Shown here one piece after another: positions 1 to 58,182 of a DNA stretch of 58,182 bases. Origin of the DNA: an uncultured Prochlorococcus sp. (GTDB taxonomy: Bacteria; Cyanobacteriota; Cyanobacteriia; PCC-6307; Cyanobiaceae); NCBI GenBank assembly GCA_902563335.1, contig CACEWU010000007.1, forward strand, positions 1 through 58,182, in the 5' to 3' direction. Positions within the stretch are counted from its first letter, which is position 1, and each line of letters opens with the position of its first letter. The notes beneath the pieces are model-generated. The model was not told the origin of the DNA and ran no database searches. It saw nothing but the letters and a program-made list of their open reading frames with translations. The translations under genes and the position numbers were made by a program.

Positions 1-481
1 CGCCTCGTGTTGGAATCCCTAAAAGAGGTCCAAGCTGAAGGGCTAATATGATTACTCCTATTCCTGACATGAAGCCAGAGACAACGGAATAGGGGACCAA
101 AGTGATGTATTTACCAAGCTTTAGAACACCAAATAAAACTTGAAAAAGGCCACCAATTACTACTGCTGCCATAACCAATGGCAGTATTTGGCCAGCTCCT
201 AAATTTCTATCAACTCCTACTGTTGCAAGACTGGCAACTACCCCAGCAACTGTGACACTCATAGGTCCCGTTGGCCCACTTACCTGAGCAGGGGTGCCGC
301 CAAATAATGCAGCAATGAAGCCAACAACGATTGCGCCATACAGGCCATAAATTGCCCCTCCAGGGCCTAGTGCTGCATTGCCAAAGGCCAAGGCTAAAGG
401 TAAGGCAACAACAGCAGCTGTCAGCCCACCAAGGACATCACCTCTAACGTTTCGGAAGTGCAAGCCATTAATTAAGGCCAC
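1..481 (-). CDS. SulP-family anion transporter, N-terminal part (runs off the window)
   Basis: The first 160 residues of a minus-strand gene are visible; the rest lies beyond base 1. The translation reads VALINGLHFRNVRGDVLGG, then long hydrophobic stretches, and contains GNAALGPGGAIYGLYGA, GGTPAQVSGPTGPMSV and VPYSVVSGFMSGIGVI. These match the N-terminal transmembrane core of SulP (SLC26-like) sulfate or bicarbonate transporters, inner-membrane proteins that usually end in a STAS domain, which cannot be checked here. The start is GTG at 481-479, preceded by a strong AGGAGG ribosome binding site about 7 bases upstream. It is divergent from the J-domain gene at 630. Substrate (bicarbonate or sulfate) cannot be decided; in marine cyanobacteria BicA-like bicarbonate uptake is a common role for this family. 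Confidence 0.85.
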   Translation of the reverse strand, partial: MALINGLHFRNVRGDVLGGLTAAVVALPLALAFGNAALGPGGAIYGLYGAIVVGFIAALFGGTPAQVSGPTGPMSVTVAGVVASLATVGVDRNLGAGQILPLVMAAVVIGGLFQVLFGVLKLGKYITLVPYSVVSGFMSGIGVIILALQLGPLLGIPTRG

Positions 482-629
482 TTACTAACCTCCTATACCC
501 TTAATTTCATAGAAGCTTATATGTACGAGGGGCATTTTTCGTTCGGGCTTCCCTCCATTTATTAACTCCCCAATTTTCTTAGTTAGCTGTGAGAATTTAT
601 GAATGAGGGGCGTTCATTACAAATAAGCT

Positions 630-1589
630 ATGTCCTCTGGAGGGTTTCGTGATTACTTCAAGGTCCTTGGGGTTGAGCGCCAAGCTACTCCCGATGAAAT
701 TAAACGGGCTTTTAGGAAGCTTGCCAGGAAATATCACCCTGATGTAAATCCAGGTGACCTCAATTCTGAATCGAAATTTAAAGAGATCAGTGAGGCCTAT
801 GAAGTCTTGTCTGATTCTGATAAAAGAAGTCGATATGAAAAGTTTGGTCAGTATTGGAATCAAGTTGGAGGAATGGGAACTAAAGGTGATGCTGGAGCTG
901 CTTTTGATGTTGATTTTGGACGTTATGGAAATTTTGATGATTTTATAAATGATCTGTTAGGTCGATTTGGCGGTGTTAAGGGAGCAGGTGGATTCGCTAG
1001 TGGCTTTCCTGGTGGAGCTGGTTTTCAGAATAACTCTGATATTCCTATAAATTTGGATGCGGAGGTTGCTGTGAAGATCAGTTTTTCTGAGGCTTTTTAT
1101 GGAGCGGAACGAACACTTTCAGTTAATGACGAGAGAGTAAAAGTTTTGATTCCAAAGGGGGTTAAACCAGGATCACGCCTTCGCTTAAAAGGCAAAGGGA
1201 ATATTCAACCTGGTACTGGCAGACGAGGTGATCTATATCTAAATCTTGATGTCAAAGCTCATTCAATTTGGCGCTTTGAAGGTGATCAGCTTAGGGCTGA
1301 CTTGCCCGTTGCTTTGGACGAATTAGCTCTGGGAGGAAAAGTAACTGCGATGACACCGGATGGAGAAGCCGAGATTGTGATCCCTGCAAGAACTCAGCCA
1401 GGGAAAAGCTTGCGCCTGAAAGGGAAGGGATGGCCGCTTGCTAATAAGGGACGGGGAGACTTGATTCTTAATTTGATTGTGCAGCCACCGGCACAATGGT
1501 CATCAGAGGAATTGCGTCTTTTGCAAGAGTTACAGCAAATACGAAGCTATTCTCCCCGCAAAGAGTGGCTTATTTCTGCTCGTTTATAG
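630..1589 (+). CDS. DnaJ/CbpA-type J-domain co-chaperone without zinc finger
   Basis: This 319-residue protein is a DnaK co-chaperone. The J domain spans about residues 7-72 with the HPD motif at 36-38, which stimulates DnaK ATPase. A Gly/Phe-rich linker follows (about 85-135), then two beta-rich C-terminal client-binding domains (about 138-300, with repeats of the RLRLKGKG type). There are no CXXCXGXG repeats, so it is a CbpA-like (type II) J protein, not canonical DnaJ. Start ATG at 630. It is separated from divergent SulP by about 150 bases that presumably hold both promoters, and is followed after 39 bases by hemB. Which DnaK it serves cannot be told. Confidence 0.9.
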
Positions 1590-1628
1590 GGCGGATCTAC
1601 GATTAGTGAAAGACTTTTTTCGACTGTG

Positions 1629-2630
1629 ATGGATCTAACTTATCGTCCTCGTCGTCTGCGTCGCTCATCTGCACTTAGAAGCATGGTGAGAGAGCACAGT
1701 CTCCATGCATCAGATTTTATTTATCCCTTGTTTGTTCATGAGGGGAAAAATATAGAGCCAATTGGTGCAATGCCGGGGGCCAATCGTTGGACTATTGACA
1801 CTTTGGTTGGTGAAGTTCAAAGAGCTTGGGATTTAGGGATTAGATGTATCGTTCTTTTCCCAAAAGTTGATGAGTCATTAAAAACGGAAGATGGGGCTGA
1901 ATGCTTCAACGACAACGGGTTAATACCTAGGGCCATTCGACGTTTAAAAAAAGAATTGCCCGAAATGACTGTAATGACTGATGTTGCTTTGGATCCATAT
2001 TCATGTGATGGCCATGATGGAATAGTGAGTTCGCAGGGAGTTGTGCTAAACGATGAGACTGTTGAATTTCTTTGCCGCCAAGCTGTTGTTCAGGCTCAGG
2101 CGGGTGCAGATCTAATTGGACCAAGTGACATGATGGATGGACGTGTAGGTGCAATTAGAGAATCCCTCGATGATGATGGATTCGAACATGTGGGAATAAT
2201 CAGCTATACGGCCAAATATTCTTCTGCGTATTACGGTCCTTTTAGAGAAGCGCTTGATTCGGCTCCAAGAGCTGCGTCAAAGAAGCCCATCCCTAAAGAT
2301 AAAAGCACTTATCAGATGGACCCTGCAAATGCCAGGGAGGCGATTACAGAAGCACAACTTGATGAGCAAGAGGGTTCAGATATCTTGATGGTTAAACCTG
2401 GACTTGCATATTTGGATATTATTTATCGACTTCGACAAGAGTCTGAGTTACCTATTGCCGCATACAATGTTAGTGGTGAGTTTGCAATGGTAAAAGCTGC
2501 AGCAGAAAAGGGTTGGATAGATGAAAAAGCGGTAGTTCTTGAAACATTATTGAGTTTTAAACGTGCTGGTGCAGATCTAATTCTTACTTATCACGCATGT
2601 GATGCTGCAGAATGGTTAATTAAGGGATGA
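1629..2630 (+). CDS. hemB: Delta-aminolevulinic acid dehydratase (porphobilinogen synthase)
   Basis: HemB condenses two 5-aminolevulinate molecules to porphobilinogen, feeding heme, chlorophyll and corrinoid synthesis in the cytoplasm. The 333-residue length is normal. The Schiff-base lysines lie in YTAKYSSAYYGPFR and DILMVKPGLAYLD. The metal loop TDVALDPYSCDGHDG has aspartates where zinc enzymes have the cysteine triad, so this looks like the magnesium-type enzyme of photosynthetic organisms. A GTG at 1626 directly precedes ATG at 1629; I prefer the ATG. It lies 39 bases after the J-domain gene and could be co-transcribed with it. Confidence 0.96.
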   Translation: MDLTYRPRRLRRSSALRSMVREHSLHASDFIYPLFVHEGKNIEPIGAMPGANRWTIDTLVGEVQRAWDLGIRCIVLFPKVDESLKTEDGAECFNDNGLIPRAIRRLKKELPEMTVMTDVALDPYSCDGHDGIVSSQGVVLNDETVEFLCRQAVVQAQAGADLIGPSDMMDGRVGAIRESLDDDGFEHVGIISYTAKYSSAYYGPFREALDSAPRAASKKPIPKDKSTYQMDPANAREAITEAQLDEQEGSDILMVKPGLAYLDIIYRLRQESELPIAAYNVSGEFAMVKAAAEKGWIDEKAVVLETLLSFKRAGADLILTYHACDAAEWLIKG

Positions 2631-2768
2631 GCTATCCTTTTGTTCGCTTGCTTTTATATGGTCTTACTTCTAATTACGTTTGCAATAAAGTTCCAATTAG
2701 CATTTCTTGCACACATCATTTAATTACATCTAGAAACATTAAAAATAAAATTTCACTAATCTAGTTTT

Positions 2769-3143
2769 ATGAATGTACAAAGACTTGGTCATGTAGCTAT
2801 TCGCGTTCAGGATGTTGATCGTGCGAAGTCTTTTTATATAGGCTTGGGCATGCGCCTTGTTTGGGATGATACAGATTGGTGCTATTTAGAGGCTGGCTCT
2901 GGGAATGATGGACTTGCTTTGTTGGGTCCCTCTTATAAGGAGGCAGGCCCTCATTTTGCTTTTCACTTCACTAAAAGAATTGAAGTAGAAGAAGCTCATC
3001 GAGATCTTAAGAATTCTGGAGTGCAAGTTGGTAACTTGCATGATCATCGAGATGGAACGGCTTCTTTTTATTTGAAAGACTCTGAGGGCAATTGGCTAGA
3101 AATGCTTTATCAGCCCCAAGGAGGTATTCGAGGCAATCAGTAG
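2769..3143 (+). CDS. VOC-superfamily (glyoxalase/dioxygenase-fold) protein
   Basis: The 124-residue protein has one vicinal-oxygen-chelate unit pair: an opening LGHVAIRVQDVDRAKSFY and a closing FYLKDSEGNWLEMLY, typical of glyoxalase I-like metalloproteins. Candidate metal ligands are the His in the first motif and the Glu near the end (NWLEM). The family includes glyoxalase I, ring-cleaving dioxygenases and resistance proteins, so the substrate is unknown; lactoylglutathione lyase activity is possible but not shown. Its TAG stop overlaps the likely GTG start of mutS2 by one base (TAGTG), which suggests translational coupling. Confidence 0.85.
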   Translation: MNVQRLGHVAIRVQDVDRAKSFYIGLGMRLVWDDTDWCYLEAGSGNDGLALLGPSYKEAGPHFAFHFTKRIEVEEAHRDLKNSGVQVGNLHDHRDGTASFYLKDSEGNWLEMLYQPQGGIRGNQ

Positions 3144-5581
3144 TGTCGAGAAATAGTGATCCAACTAGCTCTGCATTGCCTAGCTTTCAACCTTTGTTTT
3201 GTTCTACTGCGTTTCAAGAGTCGTTGGAACTTTTGGAATGGCCTCGACTTTGTGAACACCTGGCAACATTTGCATCAACATTAAAGGGACAAAGTAACTG
3301 CATAAACCTTGACTTGCCTACTAGTTTAGAGATATCTCGATTGCGTTTAGCTGAAACCATTGAGATTGGGAATTTGGATAGAGAGATTGAAGGTGGCTTG
3401 AGCTTGCAAGGAATCCATGATCTTGAAGTTATTTTGGCTCGATGTTCTAAAGGAGGTGTTGTCTCTGGAGATGAATTGTTGAAAGTTGCAGAGACTCTTG
3501 CTGCAGCTCGTAGGTTACGGAGGCAGATTGACGATGCATCAGTTCGACCAATTATTACTTCGTTGTTTGCTGATATTTCAACTCACCCTGAGTTAGAAAA
3601 ACTCCTAAAAACGGGACTTGAAGAAGGGGGGAGGATTGCCGACCGTGCTAGTTCAAAGCTGTCAGAATTAAGATGTCAATATCAACGACTCTTAGAAGAA
3701 CGTAGAACTCTTTTGCAAGAGATTATACGGCGATATGGAGTACTTTTGCAAGATACTGTGGTAGCAGATAGACATAGTCGACCAGTATTGGCGGTGAAAG
3801 CTGGAGCTATTGGCGATATTAATGGAATAGTTCATGACAGCTCTTCTTCAGGAAATACTCTTTTTGTAGAGCCTCAGTTAGTTATTCCTCTTGGAAATCG
3901 GATTGCTGAAATACAGGCTCATATCCTTGAAGAAGAGCACTTGCTATTAAGAAAATGGAGTCAGGTGGTAGGAGATAACTATTTGTCGTTGCAACATCTT
4001 TGCGAAATTATCTTGAAACTTGATTTAGCTTTGGCACGAGCACGTTATGGCGAATGGTTAGGAGGTGTTGCTCCAAAGTTTGTGGAAGGTGATAATGCAC
4101 CTTTTAGGTTTGATGATCTACGTCATCCTTTACTGATTTGGCAACAATGTCGAGAGGAAGGAGTAGTAGTAGTTCCTATAACTATAGAAGTCCCTAAAAC
4201 ACTCAAAGTTGTTGCTATTACAGGCCCAAATACCGGCGGGAAGACAGTTACTTTAAAAAGTGTTGGCCTTGCAGTTCTTATGGCTCGTGCTGGCCTGCTT
4301 GTGCCATGTGTAGGGGAACCTTTACTCCCTTGGTGTACTCAAGTTTTGGCTGATATAGGTGATGAACAATCTCTTGAGCAGAGCCTCTCTACGTTTAGTG
4401 GTCATTTGATTAGGATTACGCGCATTTTGAAGGCAATTAATGAGGGCCCTGGTCCTGTATTAGTTCTTTTGGATGAAATTGGAGCGGGGACTGATCCTAG
4501 TGAGGGTACGGCATTGGCAATTGCTTTGCTAAAGACATTTGCAGATAGAGCACGATTGACTATTGCGACAACTCATTTTGGGGAACTGAAAGCACTTAAA
4601 TATAGTGATTCACGTTTTGAAAATGCGTCAGTTGCTTTCGATGTCGATACTTTGACGCCTACATATCTTTTGCAGTGGGGGATTCCTGGTCGAAGTAATG
4701 CCTTAGCGATAGCAAGACGCTTGGGCTTGGATTCTTCTTTGATTGAACATGCGCAAGAGTTGATTGAGTCAAATGTGGGAGAGGATGTTAATCAAGTCAT
4801 TGTTGGATTAGAAGAACAAAGGAAACGCCAGCAGTTAGCTGCTGAAAGTGCAGCGACTTTGTTAGCTCGAACTGAAATTTTGCATGAGGAGCTCTTAATG
4901 CGTTGGAAACGTCACTCAGAAGAATCTGCCCAATTGCATGAAAGTAGACGTAATGAACTTGAAATTTCTATTCGAGAAGGTCAAGAAGAAGTTCGAAATC
5001 TAATTAGGCGCTTGAGAGCTAACGATGCAAATGGTGAAACCGCTAGAAGAGTTGGTCAGCGTTTAAGAAGGCTTGAAAAGGAGAATTCCCCTGTTCCACA
5101 ACAGATCACAAATAATGGTTGGACACCTCAAGTAGGAGATCAGATTAGATTGGTGGCGTTGGGGAAAGCAGGTCAGGTCCAGTCCATTTCTCAAGATGGT
5201 TTGCATATCACAGTCGTATGTGGTTCTTTTCGGAGCACAGTTTCATTGAATGGTGTGGAGAGCCTTGCGGGAGAAAAGCCAATTACCTCACAAGTTGGCA
5301 TCAAAATAATGGCTCATAAAACTAAGAGTCCTAGTTCAGATGTGAGAACTGATCGAAATACAGTGGATGTTCGAGGTTTACGGGTTCATGAGGCTGAAGT
5401 AGTTGTTGATGAATATTTGCGGAAGGGCGTTTCACCTTTATGGGTCATTCATGGGATTGGAACAGGGAAGTTGAAGAAAGGATTGAAAAATTGGTTGCAA
5501 AGTGTTCCTTATGTAAATCGAGTCAATGAAGCTGAGCGTATTGATGGTGGATCAGGTTGCAGTGTTGTTTGGTTAGATTAA
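3143..5581 (+). CDS. mutS2: MutS2 family ATPase/endonuclease
   Basis: MutS2 proteins bind branched DNA or collided ribosomes rather than acting in classical mismatch repair. The 812-residue protein has a core/clamp region, the MutS ATPase with Walker A GPNTGGKT (about residues 361-368) and Walker B VLLDEIGAGTDPSEG, a THFGELK switch, a charged coiled coil (about 540-650), and a C-terminal Smr nuclease domain with VDVRGLRVHEA and HGIGTGKLK. The mismatch-recognition domain of MutS1 is absent, as expected. I chose GTG at 3143 because GAGG lies 9 bases upstream and it overlaps the preceding stop; a TTG at 3092 would add 17 residues inside the VOC gene. Confidence 0.93.
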   Translation: MSRNSDPTSSALPSFQPLFCSTAFQESLELLEWPRLCEHLATFASTLKGQSNCINLDLPTSLEISRLRLAETIEIGNLDREIEGGLSLQGIHDLEVILARCSKGGVVSGDELLKVAETLAAARRLRRQIDDASVRPIITSLFADISTHPELEKLLKTGLEEGGRIADRASSKLSELRCQYQRLLEERRTLLQEIIRRYGVLLQDTVVADRHSRPVLAVKAGAIGDINGIVHDSSSSGNTLFVEPQLVIPLGNRIAEIQAHILEEEHLLLRKWSQVVGDNYLSLQHLCEIILKLDLALARARYGEWLGGVAPKFVEGDNAPFRFDDLRHPLLIWQQCREEGVVVVPITIEVPKTLKVVAITGPNTGGKTVTLKSVGLAVLMARAGLLVPCVGEPLLPWCTQVLADIGDEQSLEQSLSTFSGHLIRITRILKAINEGPGPVLVLLDEIGAGTDPSEGTALAIALLKTFADRARLTIATTHFGELKALKYSDSRFENASVAFDVDTLTPTYLLQWGIPGRSNALAIARRLGLDSSLIEHAQELIESNVGEDVNQVIVGLEEQRKRQQLAAESAATLLARTEILHEELLMRWKRHSEESAQLHESRRNELEISIREGQEEVRNLIRRLRANDANGETARRVGQRLRRLEKENSPVPQQITNNGWTPQVGDQIRLVALGKAGQVQSISQDGLHITVVCGSFRSTVSLNGVESLAGEKPITSQVGIKIMAHKTKSPSSDVRTDRNTVDVRGLRVHEAEVVVDEYLRKGVSPLWVIHGIGTGKLKKGLKNWLQSVPYVNRVNEAERIDGGSGCSVVWLD

Positions 5582-5597
5582 TTGAAACTCTCTTTTT

Positions 5598-5630
5598 AAG
5601 TTAAAATTTATTTTTTTTAAATTTTAACTT
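5598..5630. terminator. AT-rich perfect hairpin between convergent mutS2 and sulfotransferase genes
   Basis: AAGTTAAAATTTA (5598-5610) is exactly complementary to TAAATTTTAACTT (5618-5630), around a loop of seven T. The 13-bp stem is almost all A-T, so it is a weak hairpin, but its place between two gene ends suits a bidirectional terminator. Confidence 0.5.
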
Positions 5631-5652
5631 TCTCATAGATTTAGATAAACAA

Positions 5653-6450
5653 TTATGCTAATAATTCTTTTGGAATGCAAGGATATTTTTTTATTTCAAA
5701 AGTGCAAAATTCTTTAAGTTCTTTTAATTGATTGTTATTTGGCTGATGATTGGCGCCGACAACATAGTTATTATACTTGGCTGGCTTTTGAGGTTTGTTC
5801 AGAATCTTAATCGACAACAATTTAAAGAGTTTTTCTATTGTTTCTTGGTAATTATTTAGGAGGTCATCGTAGGATACTAATTGAAAGTTAGAGAATTTTT
5901 TGGAAAGCTCAACTGCGGAACTTACATGCATAGCCCATCTTTCAAAATAATTTGAATAATTTTGGATCTGGTATCTTTGAGATCTGCCAGCAGGTACATG
6001 GGTGGCCAAATCTAACGGAGAAATTGTGCGTGGTGCTTCAAACCAACCTAAGGTGTGGATTAAATTCCAATAAGATATAAAAACACTGTAAGGGTCTCTA
6101 AAGATATAAGCAACTTTGAGGCCATCAAGCATAGCTTCCTCTATTAGTGGGGCTGGAAAATGTGATTTAATTAGGCTATTCATGCAATGTGGCTTGCCTG
6201 CATGTTCTATTGCGTTAATTTTTTTAAAGAAATATGCTACGTGAGTTGGACTGAAGAAGTTAATAGCAGCGCCGATATGGTGATAATCAAAATCAAGGAA
6301 TGGATTGCTTGTATAACCAGAGGCATGAGCTATAGAATTCATCAGAAAGTGAGTTCCACTCCTTTCGTGTGAGCAAACCATTAATGGACATTCGATATCA
6401 TCAGATATTGAGAATTTATATGATTCAAATTTTAAAGATACCTCTTGCAT
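5653..6450 (-). CDS. PAPS-dependent sulfotransferase-like protein
   Basis: The 265-residue protein carries a sulfotransferase-type 5'-phosphosulfate loop, CSHERSGTHFL (about residues 26-36), and a 3'-phosphate motif, FRDPYSVFISYW (about 135-147). Such enzymes transfer sulfate from PAPS to a sugar, lipid or protein acceptor; the acceptor here is unknown. Start is ATG at 6450. The gene stands alone: convergent with mutS2, with over 500 bases of AT-rich sequence upstream, and reads as more AT-rich and Asn/Lys-rich than its neighbours. That fits an acquired gene, for example for cell-surface modification, but this is inference. Confidence 0.75.
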   Translation of the reverse strand: MQEVSLKFESYKFSISDDIECPLMVCSHERSGTHFLMNSIAHASGYTSNPFLDFDYHHIGAAINFFSPTHVAYFFKKINAIEHAGKPHCMNSLIKSHFPAPLIEEAMLDGLKVAYIFRDPYSVFISYWNLIHTLGWFEAPRTISPLDLATHVPAGRSQRYQIQNYSNYFERWAMHVSSAVELSKKFSNFQLVSYDDLLNNYQETIEKLFKLLSIKILNKPQKPAKYNNYVVGANHQPNNNQLKELKEFCTFEIKKYPCIPKELLA

Positions 6451-6975
6451 TAAATAATTATTACTTGCCTTCTAAATTACCATATGTATGGAGAGGGTTT
6501 TGTGCCAGTCAGGCATCGATTTATTTAAATTTATCTAGTTGATACTTGCAATTGACTATTTATATTTTTCGATTATGAAATAAATCTAATTTTAATTATA
6601 TAAGATAAAAAAGAATTGATTTTGACTAGAAAAGCTTAGAAAGCAAGTTAAGAGTTGGCTTTGATGTGGCTCTAGCGATTTCTAGATCAAATTAGTTGAA
6701 TAAATTTCCCTAAAAATCTATCTTAATATAATACTATAGTTGATTATTATTTCTTAACTTAACAAGATTGAATAAGGTGTCTGTTTCTTGAGGCTAATCT
6801 TTATTGATGCCTCGATAGGCCCTAGACACAATCTTTGATAAGGAATCGCTTAGGGCATGTTGACAAATTAAAATTAAATCATTCACTAATCTTATGAGAG
6901 GTGGCTTGTCTGATGTATCTAAGGTTGAGTCATTGGTTTTTAATTTTTGATGTTGTTCTTCACCCCTAGTCAATA
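6451..6975. other. 525-base AT-rich gap with no gene
   Basis: No convincing ORF or recognisable RNA was found. It must contain the promoters of the divergent sulfotransferase and obg genes. The only structure I noticed is a nested inverted repeat: GTGTCT (6777-6782) with AGACAC (6824-6829), enclosing GAGGC (6790-6794) with GCCTC (6809-6813). Confidence 0.6.
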
Positions 6976-7965
6976 ATGCAGTTCATAGATCAAGCACGCA
7001 TAACTGTTAGAGGGGGTGATGGAGGGGATGGAATTGTTGCTTTCCGAAGAGAGAAGTATGTACCTGCTGGTGGTCCGTCAGGAGGGGATGGTGGTCAAGG
7101 TGGAAACGTTCTTTTTGAGGCAGATTCTAATCTTCAGACTCTTTTAGATTTCAAGTATAAGAGGCTATTTTCTGCAGATAATGGTTGTAGGGGTGGTCCT
7201 AGTCGATGTACAGGAGCTTCAGGTAAAGACCTTGTCATCAAAGTCCCTTGCGGAACGGAAGTAAGAGACCTCATGACAGGAATGATTCTTGGTGATCTCA
7301 CTATCAATGACCAAACGCTTTTGATTGCATTTGGTGGGAGAGGTGGCTTAGGAAATGCTCATTACTTGAGTAATCGCAATAGAGCTCCTGAGAAGTGCAC
7401 AGAGGGGCGACCCGGTGAGGAATGGGAATTGCAATTAGAACTTAAATTGTTAGCAGAGGTGGGCATTATCGGTCTGCCAAATGCTGGGAAGAGCACTTTA
7501 ATTGCGGTTCTTTCTGCGGCACGTCCAAAGATTGCTGATTATCCATTTACAACACTGATCCCAAACCTTGGTGTTGTGAGACGACCAAGTGGAGATGGGA
7601 TTGTATTTGCTGATATACCAGGTTTGATTTCAGGAGCGGCAAATGGGGCGGGCTTGGGGCATGATTTTCTTAGACATATTGAGAGAACCAAGCTATTAAT
7701 TCATTTATTAGATGCTGGGGCCTATGACCCACTTGCTGATTTATTTGTGGTAGAAAAAGAATTAATTGCTTATGGACATGGCCTGATGGATAGGCCCAGG
7801 ATTTTAGTTCTCAATAAAAGGGAATTGTTAGACAATAAGCATGAGAAAGCATTAGTTGAAGAGATAGAAAAAAGTACTTGTCTAAATTTGATCTGCATTT
7901 CTGCTGCTATGGGTACAGGCTTAGATCAATTGTTGACAAAGGTTTGGCGATCACTTGAGGCTTGA
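6976..7965 (+). CDS. obg: Obg GTPase (ribosome assembly / stress GTPase)
   Basis: Obg is an essential GTPase that binds the 50S subunit. The glycine-rich OBG fold covers residues 1-158 ([29 protein letters not shown]). The G domain follows with G1 GLPNAGKST (about 166-174), G2 YPFTT, G3 DIPGL and G4 NKRE. At 329 residues the protein ends right after the G domain and lacks the variable C-terminal OCT domain of longer Obg proteins. ATG at 6976. A small hypothetical gene follows 76 bases later. Confidence 0.95.
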
Positions 7966-8041
7966 TTTTATTTCCGAGTTAAAACGTCTACTTGTTTATT
8001 TTTGCACCATTGGTAATAACTATGCTGAAGCTCTTGCAACC

Positions 8042-8224
8042 ATGACTTTTTTTAGTTGTTTTGATCAGGACGGGAAGATGATTGCGCGATGTCAGACTTC
8101 TCAGGAGATTGAAGTTTTGAGGCGTATGGGGCGTCCGATTGCAGAAGTTCGTCCATTGAAGAATGAAGAGGCAATTGTATGTTCACTTACAGGTAGTCCA
8201 TCAGAATTCGATCAGGATTATTAA
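8042..8224 (+). CDS. Small conserved-looking hypothetical protein (60 aa)
   Basis: I do not recognise a named family. The protein begins MTFFSCFDQDGKMIARCQTS and contains EIEVLRRMGRPIAEVRPLK. No membrane segment or signal peptide is visible. The reading frame runs back to 7955, but ATG at 8042 is the best start. It lies downstream of obg in the same orientation and is followed by a clear terminator, so it is probably the last gene of an obg transcript. Confidence 0.65.
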   Translation: MTFFSCFDQDGKMIARCQTSQEIEVLRRMGRPIAEVRPLKNEEAIVCSLTGSPSEFDQDY

Positions 8225-8262
8225 TTGCAGATTAAAAAAAGTTGCTTGCTTAAATTTGCATT

Positions 8263-8298
8263 AAAAAAACCGTGTCTTTGAATTGGCACGGTTTTTTT
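8263..8298. terminator. Bidirectional rho-independent terminator
   Basis: AAAAAAACCGTG (8263-8274) pairs exactly with CACGGTTTTTTT (8287-8298). The A-tract on one side and T-tract on the other let it terminate both the obg-side transcript (+) and CP12 (-). Confidence 0.9.
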
Positions 8299-8311
8299 AA
8301 TGGTTTTTTAA

Positions 8312-8530
8312 TCAATCATCGTAGACAAGACATTCTGGCTCATCTGGATTTGCGTCGCAAAATAATTCAAGTGCATTTGGATCATGCTTGTCGCCTGGAT
8401 GATGCTCCTTGTACTCCTCAAGAGAGTGGAGTTCATCAGTTAGGTGACGAACTTTGGCGTCGTCACCTTGGTCTTTTGCTGATTGGATCTCTGTTTGATC
8501 CTTTTGAATGTGTTCGTCGATTGTGTGCAT
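8312..8530 (-). CDS. cp12: CP12-family regulator of the Calvin cycle
   Basis: CP12 is a small disordered protein that, when its cysteines are oxidised, ties GAPDH and phosphoribulokinase into an inactive complex. This 72-residue protein ends ALELFCDANPDEPECLVYDD, the conserved C-terminal GAPDH-binding segment with its cysteine pair. The N-terminal cysteine pair is absent, and the usual AWD-VEEL core is represented only by a diverged DELHSLEEYKEHH. The charged, low-hydrophobic composition fits the family. A plus-strand ORF across the same bases is an antisense shadow. It shares a terminator with the obg-side transcript. Confidence 0.88.
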   Translation of the reverse strand: MHTIDEHIQKDQTEIQSAKDQGDDAKVRHLTDELHSLEEYKEHHPGDKHDPNALELFCDANPDEPECLVYDD

Positions 8531-8690
8531 TGAAGTCTTGGCCTACGTCGGCCTTTGTCGACCTGTACACCATAGGGGAATTGGACAGTTGTCGCATGGG
8601 TGTAACCGCTACTTGGTTTTGTTTACAACACCATTGCCAAAATTAGGTATCAGTGGCTACCAGCTGGATAGGGAGTTAGAGGCTGTTGGC

Positions 8691-9212
8691 ATGACTCTTA
8701 TCCAAAAGAGGCTCGATAGGCACTTCTTTGATACGTTGGGTCGAATGTTCTGGATTAATGGTCCAGATAACTTTTGTTATCTCTCAGAACAATGCCAATG
8801 GCGTGAAGAGTTGACCTTTAAAGACGTTTTGTAGTGGAAGCAATGTGCCCCTTCAGGGTTAGTTAGTCAGCGCTTTAGTTCTCTTGAACAAGCTTGTGAG
8901 GTTTTTGAGAAGGATCGGGTCCTTTGGTCGCTAGATCTATATCTTCGCAAGATAGGTGAGTAGATGATGTTGCATCATTCTGCTGATGATCATGGATCTA
9001 CCTTCATTAAAAATGCTTAGAAAGAAGGTGCTCCGTTTAGAGAGGCACCTTGGTTTACTTTTAGAGAGTTCGCAAGTTCGAAAGCTTTTTTAGCTTCACT
9101 AGCGAAATTAAAAAAAACACGAAAGTGCGATCTCTTAGTTTGCTCTCTAGAGGATATTGAATTACTTCATCCTCATAGGCGCAAAAGGACTTTTAAGGAG
9201 AAAGTTCACTGA
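8691..9212 (+). pseudogene. Decayed reading frame interrupted by three in-frame TAG codons
   Basis: One frame stays protein-like from ATG 8691 to TGA 9210-9212 (173 codons) apart from TAG at 8832, 8961 and 9018. Segments include RHFFDTLGRMFWINGPDN, SQRFSSLEQACEVFEKDRVL, WFTFREFASSKAFLASL and CDLLVCSLEDIELLHPHRRK. There is no frameshift, and all three stops could come from CAG by a single C-to-T change. The frame is also open upstream as far as 8508, so the true start is uncertain. It overlaps the 3' end of the convergent ABC-F gene by 20 bases. I do not recognise the family. A decayed gene is the simplest reading. Confidence 0.5.
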
Positions 9213-11145
9213 GCTCTAGCCATCGATCTTCGGCTCTCTCAAGTTTTTCTTGAGCGTCGGCGAGTTTCTGGCTGAGATTAGTTAAATCTTTGTTCTCAGT
9301 GGCAAGAGCAGTTTCTATGGAAAGCTTTTTTGCTTCAAGCAAAGGTATTGATTTATCTAATTCTTCTAGTTCTTTAGTCTCTTTGAAACTGCGACGACGA
9401 AGTTTGTTTTTTATGGGATCATTTCCTGCAACTTTTTTAGGATTCAACAAAAAGTTTTTCTCTTCTTTTGGGGAATTAAAAACTTTAGGCAATTCTTGAT
9501 ACTTTGGTTTACTAAGTGTTTGTTTTGATTGAATCTGCTTTCGATCGAGGAAGTTACTATAATTTCCTTCAAATTGCTTGAGAAACCCACCTTCAAAACT
9601 AAAAATTCGATCAACAGTGCGGTCCAGGAAATATCTATCATGTGAAACTAGCACTACACATCCTTTGAAATCTTCTAGAAAGTCTTCTAATACACTAAGA
9701 GTCTGTACGTCTAAATCATTTGTAGGCTCGTCAAGTAAAAGTACATTTGGTGATGTGATCAGCATTTTGCAGAGAGTTAGCCTACGCCTTTCCCCTCCCG
9801 AGAGCTTGCACAAAGGGCTGTGTTGCTGAGCGAGTGGAAAAAGAAATCTTTCAAGCAGTTGGGAGGCTGTAATTTGCTCTTTACCGAGAGTGACTTGGGA
9901 GGCTGATTCTTTGACAAAGTCGATTACTTTGTGATTTAGATCTCGGCTTTTTTTAAAGTCATTTGTGTGTTGGTCAAGATATCCAATATGAACGGTTTGT
10001 CCAAGCTCAAGCGTACCATTAGTTGGTACTTTTCGACCAGCAATTAGATCAAGTAGGCTTGATTTTCCGCTACCATTAGGTCCAATTATTCCTACACGGT
10101 CTTCGGGGCTAAAGCTGTAGCTGAAATTGTCGATCAAGATTTTGCCATTTTTTTTACCATTAGTAGTTGCTTGTAAATCTTTGGCTTCAATGACTAATTT
10201 TCCTAGCCTTCTACTATTTGTTTGAAGCTCTAATGATTTTTTGGGTGATATCTTGGGTGTTGTTTTCATTTCTTCAATTCTTTGAAGTCTTGCTTTTTGT
10301 TTTGTACTTCTGGCTTTAGGACCTTGTTTTAGCCAGGTTAATTCTCTTCTTAAAATCCCTTTGAATTTCGATAAGGATGATTTTTCTGATTTCTCTTCTG
10401 CTGTTTTTTGTTCTAGATAAGTACTATAATTACCTTTATAATTTCGTACTTTTCCATTGGCCACTTCAATCATCTTCGTGGTTACTTGATCTAGCACATA
10501 GCGGTCGTGAGTAACGAGTATTAGTGCTCCTCGATATTTATCTAACCAGTTTTGCAGCCATTCAACTGCGGTTGCATCTAGGTGATTAGTTGGCTCATCT
10601 AGTAGCAGTACATCTGGTTGAGCAACTAAGGCTGAAGCAAGTGCCACGCGCTTGCGATAGCCTCCTGAAAGCTCTTCGATGGGTCGTTGCAGTTCATTTA
10701 TTCCTAAACGTTGCAAGACTTCTTGGCATTGTTGTTCAAGGCCCCATGCTTGTGCAATATCCATTCGCTCACTTAGTTGTCCTAGTTCTGATAAAAGATG
10801 TTTGTTGTCTGGAAATTGTGCAATCTCTTGGCTGATTTTAGTGAAGCGAAGAAGAAGTTCTCTTTTTTCGCCACAACCGGCAAGAACTTCTTCTAATACA
10901 GTCCTATTTGATTTATAGCTGCTTTCTTGTCCTACCAGGATTACACTACGTTGAGGTGAACAATGTCTTTTGCCATTTCCTAGTGGCTCCAAGCCAGCAA
11001 TGACTTTTAGTAAGGTAGATTTGCCGGCACCATTTGGACCAATTAATCCTAGACGATCCCCTTCACTTATATGGAGAGTTAGGTCTTTAAATAAATTCTT
11101 TATGCCGAAGTCTTTTGAGGCTTCAATAAGACTTATGATAATCAC
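9193..11145 (-). CDS. ABC-F ATPase (Uup-like), soluble duplicated ABC protein
   Basis: ABC-F proteins have two ABC domains and no membrane part, and act on ribosomes. Domain 1 has Walker A GPNGAGKST (about residues 37-45), signature LSGGYRKR and Walker B LLLDEPTNHLD. A charged linker follows (about 240-310). Domain 2 has GPNGSGKSS, LSGGERRR and LLLDEPTNDLD. The C-terminus (about 575-650) is a predicted coiled coil, as in Uup. Length is 650 residues. The GTG start (11145-11143) overlaps the TGA of the DUF2301 gene by 4 bases (GTGA), so the two are probably translationally coupled. The exact ABC-F subgroup is not settled by eye. Confidence 0.92.
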   Translation of the reverse strand: MIIISLIEASKDFGIKNLFKDLTLHISEGDRLGLIGPNGAGKSTLLKVIAGLEPLGNGKRHCSPQRSVILVGQESSYKSNRTVLEEVLAGCGEKRELLLRFTKISQEIAQFPDNKHLLSELGQLSERMDIAQAWGLEQQCQEVLQRLGINELQRPIEELSGGYRKRVALASALVAQPDVLLLDEPTNHLDATAVEWLQNWLDKYRGALILVTHDRYVLDQVTTKMIEVANGKVRNYKGNYSTYLEQKTAEEKSEKSSLSKFKGILRRELTWLKQGPKARSTKQKARLQRIEEMKTTPKISPKKSLELQTNSRRLGKLVIEAKDLQATTNGKKNGKILIDNFSYSFSPEDRVGIIGPNGSGKSSLLDLIAGRKVPTNGTLELGQTVHIGYLDQHTNDFKKSRDLNHKVIDFVKESASQVTLGKEQITASQLLERFLFPLAQQHSPLCKLSGGERRRLTLCKMLITSPNVLLLDEPTNDLDVQTLSVLEDFLEDFKGCVVLVSHDRYFLDRTVDRIFSFEGGFLKQFEGNYSNFLDRKQIQSKQTLSKPKYQELPKVFNSPKEEKNFLLNPKKVAGNDPIKNKLRRRSFKETKELEELDKSIPLLEAKKLSIETALATENKDLTNLSQKLADAQEKLERAEDRWLELSELSP

Positions 11146-11816
11146 AGAGCTTTTAGAGTTTGTTGTTTGTCTAGATATTCAAAGACACTTTTGTCTCCAA
11201 CATCTGAAGCTGCATCCATTCCGAATTTACGAAGAGCTAGTACCAATAGAAGAATTGCAGAACTAATAATTAAAGCCATAACTATGGATCCACTTAATAT
11301 TCCAAATAGATGGCCTATCAGGCTTATTGGAATTAAGATTGTTAGACCAATAGCTTCTGGTCTTCGAAAACAAAAGAATTCTTTGAAGCCTAAACCAGTA
11401 AGTGCAGCAAATAGAGGTCCAATAACAATGATCCACAAGGGATCTGTTGAAAGAGTTTCGATAATATTCTCACCGCCTAAACTGATAGTCATCAGTATTA
11501 ACCCAAGGCACCCCAAGGCCCAGAAGATCTGTAAGGTTTGATGTAATGGACGAAGGTAGATATGTATCCATTTAAGAGCTAACCCTAGGCTAATTGTCAT
11601 TGGAATGAGCCAAACCCAAGCCCACAATGGTCCAACAATTAGCCATTGAGCTAATCCAGAGCAAAATGAGATAGCACAAAAAAGTACTGCAAAGCGGTAT
11701 TTCTGGACTTCAATTCTGTCGAAATTAGTAATTTTGTAATGACCATAAATTCCTTCCAACTCTGGTTCCTCATCAAGAACAGTTCTAGGCTGAATGGATT
11801 GTGCGAAGTCTGTCAT
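11142..11816 (-). CDS. DUF2301 integral membrane protein
   Basis: A 224-residue protein with about six to seven hydrophobic segments, for example FAVLFCAISFCSGLAQWLIV and LWAWVWLIPMTISLGLAL. It resembles DUF2301, a family of unknown function found in cyanobacteria. Conserved-looking features include FEYLDKQQ near the C-terminus and GFKEFFCFRRPEA in a loop. It is in a tight minus-strand run: its start overlaps the GST gene's stop by 4 bases (ATGA), and its stop overlaps the ABC-F start. Confidence 0.75.
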   Translation of the reverse strand: MTDFAQSIQPRTVLDEEPELEGIYGHYKITNFDRIEVQKYRFAVLFCAISFCSGLAQWLIVGPLWAWVWLIPMTISLGLALKWIHIYLRPLHQTLQIFWALGCLGLILMTISLGGENIIETLSTDPLWIIVIGPLFAALTGLGFKEFFCFRRPEAIGLTILIPISLIGHLFGILSGSIVMALIISSAILLLVLALRKFGMDAASDVGDKSVFEYLDKQQTLKAL

Positions 11817-12805
11817 TGCAATAGTGGTGCTTTGGAATTTACTATTTTGGAGAGATCTGGGCCGGAAGGCACAATTCCACTTGGATTTAGAGGAAATAAA
11901 GCGCCAAAGTAGTCTGCTTGCCAGGCTGAAGAATCGCAGGTTTTACTTACATTGGGAATTCTGAGTAAATTTTGTCTCCACTGCCAAATCTTTGGGAATG
12001 TCCAAAGGGGTCTTTGACTACATCGAAATAAGGGCATGTAAACCGCTTCCCAGCGAATTAAGGTTGGAAAGAGTCGAATATCTGCAAGAGTTAAGGTCCT
12101 TCCACATAGCCATGGTCCTCTTTTTGTGAGGCTTAGCTCTACTTCTTCTAGAGCACTGAACAGTTCATGAGATGCTTGATCATAGGCAGATTGAGTTCTT
12201 GCAAAGCCACAGCGATAAACGCCGTCATTAACCTTTGGTTGGAGTAGTTCTTGCCACGAGTCGATTTCTGTTTGCAGTTTTTCTGGTGCAAGATCATTAG
12301 TGCCATTTTCTGTTGGCCATTGGTTCAGCACTTCGACTAGCTGCGCACTTTCGTTTCCCAAAAGTTTGGGGGTGCATGTTTTTGCTGCTCCAGGATTTAC
12401 CAGGGCAGGAACTGTGGCTCGATAACTTGGAGGTGTTTTACATAGTTGATAAAGGCTTAACAATGAATCGCAGTTCAGCCAAGCTGGCTCTAACTCCCAC
12501 CTTCCTGATTTTTTGTTTGCTTTTGCAATAAGTAAAACCAGATTTTTGTGTAAGTTGCGAAGTTCATACACTAACCATGTTCTATGAGCCCAAGGACAAC
12601 TACGTCCAATTATTAGTCTGGGGAGTTGCGCTTCGCTTAGATCTACAAGTTGATTCTTTGAAGGCACAATTGCATTCTGATGTTGACTCGGGGGACGCTG
12701 GTAGCGCCCTTTTGTATCTGCTGGAGCTAGGCCATTCATTAATTGATTCCATTGCCATCTCCAACCCTTGCGGGCGGTAGCAACTACAGCAGGTGAGATT
12801 GTCAT
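11813..12805 (-). CDS. Omega-like glutathione S-transferase (glutathionyl-hydroquinone reductase type)
   Basis: The 330-residue protein has the catalytic motif SCPWAHRTWLVYELRNL, matching the CPWAHR active site of glutathionyl-hydroquinone reductases. An all-alpha GST C-terminal domain follows (TLADIRLFPTLIRWEAVY). These enzymes reduce glutathionylated quinones through the cysteine, a plausible protective role in a photosynthetic cell. Start ATG at 12805. First gene of a coupled run with the DUF2301 and ABC-F genes; divergent from aspartoacylase. Confidence 0.85.
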   Translation of the reverse strand: MTISPAVVATARKGWRWQWNQLMNGLAPADTKGRYQRPPSQHQNAIVPSKNQLVDLSEAQLPRLIIGRSCPWAHRTWLVYELRNLHKNLVLLIAKANKKSGRWELEPAWLNCDSLLSLYQLCKTPPSYRATVPALVNPGAAKTCTPKLLGNESAQLVEVLNQWPTENGTNDLAPEKLQTEIDSWQELLQPKVNDGVYRCGFARTQSAYDQASHELFSALEEVELSLTKRGPWLCGRTLTLADIRLFPTLIRWEAVYMPLFRCSQRPLWTFPKIWQWRQNLLRIPNVSKTCDSSAWQADYFGALFPLNPSGIVPSGPDLSKIVNSKAPLLQ

Positions 12806-12860
12806 TTAGGTTCCCTTTCTATTCGTTTTCAGTCAGGCTGGTGTTTCTTATTGAAGTGTG

Positions 12861-13775
12861 ATGTCAACTTTTCAGGTGCTTTTAGTTACGGGCACTCATG
12901 GGAATGAAATAAATGCCCCTTGGTTTATGGATCAGGTGGATCAGTATCCCCAACTGCTAAATACTAAGGGCGTCAGGGTTGCTCGTGTGATAGGTAATCC
13001 ATCTGCACGCAAGCTTGGTAAACGTTATTTAAAGAGGGATCTCAATCGCAGCTTTTGTTCATCTCTATTAGAAAACTCTGAAGTTCTTGATTCTGAGGTT
13101 CTTCGAGCACGAGAATTGCTTTCTTTATTTGGAGTAGAGGGATCAAACCCTTGTCAGATTGTTTTGGATTTTCATAGCACTACTTCGTCAATGGGTAGTT
13201 GTCTTGTGGTGTATGGGAGAAGAGCACTTGACTTGGCTTTTGCCTCTTTACTGCAGGCTCGTCTTGGGATTCCTATTTATTTGCATGAGGGTGATGAATC
13301 TCAGACAGGTTTTTTAGTGGAGTCTTGGCCGTGTGGGCTTGTGGTTGAAATTGGACCTGCACCACAAGGTTTGCTTCTGTCACAGATTGTTCAACAGTCG
13401 CGATTGATCATGCAAGCATGCATTGATGAGATTGCAAAAGTGAAGTCTGGAGTTGCTGTATATCCAGAGCAATTAGTTGTTCATCGGCATTTGGGAAGTA
13501 TTGACTTTCCTCGTGATTCGAGCGATCAGGTTGCATGTTGTGTTCATCCTCAATTGCAGGGAAAAGATTGGCAGCCCTTGCAGACAGGAGCTCCTTTATT
13601 TCTAGAGCCAGACGGCAAGATCGTGAGATTTGATGGTAATAACAATACTGTGCCTCTTTTTATTAATGAGGCTGCTTATTTGGAGAAGAATATTGCAATG
13701 AGCTTTGCTAATCGAGAACTTTGGCCATTTATTAGAGAGTGGGAACTTGCTATGGCCAAATTAGTTTGTTCATAG
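12861..13775 (+). CDS. aspA: Aspartoacylase (AspA/AstE zinc carboxypeptidase-like)
   Basis: The protein has the AspA/AstE zinc-site motifs: VTGTHGNEINAP near the start (His and Glu ligands), RDLNRSF for substrate binding, DFHSTTSSMG (third ligand) and VVEIGPAPQG with the catalytic Glu. At 304 residues it matches cyanobacterial 'probable aspartoacylase', which splits N-acyl-aspartate into aspartate and a fatty or acetic acid; the natural substrate in cyanobacteria is not established. A GTG at 12858 directly precedes ATG at 12861; I take the ATG. Confidence 0.87.
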   Translation: MSTFQVLLVTGTHGNEINAPWFMDQVDQYPQLLNTKGVRVARVIGNPSARKLGKRYLKRDLNRSFCSSLLENSEVLDSEVLRARELLSLFGVEGSNPCQIVLDFHSTTSSMGSCLVVYGRRALDLAFASLLQARLGIPIYLHEGDESQTGFLVESWPCGLVVEIGPAPQGLLLSQIVQQSRLIMQACIDEIAKVKSGVAVYPEQLVVHRHLGSIDFPRDSSDQVACCVHPQLQGKDWQPLQTGAPLFLEPDGKIVRFDGNNNTVPLFINEAAYLEKNIAMSFANRELWPFIREWELAMAKLVCS

Positions 13776-13787
13776 AGGTTCATTGTT

Positions 13788-14147
13788 TTAGCCACATACC
13801 CATATGAATTGTTCTTTTGTACAGGGAAGATCACTGGTACTTCCATCGTCCCAATAAATTCGTAGACGATCATCTTCTGTTCCAGTTCTCATGGTTAGCG
13901 ATTGAATACGGCCACTAGGTGTTTTTGCATCTTTTTTTCTTTTAGTACGATTTTTTTTCTCTACAAGTTCTTCTAGATTGCTTAAACGTTGATTTAAGCG
14001 ATTAATGGATTGTTCTAGGGAATCTGAGGTTGATGATTCCAAATCTTGCTGACTAGTTTGACAACCAACAGTGACAATCGCTCCAGCTCCCATTATGAGA
14101 GCTGAGAGCATTACAGATGAACTCTTGGCAAATGAAAGGCCTTGCAC
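13788..14147 (-). CDS. Putative lipoprotein with coiled coil, unknown function
   Basis: The 119-residue protein has a short N-region, a hydrophobic stretch (about residues 12-28) and a lipobox-like IVTVGC (Cys about 29), so it is likely exported and lipid-anchored. A Leu-heptad segment follows (SINRLNQRLSNLEELVEKKN), then a basic patch. The C-terminus (RLRIYWDDGSTSDLPCTKEQ) has two further cysteines and may form a small folded unit. GTG start at 14147. Its end is 13 bases from the convergent aspartoacylase. I do not recognise a named family. Confidence 0.65.
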   Translation of the reverse strand: MQGLSFAKSSSVMLSALIMGAGAIVTVGCQTSQQDLESSTSDSLEQSINRLNQRLSNLEELVEKKNRTKRKKDAKTPSGRIQSLTMRTGTEDDRLRIYWDDGSTSDLPCTKEQFIWVCG

Positions 14148-14159
14148 TATGTCTTTTGA

Positions 14160-14384
14160 TTAGCTGGAACGTAGCAGTCTTTCGCTCCAGTAGACCACAG
14201 CACCTTGCGCTTCAAGCTGATTCCTTCGGTGCCTTGCCATTGCTACAGGCACAGTCTCTTCCAAATGTTGTCCAGAAAGCAACCATTTAATTAGAACCAA
14301 TTGACCCTCAGAAGCAGAACACGCGGAAATCTTAAATCTTTCTGGTGTTTTTTTGAGATTACATGAGTTGAGCCCCTTGATCAA
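14160..14384 (-). CDS. Small hypothetical protein (about 74 aa)
   Basis: The frame contains LVLIKWLLSGQHLEETVPVA and RHRRNQLEAQGAVVYWSERL, which read like a folded protein, but I cannot name a family. The only usual start I see is TTG at 14384; the frame stays open and protein-like upstream to 14471 without ATG or GTG, so the N-terminus is uncertain. It lies 12 bases upstream of the lipoprotein gene in the same orientation and divergent from aroC. Confidence 0.55.
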   Translation of the reverse strand: MIKGLNSCNLKKTPERFKISACSASEGQLVLIKWLLSGQHLEETVPVAMARHRRNQLEAQGAVVYWSERLLRSS

Positions 14385-14557
14385 GGAGGTGAATTGCTTG
14401 AAGAGACGTTGAAACTCCTTAATTGGAAAGGAAGTTGTGGTTTTTATGATTGCAACTTTAAGGTTTGGAAATTAAATTTTTGACTCTTAGCTTTGATTGA
14501 CTCATTTTTGTTTTTGTGCGATGAGACTATTTACCCTTTATTGAGAAAGAGTTTTGC

Positions 14558-15646
14558 ATGGGAAGTAGTTTTGGGGATTTATTTCGAATAAGTACCTTTG
14601 GCGAGTCTCACGGTGGAGCAGTTGGGGTCGTTTTGGAAGGATGTCCTCCCCGATTGGAGCTTGATCTGGAGCAAATTCAGGCCGAATTAAATAGGCGCAA
14701 ACCAGGACAGAGCAAAATTACTACTCCACGAAAAGAAGCTGATCAGGTGGAGATTTTGAGTGGACTTGTTGAGAATCAGACCCTTGGGACACCGATTGCA
14801 ATGGTTGTGAGGAATAAGGATCACAAACCTTTGGACTACAAGGAGATGCAGGCTGCTTTTAGGCCTTCGCATGCAGATGCTACTTATCAAGTGAAATATG
14901 GAATTCAGGCAAGAAGTGGGGGAGGTAGGGCCTCAGCGAGAGAGACAGTTGGTCGTGTTGCAGCAGGAGCGATTGCAAAGCAATTATTAGCTAAGGCAAA
15001 TGACACTCAAGTCTTGGCATGGGTAAAACGTATTCACAATATTGAGGTAGATGTCAGTCCTGAACATGTCACCTTTGATTCAATTGAATCTAATATTGTC
15101 CGCTGTCCTGATCAACATGTAGCGCAATTAATGGTAGATAGAATCGAGGCAATAAGTCGTGAGGGGGATTCTTGTGGCGGTGTGATTGAGTGTGTTGTTC
15201 GGAATTCTCCAGTAGGTCTTGGCATGCCAGTTTTCGATAAGTTGGAAGCAGACTTGGCCAAAGCCTTAATGTCTTTGCCTGCTACTAAGGGTTTTGAGGT
15301 TGGCTCAGGTTTCGAAGGCAGTTTCTTAAAAGGTAGTGAGCATAATGATGCTTTTGTTCCTACTCAAGATGGTCGACTGAAAACAGCTACAAATAACTCT
15401 GGAGGAATACAAGGTGGAATAAGTAATGGCGAGCTAATTGTCCTTAGAGTTGCCTTTAAACCAACCGCTACCATTCGCAAAGATCAACAAACGATTGACC
15501 CTCAAGGCAATGCAACTACTTTGACTGGTAAAGGTCGACATGATCCATGTGTTCTACCTAGAGCAGTTCCCATGGTTGAAGCAATGGTTGCTTTGGTCTT
15601 AGCTGATCATTTACTTCGACAACAGGGGCAATGTAGCCTGTGGTAA
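14558..15646 (+). CDS. aroC: Chorismate synthase
   Basis: AroC converts 5-enolpyruvylshikimate-3-phosphate to chorismate using reduced FMN, the last common step to aromatic amino acids, folate and quinones. The 362-residue protein has the family signatures [14 protein letters not shown] at the N-terminus, [20 protein letters not shown] in the middle, [10 protein letters not shown], and [11 protein letters not shown] plus [14 protein letters not shown] towards the end. ATG at 14558 gives a normal N-terminus. Monocistronic by context; convergent with the KDPG aldolase gene. Confidence 0.97.
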
Positions 15647-15669
15647 TTTCATTGATTACTTTCCTTGCA

Positions 15670-16389
15670 TTATTTGATTTGATATTGAGATAAGGTTGAT
15701 TTTAAGTGTTTTTTTTTATGTGTTTTTAACCAAGTCTGCAGTAGTGGGTCAATTTGTTTGTTTCTAAATAGTCCACACCCTATTGCAATTGCTCCGTATC
15801 CTGCATTAAGCCATGGATTAATGCTTGCAATTCTTAGCCCCCCGGCAGCAATAATGAAAGGTAAGGTATTCATTGGACTCTTGACTCGGTCTAAATATTT
15901 GATACCTAAAGTCGAAGCTGGAAAGAGTTTCACTAGTCGACAACCAAAAGAACTCGCTTGGTGAATTTCGGTTGGGGAGAAGACTCCTGGTATCAGTAAT
16001 TGATTAAGGTCTTGTGCTTGTTTTTGAAGATTGATATCCCAAAATGGACTCATGGCATAATTTAAACGTAAGTCAGCCACACACTTCAAGGCAAAAGAAT
16101 TAGTGATAGAGGCTGCCCCAAAAGAGATGTCTCTAAACCTATCTTGTAATTTTTTGACTAGCAAAGACCAGTCTGGATGAGGAGTCCAGGCTATTTCTAT
16201 ATGTTGTATTCCTTGTGATTGAAGGTGCTCTATTAGTGAAAACAAAGAACCAGTAGAGGTTTTATTTTCTAGATCCTCTTGCTTAGGTCGTAGGACCAAA
16301 ATTAGAGGTTGAGCTTTTAAAGAAGCAATGAATGCTTTTTGTTGAATCAACCAGCTATTGTTAATTGAGATGTTAGACGTATTCAGCAA
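15670..16389 (-). CDS. eda: KDPG aldolase-like protein (Entner-Doudoroff)
   Basis: KDPG aldolase cleaves 2-keto-3-deoxy-6-phosphogluconate to pyruvate and glyceraldehyde-3-phosphate. The 239-residue protein is about 25 residues longer than bacterial Eda. It keeps the Schiff-base lysine in RLVKLFPAST (FKFFPA in E. coli) and the general-base glutamate in IEIAWTP (LEVTLR in E. coli), but the arginine of that motif is replaced. The AMSPFW and IPGVFSPTEI strands and the C-terminal phosphate-loop glycines (AAGG, GYGAIAIG) match the barrel. Its start lies inside the ftsH 3' end (17-base overlap), suggesting co-transcription. Confidence 0.8.
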   Translation of the reverse strand: MLNTSNISINNSWLIQQKAFIASLKAQPLILVLRPKQEDLENKTSTGSLFSLIEHLQSQGIQHIEIAWTPHPDWSLLVKKLQDRFRDISFGAASITNSFALKCVADLRLNYAMSPFWDINLQKQAQDLNQLLIPGVFSPTEIHQASSFGCRLVKLFPASTLGIKYLDRVKSPMNTLPFIIAAGGLRIASINPWLNAGYGAIAIGCGLFRNKQIDPLLQTWLKTHKKKHLKSTLSQYQIK

Positions 16390-18223
16390 TCCTTACGTTA
16401 CGACGTATTAGTAGCTCTTGAAGATCTTCTGATTCAACTGTTTCTTTTTCCACCAACATTTCCGCTAATTCATCGAGTACTGATCGATTGTCTATTAATA
16501 CTTTGGTCGCGCGCTTATATGCAATATCTACTAAATCAGAGACTTCTGCATCAATTGTTGTAGCAGTATCTTCTGAAAAATCTCTCTCAGAAGCAAGGTC
16601 TCTGCCAAGGAACATTCCACCTTGGGAGCGGCCTAATGCTATGGGCCCGAGTTTATCGCTCATCCCAAATCGCGTAACCATTTGTCTAGCCACTTGTGCA
16701 ACTTGTTTGAGATCATTAGAGGCCCCAGTAGTGACTTCATCCTCGCCGTAGACGATTTCTTCAGCAACGCGACCCCCTAGTGCTACGGCCATTTGATTCT
16801 GGAGATAGGACCTTGAATAGAGTCCAGATTCCATTCTTTCTTCACTAGGAGTAAAGAAGGTCAGGCCACCTGCTTGACCACGAGGGATTATGGAAATCTT
16901 TTGGACTGGATCGTAGTCGGGCATTAGTGCGCCAACAAGTGCATGGCCTGCTTCGTGATAAGCGACAAGTCTCTTGCGCTTTTCACTCATTACACGATCT
17001 TTTTTTTCTGGGCCTGCCATCACTCTTTCAATAGCATCACTAATTTCGTCATTGCTGACTTCACTTAATTCCCTACGTGCGGCCAGTATGGCTGCTTCGT
17101 TGAGTAAGTTTGCTAGATCTGCACCAGTGAAACCTGGCGTTCTTCGAGCAACTTTGTCTAGGTCAACATCTTTAGAGAGGGTTTTGTCACGAGCGTGCAC
17201 ATTAAGGATTTGAAGTCTTCCACCATAGTCAGGTCTATCAACAACAACTTGACGATCAAATCGGCCGGGTCTCAAAAGGGCGGAATCCAGTACATCAGGT
17301 CTATTAGTGGCAGCAACAATGATTATTCCTGTATTACCTTCAAATCCATCCATCTCTGTAAGTAGCTGATTAAGAGTTTGCTCTCTTTCATCATTTCCTC
17401 CTCCAAGGCCTGCTCCACGCTGTCTTCCAACAGCATCAATTTCGTCAATAAAAACTATGCATGGAGCATTTTTTTTGGCTTGTTCAAAAAGGTCTCGAAC
17501 TCTGCTGGCTCCAACACCGACAAACATCTCTACAAACTCAGAGCCCGATATTGAGAAAAAAGGAACCGCTGCTTCTCCAGCAACTGCTTTGGCTAAAAGT
17601 GTCTTGCCAGTCCCAGGAGGTCCAACTAAAAGGACTCCTTTTGGAATCTTTGCACCTACGGCAGTAAAGCGATCAGGATTTTTTAAGAAGTCCACTACTT
17701 CAGTAAGTTCGAGCTTGGCGCCTTCTATTCCTGCGACATCCCCAAAGGTGACTTGAGTGGATGGTTCAATTTGTAGTCTTGCTTTGCTTTTCCCGAAGTT
17801 CATTGCTGGATTGCCTCCGCCACCACTTCCTTGTGCTCGTCTGAACAAGAAGAAGAGTCCACCCAAAAGAAGAATGGGAAAGATCAAACTAGTGGCTGCT
17901 TGTTGCCAAGGATTTGCTTGACGCGTTGGTTGAACAGCGATGTCCACATTTTTCTCTGTCAAGAGATTTAAAAGATCTTTGTCTGGAGCAAGGTTGACTT
18001 GAGAACGACTTCCATCACTTTCAATGACTTGAGCAGTCCCCTGATCTGGGGAAAGTAATACTCGGCTGACTTGATTGTCTTGTACAGCCTCAATGAAATC
18101 GCTGTAACGGATAGATCTAACGGCAGTGTTTGGATTTGGTCGTTCGAAGAAAGTAGTGCCCACAACGATTACTACCATGACTATGAGCACATAAAGCCCA
18201 ACATTTCGCCAGCGTTTGTTCAA
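16373..18223 (-). CDS. ftsH: FtsH membrane AAA zinc protease
   Basis: FtsH degrades membrane and short-lived proteins; in cyanobacteria, FtsH hexamers remove damaged D1 from photosystem II. The 616-residue protein has a first transmembrane helix (about residues 8-25), a lumenal or periplasmic segment, and a second helix (about 110-128). The AAA domain carries Walker A GPPGTGKT, Walker [16 protein letters not shown] and the second region of homology ([20 protein letters not shown]). The metalloprotease domain carries the zinc motif HEAGH. Start ATG at 18223. Cyanobacteria have several paralogues; which one this is cannot be settled by eye. Confidence 0.96.
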
Positions 18224-18268
18224 GGTTCTTTTGCCTCTAATGAATGGATGTTAATAGGATTCTTTTCT

Positions 18269-19441
18269 TTAGGTGGCTCTCAAGACGTTGACTACGCTGC
18301 GAAAAGCGAACCATTCTGGGATCTCTTCACCGCTGCGAAGCATTTTTCTGAATTGAGTTCCACTAAGTTTTTTGACATGTAAACCACGGGCTTCTGCATG
18401 TTCTGCTGTTACATAACCTTCTTCTTCGGTATATACCAAATTTAAAGAGGGCACTGTTTCCATGGTGAGTTCGGGAGCACATTCATTAGCAAAATTTTGG
18501 GCATCATATGGTCCGTAGAAATCATTACCACTCAGGCTTGATTTACAACCTGCCATGTCTCGACCAATTATGAAGTGTGTGCAGCCATAATTTCGGCGAA
18601 TAATCATGTGTTGAAGTGCTTCTCGTGGTCCAGCCATATGCATGGCATAAGGAAGATATGCCCATTTGATACGAGGATTATTTACTTCCGCTGCTAAACA
18701 TTCATAGGTCTGAAAGCGAACTTCACCAGGAATATCATCTTGTTGTGTTGGTCCACAGGTTGGATGGACTAGAACTACAGCATTTTGGCTGACATTATTT
18801 GCATGCAATGCCCTTGTAAAAAGCTCGTAGTGAGCTCTATGAATTGGATTTCGGCACTGAAAAGCTACGACATCTTCTCCTTTTGGTAGTTCTGCTCTGA
18901 CTTGGGCAGGGGTTTTGCAAGGGAATACCCGTTTAGGAAGTTCAAGTCCCTGGATACTGCCGCCTATATAGAAATGTTTGCGCTCGGTTGCAATCATCCT
19001 TACAGCAGGATGTTCAAGGGATGTCGTTCCATAACAACCTTTTGCTTCTAGGACTTTGTCCGGTAACCATTTGTCTTCTACTTGTAGGACGGCTAAGTCT
19101 TGACCTTTATAGGTAAGAAGGACTCTGTCACCTATAACGATATCTTCCCTGTCAGTATCCATAACAATTGGCAGCCCAAATAAATATCCAGAGTTTGTTC
19201 TATGTCCAGCTACAACTAAGTCGTAATCATTCTGGTGCATGAAGCCACGTTCAGGGGAAAATCCGCCAATAACAAGTAATTCAACATCGCAGGCATTCCG
19301 ATCAGAGCATTCAATTGATTTGTTTGAAGTGCTTTTAATAGTTGTTTTTTGATCTGTTGGAACCATTAGATCTACCAAGGTTCCACCGCATGGAGATATA
19401 ACGCCAGGGTTTTGGTCAGAGGTTAATTTGCTGGCGGTCAT
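18269..19441 (-). CDS. sat: ATP sulfurylase (sulfate adenylyltransferase, Met3/Sat type)
   Basis: This enzyme makes adenosine 5'-phosphosulfate from sulfate and ATP, the entry step of sulfate assimilation. The 390-residue homomeric type is shown by the N-terminal PUA-like part, the nucleotide site VVAFQCRNPIHRAHYELFTR, VHPTCGPTQQDD, and IGRDMAGCKSSLSGNDFYGP. A C-terminal APS-kinase domain is absent. ATG at 19441. It lies 45 bases upstream of ftsH and downstream of the psbO terminator. Confidence 0.95.
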   Translation of the reverse strand: MTASKLTSDQNPGVISPCGGTLVDLMVPTDQKTTIKSTSNKSIECSDRNACDVELLVIGGFSPERGFMHQNDYDLVVAGHRTNSGYLFGLPIVMDTDREDIVIGDRVLLTYKGQDLAVLQVEDKWLPDKVLEAKGCYGTTSLEHPAVRMIATERKHFYIGGSIQGLELPKRVFPCKTPAQVRAELPKGEDVVAFQCRNPIHRAHYELFTRALHANNVSQNAVVLVHPTCGPTQQDDIPGEVRFQTYECLAAEVNNPRIKWAYLPYAMHMAGPREALQHMIIRRNYGCTHFIIGRDMAGCKSSLSGNDFYGPYDAQNFANECAPELTMETVPSLNLVYTEEEGYVTAEHAEARGLHVKKLSGTQFRKMLRSGEEIPEWFAFRSVVNVLRAT

Positions 19442-19514
19442 TATGAGACGGAGTATGCATTGAGATTCTCCCAGATCGTTGAACTGACTTTATTAGGAGA
19501 AGCTTTTCAGTGAT

Positions 19515-19565
19515 ATCGCCTTCATTAAAAAAGGAGCCTTAGGCTCCTTTTTTAATGAAGGCGAT
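19515..19565. terminator. Psb O terminator: 25-bp perfect inverted repeat
   Basis: The left arm (19515-19539) and right arm (19541-19565) are exact reverse complements around a single base. The core is AAAAAAGGAGCCT / AGGCTCCTTTTTT, so on the minus strand it is a strong rho-independent terminator for psbO. The arms extend well beyond the usual stem and T-tract. Confidence 0.9.
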
Positions 19566-19604
19566 GTAATTCAGTTTTGACTGAACTTGAGCAGAGAACT
19601 CTGA

Positions 19605-20405
19605 TCAGGCTTTCCGGCCATAGAGATTGCCAACAAGTTTCACGTCAACTGGATCTTTAGAACCAAGATCATTGTCAGATGGTTGAACAGCAACGAAGGT
19701 CCCGGAAAATTCATTAGTGCTTGCATTCACACTGTCAATAGAAAGTGTGATGACACCTTTTCCTCCTAGATCACGCTTGATGTTCTCTCTTGATAGCTCT
19801 TCATCGTCACCACCTAAAGCAACTAGACCTTGGGCGTATTCAACACCTGTGTCTTTTGCGCGGCTCTTCGGATCAAGGAAGTCACCTGTGCGATAGCTAG
19901 GAGTTGAGGTTGTTCCAGTGAACTCTGCTCCAGGGGAAATAGATTTGCCTCCATCGGCAACCATTTCTTTAACAGAAAAAGCCAAAGGGAATTCTTCGCC
20001 ATTTGGGGCGAGAACGGTTATTAAAGAAAAGTCAATGCCACCTTTGGCAGTGAATTTGCCTCCAGAGAGATCTCCGTAGACTTGATCAATGCTTGAGTTG
20101 AATCGTGGGCTAATGATCTTTGCAGGTACAAAATCAGCAGCTTGTCGCTTATTAGCGGCAACCTTTACAAAAATTTCTGTTGGTTGCAGGCAAAGTTCCT
20201 TGAAGCTTCCATCAGTATTGATGGAACCTGTAGAACCAGCAGGCAGAACGGTGCATTGGCCTGCTTGGCCGGTATTCACGACGTTCCCAAATTTGGAATT
20301 TCCCCTTTCGGGACCCTTAACGAACGCTGCAGAGACACTGCTGGGGGCAGCTGCAACTGTGAGACAGAAAGCCAGCACCAGGGCCAGCAAAGGACGTAAG
20401 CGCAT
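19605..20405 (-). CDS. psbO: Photosystem II manganese-stabilising protein PsbO
   Basis: PsbO is the lumenal 33-kDa extrinsic protein that stabilises the Mn4CaO5 oxygen-evolving cluster. A Sec-type signal peptide covers residues 1-26 (cleavage after SSVSA, before AFVKGP). Two cysteines (about 51 and 72) form the family's disulfide. Conserved segments include QPTEIFVKV, KGGIDFSLITV and VEYAQGLVALGG. Length 266 including the signal peptide is normal. About 220 bases of upstream sequence presumably hold the promoter; no strong Shine-Dalgarno precedes ATG 20405. The gene is followed by a very strong terminator, fitting an abundant monocistronic transcript. Confidence 0.98.
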   Translation of the reverse strand: MRLRPLLALVLAFCLTVAAAPSSVSAAFVKGPERGNSKFGNVVNTGQAGQCTVLPAGSTGSINTDGSFKELCLQPTEIFVKVAANKRQAADFVPAKIISPRFNSSIDQVYGDLSGGKFTAKGGIDFSLITVLAPNGEEFPLAFSVKEMVADGGKSISPGAEFTGTTSTPSYRTGDFLDPKSRAKDTGVEYAQGLVALGGDDEELSRENIKRDLGGKGVITLSIDSVNASTNEFSGTFVAVQPSDNDLGSKDPVDVKLVGNLYGRKA

Positions 20406-20622
20406 GAGAAGAAGCCGAACTGGCCAGATGACTGCGGAATAAACCGCCCAAGTGGATCTTGTGGATCTTACAAGGGGTAAATGGTCCTTAAGGGCCCCAT
20501 TTTGCAGCTCTCAACAACCTGTCGCTTCTTCAGAACTAAATATTGCGGTGTAAATCGCCGAAAAGTCCTTTAGATAATGGCTTTTCACCGATTTGCCTCA
20601 TTGGATAAATAAATTTCAACTG

Positions 20623-21909
20623 TCAAGAATTATTGGAAAACTTTGTGCCAATTTCAAGGATTGCATCGAGTAATTGATGTGCTAAAGCCAGCTTGGAGGT
20701 GATTGGAATTCTTCGGACCATCTGATTTGGGCCTAGTAAAAAGCCTCCATTGCAATTATTTCCAAAGCCTTGTTCAGGACGATCAATAGGATTTGCCAGC
20801 ATTAAATCACAACCTTTCAGAAGTCTTTTGTTTTTCCCTAAGGTTTCAATTTGAGAGTCATTTCCAGTTAGAGCTGAAAAACCAAGCAAAATTTGCCCTC
20901 TTGGACGATTGCTAGCTAACTCTGCGAGGAGATCGGGTACCTTTTCAAAGGAATTATTTAGTGAATTGAGTAATGAATCCTTGCTGATTTTGTTTGTTTC
21001 AGCTCCGCCTGTTTTTCTTATGTCTGCTACAGCAGCAGTCATTGATATTGCATCAGCCGCAAATTGCAATGAGCTCAATCGTTCTTGCATATCCTTCGCC
21101 GTTTTAACTGGATGAGTCGTTAATCCTTCCAACCAGCCAGCTGGAACTTTGAGGGGGCCATGAACAAGATCAACTTGCGCACCTCTTAGATTTGCCGCTT
21201 GCGCTAGCAGTACTCCCATGTAGCCACTGCTTTTATTAGTAATAATTCTTGCTGGATCTAAAGCTTCTTCAGTAGGCCCCGCTGTGACTAACAGTTTTTT
21301 CCCAGACCAATCACGCTTGAGATTGCCATTCTCTAGCTTTTGCATTATTCCACTAGTAATTGCTAATTGAATGAGTTCTATAGGAACCATTTTCCCTTCA
21401 CCAATTCGATCGCAGGCCAGAATTCCTTCAGAGGGATTTAGTGGCAAAACCTTTGGATTCTCTAGAAGCTTTTCCCAGTTTTTCTTCACAGCAGGGTTAG
21501 ACCACATTGCAGTATTCATTGCTGCAGCTGCGATCACAGGTCCTTCATAGGCCAATAAGATGCTACCTAGGAGTCCTTCTCCTATTCCCTGGCTCCATCT
21601 AGCAAGAGATGAAGCACTGAGTGGCGCAATGACAAGAATTTCAGCCCATTCTGCGAGTGATATATGTAACGGCCTTGCCTGAATGGGATTCCATTGATCT
21701 TCGTCTTGATAACAACGGTGCCGACTTAAAGTGGCTAGTGAAAGTGGACTGACCAGATGAGAGGCGCTTGACGTGATGACACATCTGACTTCAGCACCAG
21801 CTTTTATTAAAGAACTAATAAGTAAAGGTGTTTTGACTGCGGCAATGCTTCCACTTGCGGCTACTAGTACTCGCCGCCCTTGTAGGAGATTATCCTCCTT
21901 AATCTTCAT
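20623..21909 (-). CDS. coaBC: Bifunctional phosphopantothenoylcysteine synthetase/decarboxylase
   Basis: CoaBC performs two coenzyme A steps: joining cysteine to 4'-phosphopantothenate and decarboxylating the product to 4'-phosphopantetheine. The FMN-dependent decarboxylase half (about residues 10-190) has ASGSIAAVKTP, AAMNTAMW and the cysteine-bearing flap LACDRIGEGKM. The synthetase half (about 205-428) has LLVTAGPTEEALDPARI and NKSSGYMG. I place the start at ATG 21909 (428 aa), overlapping the end of the DUF2555 gene by 11 bases; an upstream in-frame start at 21927 is possible but lies further inside that gene. Confidence 0.95.
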   Translation of the reverse strand: MKIKEDNLLQGRRVLVAASGSIAAVKTPLLISSLIKAGAEVRCVITSSASHLVSPLSLATLSRHRCYQDEDQWNPIQARPLHISLAEWAEILVIAPLSASSLARWSQGIGEGLLGSILLAYEGPVIAAAAMNTAMWSNPAVKKNWEKLLENPKVLPLNPSEGILACDRIGEGKMVPIELIQLAITSGIMQKLENGNLKRDWSGKKLLVTAGPTEEALDPARIITNKSSGYMGVLLAQAANLRGAQVDLVHGPLKVPAGWLEGLTTHPVKTAKDMQERLSSLQFAADAISMTAAVADIRKTGGAETNKISKDSLLNSLNNSFEKVPDLLAELASNRPRGQILLGFSALTGNDSQIETLGKNKRLLKGCDLMLANPIDRPEQGFGNNCNGGFLLGPNQMVRRIPITSKLALAHQLLDAILEIGTKFSNNS

Positions 21910-22159
21910 CGAAGGGTTCCTGATCAATTAGATGCACATAAGGCACTACTAGCTCTGGACGATGAATAGCTAATGCTCGTAAAAGATGCCAATCACTCAG
22001 TCCTGCGAATGGAGTGGGGTAATCATCTTCTTCAAGACGCGTCGCGAGTTTTTCAATAGACGCTTCATCAAATTCTTGAAGGAGTTCTTGAGTTATTGCG
22101 ACAGTATTGTCTTCAAGGGCTTTTGAAATTTGCATAGGTTTAGTTTTTAGCTTGCCCAT
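21899..22159 (-). CDS. DUF2555-like small cyanobacterial protein
   Basis: The 86-residue soluble protein contains VAITQELLQEFDEASIEKLA and DWHLLRALAIHRPELVVPYV, which I associate with DUF2555, a family known only from cyanobacteria and of unknown function. ATG at 22159. Its 3' end overlaps the coaBC start by 11 bases, so the two are likely co-expressed. The start is 36 bases from the divergent tRNA-Ala. Confidence 0.7.
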   Translation of the reverse strand: MGKLKTKPMQISKALEDNTVAITQELLQEFDEASIEKLATRLEEDDYPTPFAGLSDWHLLRALAIHRPELVVPYVHLIDQEPFDED

Positions 22160-22195
22160 GCTTCTATTGTGCCGAGTCGCTAGTTTTCTGTCTCT

Positions 22196-22268
22196 GGGGA
22201 ATTAGCTCAGTTGGTAGAGCGCTGTGATCGCACCGCAGAGGTCAGGGGTTCGAATCCCCTATTCTCCA
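22196..22268 (+). tRNA. tRNA-Ala (anticodon CGC)
   Basis: A complete 73-base cloverleaf. The acceptor stem GGGGAAT/ATTCTCC contains the G3-U70 wobble pair that marks alanine tRNAs. The D arm is GCTCAGTTGGTAGAGC, the anticodon stem CTGTG/CGCAG encloses loop ATCGCAC (anticodon CGC), and the T arm is AGGGGTTCGAATCCCCT. The discriminator is A and CCA is not encoded. It reads GCG codons. Confidence 0.96.
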
Positions 22269-22609
22269 TAAATAAATATGATTTTTTTACTTGTTGCCTT
22301 TGGTGGAGGCAGATTTTGCTTTTAATTCCCAACTGACTAAGAGGAAAGGGCTTTTTGAAGAACAGTCAAGGTCCTTTTTTATGTCGATTTCCTGACCTTA
22401 TTGCTTTCTTGGCTTTCTAGGCAGATCGAATATTTAGCGAGTGGACCTTGCGAAATACGTAACTGCTCTTGCTGGATTTGTGGTTTTGAATTGAATATTT
22501 CAACGATGTGCTTGGACCTTTAGCTTGTCGAGAAGCCTATTTTTTCTTCGTATCGTCCTAATTAGTTGGTTCATGAGGTAAAAGAGTATGACGAAGAGAA
22601 AGATCCTCG
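22269..22609. other. 341-base gap after tRNA-Ala
   Basis: No gene or clear RNA structure recognised. Short ATG-initiated frames here are under 15 codons. It must contain the promoter of the following small gene. Confidence 0.5.
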
Positions 22610-22810
22610 ATGTCTCAGTCGAAACGTGAGCAGGTGATCAGTCACCTCCGTTACATCCGTCAGGAGTTGAGGGAAATGCATCAAGGTGTAATGGAAGATG
22701 GTTTGCTCCCTGAGGCTGGTGAGGTTAGAGGTGTGATGGCTCAGATGGAGGCTTTGTTGGAATTGCTTGAGGGCAAATCTGTACGAAAATCAAAGGCTGA
22801 TGCTGCTTAG
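22610..22810 (+). CDS. Small hypothetical protein (66 aa), helical and charged
   Basis: The protein starts MSQSKREQVISHLRYIRQEL and continues with an amphipathic, probably helical segment (VRGVMAQMEALLELLEGKSV). No membrane segment is visible. It looks like a conserved picocyanobacterial small protein, but I cannot name a family or function. ATG at 22610, with a weak purine-rich ribosome binding site (AAAGATCC) just upstream. Confidence 0.7.
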   Translation: MSQSKREQVISHLRYIRQELREMHQGVMEDGLLPEAGEVRGVMAQMEALLELLEGKSVRKSKADAA

Positions 22811-22905
22811 CACAATCTTTTGCTTTTACTTTATGCTCACCAATTCATGGTTGACTTATAGAAATCGTGATTGTTTATTATCACTATAATAATTAGCATT
22901 TTATT

Positions 22906-23247
22906 ATGCCGTATAAGGCCCAGCCAACAAGATTGCAGCGCAATTTTGGCCAGGCTTTTGAGAGGCTAGATTTGTGGACTCGAAATCCATGGAGAAGATA
23001 TTCATTATTTATAATTATTCTTCTTACAGGTTTTTTATTAGGAAGCTCTATAGGGGTTATTAATGGTGTTCTTGCCTTAATGGATCCTGTCGGAGCTTTT
23101 TTTGTTGTTCTGCTTCTTGAAACTATGGTCAGAGTAAGACGGTACGAACCGTTCTTAAAAAGGCCTAAGATTGTTCTTCAGATTATTGATGTAGCTAGGA
23201 TTGGATTGCTTTATGGATTGCTTATGGAGGGATTTAAATTGCTTTAA
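22906..23247 (+). CDS. Ycf20/DUF565-like membrane protein
   Basis: The 113-residue protein has the Ycf20-type opening TRLQRNFGQAFERL, then NPWRRYS, and two hydrophobic segments (about residues 33-57 and 60-74). Ycf20 relatives occur in cyanobacteria and plastids; in plants a relative affects thermal dissipation of light energy, but the bacterial function is not known. ATG at 22906. It stands alone, convergent with pyrB. Confidence 0.78.
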   Translation: MPYKAQPTRLQRNFGQAFERLDLWTRNPWRRYSLFIIILLTGFLLGSSIGVINGVLALMDPVGAFFVVLLLETMVRVRRYEPFLKRPKIVLQIIDVARIGLLYGLLMEGFKLL

Positions 23248-23298
23248 TTGGCTTCATTCTATTTTGAATTTGTATTTTTTCCTTGATTAAAATTGACT

Positions 23299-24339
23299 CT
23301 ATGTGAAATTAATTGTGTTTTTATTTCCGGTAACTGCGGACATAAGATAAAGGAGGGCCATTCTTATTGGGATTCCATTTCGAACTTGTTTTTCTATAAG
23401 ACAGATTGAACGATCACTTAAAATAGATCCACTTATTTCAATGCCACGATTTACAGGACCTGGATGGAGAATAGGGACTCTTTGTTTGCAATATTTTAGA
23501 CTTTCGTTATTAATGCCATAATCGAGGTGGTATCTATCAAGATCTGTTAATAAGTTTTCGCGCATGCGTTCTTTTTGGAGCCTTAATGTCATTATTGCAT
23601 CTGCTTCTGATAAGGCTTCTTTTAGTGATCTTATAATTCTTATTTTGCCACGTTTATTGATAGGGTCTTTCAGTATTCCAGGAGGGGGTGAGTTGACAAA
23701 TTCTGTGAATTCTTCTGGTAAGAGGCTAGGAGGACCACATAGAACAACATTTGCACCACATGCTGTTAATGCCCATAAATTTGACCTAGCAACTCTTGAA
23801 TGGAGAATATCACCAATGATAACAATTGTTTTATCTTTTAAGGCTCCAGGTAGTGGATTGTTTTGATTGAAATAACTGGCAAGTGTAAAGAGATCAAGTA
23901 AACCTTGACTTGGGTGACTTCGAAGCCCATCGCCTCCATTTAAAACAGCAGTTTGCTCGTTTAAGGCCTCTAAGGAATTAACTAATTGACTTGGAACATT
24001 TGCTGAACTATGACGGATTACTAATATATCTGCACCCATAGCGATATAGGTTAAGGCAGTATCTAAAGCTGTTTCGCCTTTGGTTAGAGAGCTACTTTTT
24101 GGAGAGAAGCTTTGTACATCGGCGGATAGGCATCTGGCAGCAAGTTCGAAACTACTTCTGGTCCTAGTGCTGGGTTCAAAGAATAGGGTTGCAACCAATT
24201 TCCCTTGAAGAGCTGGTAACTTGCGAGCCCCTGTAAGAGGGAGAGACTTGAAACGATTTGCAAGTCCAAGAACTGTTGCGTAATCCTCTAAAGAAAACGT
24301 AGCCAGATCCAAAATATGGCGATGTTTCCAATCGGTCAT
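23299..24339 (-). CDS. pyrB: Aspartate carbamoyltransferase catalytic chain
   Basis: PyrB makes N-carbamoyl-aspartate from carbamoyl phosphate and aspartate, the committed pyrimidine step. Carbamoyl-phosphate motifs are [16 protein letters not shown] and [11 protein letters not shown]; the C-terminal [13 protein letters not shown] binds aspartate. I chose ATG 24339 (346 aa, starting [13 protein letters not shown]) because it overlaps the stop of the upstream glycosylase gene by four bases (ATGA), a common coupling arrangement; the frame remains open to 24387. Confidence 0.95.
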
Positions 24340-24998
24340 TGCACACAATCGATTTGTGGTGTCCATGCGCTTGTTACTGATGGACAACGATCTCCTTTAG
24401 CTCGTTTACTAATACTTCGACTATCTTGCAGATACCAACGCCAAGGCAAATCTTTGGCTTGAGAAATGCCGACTCTTGTTGTGGAGATAATTTTCAACCT
24501 ATTTTTCATGGAACTGGATTGTTCGGCTATCCATAAACCATTCTCTACGGTGACTGGTGAACTGTCATGGGAGCGATTTAATTCAAATCTTTTGGCTAAT
24601 AACCCAGGACCAGCGGCTATTTTCTCTGGCTCATGAGGTATAGCTATTGACCTTAAAAGGACACCACTTGCCCAGTCATCGCGATCAGTTACTACGTTTA
24701 CGCAGTGGTAAATCCCATATGTCAGATAGATGTAAAAATGACCTGGCGGACCGAAAAGAGTTTCGTTGTTAATGGTTCTACGGGTATGCCCATGACAGGC
24801 AGGCTCTGATTGGGAATAGGCCTCAGTTTCTACTATGAAGCCAAATAAATTACTTCCATTAGGTTGTCGTTTTACGAGAATGCAACCAATTAACTCAGGA
24901 GCTACTACTTCAGCCGGCCTGCGATAAAAGGAGATTGGAAGGGCTTTTTTGATTTTTGTATAGGTGCTACCTCTTAATTTTAAAGCCATAATCTCCAA
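24336..24998 (-). CDS. 3-methyladenine DNA glycosylase (AAG/MPG family)
   Basis: The 220-residue protein resembles the eukaryote-type alkyladenine glycosylase (Pfam Pur_DNA_glyco), which excises alkylated purines by base flipping. Features are [17 protein letters not shown], the catalytic [20 protein letters not shown] with its Glu, [20 protein letters not shown], and [12 protein letters not shown]. Two ATGs (24998, 24989) are possible starts. The stop overlaps the pyrB start, so it is the first gene of a two-gene unit. Confidence 0.92.
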
Positions 24999-25259
24999 AA
25001 AGGTTGAGATTTTTCTCTAAACTTATATTGAATACTTATTCAAGTGCTGTGAACTTTTAAATTCTTCAGACAGGTTTTTTGATAATGATTCAAATAATTT
25101 ACTCTTTGATGAGATAGAAAATTTATGGTATTGATCTAATGATTTGTAATATTCATTTAGAATCCTTAAGTATTTCAGCTGTCTGTTTTCTACATAGAAA
25201 GCATTCCTATGATAAAGACGTCATAATTTATTGTCTAAGTTCAAATATAATTATTTTTT

Positions 25260-26048
25260 ATGCCTGAAATTTTGCCAAGTTCAGCCCCAAGTGATAGCTC
25301 TATCAGATTAGATCTGCTGACTTGGACGGAGGTGGAAAACTATCTTGATCACTGCAAGGGAATTATTCTTCCAATTGGTTCAATAGAGCAACATGGACCA
25401 ACGGGAGCAATTGGAACAGATGCTCTAACTGCTGAAGCAGTGGCGCTTGAAGTGGGTCGTAGAACTGGGGTCCTTGTTACACCTACTCAGTGCTTCGGGA
25501 TGGCGCAACATCATCTTGGATTCCCTGGAACTATGAGTCTTCAGCCATCAACTTTGTTGGCAGTTCTTCATGACCTCTTGCTCTCTCTTGCAGGACATGG
25601 TTTTGAAAAGATTTTTGTTGTTAACGGACATGGAGGGAATATTGCTACGGTTAAAGCTGCGTTTGCTCAGGTTTATACAAGTGTTTGCGGTCAAAAACTG
25701 GCTGTTGCACCAAGATTTAGGTGTAAATTGGTTAATTGGTTTATGTCGTCTGAGGTCTTTCGAAAAGCTAGGGAGTTGTATGGCGATAAAGAAGGTCAAC
25801 ATGCAACACCAAGTGAAATAGCTTTGACACTTCATTTGGAGCCAAGTTTGCTTAGTAAGCAACACCCACTTTCAGATCCAGCCCCTTCGGGCCCTATTTA
25901 TGGACCAGAAGATTTTCGTTGTAGATATCCTGATGGTCGAATGGGTTCAGATCCCTATTTGGCTTCTCCTAAGCATGGAGAGCTTTTTCTCGACAAGGCT
26001 GCTACTTCTTTGACTAAGGACCTTTCTGATTTTCTGAATGCATTATGA
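25260..26048 (+). CDS. Creatininase-family amidohydrolase
   Basis: The 262-residue protein has the creatininase metal-site motifs [22 protein letters not shown] and [13 protein letters not shown]. Family members hydrolyse creatinine, formamides in riboflavin/F420 synthesis or mycofactocin peptides, so the substrate cannot be assigned. ATG at 25260 after a 260-base AT-rich gap in which I see no gene. Its TGA overlaps the gatC ATG by 4 bases, an association that may simply be operon packing. Confidence 0.85.
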
Positions 26049-26338
26049 GCAGGATTACTGATGACGATGTTCGCAAAGTTGCAAAGCTTGCGCGACTTGA
26101 TTTGGCTGATGAACAACTTGAAACTTTGACACCACAACTTGAAGGGATTCTGTCTTATGTTGCTCAATTGGAGAAGATTGACACTAATGATGTGCCACCA
26201 ACTACTAGGGCAGTAGAGGTGGTGAATATGACTCGTGACGATTCAGTAGAGGTAACAAATATTAGAGAAGAACTTCTAGATTTAGCTCCTTTTAGAGAAG
26301 GTAATTACTTTAAAGTTCCTAAGATACTTTCAGATTGA
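26045..26338 (+). CDS. gatC: Aspartyl/glutamyl-tRNA amidotransferase subunit C
   Basis: GatC holds together GatA and GatB in the enzyme that amidates Glu-tRNA(Gln) and/or Asp-tRNA(Asn). The 97-residue length and motifs [38 protein letters not shown] and [18 protein letters not shown] are typical. Start overlaps the creatininase stop. Only 2 bases separate its stop from that of the convergent crtR gene. Confidence 0.93.
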
Positions 26339-26340
26339 TT

Positions 26341-27378
26341 TCATTCACGATTCGATTTTGGTGTAACTGCTGTTTGATGAAGAAGCCAAATCCATCGCTT
26401 GCGCCAGCGTTTGGTAGGAAGGAGTTTTGCTATTGGCCTCATTTTACTTCGACGTTTTTTGTGACTACGAACCCCCAGGATAATGTCATAAAGAAAATTC
26501 AGGCTATCCTTCCTTGATTCAAAAATCCCCATTCTTTGAGGAGATCCTTTTGCATCTAATAAAGGTTTAGTCGCCTCGTATGCTGGTTTATATTCAAACC
26601 ATGGGATAGAAGGCCAGAGATGATGAACGAGATGATAATTTTGCCCCATTATCAATAAATTCATAACTCTACTTGGGTAAACCCTTGCATTTTTCCATCG
26701 ATTACGTGAGAGGAATGGACGGTGAGGTAGATAATCGAAAAATATGCCTAGAGTGACTCCCACCATTAATGCAGGGCCAAACCATAGGTTATATATAACG
26801 TTCATGAAATTATATTTTATTCCAGCAATTACAATACAGATAAAAAGACTTCTTTCTATGCCCCATTGCATGAGCTCAAAACGTCGCCAAAGTTTTCTTT
26901 CAAAGAAAAAATACTCATGGTAAAAAAATCTTGGAGCAATTAGCCAGACTGGTCCAAATGTACTAACAATGTGGTCCGGATCATTTTTGGGATGATTTAC
27001 ATGAGAATGATGTTGAAGATGCACTCTGGTGAAAACTGGAAAACTGAATCCCAATAAGATTGCTGCTCCATGACCCATTGCTTGATTTATCCAGCGGTTG
27101 GGATGGGCAGCGTTATGACAGGCATCGTGAATTACTGTCCCTTCCATATGAAGAGCAAGAAACGCCAGACCAACTAATACAGGTAGTGGCCAACTTCCTT
27201 GGTACCACTGCCAAATGCTTAGAGCAGCCAGGAAGTAGCCCCCAAAAAACAAGCCCACAGTGAGATTCCAAGGATTGGGTGGGTCAAGGTATTTCTGAAT
27301 GACTTTTTGCCAATCAGCTACTGAATGCAAGTTTTTCGATAACTCAGCTGAATCAGCTATCGCGACTGGTTGGGTCAT
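26341..27378 (-). CDS. crtR: Beta-carotene hydroxylase (CrtR type)
   Basis: CrtR is a membrane di-iron hydroxylase of the fatty-acid-desaturase superfamily that adds 3-hydroxyl groups to beta-ring carotenoids, giving zeaxanthin. The three histidine boxes are HDACHNAAH, HLQHHSHVNH and HLVHHLWP, and four hydrophobic segments are visible. In Prochlorococcus it may also act on alpha-carotene. I place the start at ATG 27378 (345 aa); a TTG at 27399 would add 7 residues. tRNA-Leu lies just upstream on the same strand. Confidence 0.93.
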   Translation of the reverse strand: MTQPVAIADSAELSKNLHSVADWQKVIQKYLDPPNPWNLTVGLFFGGYFLAALSIWQWYQGSWPLPVLVGLAFLALHMEGTVIHDACHNAAHPNRWINQAMGHGAAILLGFSFPVFTRVHLQHHSHVNHPKNDPDHIVSTFGPVWLIAPRFFYHEYFFFERKLWRRFELMQWGIERSLFICIVIAGIKYNFMNVIYNLWFGPALMVGVTLGIFFDYLPHRPFLSRNRWKNARVYPSRVMNLLIMGQNYHLVHHLWPSIPWFEYKPAYEATKPLLDAKGSPQRMGIFESRKDSLNFLYDIILGVRSHKKRRSKMRPIAKLLPTKRWRKRWIWLLHQTAVTPKSNRE

Positions 27379-27433
27379 TGCATTTTGAGACTGACGCAAC
27401 GAAAAATGAAGTTCACTCCAAGATACAAATTTA

Positions 27434-27515
27434 TGCCCACCGGGGGACTTGAACCCCCACGACCTAGGTCACAGGTACCTAAAACCTGCGCGTCTACCAA
27501 TTCCGCCAGATGGGC
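27434..27515 (-). tRNA. tRNA-Leu (anticodon TAG)
   Basis: An 82-base class II tRNA on the minus strand. The acceptor stem is GCCCATC/GGTGGGC, the D arm region is GGCGGAATTGGTAGACGC, anticodon stem CAGGT/ACCTG encloses TTTAGGT (anticodon TAG), followed by a long variable arm and T arm GGGGGTTCAAGTCCCCC. Discriminator A, no encoded CCA. Confidence 0.95.
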
Positions 27516-27836
27516 AAGCGCTGTTAATCGGTAGCGATCTTAGCGCGGGTCAAAAAAGCTTTTTTGCCACTCTATAAATTACAGATGTATGAGGCTTGGA
27601 ACAAGTGATACGAGTTTTAAGGATACTTTCGGAATATTTTGATTTACAGTTTGCTGGGAGACAGCTAAATCAAGCCATTTAGTTGGATCCTAGTTTTGGC
27701 TAGTGAGGTTTGCAACTTTGCTGCTTAAGTAGACTTTTTTGAGGCTGGAAAGAACTAGTTTCTACAGATCCCTGAAATGACTACATAGTCAAAACCTTTG
27801 CATCAAGACACATAATCTTTATTGCTGAACATTGCC
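27516..27836. other. 321-base gap between tRNA-Leu and ileS
   Basis: No gene recognised. It holds the divergent promoters of tRNA-Leu and ileS. A 16-base perfect palindrome CAAAAAAGCTTTTTTG (27551-27566) lies close upstream of the tRNA; without a loop it is not a terminator. Confidence 0.5.
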
Positions 27837-30747
27837 GTGAACCAGGAGAAGCAACAGGAGAGTGATGCACGCTCGAACTACAAAGAAACCCTGAACTTGT
27901 TAAAAACAAGTTTTGGCATGCGGGCAAATTCCACTCAAAGAGAGCCTGAATTGCAAGCCTTTTGGAAAGAGAAAGGAATTGATCTGAATTTGGGTTTAGA
28001 TAACAAAGGCCCCACATTTACTCTTCATGATGGTCCACCTTATGCAAATGGTGCTCTTCACATGGGCCATGCGCTTAATAAAGTTCTCAAGGATATTATT
28101 AATAAATACCAAATCATGAGGGGTAGAAAAGTTCGTTTTGTTCCTGGATGGGATTGCCATGGTTTACCTATTGAATTAAAGGTACTTCAGACTCTTAATA
28201 ATGATCAGAGAAAGCAATTAACGCCTTTAAAACTTCGAAAAAAAGCAGCTGCTTATGCTCGAAAACAAGTTGAACTTCAAATGTCAGGATTTAAACGATG
28301 GGGAATCTGGGCTGATTGGGAAAATCCTTATTTAACTCTTCAAAAGGATTATGAAGCAGCACAAATTAATGTTTTTGGTGAGATGGCTCTAAAGGGTTAT
28401 ATATATCGTGGACTCAAACCTGTTCATTGGAGCCCTAGTTCGAGGACAGCTCTTGCAGAAGCGGAATTGGAATACCCCGACGGCCATAGCAGTCCCAGCG
28501 TTTTTGTTGCGTTTCCTGCAGCAAAACTAACAGATACTTTGTATAAGGAATTGTCTGGTCAAGGATTGGAACTTTCACAAAATCAACAAGATTTGAGTAA
28601 GGAATTAAAGGTTGCTATTTGGACCACCACTCCTTGGACTTTGCCAGCAAACCTGGCTGTTTCTGTGAACGGTCGAATTAACTACATATTTGCCAAGCAT
28701 CAAGATGGATATCTACTTCTTTTAGCTGAAGATCTTCTAACTGGTGTAGGTCAAAGTCTTGGAACTGAATTGCAAATTTGTGCACGAGTTAAGGGTGATT
28801 TGCTGGAGGGAGTTTTGTATAAGCATCCATTATTTGATCGAGTAAGCCCTATTGTTTTAGGTGGAGATTATATAACAACTGAAACAGGTACTGGTCTAGT
28901 TCATACTGCACCTGGCCATGGTATTGATGATTTTAATACGGGACTAAAATATAATTTACCTGTACTTTGTCCTGTTGATGAAGCGGGGAAACTTTACATC
29001 AGAAGCCGGACAATTTGTTGGCTTAAATGTTCTAAAAGATGCTAACCCTGTAATTATTAAAGCTTTGGATGATGCTGGGGCTCTTTTAAAACAGCAGGCT
29101 TACTCTCATCGTTACCCATATGATTGGAGAACTAAAAAACCAACAATTTTTCGTGCTACTGATCAGTGGTTTGCCTCAGTTGAGGGTTTCCGCAAGCAGA
29201 CCTTGTCCGCAATAGAAACAGTTAAATGGTTGCCCAAGTCAGGACGGAATCGTATTGATGCGATGATTCGTGAACGAGGAGATTGGTGTATTTCTAGGCA
29301 GCGAACATGGGGAGTGCCTATTCCTGTTTTTTATGAAAAGCAAAGTGGAGAAGTTTTACTTAATTCTGAAACTATTGGTCACATACATGAATTAATTGCG
29401 AAGCATGGTTCGGATATCTGGTGGGAGCTTGACGAGTCGGAATTGTTACCTCCTTCGTATGTGGCTCAAGCTAGTCGTTGGCAAAAAGGTACAGATACGA
29501 TGGATGTTTGGTTTGATTCTGGAACTAGTTGGGCAGGAGTTGCTAGTAAAAGAAAAGGTTTGGAATATCCTGCGGACCTTTATATTGAAGGCTCTGATCA
29601 ACATCGTGGTTGGTTCCAGTCTTCTTTGTTGACTTCAATAGCGGTCAATAATCGATCTCCTTATCGTTGTGTTTTAACACATGGATTTGCATTGGATGAA
29701 AAAGGACGAAAAATGAGTAAATCTTTGGGCAATATCGTTGACCCACTAGTGATTATTAATGGAGGTAATAATAAGAAGATTCAGCCATCATATGGAGCAG
29801 ATGTCTTAAGGCTTTGGGTTAGTTCTGTGGATTATTCTGTAGATGTGCCTATTGGTGAAAGTATTTTAAGTCAACTTGCTGATGTTTATCGAAAGGTAAG
29901 AAACACAGCTCGTTATTTATTAGGTAATTTGCATGACTTTGACCCTTCAAGGCATGCTATTCCGACCAAAGATTTGCCAATTTTGGATCGATGGATGCTT
30001 CAACGTACAGCTGATGTAGTGGATCAGATTTCAGAAGCATTTGAGAATTATGAGTTCTCTAGGTTCTTTCAGTTGCTCCAAAGTTATTGTGTTGTTGATT
30101 TGTCTAGTTTTTATTTAGATATTGCAAAAGATAGACTTTATGTTAGCGCATCATTTGATCAGCGCCGTCGTACCTGTCAGACTGTAATGGCATTAATTAT
30201 TGAGCAATTGGCTGTAGTTATTGCTCCTGTGTTGTCTCATATGGCAGAAGATATTTGGCAGAATCTTCCTTACCCAGTTCCAGAAGAATCTGTTTTTCAA
30301 AGAGGCTGGTCGGAAGTTCCTGAATCATGGAGAGATCCTTCATTGACTCAGCCTATGCACTATTTGCGGGAGTTAAGAAGTGCTGTGAATCGAGTGTTGG
30401 AAGACTGTAGAAGTAAGCAGGAGCTAGGTGCTTCACTTGAGGCAGCTGTCCGCCTTGAGACTAAGGAAAATTCAATAGAACATGCTATTGATTGGTTAAA
30501 TGCCCAAGGAGATAAGAAAGTAGATTTATTGCGTGATTGGTTATTGGTTTCTCAGTTGCAATTTGGTGGTGAGCCTTGGGCAGAAGTTATAGCGAGTCAA
30601 GATTCTGATCTAGGTTTAATTGAAGTAGCTAGAGCGCGTGGTCGAAAATGTGAGCGATGTTGGCATTATGAAAATGATATTGGTCAAAATGATCGCCATC
30701 CAAGTCTTTGTGGCCGCTGTATTGATGTTCTGAAGAGAACCTCATGA
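27837..30747 (+). pseudogene. ileS: Isoleucyl-tRNA synthetase, split by a one-base frameshift
   Basis: IleRS charges tRNA-Ile and is normally essential. The upstream part has the HMGH signature ([17 protein letters not shown]), and breaks off after CPVDEAG. The downstream part resumes in the +1 frame with [17 protein letters not shown] and carries the KMSKS loop ([10 protein letters not shown]), the anticodon-binding domain and a C-terminal zinc finger (CERCWHY, CGRC). Removing one base from GGGGAAA (28985-28991) restores a continuous 969-residue IleRS of normal length. Start is taken as GTG 27837; TTG 27822 is also in frame. With an otherwise intact essential gene, a sequencing error or very recent mutation is likelier than true loss. 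Confidence 0.9.
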
Positions 30748-30809
30748 CTTCGTATATTTTATTTATGATTGGATTAGTGGTTAGTTATTTTTTAATTAGT
30801 TCGCCATAA
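30744..30809 (+). CDS. Candidate 21-residue membrane peptide
   Basis: ATG at 30744 overlaps the ileS TGA by 4 bases (ATGA), placing this short frame in a coupling arrangement. The peptide is almost entirely hydrophobic (core [14 protein letters not shown]), long enough for one membrane span. I cannot match it to a known photosystem or cytochrome small subunit. AT-rich chance ORFs of this size are common, so this is a candidate only. Confidence 0.3.
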
Positions 30810-30909
30810 CATATATTTACTTTAAATCTAATTTGTTCTTTTATTTACTCATGACTAAGTTTATAAAAATTTGAAGTAGTATGTTAATTGCTTACATTAA
30901 GATTATTCT

Positions 30910-31521
30910 CTAAAAATCACCTGCAATTCTCCCTTGTTTTGGTAAGCGAATTAGAAGCCATTGTAGTAGGCCTACTACATAAGCAATTAGGGCGACATAT
31001 CCTATAAAGGCGGCTAAAGATTCTGTCCAAGCTCCGCCAAACAGGAAACTAAATATCTGTTGAGTTATTTTGTGAAATCCTTTGGGAACCTCAACCCATG
31101 CTAGGCACTTTGGATTATTTGCAGTTGTTATACAAGAGAGGCTAAAGAACATGGAGCATGAGCTGATGACCCCAAATCCACTAATGATCCATCTCCAAAT
31201 TTTGACGGTAAAAGGTAATGGCCGCCATGGAGGAAGGTCTGCTAATTCCTCATTCAAGTCTACCCAGAACCAGACTGATATCCCCATTAGAATTGGAGCA
31301 AAAAAAGAAATCAAATAACCAATAGGCCTTTGATTAGTTAATAGCAGCCAGCTTATTACCATTAAGCTGGCTATTTTCCAGTAAATAGTAAGAAGTCTGA
31401 CTACCGAGGCCTCTCTCCGAATTGACGCCCAAATCAGCAGTATTAGAGGAAGACCCATTGCAAAGGTTGCTGCAAGGCGATATGTCAGCCATACAAGGGT
31501 GCGGTAGTTGAACTCGGCCAC
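30910..31521 (-). CDS. DUF3177-like membrane protein
   Basis: The 203-residue protein has about five hydrophobic segments, with MAEFNYRTLVWLTYRLAATF at the start and NQRPIGYLISFFAPILMGIS, WVDLNEELADLPPWRPLPF and GLLQWLLIRLPKQGR later. This matches my recollection of DUF3177, a cyanobacterial membrane family of unknown function. Convergent with ileS and divergent from trmB. Confidence 0.72.
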   Translation of the reverse strand: MAEFNYRTLVWLTYRLAATFAMGLPLILLIWASIRREASVVRLLTIYWKIASLMVISWLLLTNQRPIGYLISFFAPILMGISVWFWVDLNEELADLPPWRPLPFTVKIWRWIISGFGVISSCSMFFSLSCITTANNPKCLAWVEVPKGFHKITQQIFSFLFGGAWTESLAAFIGYVALIAYVVGLLQWLLIRLPKQGRIAGDF

Positions 31522-31681
31522 GAGGGAGTTAGATGCGTGTGTGATTATTTATATGAGTATTATTTTTATCATGCATTTGCATAGTGAGAGCCATGGAGAT
31601 GTTGTTTTTAGCCTTATGAGGCTTATAGGGACATTTAAGGCTTTTGTTTTGGTTACTTGAATTCTTCCACGCTTCAGGATA

Positions 31682-32353
31682 GTGCGACAGCATGTCAACC
31701 CCCTTAGTCGTTTTTTTCAGCTTCCTTTGAGGCTGCCAGAGCCGAATGAGCTATTTGCAAAGAACAATCTACCAATTCATCTTGATATAGGCTCTGCAAG
31801 AGGGAAGTTTTTGTTGGGCTTAGCCTCTTCTCATTTAGATTGTAATTATTTAGGGGTAGAGATTCGTTTCCCTCTTGTACAAGCTGCAAATAAAGATAGA
31901 GATAACCTAGAATTAAAAAATTTAGCTTTTTTATTTTGTAATGCAAATGTAAGTCTTGAGGGTTGGTTGGAAGATCTTCCTGATGATATGTTGCACATGG
32001 TATCTATTCAGTTTCCAGATCCTTGGTTTAAAAGAAGACATTATAAAAGACGAGTACTTCAACCTGAATTGTTAATTTCATTGGCTAAGGCATTGAAGCC
32101 AGGACGTGGGCTTTTCATACAAAGTGATTTACTGGATGTGATAAATCCAATGATAAAACTTGTAGAATCAAGTGGTTATTTTGATTTGAATAAAGAATTT
32201 AAAGACATTAATTCTTTCCAAAATCCTTTCCCTTTTGCGACGGAAAGAGAATCTTATGTCTTAGATAAAGGTCGACCTGTTTATCGGATTCTTTTTAGCA
32301 GGAATTTTCAGTCTGTTCCTGAATTGTTTACTCTTGAGAAGCTGTATTCTTAA
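31682..32353 (+). CDS. trmB: tRNA (guanine-N7-)-methyltransferase
   Basis: TrmB makes 7-methylguanosine at tRNA position 46 using S-adenosylmethionine. The SAM site is HLDIGSARGKFLLGLA (normally DIGCGxG), followed by YLGVEIRFPLV and the signature QFPDPWFKRRHYKRRVLQPE. Length 223 is normal. GTG at 31682 is the likely start. Convergent with glmM; an imperfect AT-rich hairpin in the gap (about 32362-32394) may act as a terminator. Confidence 0.95.
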   Translation: MRQHVNPLSRFFQLPLRLPEPNELFAKNNLPIHLDIGSARGKFLLGLASSHLDCNYLGVEIRFPLVQAANKDRDNLELKNLAFLFCNANVSLEGWLEDLPDDMLHMVSIQFPDPWFKRRHYKRRVLQPELLISLAKALKPGRGLFIQSDLLDVINPMIKLVESSGYFDLNKEFKDINSFQNPFPFATERESYVLDKGRPVYRILFSRNFQSVPELFTLEKLYS

Positions 32354-32463
32354 TTAGATGAAAATTAATTACCCTTAATGGGGATAATTATTTTTTAGAC
32401 TTATTTTTCTTGTTCTGTTGATTTAAATCCAGAGAATTTGTTTTTCTATTCTTATATTTGAGT

Positions 32464-33864
32464 TTATAAATTATTTAGCTGCTTGTGGATGACTTCTGTT
32501 AAATGTGCTGTCCAAGAGTCAGCAACTGCTGGATCAACAGCTTCAACCATAACTCTTAATAAAGGTTCAGTGCCACTTTCTCTTACAAGTACACGACCAT
32601 CTGTACCCATGGCTTCTTCTGCATTCGCAATGGCTTCTAAAAGTTCTGTACAGCTCTTCCAGTTTTGGCGAAGAACATGATTTGCCATGGGTACATTTGC
32701 CAGCCTTTGAGGGAATGGTTGAAAACTTTGATTCATCCATTCCGAAAGAGTGATTTGTTTCTCATTACATAAGGTCGCAAGTTGTAATGCTGTAAGTAGG
32801 CCATCTCCACAAAGACCATGGGCTGCCGAGAGAATATGCCCTGATTGTTCTCCTCCTAAAGCTGCTCCGTTAGCCAACATGGCAGCATGAACATGATGAT
32901 CTCCTACAGGTGTTCGCTCTAGGATCCCACCTTTTTTTGTCCACGCTCGTTCAAAACCAAGGTTCGACATTACTGTCGCGACAAGTCTTTGATTCGGTAG
33001 ATCGTTCTTTTCATAAAGAATTGATCCCCACAAATACAACACATGATCTCCATCGATAATTCGTCCAGTGCTATCTACAGCTAACATTCGATCGGCATCA
33101 CCATCAAAGGCGAAGCCCATTTCTGCTCCTTGATTAATAACTGCTGAACGTAGTTTTTCAATTTGAGTGGAACCGCAACCTAAGTTGATTCGATTGCCAT
33201 CAGCCTTCCCATGCAGTATGGATACATTTGCTCCTAATGCTTCAAAAACATCTGCACCAAAAGCAGTAGCTGAACCCCAGCAAAGATCAAGAACAATTGG
33301 AATATTACTAAGTCTTCTTTGTTCTACTGAAGCGAGTAACGCTTTTCGATAGTGGTTTAGTAGTTCAGGTCGGTAATAAGATTGACCAAAATTTGTGTTT
33401 TCATGAGGTTTATAACTTTCGATTGAATTTGTATTCAGTTTTGTCTCTATGGTTTTTTGTTGATCTGAATTTATCTTTGCTCCGTCTGCACCAAATACTT
33501 TAATTCCATTGTCCTCCGGGGGATTATGGCTGGCTGAAACCATTAATCCACCAGAGATTCCAAGCTTTTTGATCAAATTAGCTACTGCTGGAGTTGGGCA
33601 AAGACCTAAGGCCCAAACTTCTCTCCCTGCAGTTGTTAGCCCTGCAGTAAGTGCTGCAATTGCCATTGCACCACTTATTCTTGAGTCATTGCCAATCAGG
33701 ACCGGACCCTTGTTGGGCAGTACTGTCCCTACCAAGTAGCCCAAGTTAAGCAACAAAGTCGGAGTTAATACTGCGCCTGCTTTTCCCCGTATACCATCAG
33801 TGCCAAATTTGACGCGACTTTTGTGTAGATGATCTGTAAGCAGGTCCATGGCATTGTTGGCCAT
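32464..33864 (-). CDS. glmM: Phosphoglucosamine mutase
   Basis: GlmM interconverts glucosamine-6-phosphate and glucosamine-1-phosphate on the way to UDP-N-acetylglucosamine for peptidoglycan and lipopolysaccharide. The 466-residue protein has KFGTDGIRGKAG at the N-terminus, the phosphoserine loop GLMVSASHNPPEDNGIK, the magnesium loop DGDADRM, and the C-terminal phosphate site RESGTEPLLRVMVE. ATG at 33864; divergent from txlA with about 55 bases between. Confidence 0.95.
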   Translation of the reverse strand: MANNAMDLLTDHLHKSRVKFGTDGIRGKAGAVLTPTLLLNLGYLVGTVLPNKGPVLIGNDSRISGAMAIAALTAGLTTAGREVWALGLCPTPAVANLIKKLGISGGLMVSASHNPPEDNGIKVFGADGAKINSDQQKTIETKLNTNSIESYKPHENTNFGQSYYRPELLNHYRKALLASVEQRRLSNIPIVLDLCWGSATAFGADVFEALGANVSILHGKADGNRINLGCGSTQIEKLRSAVINQGAEMGFAFDGDADRMLAVDSTGRIIDGDHVLYLWGSILYEKNDLPNQRLVATVMSNLGFERAWTKKGGILERTPVGDHHVHAAMLANGAALGGEQSGHILSAAHGLCGDGLLTALQLATLCNEKQITLSEWMNQSFQPFPQRLANVPMANHVLRQNWKSCTELLEAIANAEEAMGTDGRVLVRESGTEPLLRVMVEAVDPAVADSWTAHLTEVIHKQLNNL

Positions 33865-33919
33865 GTGGATTCAAAATTTACACTAAAGGTTAGATGGAAT
33901 AAGAGTATTCCTTTTGTTT

Positions 33920-34492
33920 ATGGATGAAAGCCCTAATTCGTCCTCACTTAGTCAGGGACAAAGATTTTTTCTTCTTTTTGCCGTTTTTGTCTTGGCAATA
34001 TTACTTTTCTTTTTGCGAGGAGGTTTTGACTCACAAAAACCACTTGACCAGCTCGCGAGGCGATCTCTTCTTCCAGAGATTGCTTTAACAAATGGCAAGC
34101 CAACAATTTTAGAATTTTATGCTGACTGGTGTGAAATATGCCAGAAAATGGCACCGGCAATGCTTTCTGCAGAAAAAAAATCTTTTCATAAACTTGATTT
34201 TGTCTTGTTAAATGTTGACAATGAGCGTTGGCAAGATTTGATTGATGAATATAAAGTATATGGTATCCCGCAGTTAAATTTTTTTGATGCTTCTGGTTCC
34301 CTAAGAGGAAGTGCTATAGGGCTTAGATCAGAGGATCAAATTGATAAATTAATACAAGCACTTCTTGAAGACCAACCTTTGCCTGAATTTACAGGAGTAG
34401 GAGTAACTGATCAACTTTTACTTTCATCTTTTGAAAGTAAAAATAAAGAGAGTTTCAAGACAGATAAAGTAAAACCAACAGATCATTACTAA
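33920..34492 (+). CDS. txlA: Membrane-anchored thioredoxin-like protein (TxlA/HCF164 type)
   Basis: A single N-terminal membrane helix (about residues 15-32) is followed by a thioredoxin domain with the active site EFYADWCEICQKMAP. The WCEIC motif and single anchor match TxlA and plant HCF164, thylakoid thiol-disulfide proteins needed for cytochrome b6f assembly. The cis-proline loop is seen in YGIPQLNFF. I use ATG 33920 (190 aa) rather than TTG 33914. Confidence 0.88.
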   Translation: MDESPNSSSLSQGQRFFLLFAVFVLAILLFFLRGGFDSQKPLDQLARRSLLPEIALTNGKPTILEFYADWCEICQKMAPAMLSAEKKSFHKLDFVLLNVDNERWQDLIDEYKVYGIPQLNFFDASGSLRGSAIGLRSEDQIDKLIQALLEDQPLPEFTGVGVTDQLLLSSFESKNKESFKTDKVKPTDHY

Positions 34493-34526
34493 ATAGTATT
34501 TTTCTTCTTGAGAAGACTCTAATTGA

Positions 34527-35171
34527 TCAACAATCTTGACCCCACTGTAATGCTTTTGAAACAATTGGAAAATTTTTTAAGAAAATTGCTTTGCATTCAT
34601 TAGCGAGATCCATGTGTTCTTTTTGAGTGCCATGTCCAGACCTGAGCTTGATGTAATGAATCCAAGATCGACAAGAGCCAGTCATATAAATTCTTGTTGG
34701 AGTTGATAACGGCAGAACAAAGCGAGCACATTCTTTAGCAACGCCTGATTTGAGCATTTCTTCGTAAAGAGCTACAGATTCTTGGAAATGATTTTTTATT
34801 TTTTCATTAAAATAAACTCTGATATCATCTGGGATATTGTCAATTGAATTTTGTCTATTTTTTGTATCTTGTCGCCTTAATTCTGGGACTGGTATTTCTC
34901 CCAGCTCTGTACTTTCTGCATATCGTTGAGAAAACTCCTGAAAAGTAAAAGACCTATGTCGTAGTATCTGGGCTGCGATTCCTCTATTTGTTTCTATTTG
35001 CAATGTCATATATGCTTGCTCAAATACGCTCCAATGCTCATTTTTGATGCAGTAAGTAAGTAACTTGCTAAAATCTTCATTGAATTGATTCTTTGGATTG
35101 CTAACTCTGGCAATATATGCCATTGTTTTTTCTGCTTCTGGGGTTACTGAGATTAAATCAACTGTATTCAT
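34527..35171 (-). CDS. thyX: Flavin-dependent thymidylate synthase
   Basis: ThyX methylates dUMP to dTMP using FAD, NADPH and methylene-tetrahydrofolate, replacing ThyA. The ThyX motif is present as RHRSFTFQEFSQRYAE; its second conserved serine precedes QRY, while the first is replaced by Thr. RIYMTGSCRSWIHYIKLRS is also characteristic. Length 214. ATG at 35171 lies 2 bases after the dcd stop, so dcd and thyX are in one transcript, with dcd leading towards dUMP. Confidence 0.95.
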   Translation of the reverse strand: MNTVDLISVTPEAEKTMAYIARVSNPKNQFNEDFSKLLTYCIKNEHWSVFEQAYMTLQIETNRGIAAQILRHRSFTFQEFSQRYAESTELGEIPVPELRRQDTKNRQNSIDNIPDDIRVYFNEKIKNHFQESVALYEEMLKSGVAKECARFVLPLSTPTRIYMTGSCRSWIHYIKLRSGHGTQKEHMDLANECKAIFLKNFPIVSKALQWGQDC

Positions 35172-35173
35172 TT

Positions 35174-35767
35174 TTAAACTTTGGCTAGAGTTACTTTCTC
35201 TGGTTGATGCTGATATTTACCTTTCCGATCACTGTAGGTTGTTTCACATGGATCACCTTCAAAAAAGAGTAATTGACATATCCCTTCATTCGCATATATT
35301 CGGCAGTCAGCACCTGAACTATTGCTAAATTCTAGAGTTAAATGACCTTCCCAACTTGCCTCTGCTGGAGTTGTATTTACAATTATCCCAAGGCGAGCAT
35401 ATGTACTTTTGCCAAGACAAATCACAGTAATATTCTTTGGCACTTTCATTTTTTCAAAGGCAACTCCTAGTCCATAAGAATGTGCTGGGAGTATGAAATA
35501 CTCTCCATCTGGATCTTTTTGTAAAGGAGTTGATTCAAGATTTGCAGGATTAAATTGCTTTGGGTTCATTACAGTTCCAGGAACATGGCGAAAAATTAGG
35601 AACTCTTTCGAGGAAAGTCGTAGGTCGTATCCGTATGAAGAGCATCCAAAACTGAGAACAGGTTGTTGGTTGTCTTCAGGTCTTAAATGTCGAACAAGAT
35701 TTGCTTCAAATGGCTGGAGCATTCCTGCTTTTGCTTGTTCGATTATCCAGCGGTCGTTTTTAAGCAT
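35174..35767 (-). CDS. dcd: dCTP deaminase
   Basis: Dcd deaminates dCTP to dUTP, the precursor of dUMP for thymidylate synthesis. The 197-residue protein belongs to the dUTPase-fold family: SFGCSSYGYDLRLS, GKSTYARLGIIVNTTPAEA with the catalytic Glu and SWEGHLTLEFSN. Whether it is the bifunctional dCTP deaminase/dUTPase cannot be told by eye. The ATG overlaps the stop of the cobO-like gene by one base (TAATG), and thyX follows immediately. Confidence 0.93.
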   Translation of the reverse strand: MLKNDRWIIEQAKAGMLQPFEANLVRHLRPEDNQQPVLSFGCSSYGYDLRLSSKEFLIFRHVPGTVMNPKQFNPANLESTPLQKDPDGEYFILPAHSYGLGVAFEKMKVPKNITVICLGKSTYARLGIIVNTTPAEASWEGHLTLEFSNSSGADCRIYANEGICQLLFFEGDPCETTYSDRKGKYQHQPEKVTLAKV

Positions 35768-36366
35768 TAGAAGCCACAGCGAAATTCAGTTACTTGATCA
35801 GCCATTTTCATGATCTCTGTTGGAATGGCTGGTCCAGTGAGGATTACATCCATACCATTTGGGCGTTGATTCAAGGTTGAGATTAAATCTGTTGCTTGGA
35901 GATAGCCAAGAGATACTGCTAGCCCAACTTCATCTAATACAAGTTGGTTAAGGTCATTGGCCAGAATTCGCTTTTTGCACATTTCCCAAATCTCTAGAAC
36001 AGCTTCTTGTGGTTCAGGAATCCCATCTTTTTTAACTTGCTGGATGTGCTTCTCCTCGAGGCAGGTTGAGATTGCGGGCCTGACCCACTCTAGGTTTCCA
36101 CAAAGACGAACAATTCCATTTTTGCCTTGGTTGACTCCTCCTTTTAAAAATTGAGCAACCATTACCTGGCTTCCTAATCCAGCTGCTCTTAGAGCCTCGC
36201 TGAGCACATTTGAGAAACTTCCCCTGTAAGGAGCTGTGTGTACTTTAAGTTGACCTTCAGGAACTACAAGATGAAGTGGTCGGTTGGCAACAGCTTTTAA
36301 TCCAGAACTAATTTCGTTCTTTATTTGACTTATTGAGGAATGTTTAGGAATCAGGCTTGCGGTCAT
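35767..36366 (-). CDS. CobO/BtuR-like corrinoid adenosyltransferase homologue lacking a Walker A motif
   Basis: CobO/BtuR transfers an adenosyl group from ATP to cob(I)alamin. Much of the family's fold is recognisable: ALRAAGLGSQVMVAQFLKGG, LDQ-type LNQLVLDEVGLAVSLGYL, TLNQRPNGMDVILTGPAIPT and MADQVTEFRCGF. However, where BtuR has the ATP-binding GNGKGKTTAA this protein has APYRGSFSNVLSEA, with no GKT. It may bind ATP differently or have another role. I chose ATG 36366 (199 aa, MTASLIPKHSS); the frame stays open to 36450. Co-transcribed with dcd and thyX. Confidence 0.75.
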   Translation of the reverse strand: MTASLIPKHSSISQIKNEISSGLKAVANRPLHLVVPEGQLKVHTAPYRGSFSNVLSEALRAAGLGSQVMVAQFLKGGVNQGKNGIVRLCGNLEWVRPAISTCLEEKHIQQVKKDGIPEPQEAVLEIWEMCKKRILANDLNQLVLDEVGLAVSLGYLQATDLISTLNQRPNGMDVILTGPAIPTEIMKMADQVTEFRCGF

Positions 36367-36505
36367 GAATATGCCAAAAATCGGGAAAAGAAGCTGTCCC
36401 TCAAATCTAGCGGTGAGTTTCAGTCCTACAAGATATATGACACTATCCATGGTGTCTTGCTAGGCATACGATGGGTTTTTGGTCGTTACACTCCTAAGTA
36501 CTCCA

Positions 36506-37240
36506 ATGTTCCACAATCCTAAGAATCGAGCTAATGGACGCCTGCCTAATGAATTAAGGCCTTTTGCTATTCAATGGCATCCTATGGGTTTTGCACTTAG
36601 TTCATTAATTATTCGAACTGGTCAAACAGCGGTTCTATGTAGTGTGTCCGTTGAGGACAGTGTTCCTCGCTGGAGAGAAGGTCAGGGGAAGGGATGGCTA
36701 AGCGCAGAGTATCGGTTATTGCCTGGCTCTACTCCTCAACGTCAAAAGCGTGAGTTAATGAAGCTTTCTGGGCGAACCCAAGAAATCCAACGCCTCATAG
36801 GAAGGAGCTTGAGAGCAGTAATAGATATGGATGCTCTCGGAGAAAGAACCCTGTTAGTTGATTGCGATGTTATTCAGGCTGATGCAGGGACACGTACGGC
36901 TTCCATTACAGGAGCCTGGATTGCAGTTGCAAGAGCATTGAACATTTTGTTGGAGCGAAAAACTATCCAAAATCAGCCTTTGGAAGATCAGGTTGCAGCA
37001 GTTTCTGTGGGGTTACTCGAAGACACTGCATTATTAGATCTTGACTACAAGGAAGACTCAGTGGCTGATGTAGATCTAAACGTTGTAATGGCCTCTGATG
37101 GAAGGCTTTTAGAGATTCAAGGCACCGCTGAGGGATCTCCATTTACTAGAGATCAATTGAACGCACTCCTTGATATGGCTGAACCTGGTTTAAAGAGTTT
37201 GCATGCTTCACAACTTTCAGCTTTACAGCAATTAAGTTAA
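36506..37240 (+). CDS. rph: Ribonuclease PH
   Basis: RNase PH is a phosphorolytic 3'-exonuclease that trims tRNA 3' ends. The 244-residue protein shows GQTAVLCSVSVEDSVP, GWLSAEYRLLPGSTPQR, KLSGRTQEIQRLIGRSLRAV, the phosphate-site DCDVIQADAGTRTASITGAW and a C-terminal EIQGTAEGSPF. I chose ATG 36506 (MFHNPKNRANGRLPNE); the frame is open to 36479. ntcA follows about 67 bases later. Confidence 0.95.
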   Translation: MFHNPKNRANGRLPNELRPFAIQWHPMGFALSSLIIRTGQTAVLCSVSVEDSVPRWREGQGKGWLSAEYRLLPGSTPQRQKRELMKLSGRTQEIQRLIGRSLRAVIDMDALGERTLLVDCDVIQADAGTRTASITGAWIAVARALNILLERKTIQNQPLEDQVAAVSVGLLEDTALLDLDYKEDSVADVDLNVVMASDGRLLEIQGTAEGSPFTRDQLNALLDMAEPGLKSLHASQLSALQQLS

Positions 37241-37307
37241 AAAAGTCATTATTGCTACATGGGTTTAAGTCACCTGTCCTTAACTTCCTGAAAGTTGATT
37301 CGCCTCC

Positions 37308-38042
37308 ATGGATGGCGCTAAAAGAGGGTTCACTCGTTATTCACCTCAGTCAAATGAACAAGGTATTAAAGCGGTGACTATCGAGAACGCACATATCAAG
37401 AGAAACCTTCAAGATGTAATCAAAACTCTTGATGGTGCAAATACAGAGTTTGTAGAGAGATCTAAAACCATTTTTTTTCCTGGAGATCCTGCTGAAAGAG
37501 TTTATTTAATTCGTCGTGGAGCGGTGAGGTTATCGCGAGTTTATGAATCGGGAGAGGAAATTACTGTTGCACTATTGCGGGAGAACAGTCTTTTTGGGGT
37601 TTTGTCTTTACTTACAGGCAATAGATCAGATCGTTTTTACCACGCGGTTGCCTTTACGCGAGTAGAGATGGTGACTGCCCCGGCTGCGTCTGTTCGCAGG
37701 GCAATAGAAGATGACACAAGTGTGGGGTTGCTGCTTCTACAGGGTTTGTCCAGCAGGGTCTTACAGACAGAAACAATGATTGAAACTTTGACCCACCGTG
37801 ACATGTCTTCTCGCTTAGTAAGTTTTCTGCTTGTGCTATGTAGGGATTTTGGAGTTCCTGACGCCGATGGAATAACTATTGACCTACGTTTATCTCATCA
37901 AGCGATAGCCGAGGCTATAGGCTCCACGAGAGTAACTATTACTCGTTTATTGGGAGATTTACGGAACTCAGGTTTAGTCCAGATCCACCGTAAGAAAATC
38001 ACCGTTTTAGATCCGATTGCGCTTGCCAAGAGATTCAATTAA
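37308..38042 (+). CDS. ntcA: Global nitrogen regulator NtcA
   Basis: NtcA is the CRP-family activator that, with 2-oxoglutarate and PipX, controls cyanobacterial nitrogen genes through GTA-N8-TAC sites. A cyclic-nucleotide-binding-like domain (about residues 45-150) is followed by the dimer helix and a winged helix-turn-helix with [20 protein letters not shown], the family's recognition helix. ATG at 37308 gives 244 residues, with an N-terminus about 20 residues longer than typical, so a downstream start is possible. No NtcA box was seen in the 67 bases upstream. A matching box is present ahead of amt (51820). Confidence 0.95.
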
Positions 38043-38106
38043 GTTTCCTTTGAAGTCAACTTTCTGACTGGGCTAATCCCATTTTTTACACAGTTCAATT
38101 TATGTT

Positions 38107-39036
38107 GTGACTGGCTGGCTGTTAATACTTACTTTGCTATTGCTTGGTGGAATTCTCTCCACCCTTGGCGATCGGCTTGGTAGCCGCGTAGGTAAGGCTC
38201 GTTTGAGCATATTTAATTTGAGACCTCGTAGTACTGCTGTGTTAATAACAGTTCTTACTGGCAGCTTAATTAGTGCACTTTCTTTGGGCTTAATGCTGCT
38301 TGTGAGTAGACAATTAAGGGTGGGATTATTTGAGTTAGATAATCTTCAGTCAAAGATAAAAATTGCACAAAATGAGCTTAAAAAACGTGAGAGTAATTTA
38401 ATTGCGTTGCGAAGAGGAGATGTTGTTTTAAGGAGCGGTCAATCTCTTGCTACAGGAACATTTAAACTAGATAGTCCTAATCAGGCTGGGAATGTAATAG
38501 ATCGTTTGCTACAAAACGCAAATATTGAGGCCTATCGAAGAGTACTTCCAGGGGAAAATCCAAATAGGCAGATCTTGTTAGTTCCTAGACAAGATATTAA
38601 AAAATTGAAACTAATTATCGAAAAAAAAGGGACTTGGGTTGTGAGCATTCGATCTGCAGCTAATGTCTTATTAGGAGAAAATTTGGTTTATGCATTTCCA
38701 GAAATTAGACCAAATGTTACTATTGTTAAAAGGGGTGAAGTGTTAGCTAGAACTTCTATTCAGACAGATGAAAGGACTTCAGAGTTGATTCGAAATAAAA
38801 TCAATCTACTTCTTGCATCGACGTTGGCTGAAGTAAAAAGGAGAGGATCTTTAAGTTCAAGGTTGGAATTTGATCCAAATTCAATTAATGAGTTAGGGAA
38901 GGCATTGATGACAAGAAATATTAGCGAGATAGACCTTGAGTCAGTTTCAATAAGAACTAGCTATACAGCTGACACTGTGGCTATTTTATTAAGGTTAAAA
39001 GTAAAAGATGGCTTAAAAGAAACAGTTCAGCTATGA
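38107..39036 (+). CDS. DUF3084 membrane-anchored protein
   Basis: The 309-residue protein starts with a hydrophobic helix (about residues 2-20), then GDRLGSRVGKARLSIFNLRP, a second helix (about 45-68) and a coiled-coil stretch (about 78-105). This matches DUF3084, a family of unknown function found in cyanobacteria. GTG at 38107. The TGA overlaps the ATG of the RNase H-like gene by 4 bases, so the pair is translationally coupled. Confidence 0.78.
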   Translation: MTGWLLILTLLLLGGILSTLGDRLGSRVGKARLSIFNLRPRSTAVLITVLTGSLISALSLGLMLLVSRQLRVGLFELDNLQSKIKIAQNELKKRESNLIALRRGDVVLRSGQSLATGTFKLDSPNQAGNVIDRLLQNANIEAYRRVLPGENPNRQILLVPRQDIKKLKLIIEKKGTWVVSIRSAANVLLGENLVYAFPEIRPNVTIVKRGEVLARTSIQTDERTSELIRNKINLLLASTLAEVKRRGSLSSRLEFDPNSINELGKALMTRNISEIDLESVSIRTSYTADTVAILLRLKVKDGLKETVQL

Positions 39037-39464
39037 GCTTTTTGGTTTCTTTAGACCCCGGAAGTAGCAAATGTGGCTTAGTCCTAGCTGATGTTAAGTC
39101 TAGGTTAGTTCTAGAAGGGAAGATTGTAGATTCTGATGCGGTGATTCATATGATCAATAAGTGGCAGGAAAAATTTACGTGTAGGAAACTAATACTTGGC
39201 AATGGAACGAGCAGTAAATATTGGATCAAGCCACTTTCTGAATTGTGTGTAGTTGAGGTTGTTGATGAAAAAGGATCTACTTTGCGAGCCCGCGATCGGT
39301 ATTGGGAACTTTGGCCGCCGCTAGGTTGGCGACAATATATTCCAAGAGGATTGATTCTTCCACCTAATAATTTAGATGCGGTAGCTGCACTTGTTTTGCT
39401 TGAAGACTATTTAGGAGCCAAACTTAAATGGTCAGGACCTCCCGTTTTTAAAAACGAGCTCTAA
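39033..39464 (+). CDS. RNase H-fold (RuvC/YqgF-like) protein
   Basis: The 143-residue protein has the pattern of a RuvC/YqgF-type fold: an Asp in the first strand (VSLDPGSSKCGL), a middle strand KLILGNGTSS, an acidic residue in VVEVVDEKG, and a last Asp in PPNNLDAVAALVLL. These would be the metal-binding carboxylates of a Holliday-junction-resolvase-like nuclease. Function is unproven. It is coupled to the DUF3084 gene, and its 3' end overlaps the convergent DUF3146 gene by 17 bases. Confidence 0.7.
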   Translation: MSFLVSLDPGSSKCGLVLADVKSRLVLEGKIVDSDAVIHMINKWQEKFTCRKLILGNGTSSKYWIKPLSELCVVEVVDEKGSTLRARDRYWELWPPLGWRQYIPRGLILPPNNLDAVAALVLLEDYLGAKLKWSGPPVFKNEL

Positions 39465-39705
39465 CTGTAAAGATGTAATCCCCTCCAGGTTCAAGGTCAT
39501 AATCAGTTTTTACAAGGAATCGTAATAGTGCATCTTGAATAAGTGCCCGGCCAAGTGAAGGTTCAACGCTTAACTCTCCTCGGCCAAATGCCCATGTAAA
39601 TTGCCATTCAAATCCACCTGCAGATACTTCCCCATTCAGTAACTGGTCAGAAAAACTTTGGCGAATAACTCGCAGGTGTGCAGTTGTAGTAGGTAGAGAG
39701 GGCAT
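39448..39705 (-). CDS. DUF3146-like small protein
   Basis: The 85-residue protein reads TTTAHLRVIRQSFSDQLLNG, EWQFTWAFGRGELSVEPSLG and DYDLEPGGDYIFTVRARF, which I associate with DUF3146, a cyanobacterial family of unknown function. ATG at 39705 lies 6 bases after the pth stop, so it is probably co-transcribed with tatA and pth. Confidence 0.75.
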   Translation of the reverse strand: MPSLPTTTAHLRVIRQSFSDQLLNGEVSAGGFEWQFTWAFGRGELSVEPSLGRALIQDALLRFLVKTDYDLEPGGDYIFTVRARF

Positions 39706-39711
39706 TGACTT

Positions 39712-40326
39712 TTAAATTATTTCTGGTCTATATGAATTCAGACGAGTAGTTGCTTTATTTAAACCATCTTGCTTCATTAGATCTAATCCCATTAAAACTT
39801 CATTTATTACTTGACTTACGATTGGTGATTCTTGTGATGTGAAGTTACCTAAAACATGATTTATTGTAGATGAACGATGATCTTGAGGAGCAAAAATTTT
39901 ATCTCTTCCAATACCGATTTTTAGTCTACAAAAACTTTGTGTCCCTAAATGTTGAATTGTATTTTTGAGACCATTGTGGCCACCAGAACTTCCTTTTGTT
40001 CTTAGTCTGAGCCGGCCAAGTGGCAGGTCAATATCATCTACGAGTACAAGTAATTGATCAATACTGAGATCAAACCAGTCTAAAGTTGCGCGTATAGACC
40101 TGCCACTTTCATTCATATAGGTGGTAGGCATAAGAAGCTTTAATGTGTTTGCGCCACTCCCTACTTCTGCGAGTAAACCATAAAGTTTATTTTGCCTACG
40201 AAAATTAGTACCTTCTCTAGACGCAAGCTTTTGAAGGGTCATAAACCCAATGTTATGTCTGGTCCCGGTATATTTTGAACCAGGATTACCTAAACCTACT
40301 AATAGCCGGAAATCTCCGGATAACAT
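39712..40326 (-). CDS. pth: Peptidyl-tRNA hydrolase
   Basis: Pth releases peptides from prematurely dropped peptidyl-tRNAs and is essential. The 204-residue protein has the signatures GLGNPGSKYTGTRHNIGF with the catalytic His, LLMPTTYMNESGRS, LVLVDDIDLPLGRLRLR and GSSGGHNGLKNTIQHLGTQ. ATG at 40326 is 5 bases after the tatA stop. Confidence 0.97.
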   Translation of the reverse strand: MLSGDFRLLVGLGNPGSKYTGTRHNIGFMTLQKLASREGTNFRRQNKLYGLLAEVGSGANTLKLLMPTTYMNESGRSIRATLDWFDLSIDQLLVLVDDIDLPLGRLRLRTKGSSGGHNGLKNTIQHLGTQSFCRLKIGIGRDKIFAPQDHRSSTINHVLGNFTSQESPIVSQVINEVLMGLDLMKQDGLNKATTRLNSYRPEII

Positions 40327-40331
40327 TATTC

Positions 40332-40610
40332 TTAGTTCGTTTTGTGGTTGTGTTCGTCATCTGAAAGATTAGTTCTTTCAGAGACACTTTGTGCATCTGA
40401 AAGAACATCTCCTTTGATGTTTTCGCTCTCTTTGGGCTCTTCCATAGCCTTTTGGATCTCTTTTTCGAATTCAGACGAAGCTGTTTGAAATCCTTTGAGA
40501 GTTTTACCAAGTGTTCGGCCTAGTTCTGGTAGTCGCTTGGGACCAAAAACTAGCAGTGCCAAAGCACCTATAACAGCTATCTCGGGCAAACCTATGCCAA
40601 AGACATTCAT
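40332..40610 (-). CDS. tatA: TatA/E-type twin-arginine translocase subunit
   Basis: TatA forms the transport element for folded proteins across plasma and thylakoid membranes. The 92-residue protein has a short N-terminal membrane helix (about residues 6-21), the hinge FGPKRLPELGRTLGKTLKGF, an amphipathic helix and an acidic disordered tail. It lies 37 bases downstream of psbH and directly upstream of pth on the same strand. Confidence 0.93.
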   Translation of the reverse strand: MNVFGIGLPEIAVIGALALLVFGPKRLPELGRTLGKTLKGFQTASSEFEKEIQKAMEEPKESENIKGDVLSDAQSVSERTNLSDDEHNHKTN

Positions 40611-40647
40611 TGTTGCCTCTTACTTTCTTAGGAAGAAATAATTCAGA

Positions 40648-40848
40648 TCAAACCCCATTCCAGTCAACGGAAAAGCCTTCAAGAAGCAATGACTGGTTAT
40701 AGATTTGCAGCATGATCACAAGGAAGATCAGTAGGGCAGTGCCTACAAATGCCATGACTGGAACGGCTCCCCAGCCAGGAACAACTTTGCCTTGGCCTGA
40801 GTTACCAATGGATTTGAGGAAACTTCCTATAGCAGTTTTTTGTCCCAT
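40648..40848 (-). CDS. psbH: Photosystem II protein PsbH
   Basis: PsbH is a single-span subunit near the QA/QB side of photosystem II. The 66-residue protein has the typical stromal N-terminus ([17 protein letters not shown]), one membrane helix ([20 protein letters not shown]) and the lumenal [15 protein letters not shown] tail. ATG at 40848. A possible -10 on the minus strand is TACAAT (40892-40887). It is divergent from psbN about 400 bases away, and tatA, pth and the DUF3146 gene follow. Confidence 0.97.
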
Positions 40849-40990
40849 GGCTTTGCTCGGCTCTTAGTAGATGTTTAAGCTAGAACATTGTATGGGAAAT
40901 GCCCTCCTAGAGGACGATCCTGAAAAGAGTTTTGATGCAAATTGCTTATTTTCCGACTCTTGATCAAATGCTAATTAACCGAGCTTGACG

Positions 40991-41189
40991 TTGGTTTTGA
41001 TGCTTCAAGGGCTATAACCCGTTGGTTTATCAAGAAGTGAGCTGCTTGGGTGGAAACATTTCTGAGGTATTGAAGGCTTTTTTTAGAGGTCCATGGCTTT
41101 TAGTTCAAGCAGATTTGACGTCAGATTTAGCCTTAGCGACTTCGAAACATTTCAATCCACCCCAATCGAAGGGGGTTCACCCCCTTTTT
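40991..41189 (+). ncRNA. Candidate small RNA with promoter and terminator, upstream of psbN
   Basis: A -35-like TTGGTT (40991-40996), 16-base spacer and TATAAC (41013-41018) would start transcription near 41025. A strong hairpin AAGGGGG-TTCA-CCCCCTT followed by TTT (41169-41189) would end it, giving an RNA of about 165 bases. It contains GGGTGGAAACATTTCTG. The open frame across this stretch (41022-41237) runs straight through the terminator and is not protein-like. A relation to cyanobacterial Yfr RNAs is possible but unverified. Confidence 0.35.
41169..41189 (+). terminator. G+C-rich terminator hairpin upstream of psbN
   Basis: AAGGGGG (41169-41175), loop TTCA, CCCCCTT (41180-41186) followed by TTT: a 7-bp stem with a T-run on the plus strand, in the psbH/psbN intergenic region where no plus-strand protein gene precedes it. 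Confidence 0.65.
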
Positions 41190-41252
41190 GGTGGTTATTT
41201 TTCCTTGAGGCCCCATAAGATGATGTGGCTTATATAGACGTGGTCGGTATTC

Positions 41253-41381
41253 ATGCTCGCCCTCAAGATTTCCGTATACACGGTCGTCTTCTTCTTCGTT
41301 GGCATCTTTCTGTTTGGTTTCTTGGCTAGTGACCCAACGCGAACCCCTGCCAGGAAGGATCTAGAAAGCCCTCAGGACTGA
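41253..41381 (+). CDS. psbN: PsbN protein
   Basis: This 42-residue single-span protein starts [19 protein letters not shown] and ends with the conserved [18 protein letters not shown]. PsbN is needed for photosystem II assembly and repair rather than being a core subunit. ATG at 41253 and TGA at 41379-41381. It is divergent from psbH; the intervening 400 bases hold a terminator hairpin, and TATATA (41231-41236) could be its -10 element. Confidence 0.95.
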
Positions 41382-41489
41382 ACTGTTCTTTTGAAGTTCT
41401 AATCCTTTTGAGTCACCACACGCACTGGCCTGGAATTGTCCAGTGTGATGGTTTGACGTGGGAGGATCACCTGCCTTGGCGGTCTTTTT

Positions 41490-43664
41490 TTGATTGTGGT
41501 AAGTCCCAACATTAAAGTTGTAGGACTTATATCTTTAATAGGCTTAGGTCTAATCAAGCCTCTTTATGCCGAAGCCTCTAAAAAGGAGCATTCACCAAAA
41601 GGTGAGTCAAGCTCTAGGTCGAATGATTCGGCTGAACTTCAATTAAAACAAGGTTTTGGTGATAAAAAATTCGAGTTATTTCCCCCTGGGGACTTAAGGC
41701 TCCGTTCGGATAGGCAGAGTTATGACTCGCGAAAGCAGAGGTTTATTGCAGAAGGTCGAGCCATAGCGTTCCTGGGAGATTCGGTTCTTAAAGCGGATCG
41801 CATTGAGGTCGATGAGCAGACGCAGGTTATTAGGGCGATTGGTCGTGTGCGTTTGAAAAAAGGTACTCAGTATTTTCAGGCAACTTTTCTTAGATATAAC
41901 CTTATTAGCAAAGAAGGAATTTTGAAAAATGTTTATGGGGTAATTGATCAGAGAAGATCTCTTAACCCTTTAAGCTCTAGTTCAATAAAGATTAGTCCCA
42001 CTGCTTCTGAATTTGAATTAGAAGAAAGAAGAATTCTATTTATGGAAAATAAAGATAGGGAAATGCCTGAATATTTCCCTATTAATAAATTCAATGGCAA
42101 TCTGAGAGATAAATTTGTGCAGAATTCTAAAAACATTGAATTTAAAAAAGGTATCTCTATTAAGGCTGGATTTGGTGCCTCTTGACCTTCATCAAAAAAT
42201 CTGGATTTAAATCAACAGATTAGTAGATTTGGGACGAAAAAATTTGTTGATGGGTCAATCTCTCGTTGGAGGATTCAGGCTGATAAGTTAACCTTTAGTC
42301 AGAATCAATGGCAAGCTAATCGTGTTAGCTTTACCAATGATCCATTTACTCCTACTCAAACAAGAATTGAAGCTTATGATGTTATAGCAAAAGAAGATGA
42401 AACAGGAGATTTGCTGATTAAAAGTAGAAGGAGTAGATTGATTTTTGAAGAAAAGATAAGATTACCTTTTTTTACTAAGAGGAGAATTAGAGATGAAAAG
42501 TCAACAAATAAATGGGTATTTGGAATAGACACCAAAGATCGTGATGGAATCTTTATTGGTCGTAATCTAAAACCAATTAGGATTGGGCCAAATTATAAGC
42601 TTTCTTTGCAGCCTCAGTTCCTTGTTCAAAGAGCAATTAATGGATGGACCAATAGTTATACACCAACCTATAAGTCAGTACAAAGTAGTAATAAGAATAG
42701 TCCAGCGATAACTTCTGATTTGTTTGGCCTCAAAGCATCTCTTTCTGGGAAGACAAAGGATTGGGATATTAATGCTAATGCTGATATTAGTAGCTTTAAC
42801 TTGAGTAGATTGGCGCATGCAAATAGATATTGGCTTGACCTTGGAAAGAAATTTGAATTCCCTCTTGTGAAATCAATAAACATGACTATTTTTGGTGCTT
42901 TTAGGGATAGAGTATGGAATGGATCTTTAGGTCAAACGGATATATATTCAGCTTATGGTGCTTTTTTTCAAAAGAAAGGTAAAAGGTCACTTCCTAAATC
43001 TAATATTGATTATTTGGTCAGAGTTGGAGCAGGTAAATATAGAGCAGAAGCATTTAGACTTAAGAATCTTTCTGGACTATGGCGCGGTAGTATTTATGGA
43101 GAGTTGAGAAATAGTTATCCGGTCTGGAAAGGAACTAAAGCTAATTTAGAAGAGAAAGATTTATTGCGTTTTTCTCCAATTCCTGTTCGCCCTGGATTGA
43201 GCCTCAATACTAAGTTAGAAGCCTCCTATTCTGTATATGAGGGGGGTAGCAACCTTAATACGGTTGGCGTGAAGTTTGGCCCTGCATTGACTTTAGGGAC
43301 TTTTACTAAGAGTCTTTTTGATTACACGAAATTTTCAATCACTGCTGGTCATATTCTAAAAGGAGGTGAAAGTCCTTTTAATTTTGATGAAGCAGTCGAT
43401 CTAAGCACTTTAGAATTCGATCTTTCTCAGCAAATAATAGGGCCATTAGTATTGCAGACAAAAGTTAAATTAAATGTTGATGGGAGTTCAAAATACTATG
43501 GCAAAATGATGAACTCCAGAGTTGGAGTTCTATGGCAAAGAAGATCATATAATTTAAGCCTTTATTATAATCCTTATCGTGGGATGGGCGGGCTGATGAT
43601 TAATTTCAACGACTTTGATTTTGATGGAAATGGAGTTCCATATATGAATAGCATTAAAGATTAA
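41490..43664 (+). pseudogene. DUF3769 LptD/OstA-like outer-membrane protein, interrupted by an in-frame TGA
   Basis: A single frame of 725 codons is interrupted only by TGA at 42183-42185. The first part has a hydrophobic leader (VVGLISLIGLGLI) and an OstA-like domain (RFIAEGRAIAFLGDSVLKAD, YFQATFLRYNLISKEG, LKNVYGVID). The part after the stop continues in frame with SRWRIQADKLTFSQNQWQAN, PFTPTQTRIEAYDV and a beta-barrel-like C-terminus ending YNPYRGMGGLMINFNDF. DUF3769 proteins are the cyanobacterial counterparts of LptD, which inserts lipopolysaccharide into the outer membrane. The start is uncertain (TTG 41490 or GTG 41496). Error, recent nonsense mutation or readthrough are all possible. 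Confidence 0.8.
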
Positions 43665-43717
43665 GTATTCTTCATTTATTGGCTTTTGTAGAATTTAATT
43701 AGGAATAAATTAAATAT

Positions 43718-44338
43718 TTAGTTTATGTGAAATTTGTTCAGGTATGGCAATGAGTTTTGGACTCGATCTAATTCATATTCATTGGATTTTAATTGTGAAG
43801 TGGCGTCCCATTTTCCGGTTAATAGCATTTCTAGTGGCCCATCCTCAATATATAGTTTCCAGGCTCCAATGGAGCTATTTATGATTTGACTTCGTAAATC
43901 TAATTTCCAGTTTTGTTGATTTTTTTTGTTAATTGACTTTTGAAGCGAATTGATTTCGTTGGGTGAGCTGGTTGCACATGGAATCCCAAGTGATAAGCAG
44001 TTCCCATAGAAGATCTCGGCAAAGCTTTGTCCAACTATTGCACGAATTCCCCATCGCATAAGGGCTTGAGGAGCATGCTCGCGACTAGATCCACAACCAA
44101 AATTTTCATTAACTACAAGAATAGAGGCATTATTATTGATTTTCAGATCAAATGGGTGAGTTCCTTTTAGCTCGCTACGATCATCAGCAAAAACTTGCTT
44201 GCCTAAATCTTTAAAGTTGACGCATTTTAGGAAACGAGCAGGAATGATTCTATCGGTATCTATATCATCTCCAGGCAATGCAATGCATTTACCCTCAATA
44301 CAGCTAATTACATCCTTTGGGAAAGAGGTTTGTGTCAT
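43718..44338 (-). CDS. leuD: 3-isopropylmalate dehydratase small subunit
   Basis: LeuD with LeuC isomerises 2-isopropylmalate to 3-isopropylmalate in leucine synthesis. The 206-residue protein has the swivel-domain motifs LPGDDIDTDRIIPARFLK and NFGCGSSREHAPQALMRWGI, and GQSFAEIFYGNCLSLGIP. ATG at 44338, 13 bases after the leuC stop; clearly one operon. Confidence 0.96.
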   Translation of the reverse strand: MTQTSFPKDVISCIEGKCIALPGDDIDTDRIIPARFLKCVNFKDLGKQVFADDRSELKGTHPFDLKINNNASILVVNENFGCGSSREHAPQALMRWGIRAIVGQSFAEIFYGNCLSLGIPCATSSPNEINSLQKSINKKNQQNWKLDLRSQIINSSIGAWKLYIEDGPLEMLLTGKWDATSQLKSNEYELDRVQNSLPYLNKFHIN

Positions 44339-44351
44339 TTAATTGTGATAG

Positions 44352-45776
44352 CTAAGAGTTTTTCTGCGTAAGCATGTGTCTTACATCTGTTACTTCTCCA
44401 GCGATTGCGGCAGCAGCAACCATGGCTGGGCTCATAAGTAAAGTTCTTCCATTGGCTGAGCCTTGACGCCCTTTGAAGTTTCTATTGCTTGAGCTAGCAC
44501 TTATTTGGTTGCCTTCTAATTTGTCAGGGTTCATGGCAAGACACATTGAACAGCCTGGCTGACGCCATTCAAATCCAGCTTTTGTAAAAAGATCATCAAG
44601 TCCTTGTTGCACTGCCGCTTTAGCCACTTTTTCGGATCCAGGGACTACAAATGCTTTGATCCCTTTTGCTACATGTCTACCCTTTGCAACTGCTGCTGCT
44701 GCTTGAAGATCGCTGAGCCTTCCATTTGTGCAGCTTCCAATGAAACATACATCGACTGGAATGCCTGAAATTGGAGTGCCAGGCTTCAAATTCATATAAT
44801 TTGAGGCTTCTTGAGCAATTAGTCTTTCACCTTTTTCTAATGATTCTGGATATGGGATGGATTCGTTGATAGCTACTCCTTGACCAGGTGTAATGCCCCA
44901 AGTAACAGTTGGTGCTATCGCTGAAGAATCAAAGTAAACCTCGTCGTCGAAAATAGCGTTCTCGTTACTTGAAAGGCTTCTCCACCAAGTGACGGCTCGA
45001 TCCCATTCTTCAACTTGCGGGGAATATTTACGAGCTTTGAGGTATTCAAAAGTGGTGGAATCTGGATTGATGTAGCCGCATCGAGCTCCTCCTTCTATAG
45101 CCATATTGCATATGGTCATTCTTTCTTCCATAGAGAGCGCATCTATTCCAGGGCCAGCAAATTCATATGCATAGCCAACTCCTCCTTTTACTCCAAGAGT
45201 ACGAATTACGTGAAGGATTAGATCTTTTGCATATACTCCTTGACTCAGTTGGCCATCGACCCATATTCGGCGGACCTTAAGTTTGTTCATTGCAAGGCTT
45301 TGACTCGCCAGAACATCACGTACTTGGCTAGTACCTATGCCGAATGCAATTGCGCCAAATGCCCCATGAGTGGAAGTATGAGAGTCACCGCAAGCAATTG
45401 TCATTCCAGGTTGGGTAAGGCCTAGCTCTGGGGCTATTACATGCACTATTCCTTGGTGGCCGCTACCAATGCCAAAAAGATTGATTCCATGGAAGGCACA
45501 GTTGCGTTCAAGAGTGCTGAGCATCTCTTCGGCGAGAGGGTCAGAAAAGGGGCGTATCTGGTTAGTAGTAGGAACGATGTGATCAACAGTTGCAACTGTG
45601 CGATCAGGACATCGAACACCCATCCCTTTATCTTCAAGAGCAGAGAATGCTTGTGGACTGGTGACTTCATGTATCAGATGAAGTCCAACAAAAAGCTGTG
45701 TCGTTCCGCCAGGAAGATTCCCTACACGATGTAGATCCCAGACCTTGTCATAGAGAGTTCCTGAGCTCAAGGTCAA
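44352..45776 (-). CDS. leuC: 3-isopropylmalate dehydratase large subunit
   Basis: LeuC carries the [4Fe-4S] cluster of isopropylmalate isomerase, an aconitase relative. The 474-residue protein has the aconitase-type [20 protein letters not shown], the cluster cysteines in FIGSCTNGR and [13 protein letters not shown], and [11 protein letters not shown] near the end. TTG at 45776 ([13 protein letters not shown]) is the likely start; no ATG is close. Upstream lies cinA, 25 bases away on the same strand. Confidence 0.95.
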
Positions 45777-45801
45777 CTTCTTAAATAGGAAGAGAACGAC
45801 A

Positions 45802-47076
45802 TTAGCTCCGAGTGAGGAGCATTAAACGCAATTGATCGAGAGCTTTTAAAACACTCAATTCTTGTATATCTTGTCTGCTTCTTCTTGGGGCAAAGAATTC
45901 TTTTGTTGTTGTACATCCAAAATGATCAGCAATTGCGAAATGTACTAAGCCCACAGGTTTGGAGTCGGTGTTGCCTCCAGGTCCAGCAAGACCGCTTATA
46001 GCCAGTGACCAATCAGCTTGTAAAAGCTTTAGTGCTCCTTTTGCCATAGCTTCTACAACAGGAGATGAGACAGCTCCATATTTTTCTATAAGTTGTGGTG
46101 GCACATTAAGTAGATTTTCTTTCAGGGAATTGCTATATGCAATGACTCCACCTTGAAAAACTTCGGATGCACCTGGGATAGCCGTTAAGGCTGCGCCGAT
46201 CCCACCTCCAGTACAAGATTCTGCAATCGCAAGTTTTTCTTTGTTTTGTCTAAGCAGATCAATTACAACTGATGCGAGACTGTCATTGTCTGAGCCATAA
46301 CATTTTTCGCCAGTTTGAATTCGAATTTGTTTTTCATAGGGGATAATTAGTTGTTTCGCTTCTTCAGTATTTTCTCCTTTAGCTGTTATGCGAAGCTTAA
46401 CTTCGCCAAGACTTGCGTATGGTGCAATTGTTGGATTTTTATTTTTAAATAGAGCTGCTAATTCTTCTTCAAGCTTTGACTCAGTAATGCCTGCAAATCG
46501 TAAGACTTTGCTATGAAAAATATCTTTAGAACCTATATTCTCTTTAATCCATTGGATGGCTGTCTGAGTCCACATTTCTTTTAACTCTGTAGGGACTCCA
46601 GGGAAAGTCATGACAGTAAAACCTGTCTTTGGACTCCAGATCATTCCTGGAGCGGTCCCTGATTTATTAGGTATTATTTCTGCTGATAATGGGAAAAGTG
46701 CTTGCTTTCTATTAAGGCTTGCTGGGGTTTGATTCTTATTGGAAAGTTTTGCTTTGATATCTAGCCACAATTTTGGCCTTTCTTCTAAAGAGGTGTTAAA
46801 AGCAGCCGCAATTGTTTCAGTAGTTAGATCATCTGTGGTTGGTCCTAAACCTCCTGTAGTAATTAGTAAACGGCATCGATGGGATGCTTCGATGACAGTT
46901 TCTTTTAAACGATAAAAATTATCACCAATTACAGTTTGTCTGTAATGAGGGAGGCCAAGTGAGGCTAGTTCTTCTCCTAGCCATTGAGAATTACTGTTGA
47001 GAATGTTTCCTAGGAGAAGCTCGGTCCCTATACAAAGAACCTCTACACTTTTTTCTTTATGAAGATAGTTGGACAA
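45802..47076 (-). CDS. cinA: CinA-like protein (MoCF domain plus nicotinamide-nucleotide amidase domain)
   Basis: CinA proteins link a molybdopterin-binding-like (COG1058) domain, which can hydrolyse ADP-ribose, to a PncC domain that deamidates nicotinamide mononucleotide. The N-terminal domain (about 1-170) has [20 protein letters not shown] and [11 protein letters not shown]. The PncC domain (about 260-420) has [20 protein letters not shown] and [10 protein letters not shown]. Length 424. TTG at 47076 is the only usual start near the conserved N-terminus. It sits between glyA (12 bases upstream) and leuC. Confidence 0.94.
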
Positions 47077-47087
47077 TGGGATTATAT

Positions 47088-48359
47088 CTAGTTGAAGTTG
47101 TAAAGAGGGAATTGATCACAAAGATTCTTTACCTTTTCGATACACTTTTTTCTAATTGAATTGTCTTCGGGATTAAGTAACCTATCTGCTATTACATCAG
47201 CAACTTCACAGAACGCTGCTTCGTTAAAACCACGGGTAGTTAATGCTGCTGTCCCTAGCCGTAAACCGCTAGTCACAAATGGCGATTCCGGATCAAATGG
47301 AACAGTGTTTTTGTTTGCAGTTATGTTTACTTCACTAACAAGTAGGTCTGCAATTTTTCCTGTCATACCAATACTGCGCAGATCAAGGAGAACTATGTGA
47401 TTGTCGGTGCCATGGCTTACTACATTAATCCCTCGTTCTTGAATACGAGTTGCCAAACTTTGTGCATTAGTAATTATCTGATGACAGTAGTTGATAAATT
47501 CTGGTTGAAGAGCCTCTCCAAATGCTACGGCCTTTGCAGCAATGACATGTTCAAGTGGGCCTCCCTGGCTTCCAGGAAATACAGCTTTGTCTAATTTAAG
47601 TCCAAACTCTTCATCGCTGCTTAGTATTAAACCTCCTCTAGGGCCTCTCAAAGTTTTGTGAGTTGTTGTTGTCACCACATCACAGTGTGGGACAGGACTT
47701 GGATGAATCCCTGCGGCTACGAGACCAGCAATATGGGCCATGTCAGCTAATAGATATGCTCCTGATTCATCAGCAATGGATCTAAATGCTTGGAAATCGA
47801 TAGTTCTTGGATATGCTGAATAGCCGCAAATGATTAATTGAGGACGGTGCTCAAGAGCCTGTTTTCGAATTGACTCCATGTCGAGCAATTGTGTTTCCTT
47901 GTCTACTCCGTAATGCACGATGTTGAACCATTTCCCGCTCACATTTACCGGAGAGCCGTGAGTTAGATGCCCTCCATGGGAGAGGTCCATACCCATTATG
48001 GTTTGGCCAGGCTTGAGCAGAGCTAGTAATACTGCAAAGTTTGCTTGGGCTCCACTATGGGATTGGACATTTGCCCAATTTGCATTGAATAGCTTCTTGG
48101 CTCGTTGAATAGCTAATTCTTCTATTGCATCTACGTGTTCACAACCTCCGTAATAACGTTTATGGGGAAGTCCTTCTGCATATTTATTAGTCAGTACTGA
48201 CCCTTGAGCCTGCATAACTGCTTGAGAAGTAAAGTTTTCACTTGCAATAAGCTCGAGATGGGTTTCTTGCCGGTGACGTTCCTTTCTTATTAAGGAAGCT
48301 ATCGCTGAATCTGAATCTTCTAAAGGGGTGTTAATTCGTCCCAATGAATCACCATCCAT
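47088..48359 (-). CDS. glyA: Serine hydroxymethyltransferase
   Basis: GlyA converts serine and tetrahydrofolate to glycine and methylene-tetrahydrofolate, the methyl donor used by ThyX. The 423-residue PLP enzyme shows [40 protein letters not shown], the PLP-lysine motif [16 protein letters not shown] and the C-terminal [17 protein letters not shown] at 48359. A tRNA-Arg lies 110 bases upstream. Confidence 0.97.
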
Positions 48360-48472
48360 TTTGTTGGAATAAAAGCCTTGGGATAGTAATCAAATATTTT
48401 CGTGTTTTTGCAACCTTTTCTCGGCCTCCGCACTTATTGATGTTTCAGAAAAGTATCTTGGTTGGTTTGAAA

Positions 48473-48546
48473 CGCGCCTGGAGAGATTCGAACTCCCGAC
48501 CCTCTGATCCGTAGTCAGATGCTCTAATCCGCTGAGCTACAGGCGC
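48473..48546 (-). tRNA. tRNA-Arg (anticodon ACG)
   Basis: A 74-base cloverleaf on the minus strand. Acceptor stem GCGCCTG/CAGGCGC, D arm GCTCAGCGGATTAGAGC, anticodon stem TCTGA/TCAGA around CTACGGA (anticodon ACG, A34 presumably edited to inosine), T arm GGGAGTTCGAATCTCTC. Discriminator G, no encoded CCA. Confidence 0.96.
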
Positions 48547-48769
48547 TTGCAAGATTTCATAAGACCCCATGAAGGTGACCTTCGTCAACCAATTGATTCT
48601 AATAACGCCACAATTAGAGAAGATTTCAGCTTGTGACGTATATATCATATGTGGCGCGCAATTTGACTGATTTTTAGAGTGGACCTGCAGTTTTCAGATC
48701 CCAAAGCAGGTTTATTCAAATAGGGGATCCAATTTTGCCCTGACCATTTCAATACTATTTTTTTACTTT

Positions 48770-49060
48770 ATGACTCTCGATTCGAGTGAACTGCACGATT
48801 TAAAGGTTGCTATCGCTGATCGTCTATATATCCAGGTGGGGAATTGGCATCTCTATCTTGGGGACGCCGGTTTAGCTGAACCACTAGCGATTGAATGCAA
48901 CGCAAATCTTGATCAAGGTTCTAGTGTTGCAGCCCGCAATGCGCTTGAGTCTGTTCAGGTTCAACTAGCCGGGGGAAGCACTAGATTGCCACTGGCTCGA
49001 TTGATTCCGCCAAGTCAGCTTTTTGATTTGGAAGAGATTTTGGACCCCTATTGCAGATAA
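48770..49060 (+). CDS. DUF3181-like small protein
   Basis: The 96-residue soluble protein contains LKVAIADRLYIQVGNWHLYL, GDAGLAEPLAIECNANLD and LARLIPPSQLFDLEEILD. I associate these with DUF3181, a cyanobacterial family of unknown function. ATG at 48770 after a 220-base gap downstream of tRNA-Arg. Another small gene follows 25 bases later. Confidence 0.72.
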   Translation: MTLDSSELHDLKVAIADRLYIQVGNWHLYLGDAGLAEPLAIECNANLDQGSSVAARNALESVQVQLAGGSTRLPLARLIPPSQLFDLEEILDPYCR

Positions 49061-49085
49061 GACTGCTTCTACTAAGTGAGCTCCC

Positions 49086-49349
49086 GTGCTGATTATTGAG
49101 GTGACTAATGCTCGCGAGGTTATGCGCGAACGTATCGGTCGAATCGGTGAGCGACTTATAGGAAAGGTTGTAGATGCAGAGGCTCAGGTTGAGAAGGCTT
49201 TGATTCAAGAGATGGAGGCGGCTTTTCAGGAATTTGGCATTGAGGCTCGAATAATTTCCGTTCAGGGACCTCAGTTAGTAGAGCGCCAGTATTTAGGAAT
49301 TCCTTTACAAGTACGAGAAGAGCGAGAGGTTCATCTCAGCGATGAATGA
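49086..49349 (+). CDS. Small hypothetical protein (87 aa)
   Basis: The protein starts LIIEVTNAREVMRERIGRIG and continues LIGKVVDAEAQVEKALIQEM and GIEARIISVQGPQLVERQYL; it looks like a conserved alpha/beta protein, but I cannot name the family. GTG at 49086. It follows the DUF3181 gene by 25 bases, so the two may be co-transcribed, and its 3' end overlaps the convergent murJ gene by 14 bases. Confidence 0.7.
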   Translation: MLIIEVTNAREVMRERIGRIGERLIGKVVDAEAQVEKALIQEMEAAFQEFGIEARIISVQGPQLVERQYLGIPLQVREEREVHLSDE

Positions 49350-50943
49350 GCTTTCTTCTTAGAATTAAGAGAGGTTCATAAATTTCTTTAACTCCTAGAG
49401 AGCTACTTATTAAACTGAATATACAAATGCCTAGGGAACCTGATGCTATTACTTCTATTAAATCTCCCCAAAATCCATTTGGCCATGTAATTATTACTCT
49501 AAGCAGTAAGGTTATCAACCCAGAAGTGATTCCTGCAAAAAGAAGTTTTATCAAATCATTTACCCAATTATTTAGAGCAAAACCATCAAGTTGTTTATTT
49601 AATTTTAGAAGCAGTAGTGTACAAGTTATTAAGTTTACAAGGCCAGTAGCTAATACTAAACCTGGTGCTCCGAAGTTGAATGGTAATTGATTACCCCATG
49701 GAGTAGGAGATCCAACTAAGCACCAGTCAAAAAGAATATTCAGTCCAATCCCAGCAATTGAAAAGTGAAATGGTGTTCGCGCATCTCCCATTGAATAAAA
49801 AACACGTACCAAAAAATCTCGTCCAAGGTATGCAGGCATCCCTAATCCATATGCAATTATTAGTGCAGAAACAAGATTGACTGCATCGCTATCAAATGCT
49901 CCTCTTTTAAAAACAATCGCAACAATTGGGGTAGCTAATGTTATGAGTAATGCACCAAGAGCAAGCATGCTTGCTGATGAAAGTGTTAGACCTTGACGTA
50001 TTCGACGAATTAGCAATGGTTTGTCTTCTGGACTATTTAGTTTTGCAAGAGTTGGTAGTAGAGGAATTATCAATGCATTAGAAATTATGCCTAATGGAGC
50101 TTGTACTAAAAGGCTTGCATAACTAAGTCCTGCTGCAGCGCCTAATATATTGGAAGCAAAAAATAGGTCGGTGCAAACATTGATTTGCAACATTCCTGAA
50201 GAAAGAGTTGCTGGACCAATGATCTTTAAGACTTCTTTAACTCCAGGGTGTTGCCAGTCCCAAACAAATTTTATGTGTCTGAATCCTTTGCGAGCCAATG
50301 ATGGGAGTTGAATTAGCCATTGCAATACTGCTCCAAGTAAAGTACATATTGCAAGAATAATTCCACCTTTTAAAGCAAGATTTGTAGAAGTTATTGCTGG
50401 ACCAAATCGTATCCAGAAGATTCCTGTACCAATTATTAGTGTTGTACTTGACATGAGTGGAGAAATAGCGGGAATCCAAAACTCATTGGTTGCATTTAAT
50501 GTTCCAAAGCCAAGCCCGATTAGGCCTGCTAAGAAAGTAATAGGAGCCATGATTTTTAGTTGAATCACGGCTAATTTGTGTATTTCTGGACTTAATCCTG
50601 GACCTACAATGCTTATGAACAGATCAGCCGAAATGAATAGAAATACAGTGATTAATAAAAGTGTTGTCCCAACGATTGTGTTTAGTGATGCGACTATATG
50701 GGACCCTTCCTCTTTAGGCCTACGGCTGAGAACAGTCACCATTGCATTGTGAAATGGACCATTAATTCCGCCTAGAAGAATTAAGAGAAATCCAGGCAAA
50801 ATATATGCATAGTTGTAAGCGTCATACGCAGATCCAACTCCAAATGCTCCAGCAATAACAAGTTGCCTAGCCATTCCGCCTGCTTTGCTAAGCAAAGTCC
50901 CGGAAGATACAACTAGCGCTATCTGTCTTAGAGATCTCGCCAT
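49336..50943 (-). CDS. murJ: Lipid II flippase MurJ (MviN)
   Basis: MurJ flips lipid II across the inner membrane for peptidoglycan synthesis. The 535-residue protein has about 14 hydrophobic segments of the MOP exporter fold. Typical pieces are GTLLSKAGGMARQLVIAGAF, YAYILPGFLLILLGGINGPF and LGRDFLVRVFYSMGDARTPF. ATG at 50943. An eight-base C tract on the coding strand lies 10-17 bases upstream of the start, unusual in this AT-rich sequence and near the ribosome binding site. Confidence 0.95.
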   Translation of the reverse strand: MARSLRQIALVVSSGTLLSKAGGMARQLVIAGAFGVGSAYDAYNYAYILPGFLLILLGGINGPFHNAMVTVLSRRPKEEGSHIVASLNTIVGTTLLLITVFLFISADLFISIVGPGLSPEIHKLAVIQLKIMAPITFLAGLIGLGFGTLNATNEFWIPAISPLMSSTTLIIGTGIFWIRFGPAITSTNLALKGGIILAICTLLGAVLQWLIQLPSLARKGFRHIKFVWDWQHPGVKEVLKIIGPATLSSGMLQINVCTDLFFASNILGAAAGLSYASLLVQAPLGIISNALIIPLLPTLAKLNSPEDKPLLIRRIRQGLTLSSASMLALGALLITLATPIVAIVFKRGAFDSDAVNLVSALIIAYGLGMPAYLGRDFLVRVFYSMGDARTPFHFSIAGIGLNILFDWCLVGSPTPWGNQLPFNFGAPGLVLATGLVNLITCTLLLLKLNKQLDGFALNNWVNDLIKLLFAGITSGLITLLLRVIITWPNGFWGDLIEVIASGSLGICIFSLISSSLGVKEIYEPLLILRRKLIHR

Positions 50944-51004
50944 AAATTAAGCGGGGGGGGAATTAAATCTTTTAGATGGATTCTTAGTTCCTTAAGGAGT
51001 CACT

Positions 51005-51028
51005 ATGGAAATAGTGATAAGCCAATGA
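51005..51028 (+). other. Candidate 7-codon leader ORF overlapping the sfsA start
   Basis: AAGGAG (50994-50999) lies 5 bases before ATG 51005, which opens ATG GAA ATA GTG ATA AGC CAA TGA (MEIVISQ). The TGA (51026-51028) overlaps the sfsA start ATG (51025), the usual geometry for coupled re-initiation. The same bases also fold: TCACTAT (51000-51006), loop GGAA, ATAGTGA (51011-51017). sfsA itself has no good ribosome binding site at normal distance. Confidence 0.45.
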
Positions 51029-51777
51029 TGTTAGGCAAGCCAGTTTTGACATTTCCTCCATTACAAGAGGGGATTTTGATTAAGCGTTACAAGCGCTTTC
51101 TTGCAGATGTGCAATTAGAGAGCGGTCAAATCGTTACAGCACACTGTGCCAACACTGGACCAATGACTGGTGTCCTTCACCAAGGAGGTCGAGTCAGAAT
51201 TCGATATGCACCTTCTCCAACTCGCAAATTGCATTGGACTTGGGAGCAGGCCGAAGTTAAGAGCGCAAATGGAACTTTTTGTTGGGCGGGAATTAACACT
51301 TCATTGCCAAATAGACTTGTAAGAAATGCTATTGAAGCTGGTTGTTTAGAAAGCCAGTTGGGTTCTATAGGAGATATCCGCCCAGAGGTCGCATATGGGA
51401 TTCAGCAGAAAAGTCGGATTGATTTGTTACTGACACCTAAAGAAGATTGTGATGATTCCAGACCTATTTACCTTGAAGTAAAAAACACCACCTGGACAGA
51501 AGGTTCGTTGGGATTATTTCCTGACACGGTCACGAAAAGAGGACAGAAACACCTTGAAGAGCTGATGGCAGTGCTTCCTGAATCAAGAGCAGTTTTGGTT
51601 CCTTGCTTGAGTAGATCAGATATTGATGCCTTTGCACCTGGTGATTCTGCAGACCCTTTATATGGTCAGCTTTTTCGAAGGGCTATAGCGACAGGAGTAG
51701 AGGTGATCCCTTGTTGTTTTGGGTTTTATCGAGATCAAATTACTTGGGAAGGAATGCGTGAAATGAAAAAGATTTGA
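51025..51777 (+). CDS. sfsA: SfsA family protein (sugar fermentation stimulation protein)
   Basis: SfsA combines an N-terminal OB-like fold and a C-terminal nuclease-like domain; its role is unclear (named from an E. coli maltose phenotype). The 250-residue protein has the signatures FLADVQLESGQIVTAHCANT, GPMTGVLHQGGRV, SRIDLLLTP and YLEVKNTTWTEG. The start is ATG 51025 or 51028. The strong AAGGAG at 50994 is 25 bases away and better placed for the short leader ORF. Divergent from murJ. Confidence 0.94.
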   Translation: MMLGKPVLTFPPLQEGILIKRYKRFLADVQLESGQIVTAHCANTGPMTGVLHQGGRVRIRYAPSPTRKLHWTWEQAEVKSANGTFCWAGINTSLPNRLVRNAIEAGCLESQLGSIGDIRPEVAYGIQQKSRIDLLLTPKEDCDDSRPIYLEVKNTTWTEGSLGLFPDTVTKRGQKHLEELMAVLPESRAVLVPCLSRSDIDAFAPGDSADPLYGQLFRRAIATGVEVIPCCFGFYRDQITWEGMREMKKI

Positions 51778-51819
51778 ATTGTTTTGCTCTTTAAGTAGAA
51801 AATTGAAAGATTTTCTTTG

Positions 51820-51860
51820 GTATCAACCAGTACCTCTGTTAAATCAGAATTCAGTAACTT
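51820..51860 (+). promoter_or_regulatory. NtcA-activated promoter of amt
   Basis: GTATCAACCAGTAC (51820-51833) is an exact GTA-N8-TAC NtcA box. TAACTT (51855-51860) fits the TAN3T -10 element, 21 bases downstream, close to the usual 22-23 spacing of class II NtcA promoters that lack a -35 hexamer. Transcription would start near 51867, about 48 bases before the amt ATG. The regulator gene ntcA is at 37308. Confidence 0.85.
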
Positions 51861-51872
51861 GTAAGGGTAATA

Positions 51873-51890
51873 CTGGACTAGTTAGTCCAG
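51873..51890 (+). repeat. Perfect inverted repeat in the amt 5' untranslated region
   Basis: CTGGACTAGTTAGTCCAG: two 8-base arms around GT, able to fold as a 7-bp stem with an AGTT loop. It lies after the predicted start of transcription and 24 bases before the amt ATG, without a T-run. Confidence 0.6.
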
Positions 51891-51914
51891 ACCCTATTGG
51901 CAGAATCTTTTTCT

Positions 51915-53405
51915 ATGACCACTGCTATGCATTCGTCGAGTGGGCGACGCATTGTTCGTCTTCAGGAGGCAAGCCTTCTGGAGGGACCAATGCTCCTCTT
52001 AAGAAGCCTTCGCGGGATTAGTTCTCATCGTTCATTGATTTGGCTTGCTTGTGTGCCAATTGCCCTTTTTGGCTTGGGTATTTTTAACCTCTCAGCTCAT
52101 GCTGCTGATTTGCCTGAGTTAAATGCGACTTTCCTTGCTAACAACCTTTGGCTATTGGTTGCCACGATTCTTGTGATTTTCATGAATGCTGGCTTTGCCA
52201 TGGTAGAAGCAGGAATGTGTCGTCAGAAAAATGCCGTAAATATCTTGGCTAAGAACCTTTTTGTTTTTGGCCTTGCTGTCACTGCATATTGGGTGATTGG
52301 CTACTCCTTTATGTATGGAGGTTCTATTTGGGATGGGTTGCTTTATTTCGGAAAGGGAGGAGCATTTTTTGGGTTGTTTTTCGACCCATCAGTTACTTCT
52401 GAGATGATTGCAAATGGAGAACTTGTTCCTACTGTTGATTTTCTTTTTCAGGCAGCATTTGCAGGAACAGCAGCAACAATTGTTTCTGGTTTAGTAGCTG
52501 AAAGAGTCAAGTTTGGAGAATTTGTTGTTTTCTCCCTTGTGTTAACTGCCTTTATCTATCCAGTTGCAGGTAGTTGGGAATGGAATGGTGGTTGGTTAAA
52601 TACTTTTTCTAAAGTTGAATTTATTGATTTTGCAGGCTCTTCGATTGTTCATTCAGTAGGTGCTTGGGCTGGCCTTGTCGGAGCGATGCTTCTAGGCCCT
52701 CGTATTGGAAAGTTTGTTAATGGCAAAGCTCAGGCAATGCCAGGCCACAACATGTCTATAGCAACTCTTGGGGCACTTATCCTTTGGATTGGTTGGTATG
52801 GCTTTAACCCTGGCTCACAATTAGCTATGGATCAGTGGGTTCCATATGTTGCAGTGACAACCACACTTGCTGCAGCTGGCGGTGCAATTGGCGCAACAGC
52901 TTTCTCGACTTGGACCTCTGGTAAGCCAGATTTGACAATGATTATTAACGGGATTCTTGCTGGTTTGGTAAGTGTTACTGCTGGATGTGGAAATCTCACG
53001 ATGGCAGGAGCTTGGCTAGCTGGTCTAGTAGGTGGTGTCATTGTGGTTTATTCAGTATCAGCCCTTGACTCTTTAGGAATTGATGACCCTGTGGGTGCTT
53101 TCTCTGTCCATGGAGTTTGTGGTATTTGGGGAACTCTGGTGATTGGCCTATGGGGGTATGACATACAAGGGACTGGGGCAGGTATAGGACTGTTTACTGG
53201 TGGTGGTCTCAATCAACTTTGGGTTCAATTTGTTGGTTGCGCGGCTTATGCCATTTGGACAGTCGTTACTTGTTGGGTTGCCTGGAAAATTATTGGTGGC
53301 TTCTTTGGTGGCATAAGGGTCACAGAGGAGGAAGAGATCTCAGGTCTCGACATTGGTGAGCATGGAATGGAAGCTTATCCAGATTTTGCTTCTGCCGGTA
53401 ATTGA
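51915..53405 (+). CDS. amt: Ammonium transporter
   Basis: Amt proteins conduct ammonium across the plasma membrane. A long N-terminal leader with a hydrophobic helix ending LSAHAADLPELNATF looks like a signal sequence of the cyanobacterial Amt1 type. Eleven membrane segments follow, with motifs NAGFAMVEAGMCRQKN, DFAGSSIVHSVGAWAGLVGA, LGALILWIGWYGFNPGSQL and the second His region DDPVGAFSVHGVCGIWG (paired pore histidines). I chose ATG 51915 (496 aa) rather than TTG 51897. An NtcA box and a strong terminator flank the gene, so it is monocistronic and nitrogen-controlled. Confidence 0.96.
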   Translation: MTTAMHSSSGRRIVRLQEASLLEGPMLLLRSLRGISSHRSLIWLACVPIALFGLGIFNLSAHAADLPELNATFLANNLWLLVATILVIFMNAGFAMVEAGMCRQKNAVNILAKNLFVFGLAVTAYWVIGYSFMYGGSIWDGLLYFGKGGAFFGLFFDPSVTSEMIANGELVPTVDFLFQAAFAGTAATIVSGLVAERVKFGEFVVFSLVLTAFIYPVAGSWEWNGGWLNTFSKVEFIDFAGSSIVHSVGAWAGLVGAMLLGPRIGKFVNGKAQAMPGHNMSIATLGALILWIGWYGFNPGSQLAMDQWVPYVAVTTTLAAAGGAIGATAFSTWTSGKPDLTMIINGILAGLVSVTAGCGNLTMAGAWLAGLVGGVIVVYSVSALDSLGIDDPVGAFSVHGVCGIWGTLVIGLWGYDIQGTGAGIGLFTGGGLNQLWVQFVGCAAYAIWTVVTCWVAWKIIGGFFGGIRVTEEEEISGLDIGEHGMEAYPDFASAGN

Positions 53406-53413
53406 AAACATAG

Positions 53414-53454
53414 GTTTAAAAAAAGCCTGGAAATATTCCAGGCTTTTTTTAAAC
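53414..53454 (+). terminator. Amt terminator, 19-bp perfect hairpin
   Basis: GTTTAAAAAAAGCCTGGAA (53414-53432), loop ATA, and its exact reverse complement (53436-53454), including a run of seven T after the GC-rich core CCTGGAA/TTCCAGG. It starts 8 bases after the amt stop. Confidence 0.93.
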
Positions 53455-53505
53455 TCTTAATTCTTAGTGGTTAATAGAGTTGCTTCATTGGAGTAGCCTC
53501 TAAAT

Positions 53506-54720
53506 ATGGATACTCAAGCTTTCAAGCGTTCTCTTCATCATTCTGATCGGTACAACCGGAGAGGTTTTGGATCGCCTACAAAAAGGGCTCAAGCATTAGA
53601 ACAGGCTTATCAAAGTAGCTTAATTGCTTCAATACGTGATAATGGCTACTCGTTAAATCATGGCAGGCTCAAAGTAAAGCTTGCAGAAGCATTTGGGTTT
53701 TGTTGGGGAGTTGAGCGTGCTGTTGCAATGGCTTATGAAACGAGAAAACATTATCCAAATGAGAATATTTGGATAACTAACGAGATTATTCATAATCCCT
53801 CAGTGAATGATCATCTGCGAAATATGAATGTGAGTTTTATATCGGCAGAAAATGGAGTAAAAGATTACACCTGTGTCGAAGAAGGTGATGTTGTTATCTT
53901 GCCGGCATTTGGTGCTACGGTTCAGGAGATGCAGCTCCTTCATGAGCGAGGTTGTCATATTATTGATACTACTTGTCCTTGGGTTTCAAAGGTTTGGCAT
54001 ACTGTCGAAAAGCATAAGAAACATACTTTTACTTCTATTATTCATGGTAAAGTAAAACATGAAGAAACCCTTGCTACTAGCTCATTTGCAGGCACTTATT
54101 TAGTTGTACTTGACCTTGAAGAAGCTCAATATGTCGCTGATTACATTTTAGGTAAAGGTAGTCGTTCAGAGTTTCTAAGACGATTCTCTAAAGCATCCTC
54201 CCCTGGCTTTGACCCTGATATTAATTTACAGCGTATAGGGGTGGCAAATCAGACGACAATGTTGAAAAGTGAGACTGAGGAGATAGGCCGTTTATTTGAG
54301 TTGACTATGTTAAAAAGGTATGGACCAAGTAATTTAAGTGAGCACTTTCTAGCTTTTAATACTATTTGTGATGCGACTGAAGAGCGACAAGATGCAATGT
54401 TTTCATTGGTAGATGAACCCTTAGATCTCCTTGTTGTTATAGGAGGATTTAATTCTTCTAATACAACACATTTACAGGAAATTGCGATAAGTAGAGGTAT
54501 TCGTTCTTTTCATATTGATACTCCAGAGCGCATTGGAGAGGAGAATAACAGCATTGTTCATAAGCCATTGGGGCAAGAGTTAGTTGAAGAAAGAAACTTT
54601 TTACCTGATGGACCTATCAGTGTTGGGATTACTTCTGGTGCCTCTACACCAGATCGAGTGGTTGAACATGTGATTCAGAAGCTCATTAAGCTAAGTGAAA
54701 ACGAGATTTTTGCAGCTTGA
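53506..54720 (+). CDS. ispH: 4-hydroxy-3-methylbut-2-enyl diphosphate reductase
   Basis: IspH (LytB) is the last enzyme of the MEP isoprenoid pathway, making IPP and DMAPP with an iron-sulfur cluster; it feeds carotenoid and chlorophyll phytol synthesis. The three cluster cysteines are in [28 protein letters not shown] and [26 protein letters not shown] lies near the C-terminus. At 404 residues it is the long cyanobacterial/plant type with an N-terminal extension of about 50 residues. ATG at 53506. Confidence 0.96.
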
Positions 54721-54923
54721 GGTAGTGAGAGTCTGTTCTACTACTAGCCTTCAATAAGAGAGAACCCTTATAAGAAATTTGGATTCAAACCCTCTTAAAG
54801 TAATGACAATGCTCCTATGACCTTCTGCAGAGATGTTTCTCTAGGCTTTTGAATGTTTTTTGCAGTATTAGCCGTTTACCTTCGAATAAACAACTAAGAT
54901 GATTTTGCTAAGGCAACGTGACA

Positions 54924-55502
54924 ATGGAAGAAGCTGAATCACCCATCCCTCAAGGATCTCAATCAGGGTTATCACCTCAGATCAATGCATCTAAGGCTCC
55001 ACAGACAGTTGAGGTTGTCGTTGAGAGTCCGTCTTCTCAGAGTGAAATCAATATCACTGCTGAACTTGCAATATTTTTTCTGAGAGTGTTGTTTAGCGTG
55101 ATGATGATTCATCATGGATTGGAAAAGTTTCAAGATCCAGAGGGATTTTCAGAATTTGTAGTTGGAAAATATTTTGGATTTTTACCTGGCGACCCTATCC
55201 TTTGGACTTTTGCTGCGGCAGCTACACAAATAATTTGTCCAATTGGTCTTGCTTTGGGAGTTTTTGCAAGGATTTCAGCTCTTGGGTTGTTATCAACAAT
55301 GGTCTTTGCCGTGTACTTTCACTTCCTTGATACTGGTTTTGAGGGGTTTCCACTTGCAGTTGTAGAAAGCCATAACTATGCCTTTGAACTTTCTGCAATA
55401 TATGGAGCAATTTCGTTCTATTTTTTGTGTGCAGGTCCAGGCCGATTATCTGCTTTTAGAAAGACTAATAGAATAACTTATTATCCTAAAAGCAATGAAT
55501 AA
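54924..55502 (+). CDS. DoxX-family membrane protein
   Basis: The 192-residue protein has a polar N-terminal stretch (about 50 residues), then four hydrophobic segments with FFLRVLFSVMMIHHGLEKFQ, the DoxX-type first helix. Further segments lie at TQIICPIGLALGVFARISAL and AFELSAIYGAISFYFLCAGP. DoxX relatives are linked to quinone or thiol redox chemistry, but the function is not defined here. I chose ATG 54924 over GTG 54918. The 200 bases upstream show nothing I recognise; convergent with purH. Confidence 0.8.
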   Translation: MEEAESPIPQGSQSGLSPQINASKAPQTVEVVVESPSSQSEINITAELAIFFLRVLFSVMMIHHGLEKFQDPEGFSEFVVGKYFGFLPGDPILWTFAAAATQIICPIGLALGVFARISALGLLSTMVFAVYFHFLDTGFEGFPLAVVESHNYAFELSAIYGAISFYFLCAGPGRLSAFRKTNRITYYPKSNE

Positions 55503-55593
55503 AAGTCTACTAATTTAATGTTTTAAATATATAAATTAAATAAATTATATTTAGGTATGAATTCTTTATAAATTTTATCTTTCCTGTTTTTAC

Positions 55594-57156
55594 TTAGTGA
55601 AGAAAATGACGCCTCCCTGTTAATACCATGCTGATCCCTAACTCATTACAAGCATTAATTGAATCTATATCTCGAATGCTCCCACCAGGTTGAATAATTG
55701 CTTTGACACCCCTTGTTCCTGCTAATCGCACAGTGTCATCAAAAGGTAAAAACCCATCACTTGCAAGTACTGCTCCTAATGCTTTATTTCCAGCACTATC
55801 TAGAGCTAGTTTTGCTGATCCTACTCTGTTCATTTGACCGGCTCCAATCCCTAGGCTCTTACCAGAAGATGCAACAACTATGGCATTAGAGCGAACATGT
55901 TTAACTAAACTCCAAGCAAAGGAAAGATCGTTTTTTTCTTGATTATTAGGTGTGCATTTTGTGGGTACTTCCCAGTTTGATTGGTCTTGGATCTGATCAT
56001 CTTGCTCTTGTACTAATAAGCCTCCAAGAATGCTCCTAACGTGGTTTCTATTGCTTTGATTTATTGCAACAGCGGATAGTTCTAGTAATCGTAATTTTGG
56101 TTTGCATGAGAGGATCTCTTTCGCTTTCTCTGTAAATCTTGGTGCGACAACGCATTCTAGAAAAAGGCTTTTTATCTCTTCTGCCGTATCAGCAGTAACA
56201 GTTTCATTTAATGCAACTATTCCACCAAAGGCACTAACTCTATCTGCATCTAATGCATTTTTTAAAGCATTAGTTAATGAATCGCTAATTGCTACTCCGC
56301 ATGGATTGGTGTGCTTGATAACTACAGCAGCTGATTTAAAGGAACTATTAGATTCTTTGTTGCCGTAGCCAAATTCTCGAACAGTTGAAAGGGCTGCTTC
56401 TAAATCCAGGAGGTTATTTGTGCTGAGCTCTTTCCCTTGCAATTGATTTGTACAACCCCAACCTTGATTATTTGTGCTGTACCAAGCCGCTTTTTGATGG
56501 GGGTTTTCTCCATAGCGTAGTTTTTGTTTCAGTGGCAATGCCTCAAGCCAAGGGGATGAGTTCGGATCAATTTTGCTAGCGATCCAATGGCTGATTGCAA
56601 CGTCATAGGCTGCTGTGTGTTCGAATGCCTCAAGAGCTAGTTGGAGTCGTGTGCCTTCATTAATGCAACCATTGCCTTCTTTTAAGGCTTCTAAGAAGGG
56701 AGTGTATTGATCTGGTTTTGTGAGAATTGAGACATTGGCATGGTTTTTCGCAGAGGCTCTTATCATCGCGGGGCCTCCAATATCTATATTTTCGATTGCT
56801 GTTTGCCAGCTCACATTTGCATTTGAGATTGTTTCACGAAATGGATATAAGTTAACCACTACCAAATCGATAGGGGATATGCCTTGTTCATTTAGGTCTT
56901 TGGTATGAGTGGCGTCTTCTCTTTTTGCAAGGATGCCTCCATGGATACGAGGATGAAGAGTTTTAACTCTCCCACCAAGGATTTCTGGAGAACCTGTGTA
57001 ATCCCCAACTGGAGTAACTTCTAGACCTTCTTCTTTAAGCAGCTTTGCAGTGCCACCACTGGATACAAGCTGGAATTTGTAGTTATTTACTAGGGCTTTT
57101 GCCAAGGGCACTAACCCTTCTTTGTTAGAAACACTTAACAGGGCAATTGGAGCCAT
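55594..57156 (-). CDS. purH: Bifunctional AICAR formyltransferase/IMP cyclohydrolase
   Basis: PurH carries out the last two steps of IMP synthesis. The N-terminal cyclohydrolase domain (about 1-200) begins [19 protein letters not shown] and has [14 protein letters not shown] and [16 protein letters not shown]. The formyltransferase domain follows with [30 protein letters not shown] and [20 protein letters not shown]. Length 520 is normal. ATG at 57156; divergent from the esterase gene by 45 bases. Confidence 0.97.
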
Positions 57157-57201
57157 GGCAAAAGGTACTAGATCATTCCTTCGTCAACCTACGCAAAAGG
57201 A

Positions 57202-57822
57202 ATGGATTCTGTTGATATGAATGATGATCTTCTTTGCGTTAATTCTCAAGATGCATCACACAGATTGGTTTTACTGCATGGATGGGGTGCCGATGCTGAA
57301 GATTTAATTCCTCTTGGCAGAGAGTTAAGTCATCGCTCTAACAAAGCTCTTGAAGTCGTGGCATTACGCGCACCTCATCCTCATGACCAAGGGATAGGGC
57401 GACAATGGTATGGGCTTTTCCCTGCTGATTGGGCTGCAGTCCCTAAAGCAATTAGTGATCTTCAAGATCGATTAAAAGCGCTTGCCTCTTCAAGTATCCC
57501 TTTGCAAAAGACTGTCCTTTTAGGGTTCTCCCAAGGTGGAGCTATGGCCTTAGCAAGTGGGTGTTCTTTGCCATTGGCAGGATTGATTGGATGTAGTGCA
57601 TACCCTCACCCCGGTTGGATTCCTCCACATCAGAGACCTGCAGTATTTTTAACTCATGGGAATAAAGACGAAGTTGTCCCGAGCTTGGCTTCTGAACAAC
57701 TAATGAAATCTTTAAACACTAATGAATTAGAAGTGGAACTTTTTCGCTTTGATGGAGGGCACGAAATTCCCCAAGAAATCATGCCTAGCTTTTTGAGGGT
57801 TTTAAATAACTGGTTGATTTAG
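57202..57822 (+). CDS. Alpha/beta-hydrolase, carboxylesterase/phospholipase type
   Basis: The 206-residue protein has the oxyanion region LVLLHGWGADAEDLIPLG, the nucleophile elbow GFSQGGAMAL (Ser), the acid in THGNKDEVVP and the His in FDGGHEIPQE, a complete catalytic triad of the abhydrolase_2 family (carboxylesterase, acyl-protein thioesterase). The substrate is not determinable. ATG at 57202, a second at 57217 is possible. Convergent with the DUF3155 gene. Confidence 0.88.
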   Translation: MDSVDMNDDLLCVNSQDASHRLVLLHGWGADAEDLIPLGRELSHRSNKALEVVALRAPHPHDQGIGRQWYGLFPADWAAVPKAISDLQDRLKALASSSIPLQKTVLLGFSQGGAMALASGCSLPLAGLIGCSAYPHPGWIPPHQRPAVFLTHGNKDEVVPSLASEQLMKSLNTNELEVELFRFDGGHEIPQEIMPSFLRVLNNWLI

Positions 57823-57839
57823 ATGTTGAGTTTTTTATA

Positions 57840-58182
57840 TCAAACAAAAGCGTATTCATATTCTTCTATCTCTTCCCAGTCATCTGCTGTTAGTTCAAGA
57901 CCTTCAAACATGCGATCTTCTCCTACGCAATCCACGATTGTTCGTAAAGAAGGAAAGAGGAAATGATTCTCCTCGGCATATTGAGCACTAAAAAGGCCTT
58001 TTTCTCCCCAGAAAAAACGATCTGTGGTGTGCTCGTTCCTACGAACATTGAGAATTGAAGGTGAATGGAGCCCAGCTTCAGCTATGAATCGACGGGCGGC
58101 TGTGACTGGTTTGTGTTCTCCTGTTTCAAGATGGAAAGTTGGAACATGTGCCAAAACCCTTTGACCAGCCAAGCGTCTGCGG
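57840..58182 (-). CDS. DUF3155-like protein, start cut off by the window edge
   Basis: The frame reads RRRLAGQRVLAHVPTFHLET from the window edge, then KPVTAARRFIAEAGLHSPSI, NEHTTDRFFWGEKGLFSAQY and AEENHFLFPSLRTIV, ending in an acidic tail. These match my recollection of DUF3155, a cyanobacterial family of unknown function whose members begin with an Arg-rich stretch. The frame stays open to the edge, so the true start lies beyond 58182; a TTG at 58172 is probably not the start. Confidence 0.75.
   Translation of the reverse strand, partial: RRRLAGQRVLAHVPTFHLETGEHKPVTAARRFIAEAGLHSPSILNVRRNEHTTDRFFWGEKGLFSAQYAEENHFLFPSLRTIVDCVGEDRMFEGLELTADDWEEIEEYEYAFV

Follow-up and report, generated by a model that had tools for sequence, protein, structure and literature searches.

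The window, by which we mean the whole stretch of 58,182 nucleotides that was analysed, is contig C7 of a 1.25-Mb genome of an uncultured Prochlorococcus, which is 65.4% complete. Its minus strand carries an open reading frame of 199 aa with an ATG start (35767–36366), and this frame and its neighbours were assigned as follows.

35767–36366, minus strand: P-loop-less CobO paralogue (PRK07414 clade), assigned from PF02572, NF005648 and its clade with cyanobacterial orthologues
35174–35767, minus strand: dcd, dCTP deaminase (TIGR02274, 115 bits; cut-off 92.8)
34527–35171, minus strand: thyX, FAD-dependent thymidylate synthase (TIGR02170, 173.7 bits; cut-off 87.9)
32464–33864: glmM
36479–37240, plus strand: rph, ribonuclease PH, the divergent upstream neighbour (TIGR01966, 328 bits)
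37308–38042, plus strand: ntcA, global nitrogen regulator (TIGR03697, 369 bits)

A longer in-frame open reading frame begins at 36450, but several relatives start with a similar MTAS... sequence. When the 199-aa protein was scanned against Pfam with E values up to 1, PF02572 (CobA_CobO_BtuR) was the only match, on residues 38–196 (E 6e-25, 88.8 bits, cut-off 25.7), and PF01923 (PduO/EutT) gave none. The first-pass annotation of this DNA had named the CobO family correctly but had limited the resemblance to the C-terminal two thirds, whereas nearly the whole protein matches, the P-loop region included. The best NCBIfam model was NF005648/PRK07414, a single-domain group of about 180–200 aa that is named "P-loop NTPase family protein" and belongs to the same clade; the window protein reaches E 7e-46 and 156 bits against a curated equivalog cut-off of 248, and the picocyanobacterial branch as a whole lies below this cut-off, which is passed by 67 of 386 phylum genomes and by 0 of the 58 listed from the window's family. 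The best named relatives among the matches listed were AG-numbered Prochlorococcus records, probably single-cell genomes, with about 59–63% protein identity.

The three minus-strand genes from the CobO paralogue to thyX are closely packed: the ATG of dcd overlaps the stop codon of the paralogue (TAATG), and thyX begins two bases after dcd. The dcd gene is next downstream on the same strand in 38/38 loci of the window's family and in 80/80 named picocyanobacterial loci (12 shared between the two groups), and directly downstream in 25/48 loci of other families, 30 of these 48 spanning just 1.5 kb on each side. Of the other neighbours, thyX follows in 23/38, 39/80 and 0/48 loci of the family, the named picocyanobacteria and the other families, respectively, ntcA is divergent upstream in 38/38, 78/80 and 0/48, and rph is found at the locus in 21/38, 53/80 and 30/48. 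No Rfam riboswitch, and thus no cobalamin riboswitch, reached the gathering score in the window, and a promoter and terminator scan of 34450–36700 stayed near the shuffle level (6 versus a mean of 5.0; 3 versus 1.9).

The positions at which the protein departs from, or agrees with, CobA are as follows.

36211–36234, minus strand: residues 45–52, APYRGSFS, replacing the Walker A GNGKGKTT of CobA (gap-free alignment to CobA and 86 orthologues)
36223–36225, minus strand: codon of Arg48, at the loop position of CobA K39
35929–35934, minus strand: Asp145-Glu146, the kept Walker B/metal-site pair (CobA D127-E128; alignment of 87 rows)
35830–35838, minus strand: T177-G178-P179, with Pro for the arginine of the CobO TGR motif (alignment of 87 rows)

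In the gap-free profile alignment, T35-G-N-G-K-G-K41-T42-T of Salmonella CobA corresponds to T44-A-P-Y-R-G-S50-F51-S (numbers counted from the alignment). The domain alignment on which the counts below are based has 106 rows, namely 87 rows from 86 orthologous proteins of Cyanobacteriia (L071 contributes two overlapping rows, and L002 and L003, overlapping copies of L001 and L004, are excluded) and 19 P-loop rows, which consist of 7 canonical CobO, 5 first and 5 second domains of tandem CobO, and 2 from elsewhere in the phylum. The motif G.GKGK[ST] was found in 0/87 rows of the orthologues versus 19/19 of the canonical and tandem CobO domains. The Walker A lysine position is occupied by F in 45 rows, S in 38, L in 2 and M in 1, with a gap in 1 and never by K, and the position after it is F or Y in 81/87 rows; this clade has thus lost both Lys and Thr of Walker A, along with two glycines out of the three in the loop, and the Arg48 position is R in 85/87 rows. 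At the TGR arginine position the clade has P in 64 rows, T in 12, S in 8 and others in three, with R in 0/87, and R is present there in 19/19 P-loop domains of the same alignment. The Walker B pair is kept (D in 84/87 and E in 86/87 rows), and Q80-G81 and L92-x-W94-x-R96 are invariant or nearly so. In the columns of CobA Phe91 and Trp93, the corrinoid-activating aromatic residues of the corrinoid pocket, the clade has mostly Cys and Asp/Ser, in a region where gaps close by make the alignment less sure; to judge from these columns, corrinoid binding could perhaps have been lost too.

The replacement of GNGKGKT by APYRGSF..., which the first-pass annotation had reported, is therefore confirmed by CobA and 86 orthologues, and cannot be ascribed to chance or a sequencing error, because all of these orthologues are without G.GKGK[ST] and the P-loop CobO domains all retain it. 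A P-loop elsewhere in the window protein is ruled out because GK[ST] is entirely absent from its sequence; the motif occurs in 0/50 rows of the alignment (A2) of which the window protein is the first row. Outside the loop position, GK[ST] occurs in two of the 86 orthologous frames (L020 and L055).

An AlphaFold2 model built from 50 picocyanobacterial rows (mean pLDDT 81.4, pTM 0.75) is poorly determined at residues 1–30 and about 101–120, and most other blocks exceed 90. In this model the replaced segment forms the loop between strand 40–44 and helix 50–63, which is the position of the P-loop. Comparison with solved structures gave CobA first (4hut, Z 19.9, 167 aligned residues, rmsd 6.9; 1g64_A, Z 19.9, 151 aligned, rmsd 2.7), with the fold extending over residues 37–199, and CobA chains ranked first in Foldseek too; on the predicted model, the CobA fold is thus shown to be kept. 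RecA and thymidine kinase were the next structural matches, and a function like theirs was set aside as a reading of the fold search, their Z being about 13 versus 19.9 for CobA. A sequence search of the PDB found CobA and, apart from it, a single marginal match at E 0.084.

In a tree of 46 rows, the P-loop-less proteins (27 rows) form one side of a branch with support of 100/100, canonical CobO is separated with 100/99, and the two tandem domains with 98/97 and 100/99. The 27 rows include members above the NF005648 cut-off, which indicates their common descent with the picocyanobacterial branch. The median dN/dS of the P-loop-less gene was 0.088 over 169 pairs, which share loci and are non-independent; that of dcd was 0.068 over 144 of those pairs. 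Across 34 diverse rows of the P-loop-less gene 15 residues are invariant, and, judged from these substitution patterns, the gene is shown to be under strong purifying selection. The alignment, the 100/100 clade and the low dN/dS together mean that the loss of the P-loop is old and fixed and that the gene has been under selection. A remodelling confined to the window's lineage, as had first been implied, is thus not what the homologues reveal: the loss is spread over the class Cyanobacteriia, with 86/86 orthologues lacking the Walker A lysine.

Adenosylation capacity is beyond doubt, because the window's own genome has a 410-aa tandem CobO (NF005647, 774 bits) with two intact P-loops, and relatives with more complete genomes also have canonical CobO. 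The search of the window's own 65%-complete genome gave just three PF02572 domain matches and no canonical CobO. A PduO/EutT-type enzyme, which had been suggested as another adenosyltransferase to look for, was rejected as a replacement: PF01923 (human ATR is of the PduO type) was over its cut-off in 0/29 genomes, with one weak match of 22.9 bits in G010, and 9/14 control genomes gave a match. The tandem CobO (NF005647/PRK07413, Tery_4685 type) belongs to the same superfamily as the P-loop-less protein but has two domains with P-loops, and both G.GKGKS loops were intact in the five examined. In the window's genome it lies in a different contig from the P-loop-less gene, and in G051 the two are about 3 kb apart.

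The distribution of the P-loop-less gene was compared with the class of ribonucleotide reductase (RNR). We scanned 386 phylum genomes with NF005648, and among those listed 186 are in the window's class; presence was read from the best E-value, with values weaker than 1e-22 taken as absent and those stronger than 1e-36 as present, and no genome fell between. A first set of 80 genomes consisted of the 48 members of the class that are without the gene, 31 that have it, and G424, which has a broken copy and was left out of the counts on 111 and 48 genomes below; a second, held-out set consisted of 80 further genomes with the gene, so that the two sets cover 160 of the 186, the 26 others being picocyanobacteria. 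The models were TIGR02505 for class II (RTPR), PF00268 for class I R2, NF005647 for tandem CobO and TIGR02274 for dcd; PF02867 misses RTPR (no match in the RTPR-bearing G275, G326 and G424) and is therefore uninformative for G105 and G000.

Among the 31 genomes with the gene in the first set, TIGR02505 was over its cut-off in 28, split into pieces under the cut-off in 2 (best E 1.2e-73 in G051 and 1.3e-51 in G360) and without a match in 1, and class I R2 was found in 0. Among the 48 without the gene, 41 had PF00268 only, G245 had both RNRs, and G108, G171, G366, G408 and G326 had TIGR02505 only; G105 had neither RNR class by the models used, yet it has tandem CobO and is without the P-loop-less gene. 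In the held-out set TIGR02505 was over the cut-off in 79/80, the 80th genome (G337) having a class II NrdJ_Z with an intein (412.7 bits, cut-off 399.95), and PF00268 was found in 2/80 (G175 and G215), both times alongside TIGR02505. In total, class II RNR was over the cut-off in 108/111 genomes with the gene (110 when split genes are counted) and in 6/48 without it, and class I R2 was found in 2/111 versus 42/48; Fisher p was <1e-27 either way, a value that ignores kinship and unequal sampling. RTPR was not found in the window's own genome, probably because of its 65% completeness, and in a genome of the same family that is 64% complete (G036) the search for the P-loop-less gene met just a distant protein of canonical CobO type.

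Tandem CobO follows class II RNR even more closely than the P-loop-less gene does. NF005647 was over its cut-off in 38/80 genomes of the first set, R2 was found in none of the 38, and the 42 genomes without tandem CobO are exactly the 42 with class I R2. Pieces under the cut-off were found in G219, a class I genome (77 positions at the N terminus), and, at the edge of a contig, in G245, which has both RNRs (C-terminal part). The 38 are the 31 genomes with the P-loop-less gene and seven without an intact copy, namely G424, G326, G105, G108, G366, G408 and G171, of which six have class II RNR and the seventh is G105; in G424, TIGR02505 is present and the P-loop-less gene is broken by a frameshift and 7 stops across the match. 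Because these seven keep tandem CobO, the P-loop-less gene is an accessory and not a strict requirement.

Kinship was examined on an rpoB tree made by a quick method from 79 of the 80 first-set genomes (G181, which gave no rpoB match, was left out). The minimum numbers of changes were 7 for class I R2, 7 for tandem CobO and 9 for the P-loop-less gene, and there were 4 independent pairs on well-supported branches and seven on all branches of the best tree. In the supported pairs, tandem CobO was opposite to R2 in 4/4 and the P-loop-less gene in 3.6/4 on average, with none the wrong way; the sign test gave p 0.125, which is the lowest value that four pairs can give. The direction of co-occurrence is consistent and safely independent events are few; because the latter number only 4, the Fisher p values overstate independence. 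The first-pass annotation had considered a function different from that of CobO and had mentioned a B12-dependent RNR as a user of adenosylcobalamin (AdoCbl); the co-occurrence supports the former and gives strong support to the latter.

We are highly confident that the P-loop-less protein is functionally tied to class II RNR, and almost as confident that it is not a CobA-type catalyst. It shares with CobA/BtuR/CobO (Salmonella CobA, 1g64, 4hut) the fold, the Walker B Asp-Glu pair and the overall order of motifs, but it is without their Walker A Lys/Thr, two of their loop glycines and their TGR arginine, and has a conserved Arg in the loop. We infer that the triphosphate of ATP is no longer bound in the manner of CobA and that the protein performs no adenosylation. 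The reading that we put forward, tentatively and as one that could well be wrong, is a CobO pseudoenzyme paralogue dedicated to organisms with a class II, that is, AdoCbl-dependent, RNR, which it would serve, in all likelihood by handing over the coenzyme. A pseudoenzyme acting on the corrinoid side for NrdJ is the simplest explanation, because the protein has lost the parts that handle the ATP phosphates but has kept its fold and Asp-Glu pair, and a P-loop CobO exists alongside. The steps of which we are least certain are that the protein, by itself or together with tandem CobO, would hold the corrinoid, which in cyanobacteria is adenosyl-pseudocobalamin, and would hand the coenzyme to NrdJ or take damaged coenzyme back.

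That the actual job would be coenzyme hand-over or quality control is a guess of somewhat less strength, preferred because human ATR offers an analogy. That enzyme produces AdoCbl and also acts as its escort to the mutase, according to PMC8633584, and it is not homologous to BtuR/CobO (PMC8123684, likewise in part). Human ATR/MMAB and MeaB/MMAA deliver AdoCbl to methylmalonyl-CoA mutase, and the P-loop-less protein would work alike as an escort; MeaB, however, is a GTPase, and in our case the coenzyme would go to a ribonucleotide reductase and not to a mutase. A fuller version of this reading, which we regard as rather doubtful, is a delivery and quality-control factor for AdoCbl-dependent RNR that would form a loading station with tandem CobO and be co-expressed with dcd. 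Such a station would pass adenosyl-pseudocobalamin straight to NrdJ, co-expression with dCTP deaminase would keep the supplies of dNTP and coenzyme in step, and the delivery factor would have been derived from a coenzyme-making enzyme by loss of the ATP site. No class II RNR is known to have a delivery factor of its own for the cofactor.

Among the other explanations, the one that survives best, an unlikely one in our view, is that the protein is a non-catalytic partner of tandem CobO that tunes its activity, stability or corrinoid specificity and has no direct contact with NrdJ. The P-loop-less gene is never found without tandem CobO (31/31 in the first set), and the seven genomes that have tandem CobO and no intact copy are as an optional partner would allow; however, the two genes are on different contigs in the window's genome and about 3 kb apart in G051, and the conserved neighbour is dcd, not tandem CobO.

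The constancy of this neighbour raises a further explanation, in which the protein is a regulator or partner of dCTP deaminase, which would sense a nucleotide or a coenzyme and so keep dCTP/dUTP in balance with RNR. The adjacency counts given above (38/38, 80/80 with 12 shared, and 25/48), the overlapping codons in the window and the resemblance of the fold to RecA and thymidine kinase at Z of about 13 are in its favour. The presence of the gene, however, follows RNR class more closely than dcd. TIGR02274 was over its cut-off in 23/31 genomes with the gene versus 18/42 R2 genomes, so that dcd leans the same way as the P-loop-less gene and is commoner with it; but dcd is under the cut-off or absent in 8/31 genomes with the gene, and none of the 18 class I R2 genomes that have dcd has the P-loop-less gene. 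Because of these 18, dcd was rejected as the determinant of the presence pattern, and we consider the explanation improbable. The pairing of the gene with dcd is sensible in itself: RTPR reduces triphosphates, so that dCTP deamination is then a natural route to dUTP and dTMP.

Slightly less probable again is that the protein has remained an ATP:corrinoid adenosyltransferase whose ATP site was remodelled, with Arg48 and further residues taking over from the P-loop lysine. The near invariance of Arg48 and the retention of the Asp-Glu pair are compatible with such an enzyme, and it has been suggested that three btuR copies adenosylate different compounds (Walworth et al., 2018; PMC5816740); against it, replacements have affected Lys and Thr of Walker A, all but one of the loop glycines and the arginine of TGR, and with two kinds of P-loop CobO in complete relatives there is no activity that needs explaining. 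A decaying copy without function is scarcely credible and was rejected as a pseudogene, because dN/dS of about 0.09, 15 invariant residues over 34 rows and a clade spread over the class contradict it, even though G424 has a broken copy and some genomes with class II RNR are without the gene.

In Prochlorococcus and Synechococcus, DNA synthesis depends on B12 through class II RNR, which is its gate, and the ocean offers little B12. The P-loop-less paralogue and tandem CobO, which come and go with class II RNR in several lineages, are two candidate genes that lend themselves to a clean genetic test. The name "P-loop NTPase family protein" is misleading, since 0/86 members examined have the CobO P-loop, and adenosyltransferase labels may sit on a non-enzyme, inflating the counts of B12 adenosylation genes in cyanobacteria. 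The distribution tie of a P-loop-less CobO paralogue to class II RNR is new here: our searches of the open-licence PMC literature turned up neither the loss of the P-loop nor a link with RNR, and PMC5816740 was nearest. In passages of that paper, Walworth et al. (2018) described three genes with btuR domains in Trichodesmium and other cyanobacteria: a double-domain btuR, found also in the Paulinella chromatophore and a cyanophage, and two others, one being a single-domain, cyanobacteria-only clade and one shared with other bacteria. According to the same passages all three products were detected as protein and roles on different compounds were suggested, and neither a missing P-loop nor a dependence on RNR class is mentioned in them. 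From its length and its cyanobacteria-only distribution, the NF005648 clade is probably their Tery_2088 clade.

Cyanophages bear on the same tie. The cyanosiphovirus P-SS2 carries class II RNR, cobO, dcd and thymidylate synthase (PMC2784084, in part), and marine hosts carry class II RNR, as stated in passages of PMC6370689. Because many cyanophage RNRs labelled class II have been reassigned to class I (PMC6370689, same passages), we scored the P-SS2 enzyme afresh with our own profile search, and it is RTPR (646.8 bits versus a cut-off of 340). Its CobO is of the tandem type, with two P-loops and 395 bits to NF005647 (cut-off 426), and a phage that carries class II RNR together with tandem-type CobO fits the functional tie.

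In many cyanobacteria the gene for the class II (adenosylcobalamin-dependent) ribonucleotide reductase (RNR) was found in pieces, interrupted by long in-frame insertions that are probably inteins and whose sites recur at a few model positions (about 280, 378-387 and 517). In genus g52 the two halves of the gene matching the class II profile (RTPR) are widely separated on the chromosome, as expected if the gene were split and its parts rejoined through a split intein:

C1:2606770-2609079 and C1:2693823-2696006, RTPR halves of genome G051
C1:1109741-1110859 and C1:1830880-1831911, RTPR halves of genome G283

In G337 the P-loop-less CobO paralogue is present, although this genome has an NrdJ_Z-type class II RNR with an intein (L264:1258-4338, minus strand) in place of an over-cut-off RTPR. 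In G424 (L265, G424:C1:1598676-1601215) the paralogue is disrupted by a frameshift and stops, and NrdJ and the two-domain (tandem) CobO are retained; genome size and replicon number suggest that this is an eroding symbiont genome.

Partial copies of the tandem CobO, possibly remnants of an RNR switch, were located in two genomes:

G219:C76:21206-21436, partial copy in a class I RNR genome
G245:C109:44-439, partial tandem CobO at a contig edge, in a genome with both RNR classes

Genome G105, a single contig that is 99% complete, has the tandem CobO (on C1), and searches of it with the RTPR profile and that of the class I small subunit (R2) gave no match.

One small ORF of the window follows a DUF3084 gene:

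39033-39464, ORF with a weak RuvX-like match (21.4 bits, below the cut-off of 29.2)

The class I genome G304 contains a tandem array of three genes resembling dcd, the dCTP deaminase gene (G304:C262:17543-19149), and a fourth dcd-like gene elsewhere. Cyanophage P-SS2 (GQ334450.1; L263:5503-6537 and L266:854-3424) encodes together a tandem CobO with two P-loops and a class II RNR of the true RTPR type (profile score, 646.8 bits); it also has dcd and a thymidylate synthase gene.
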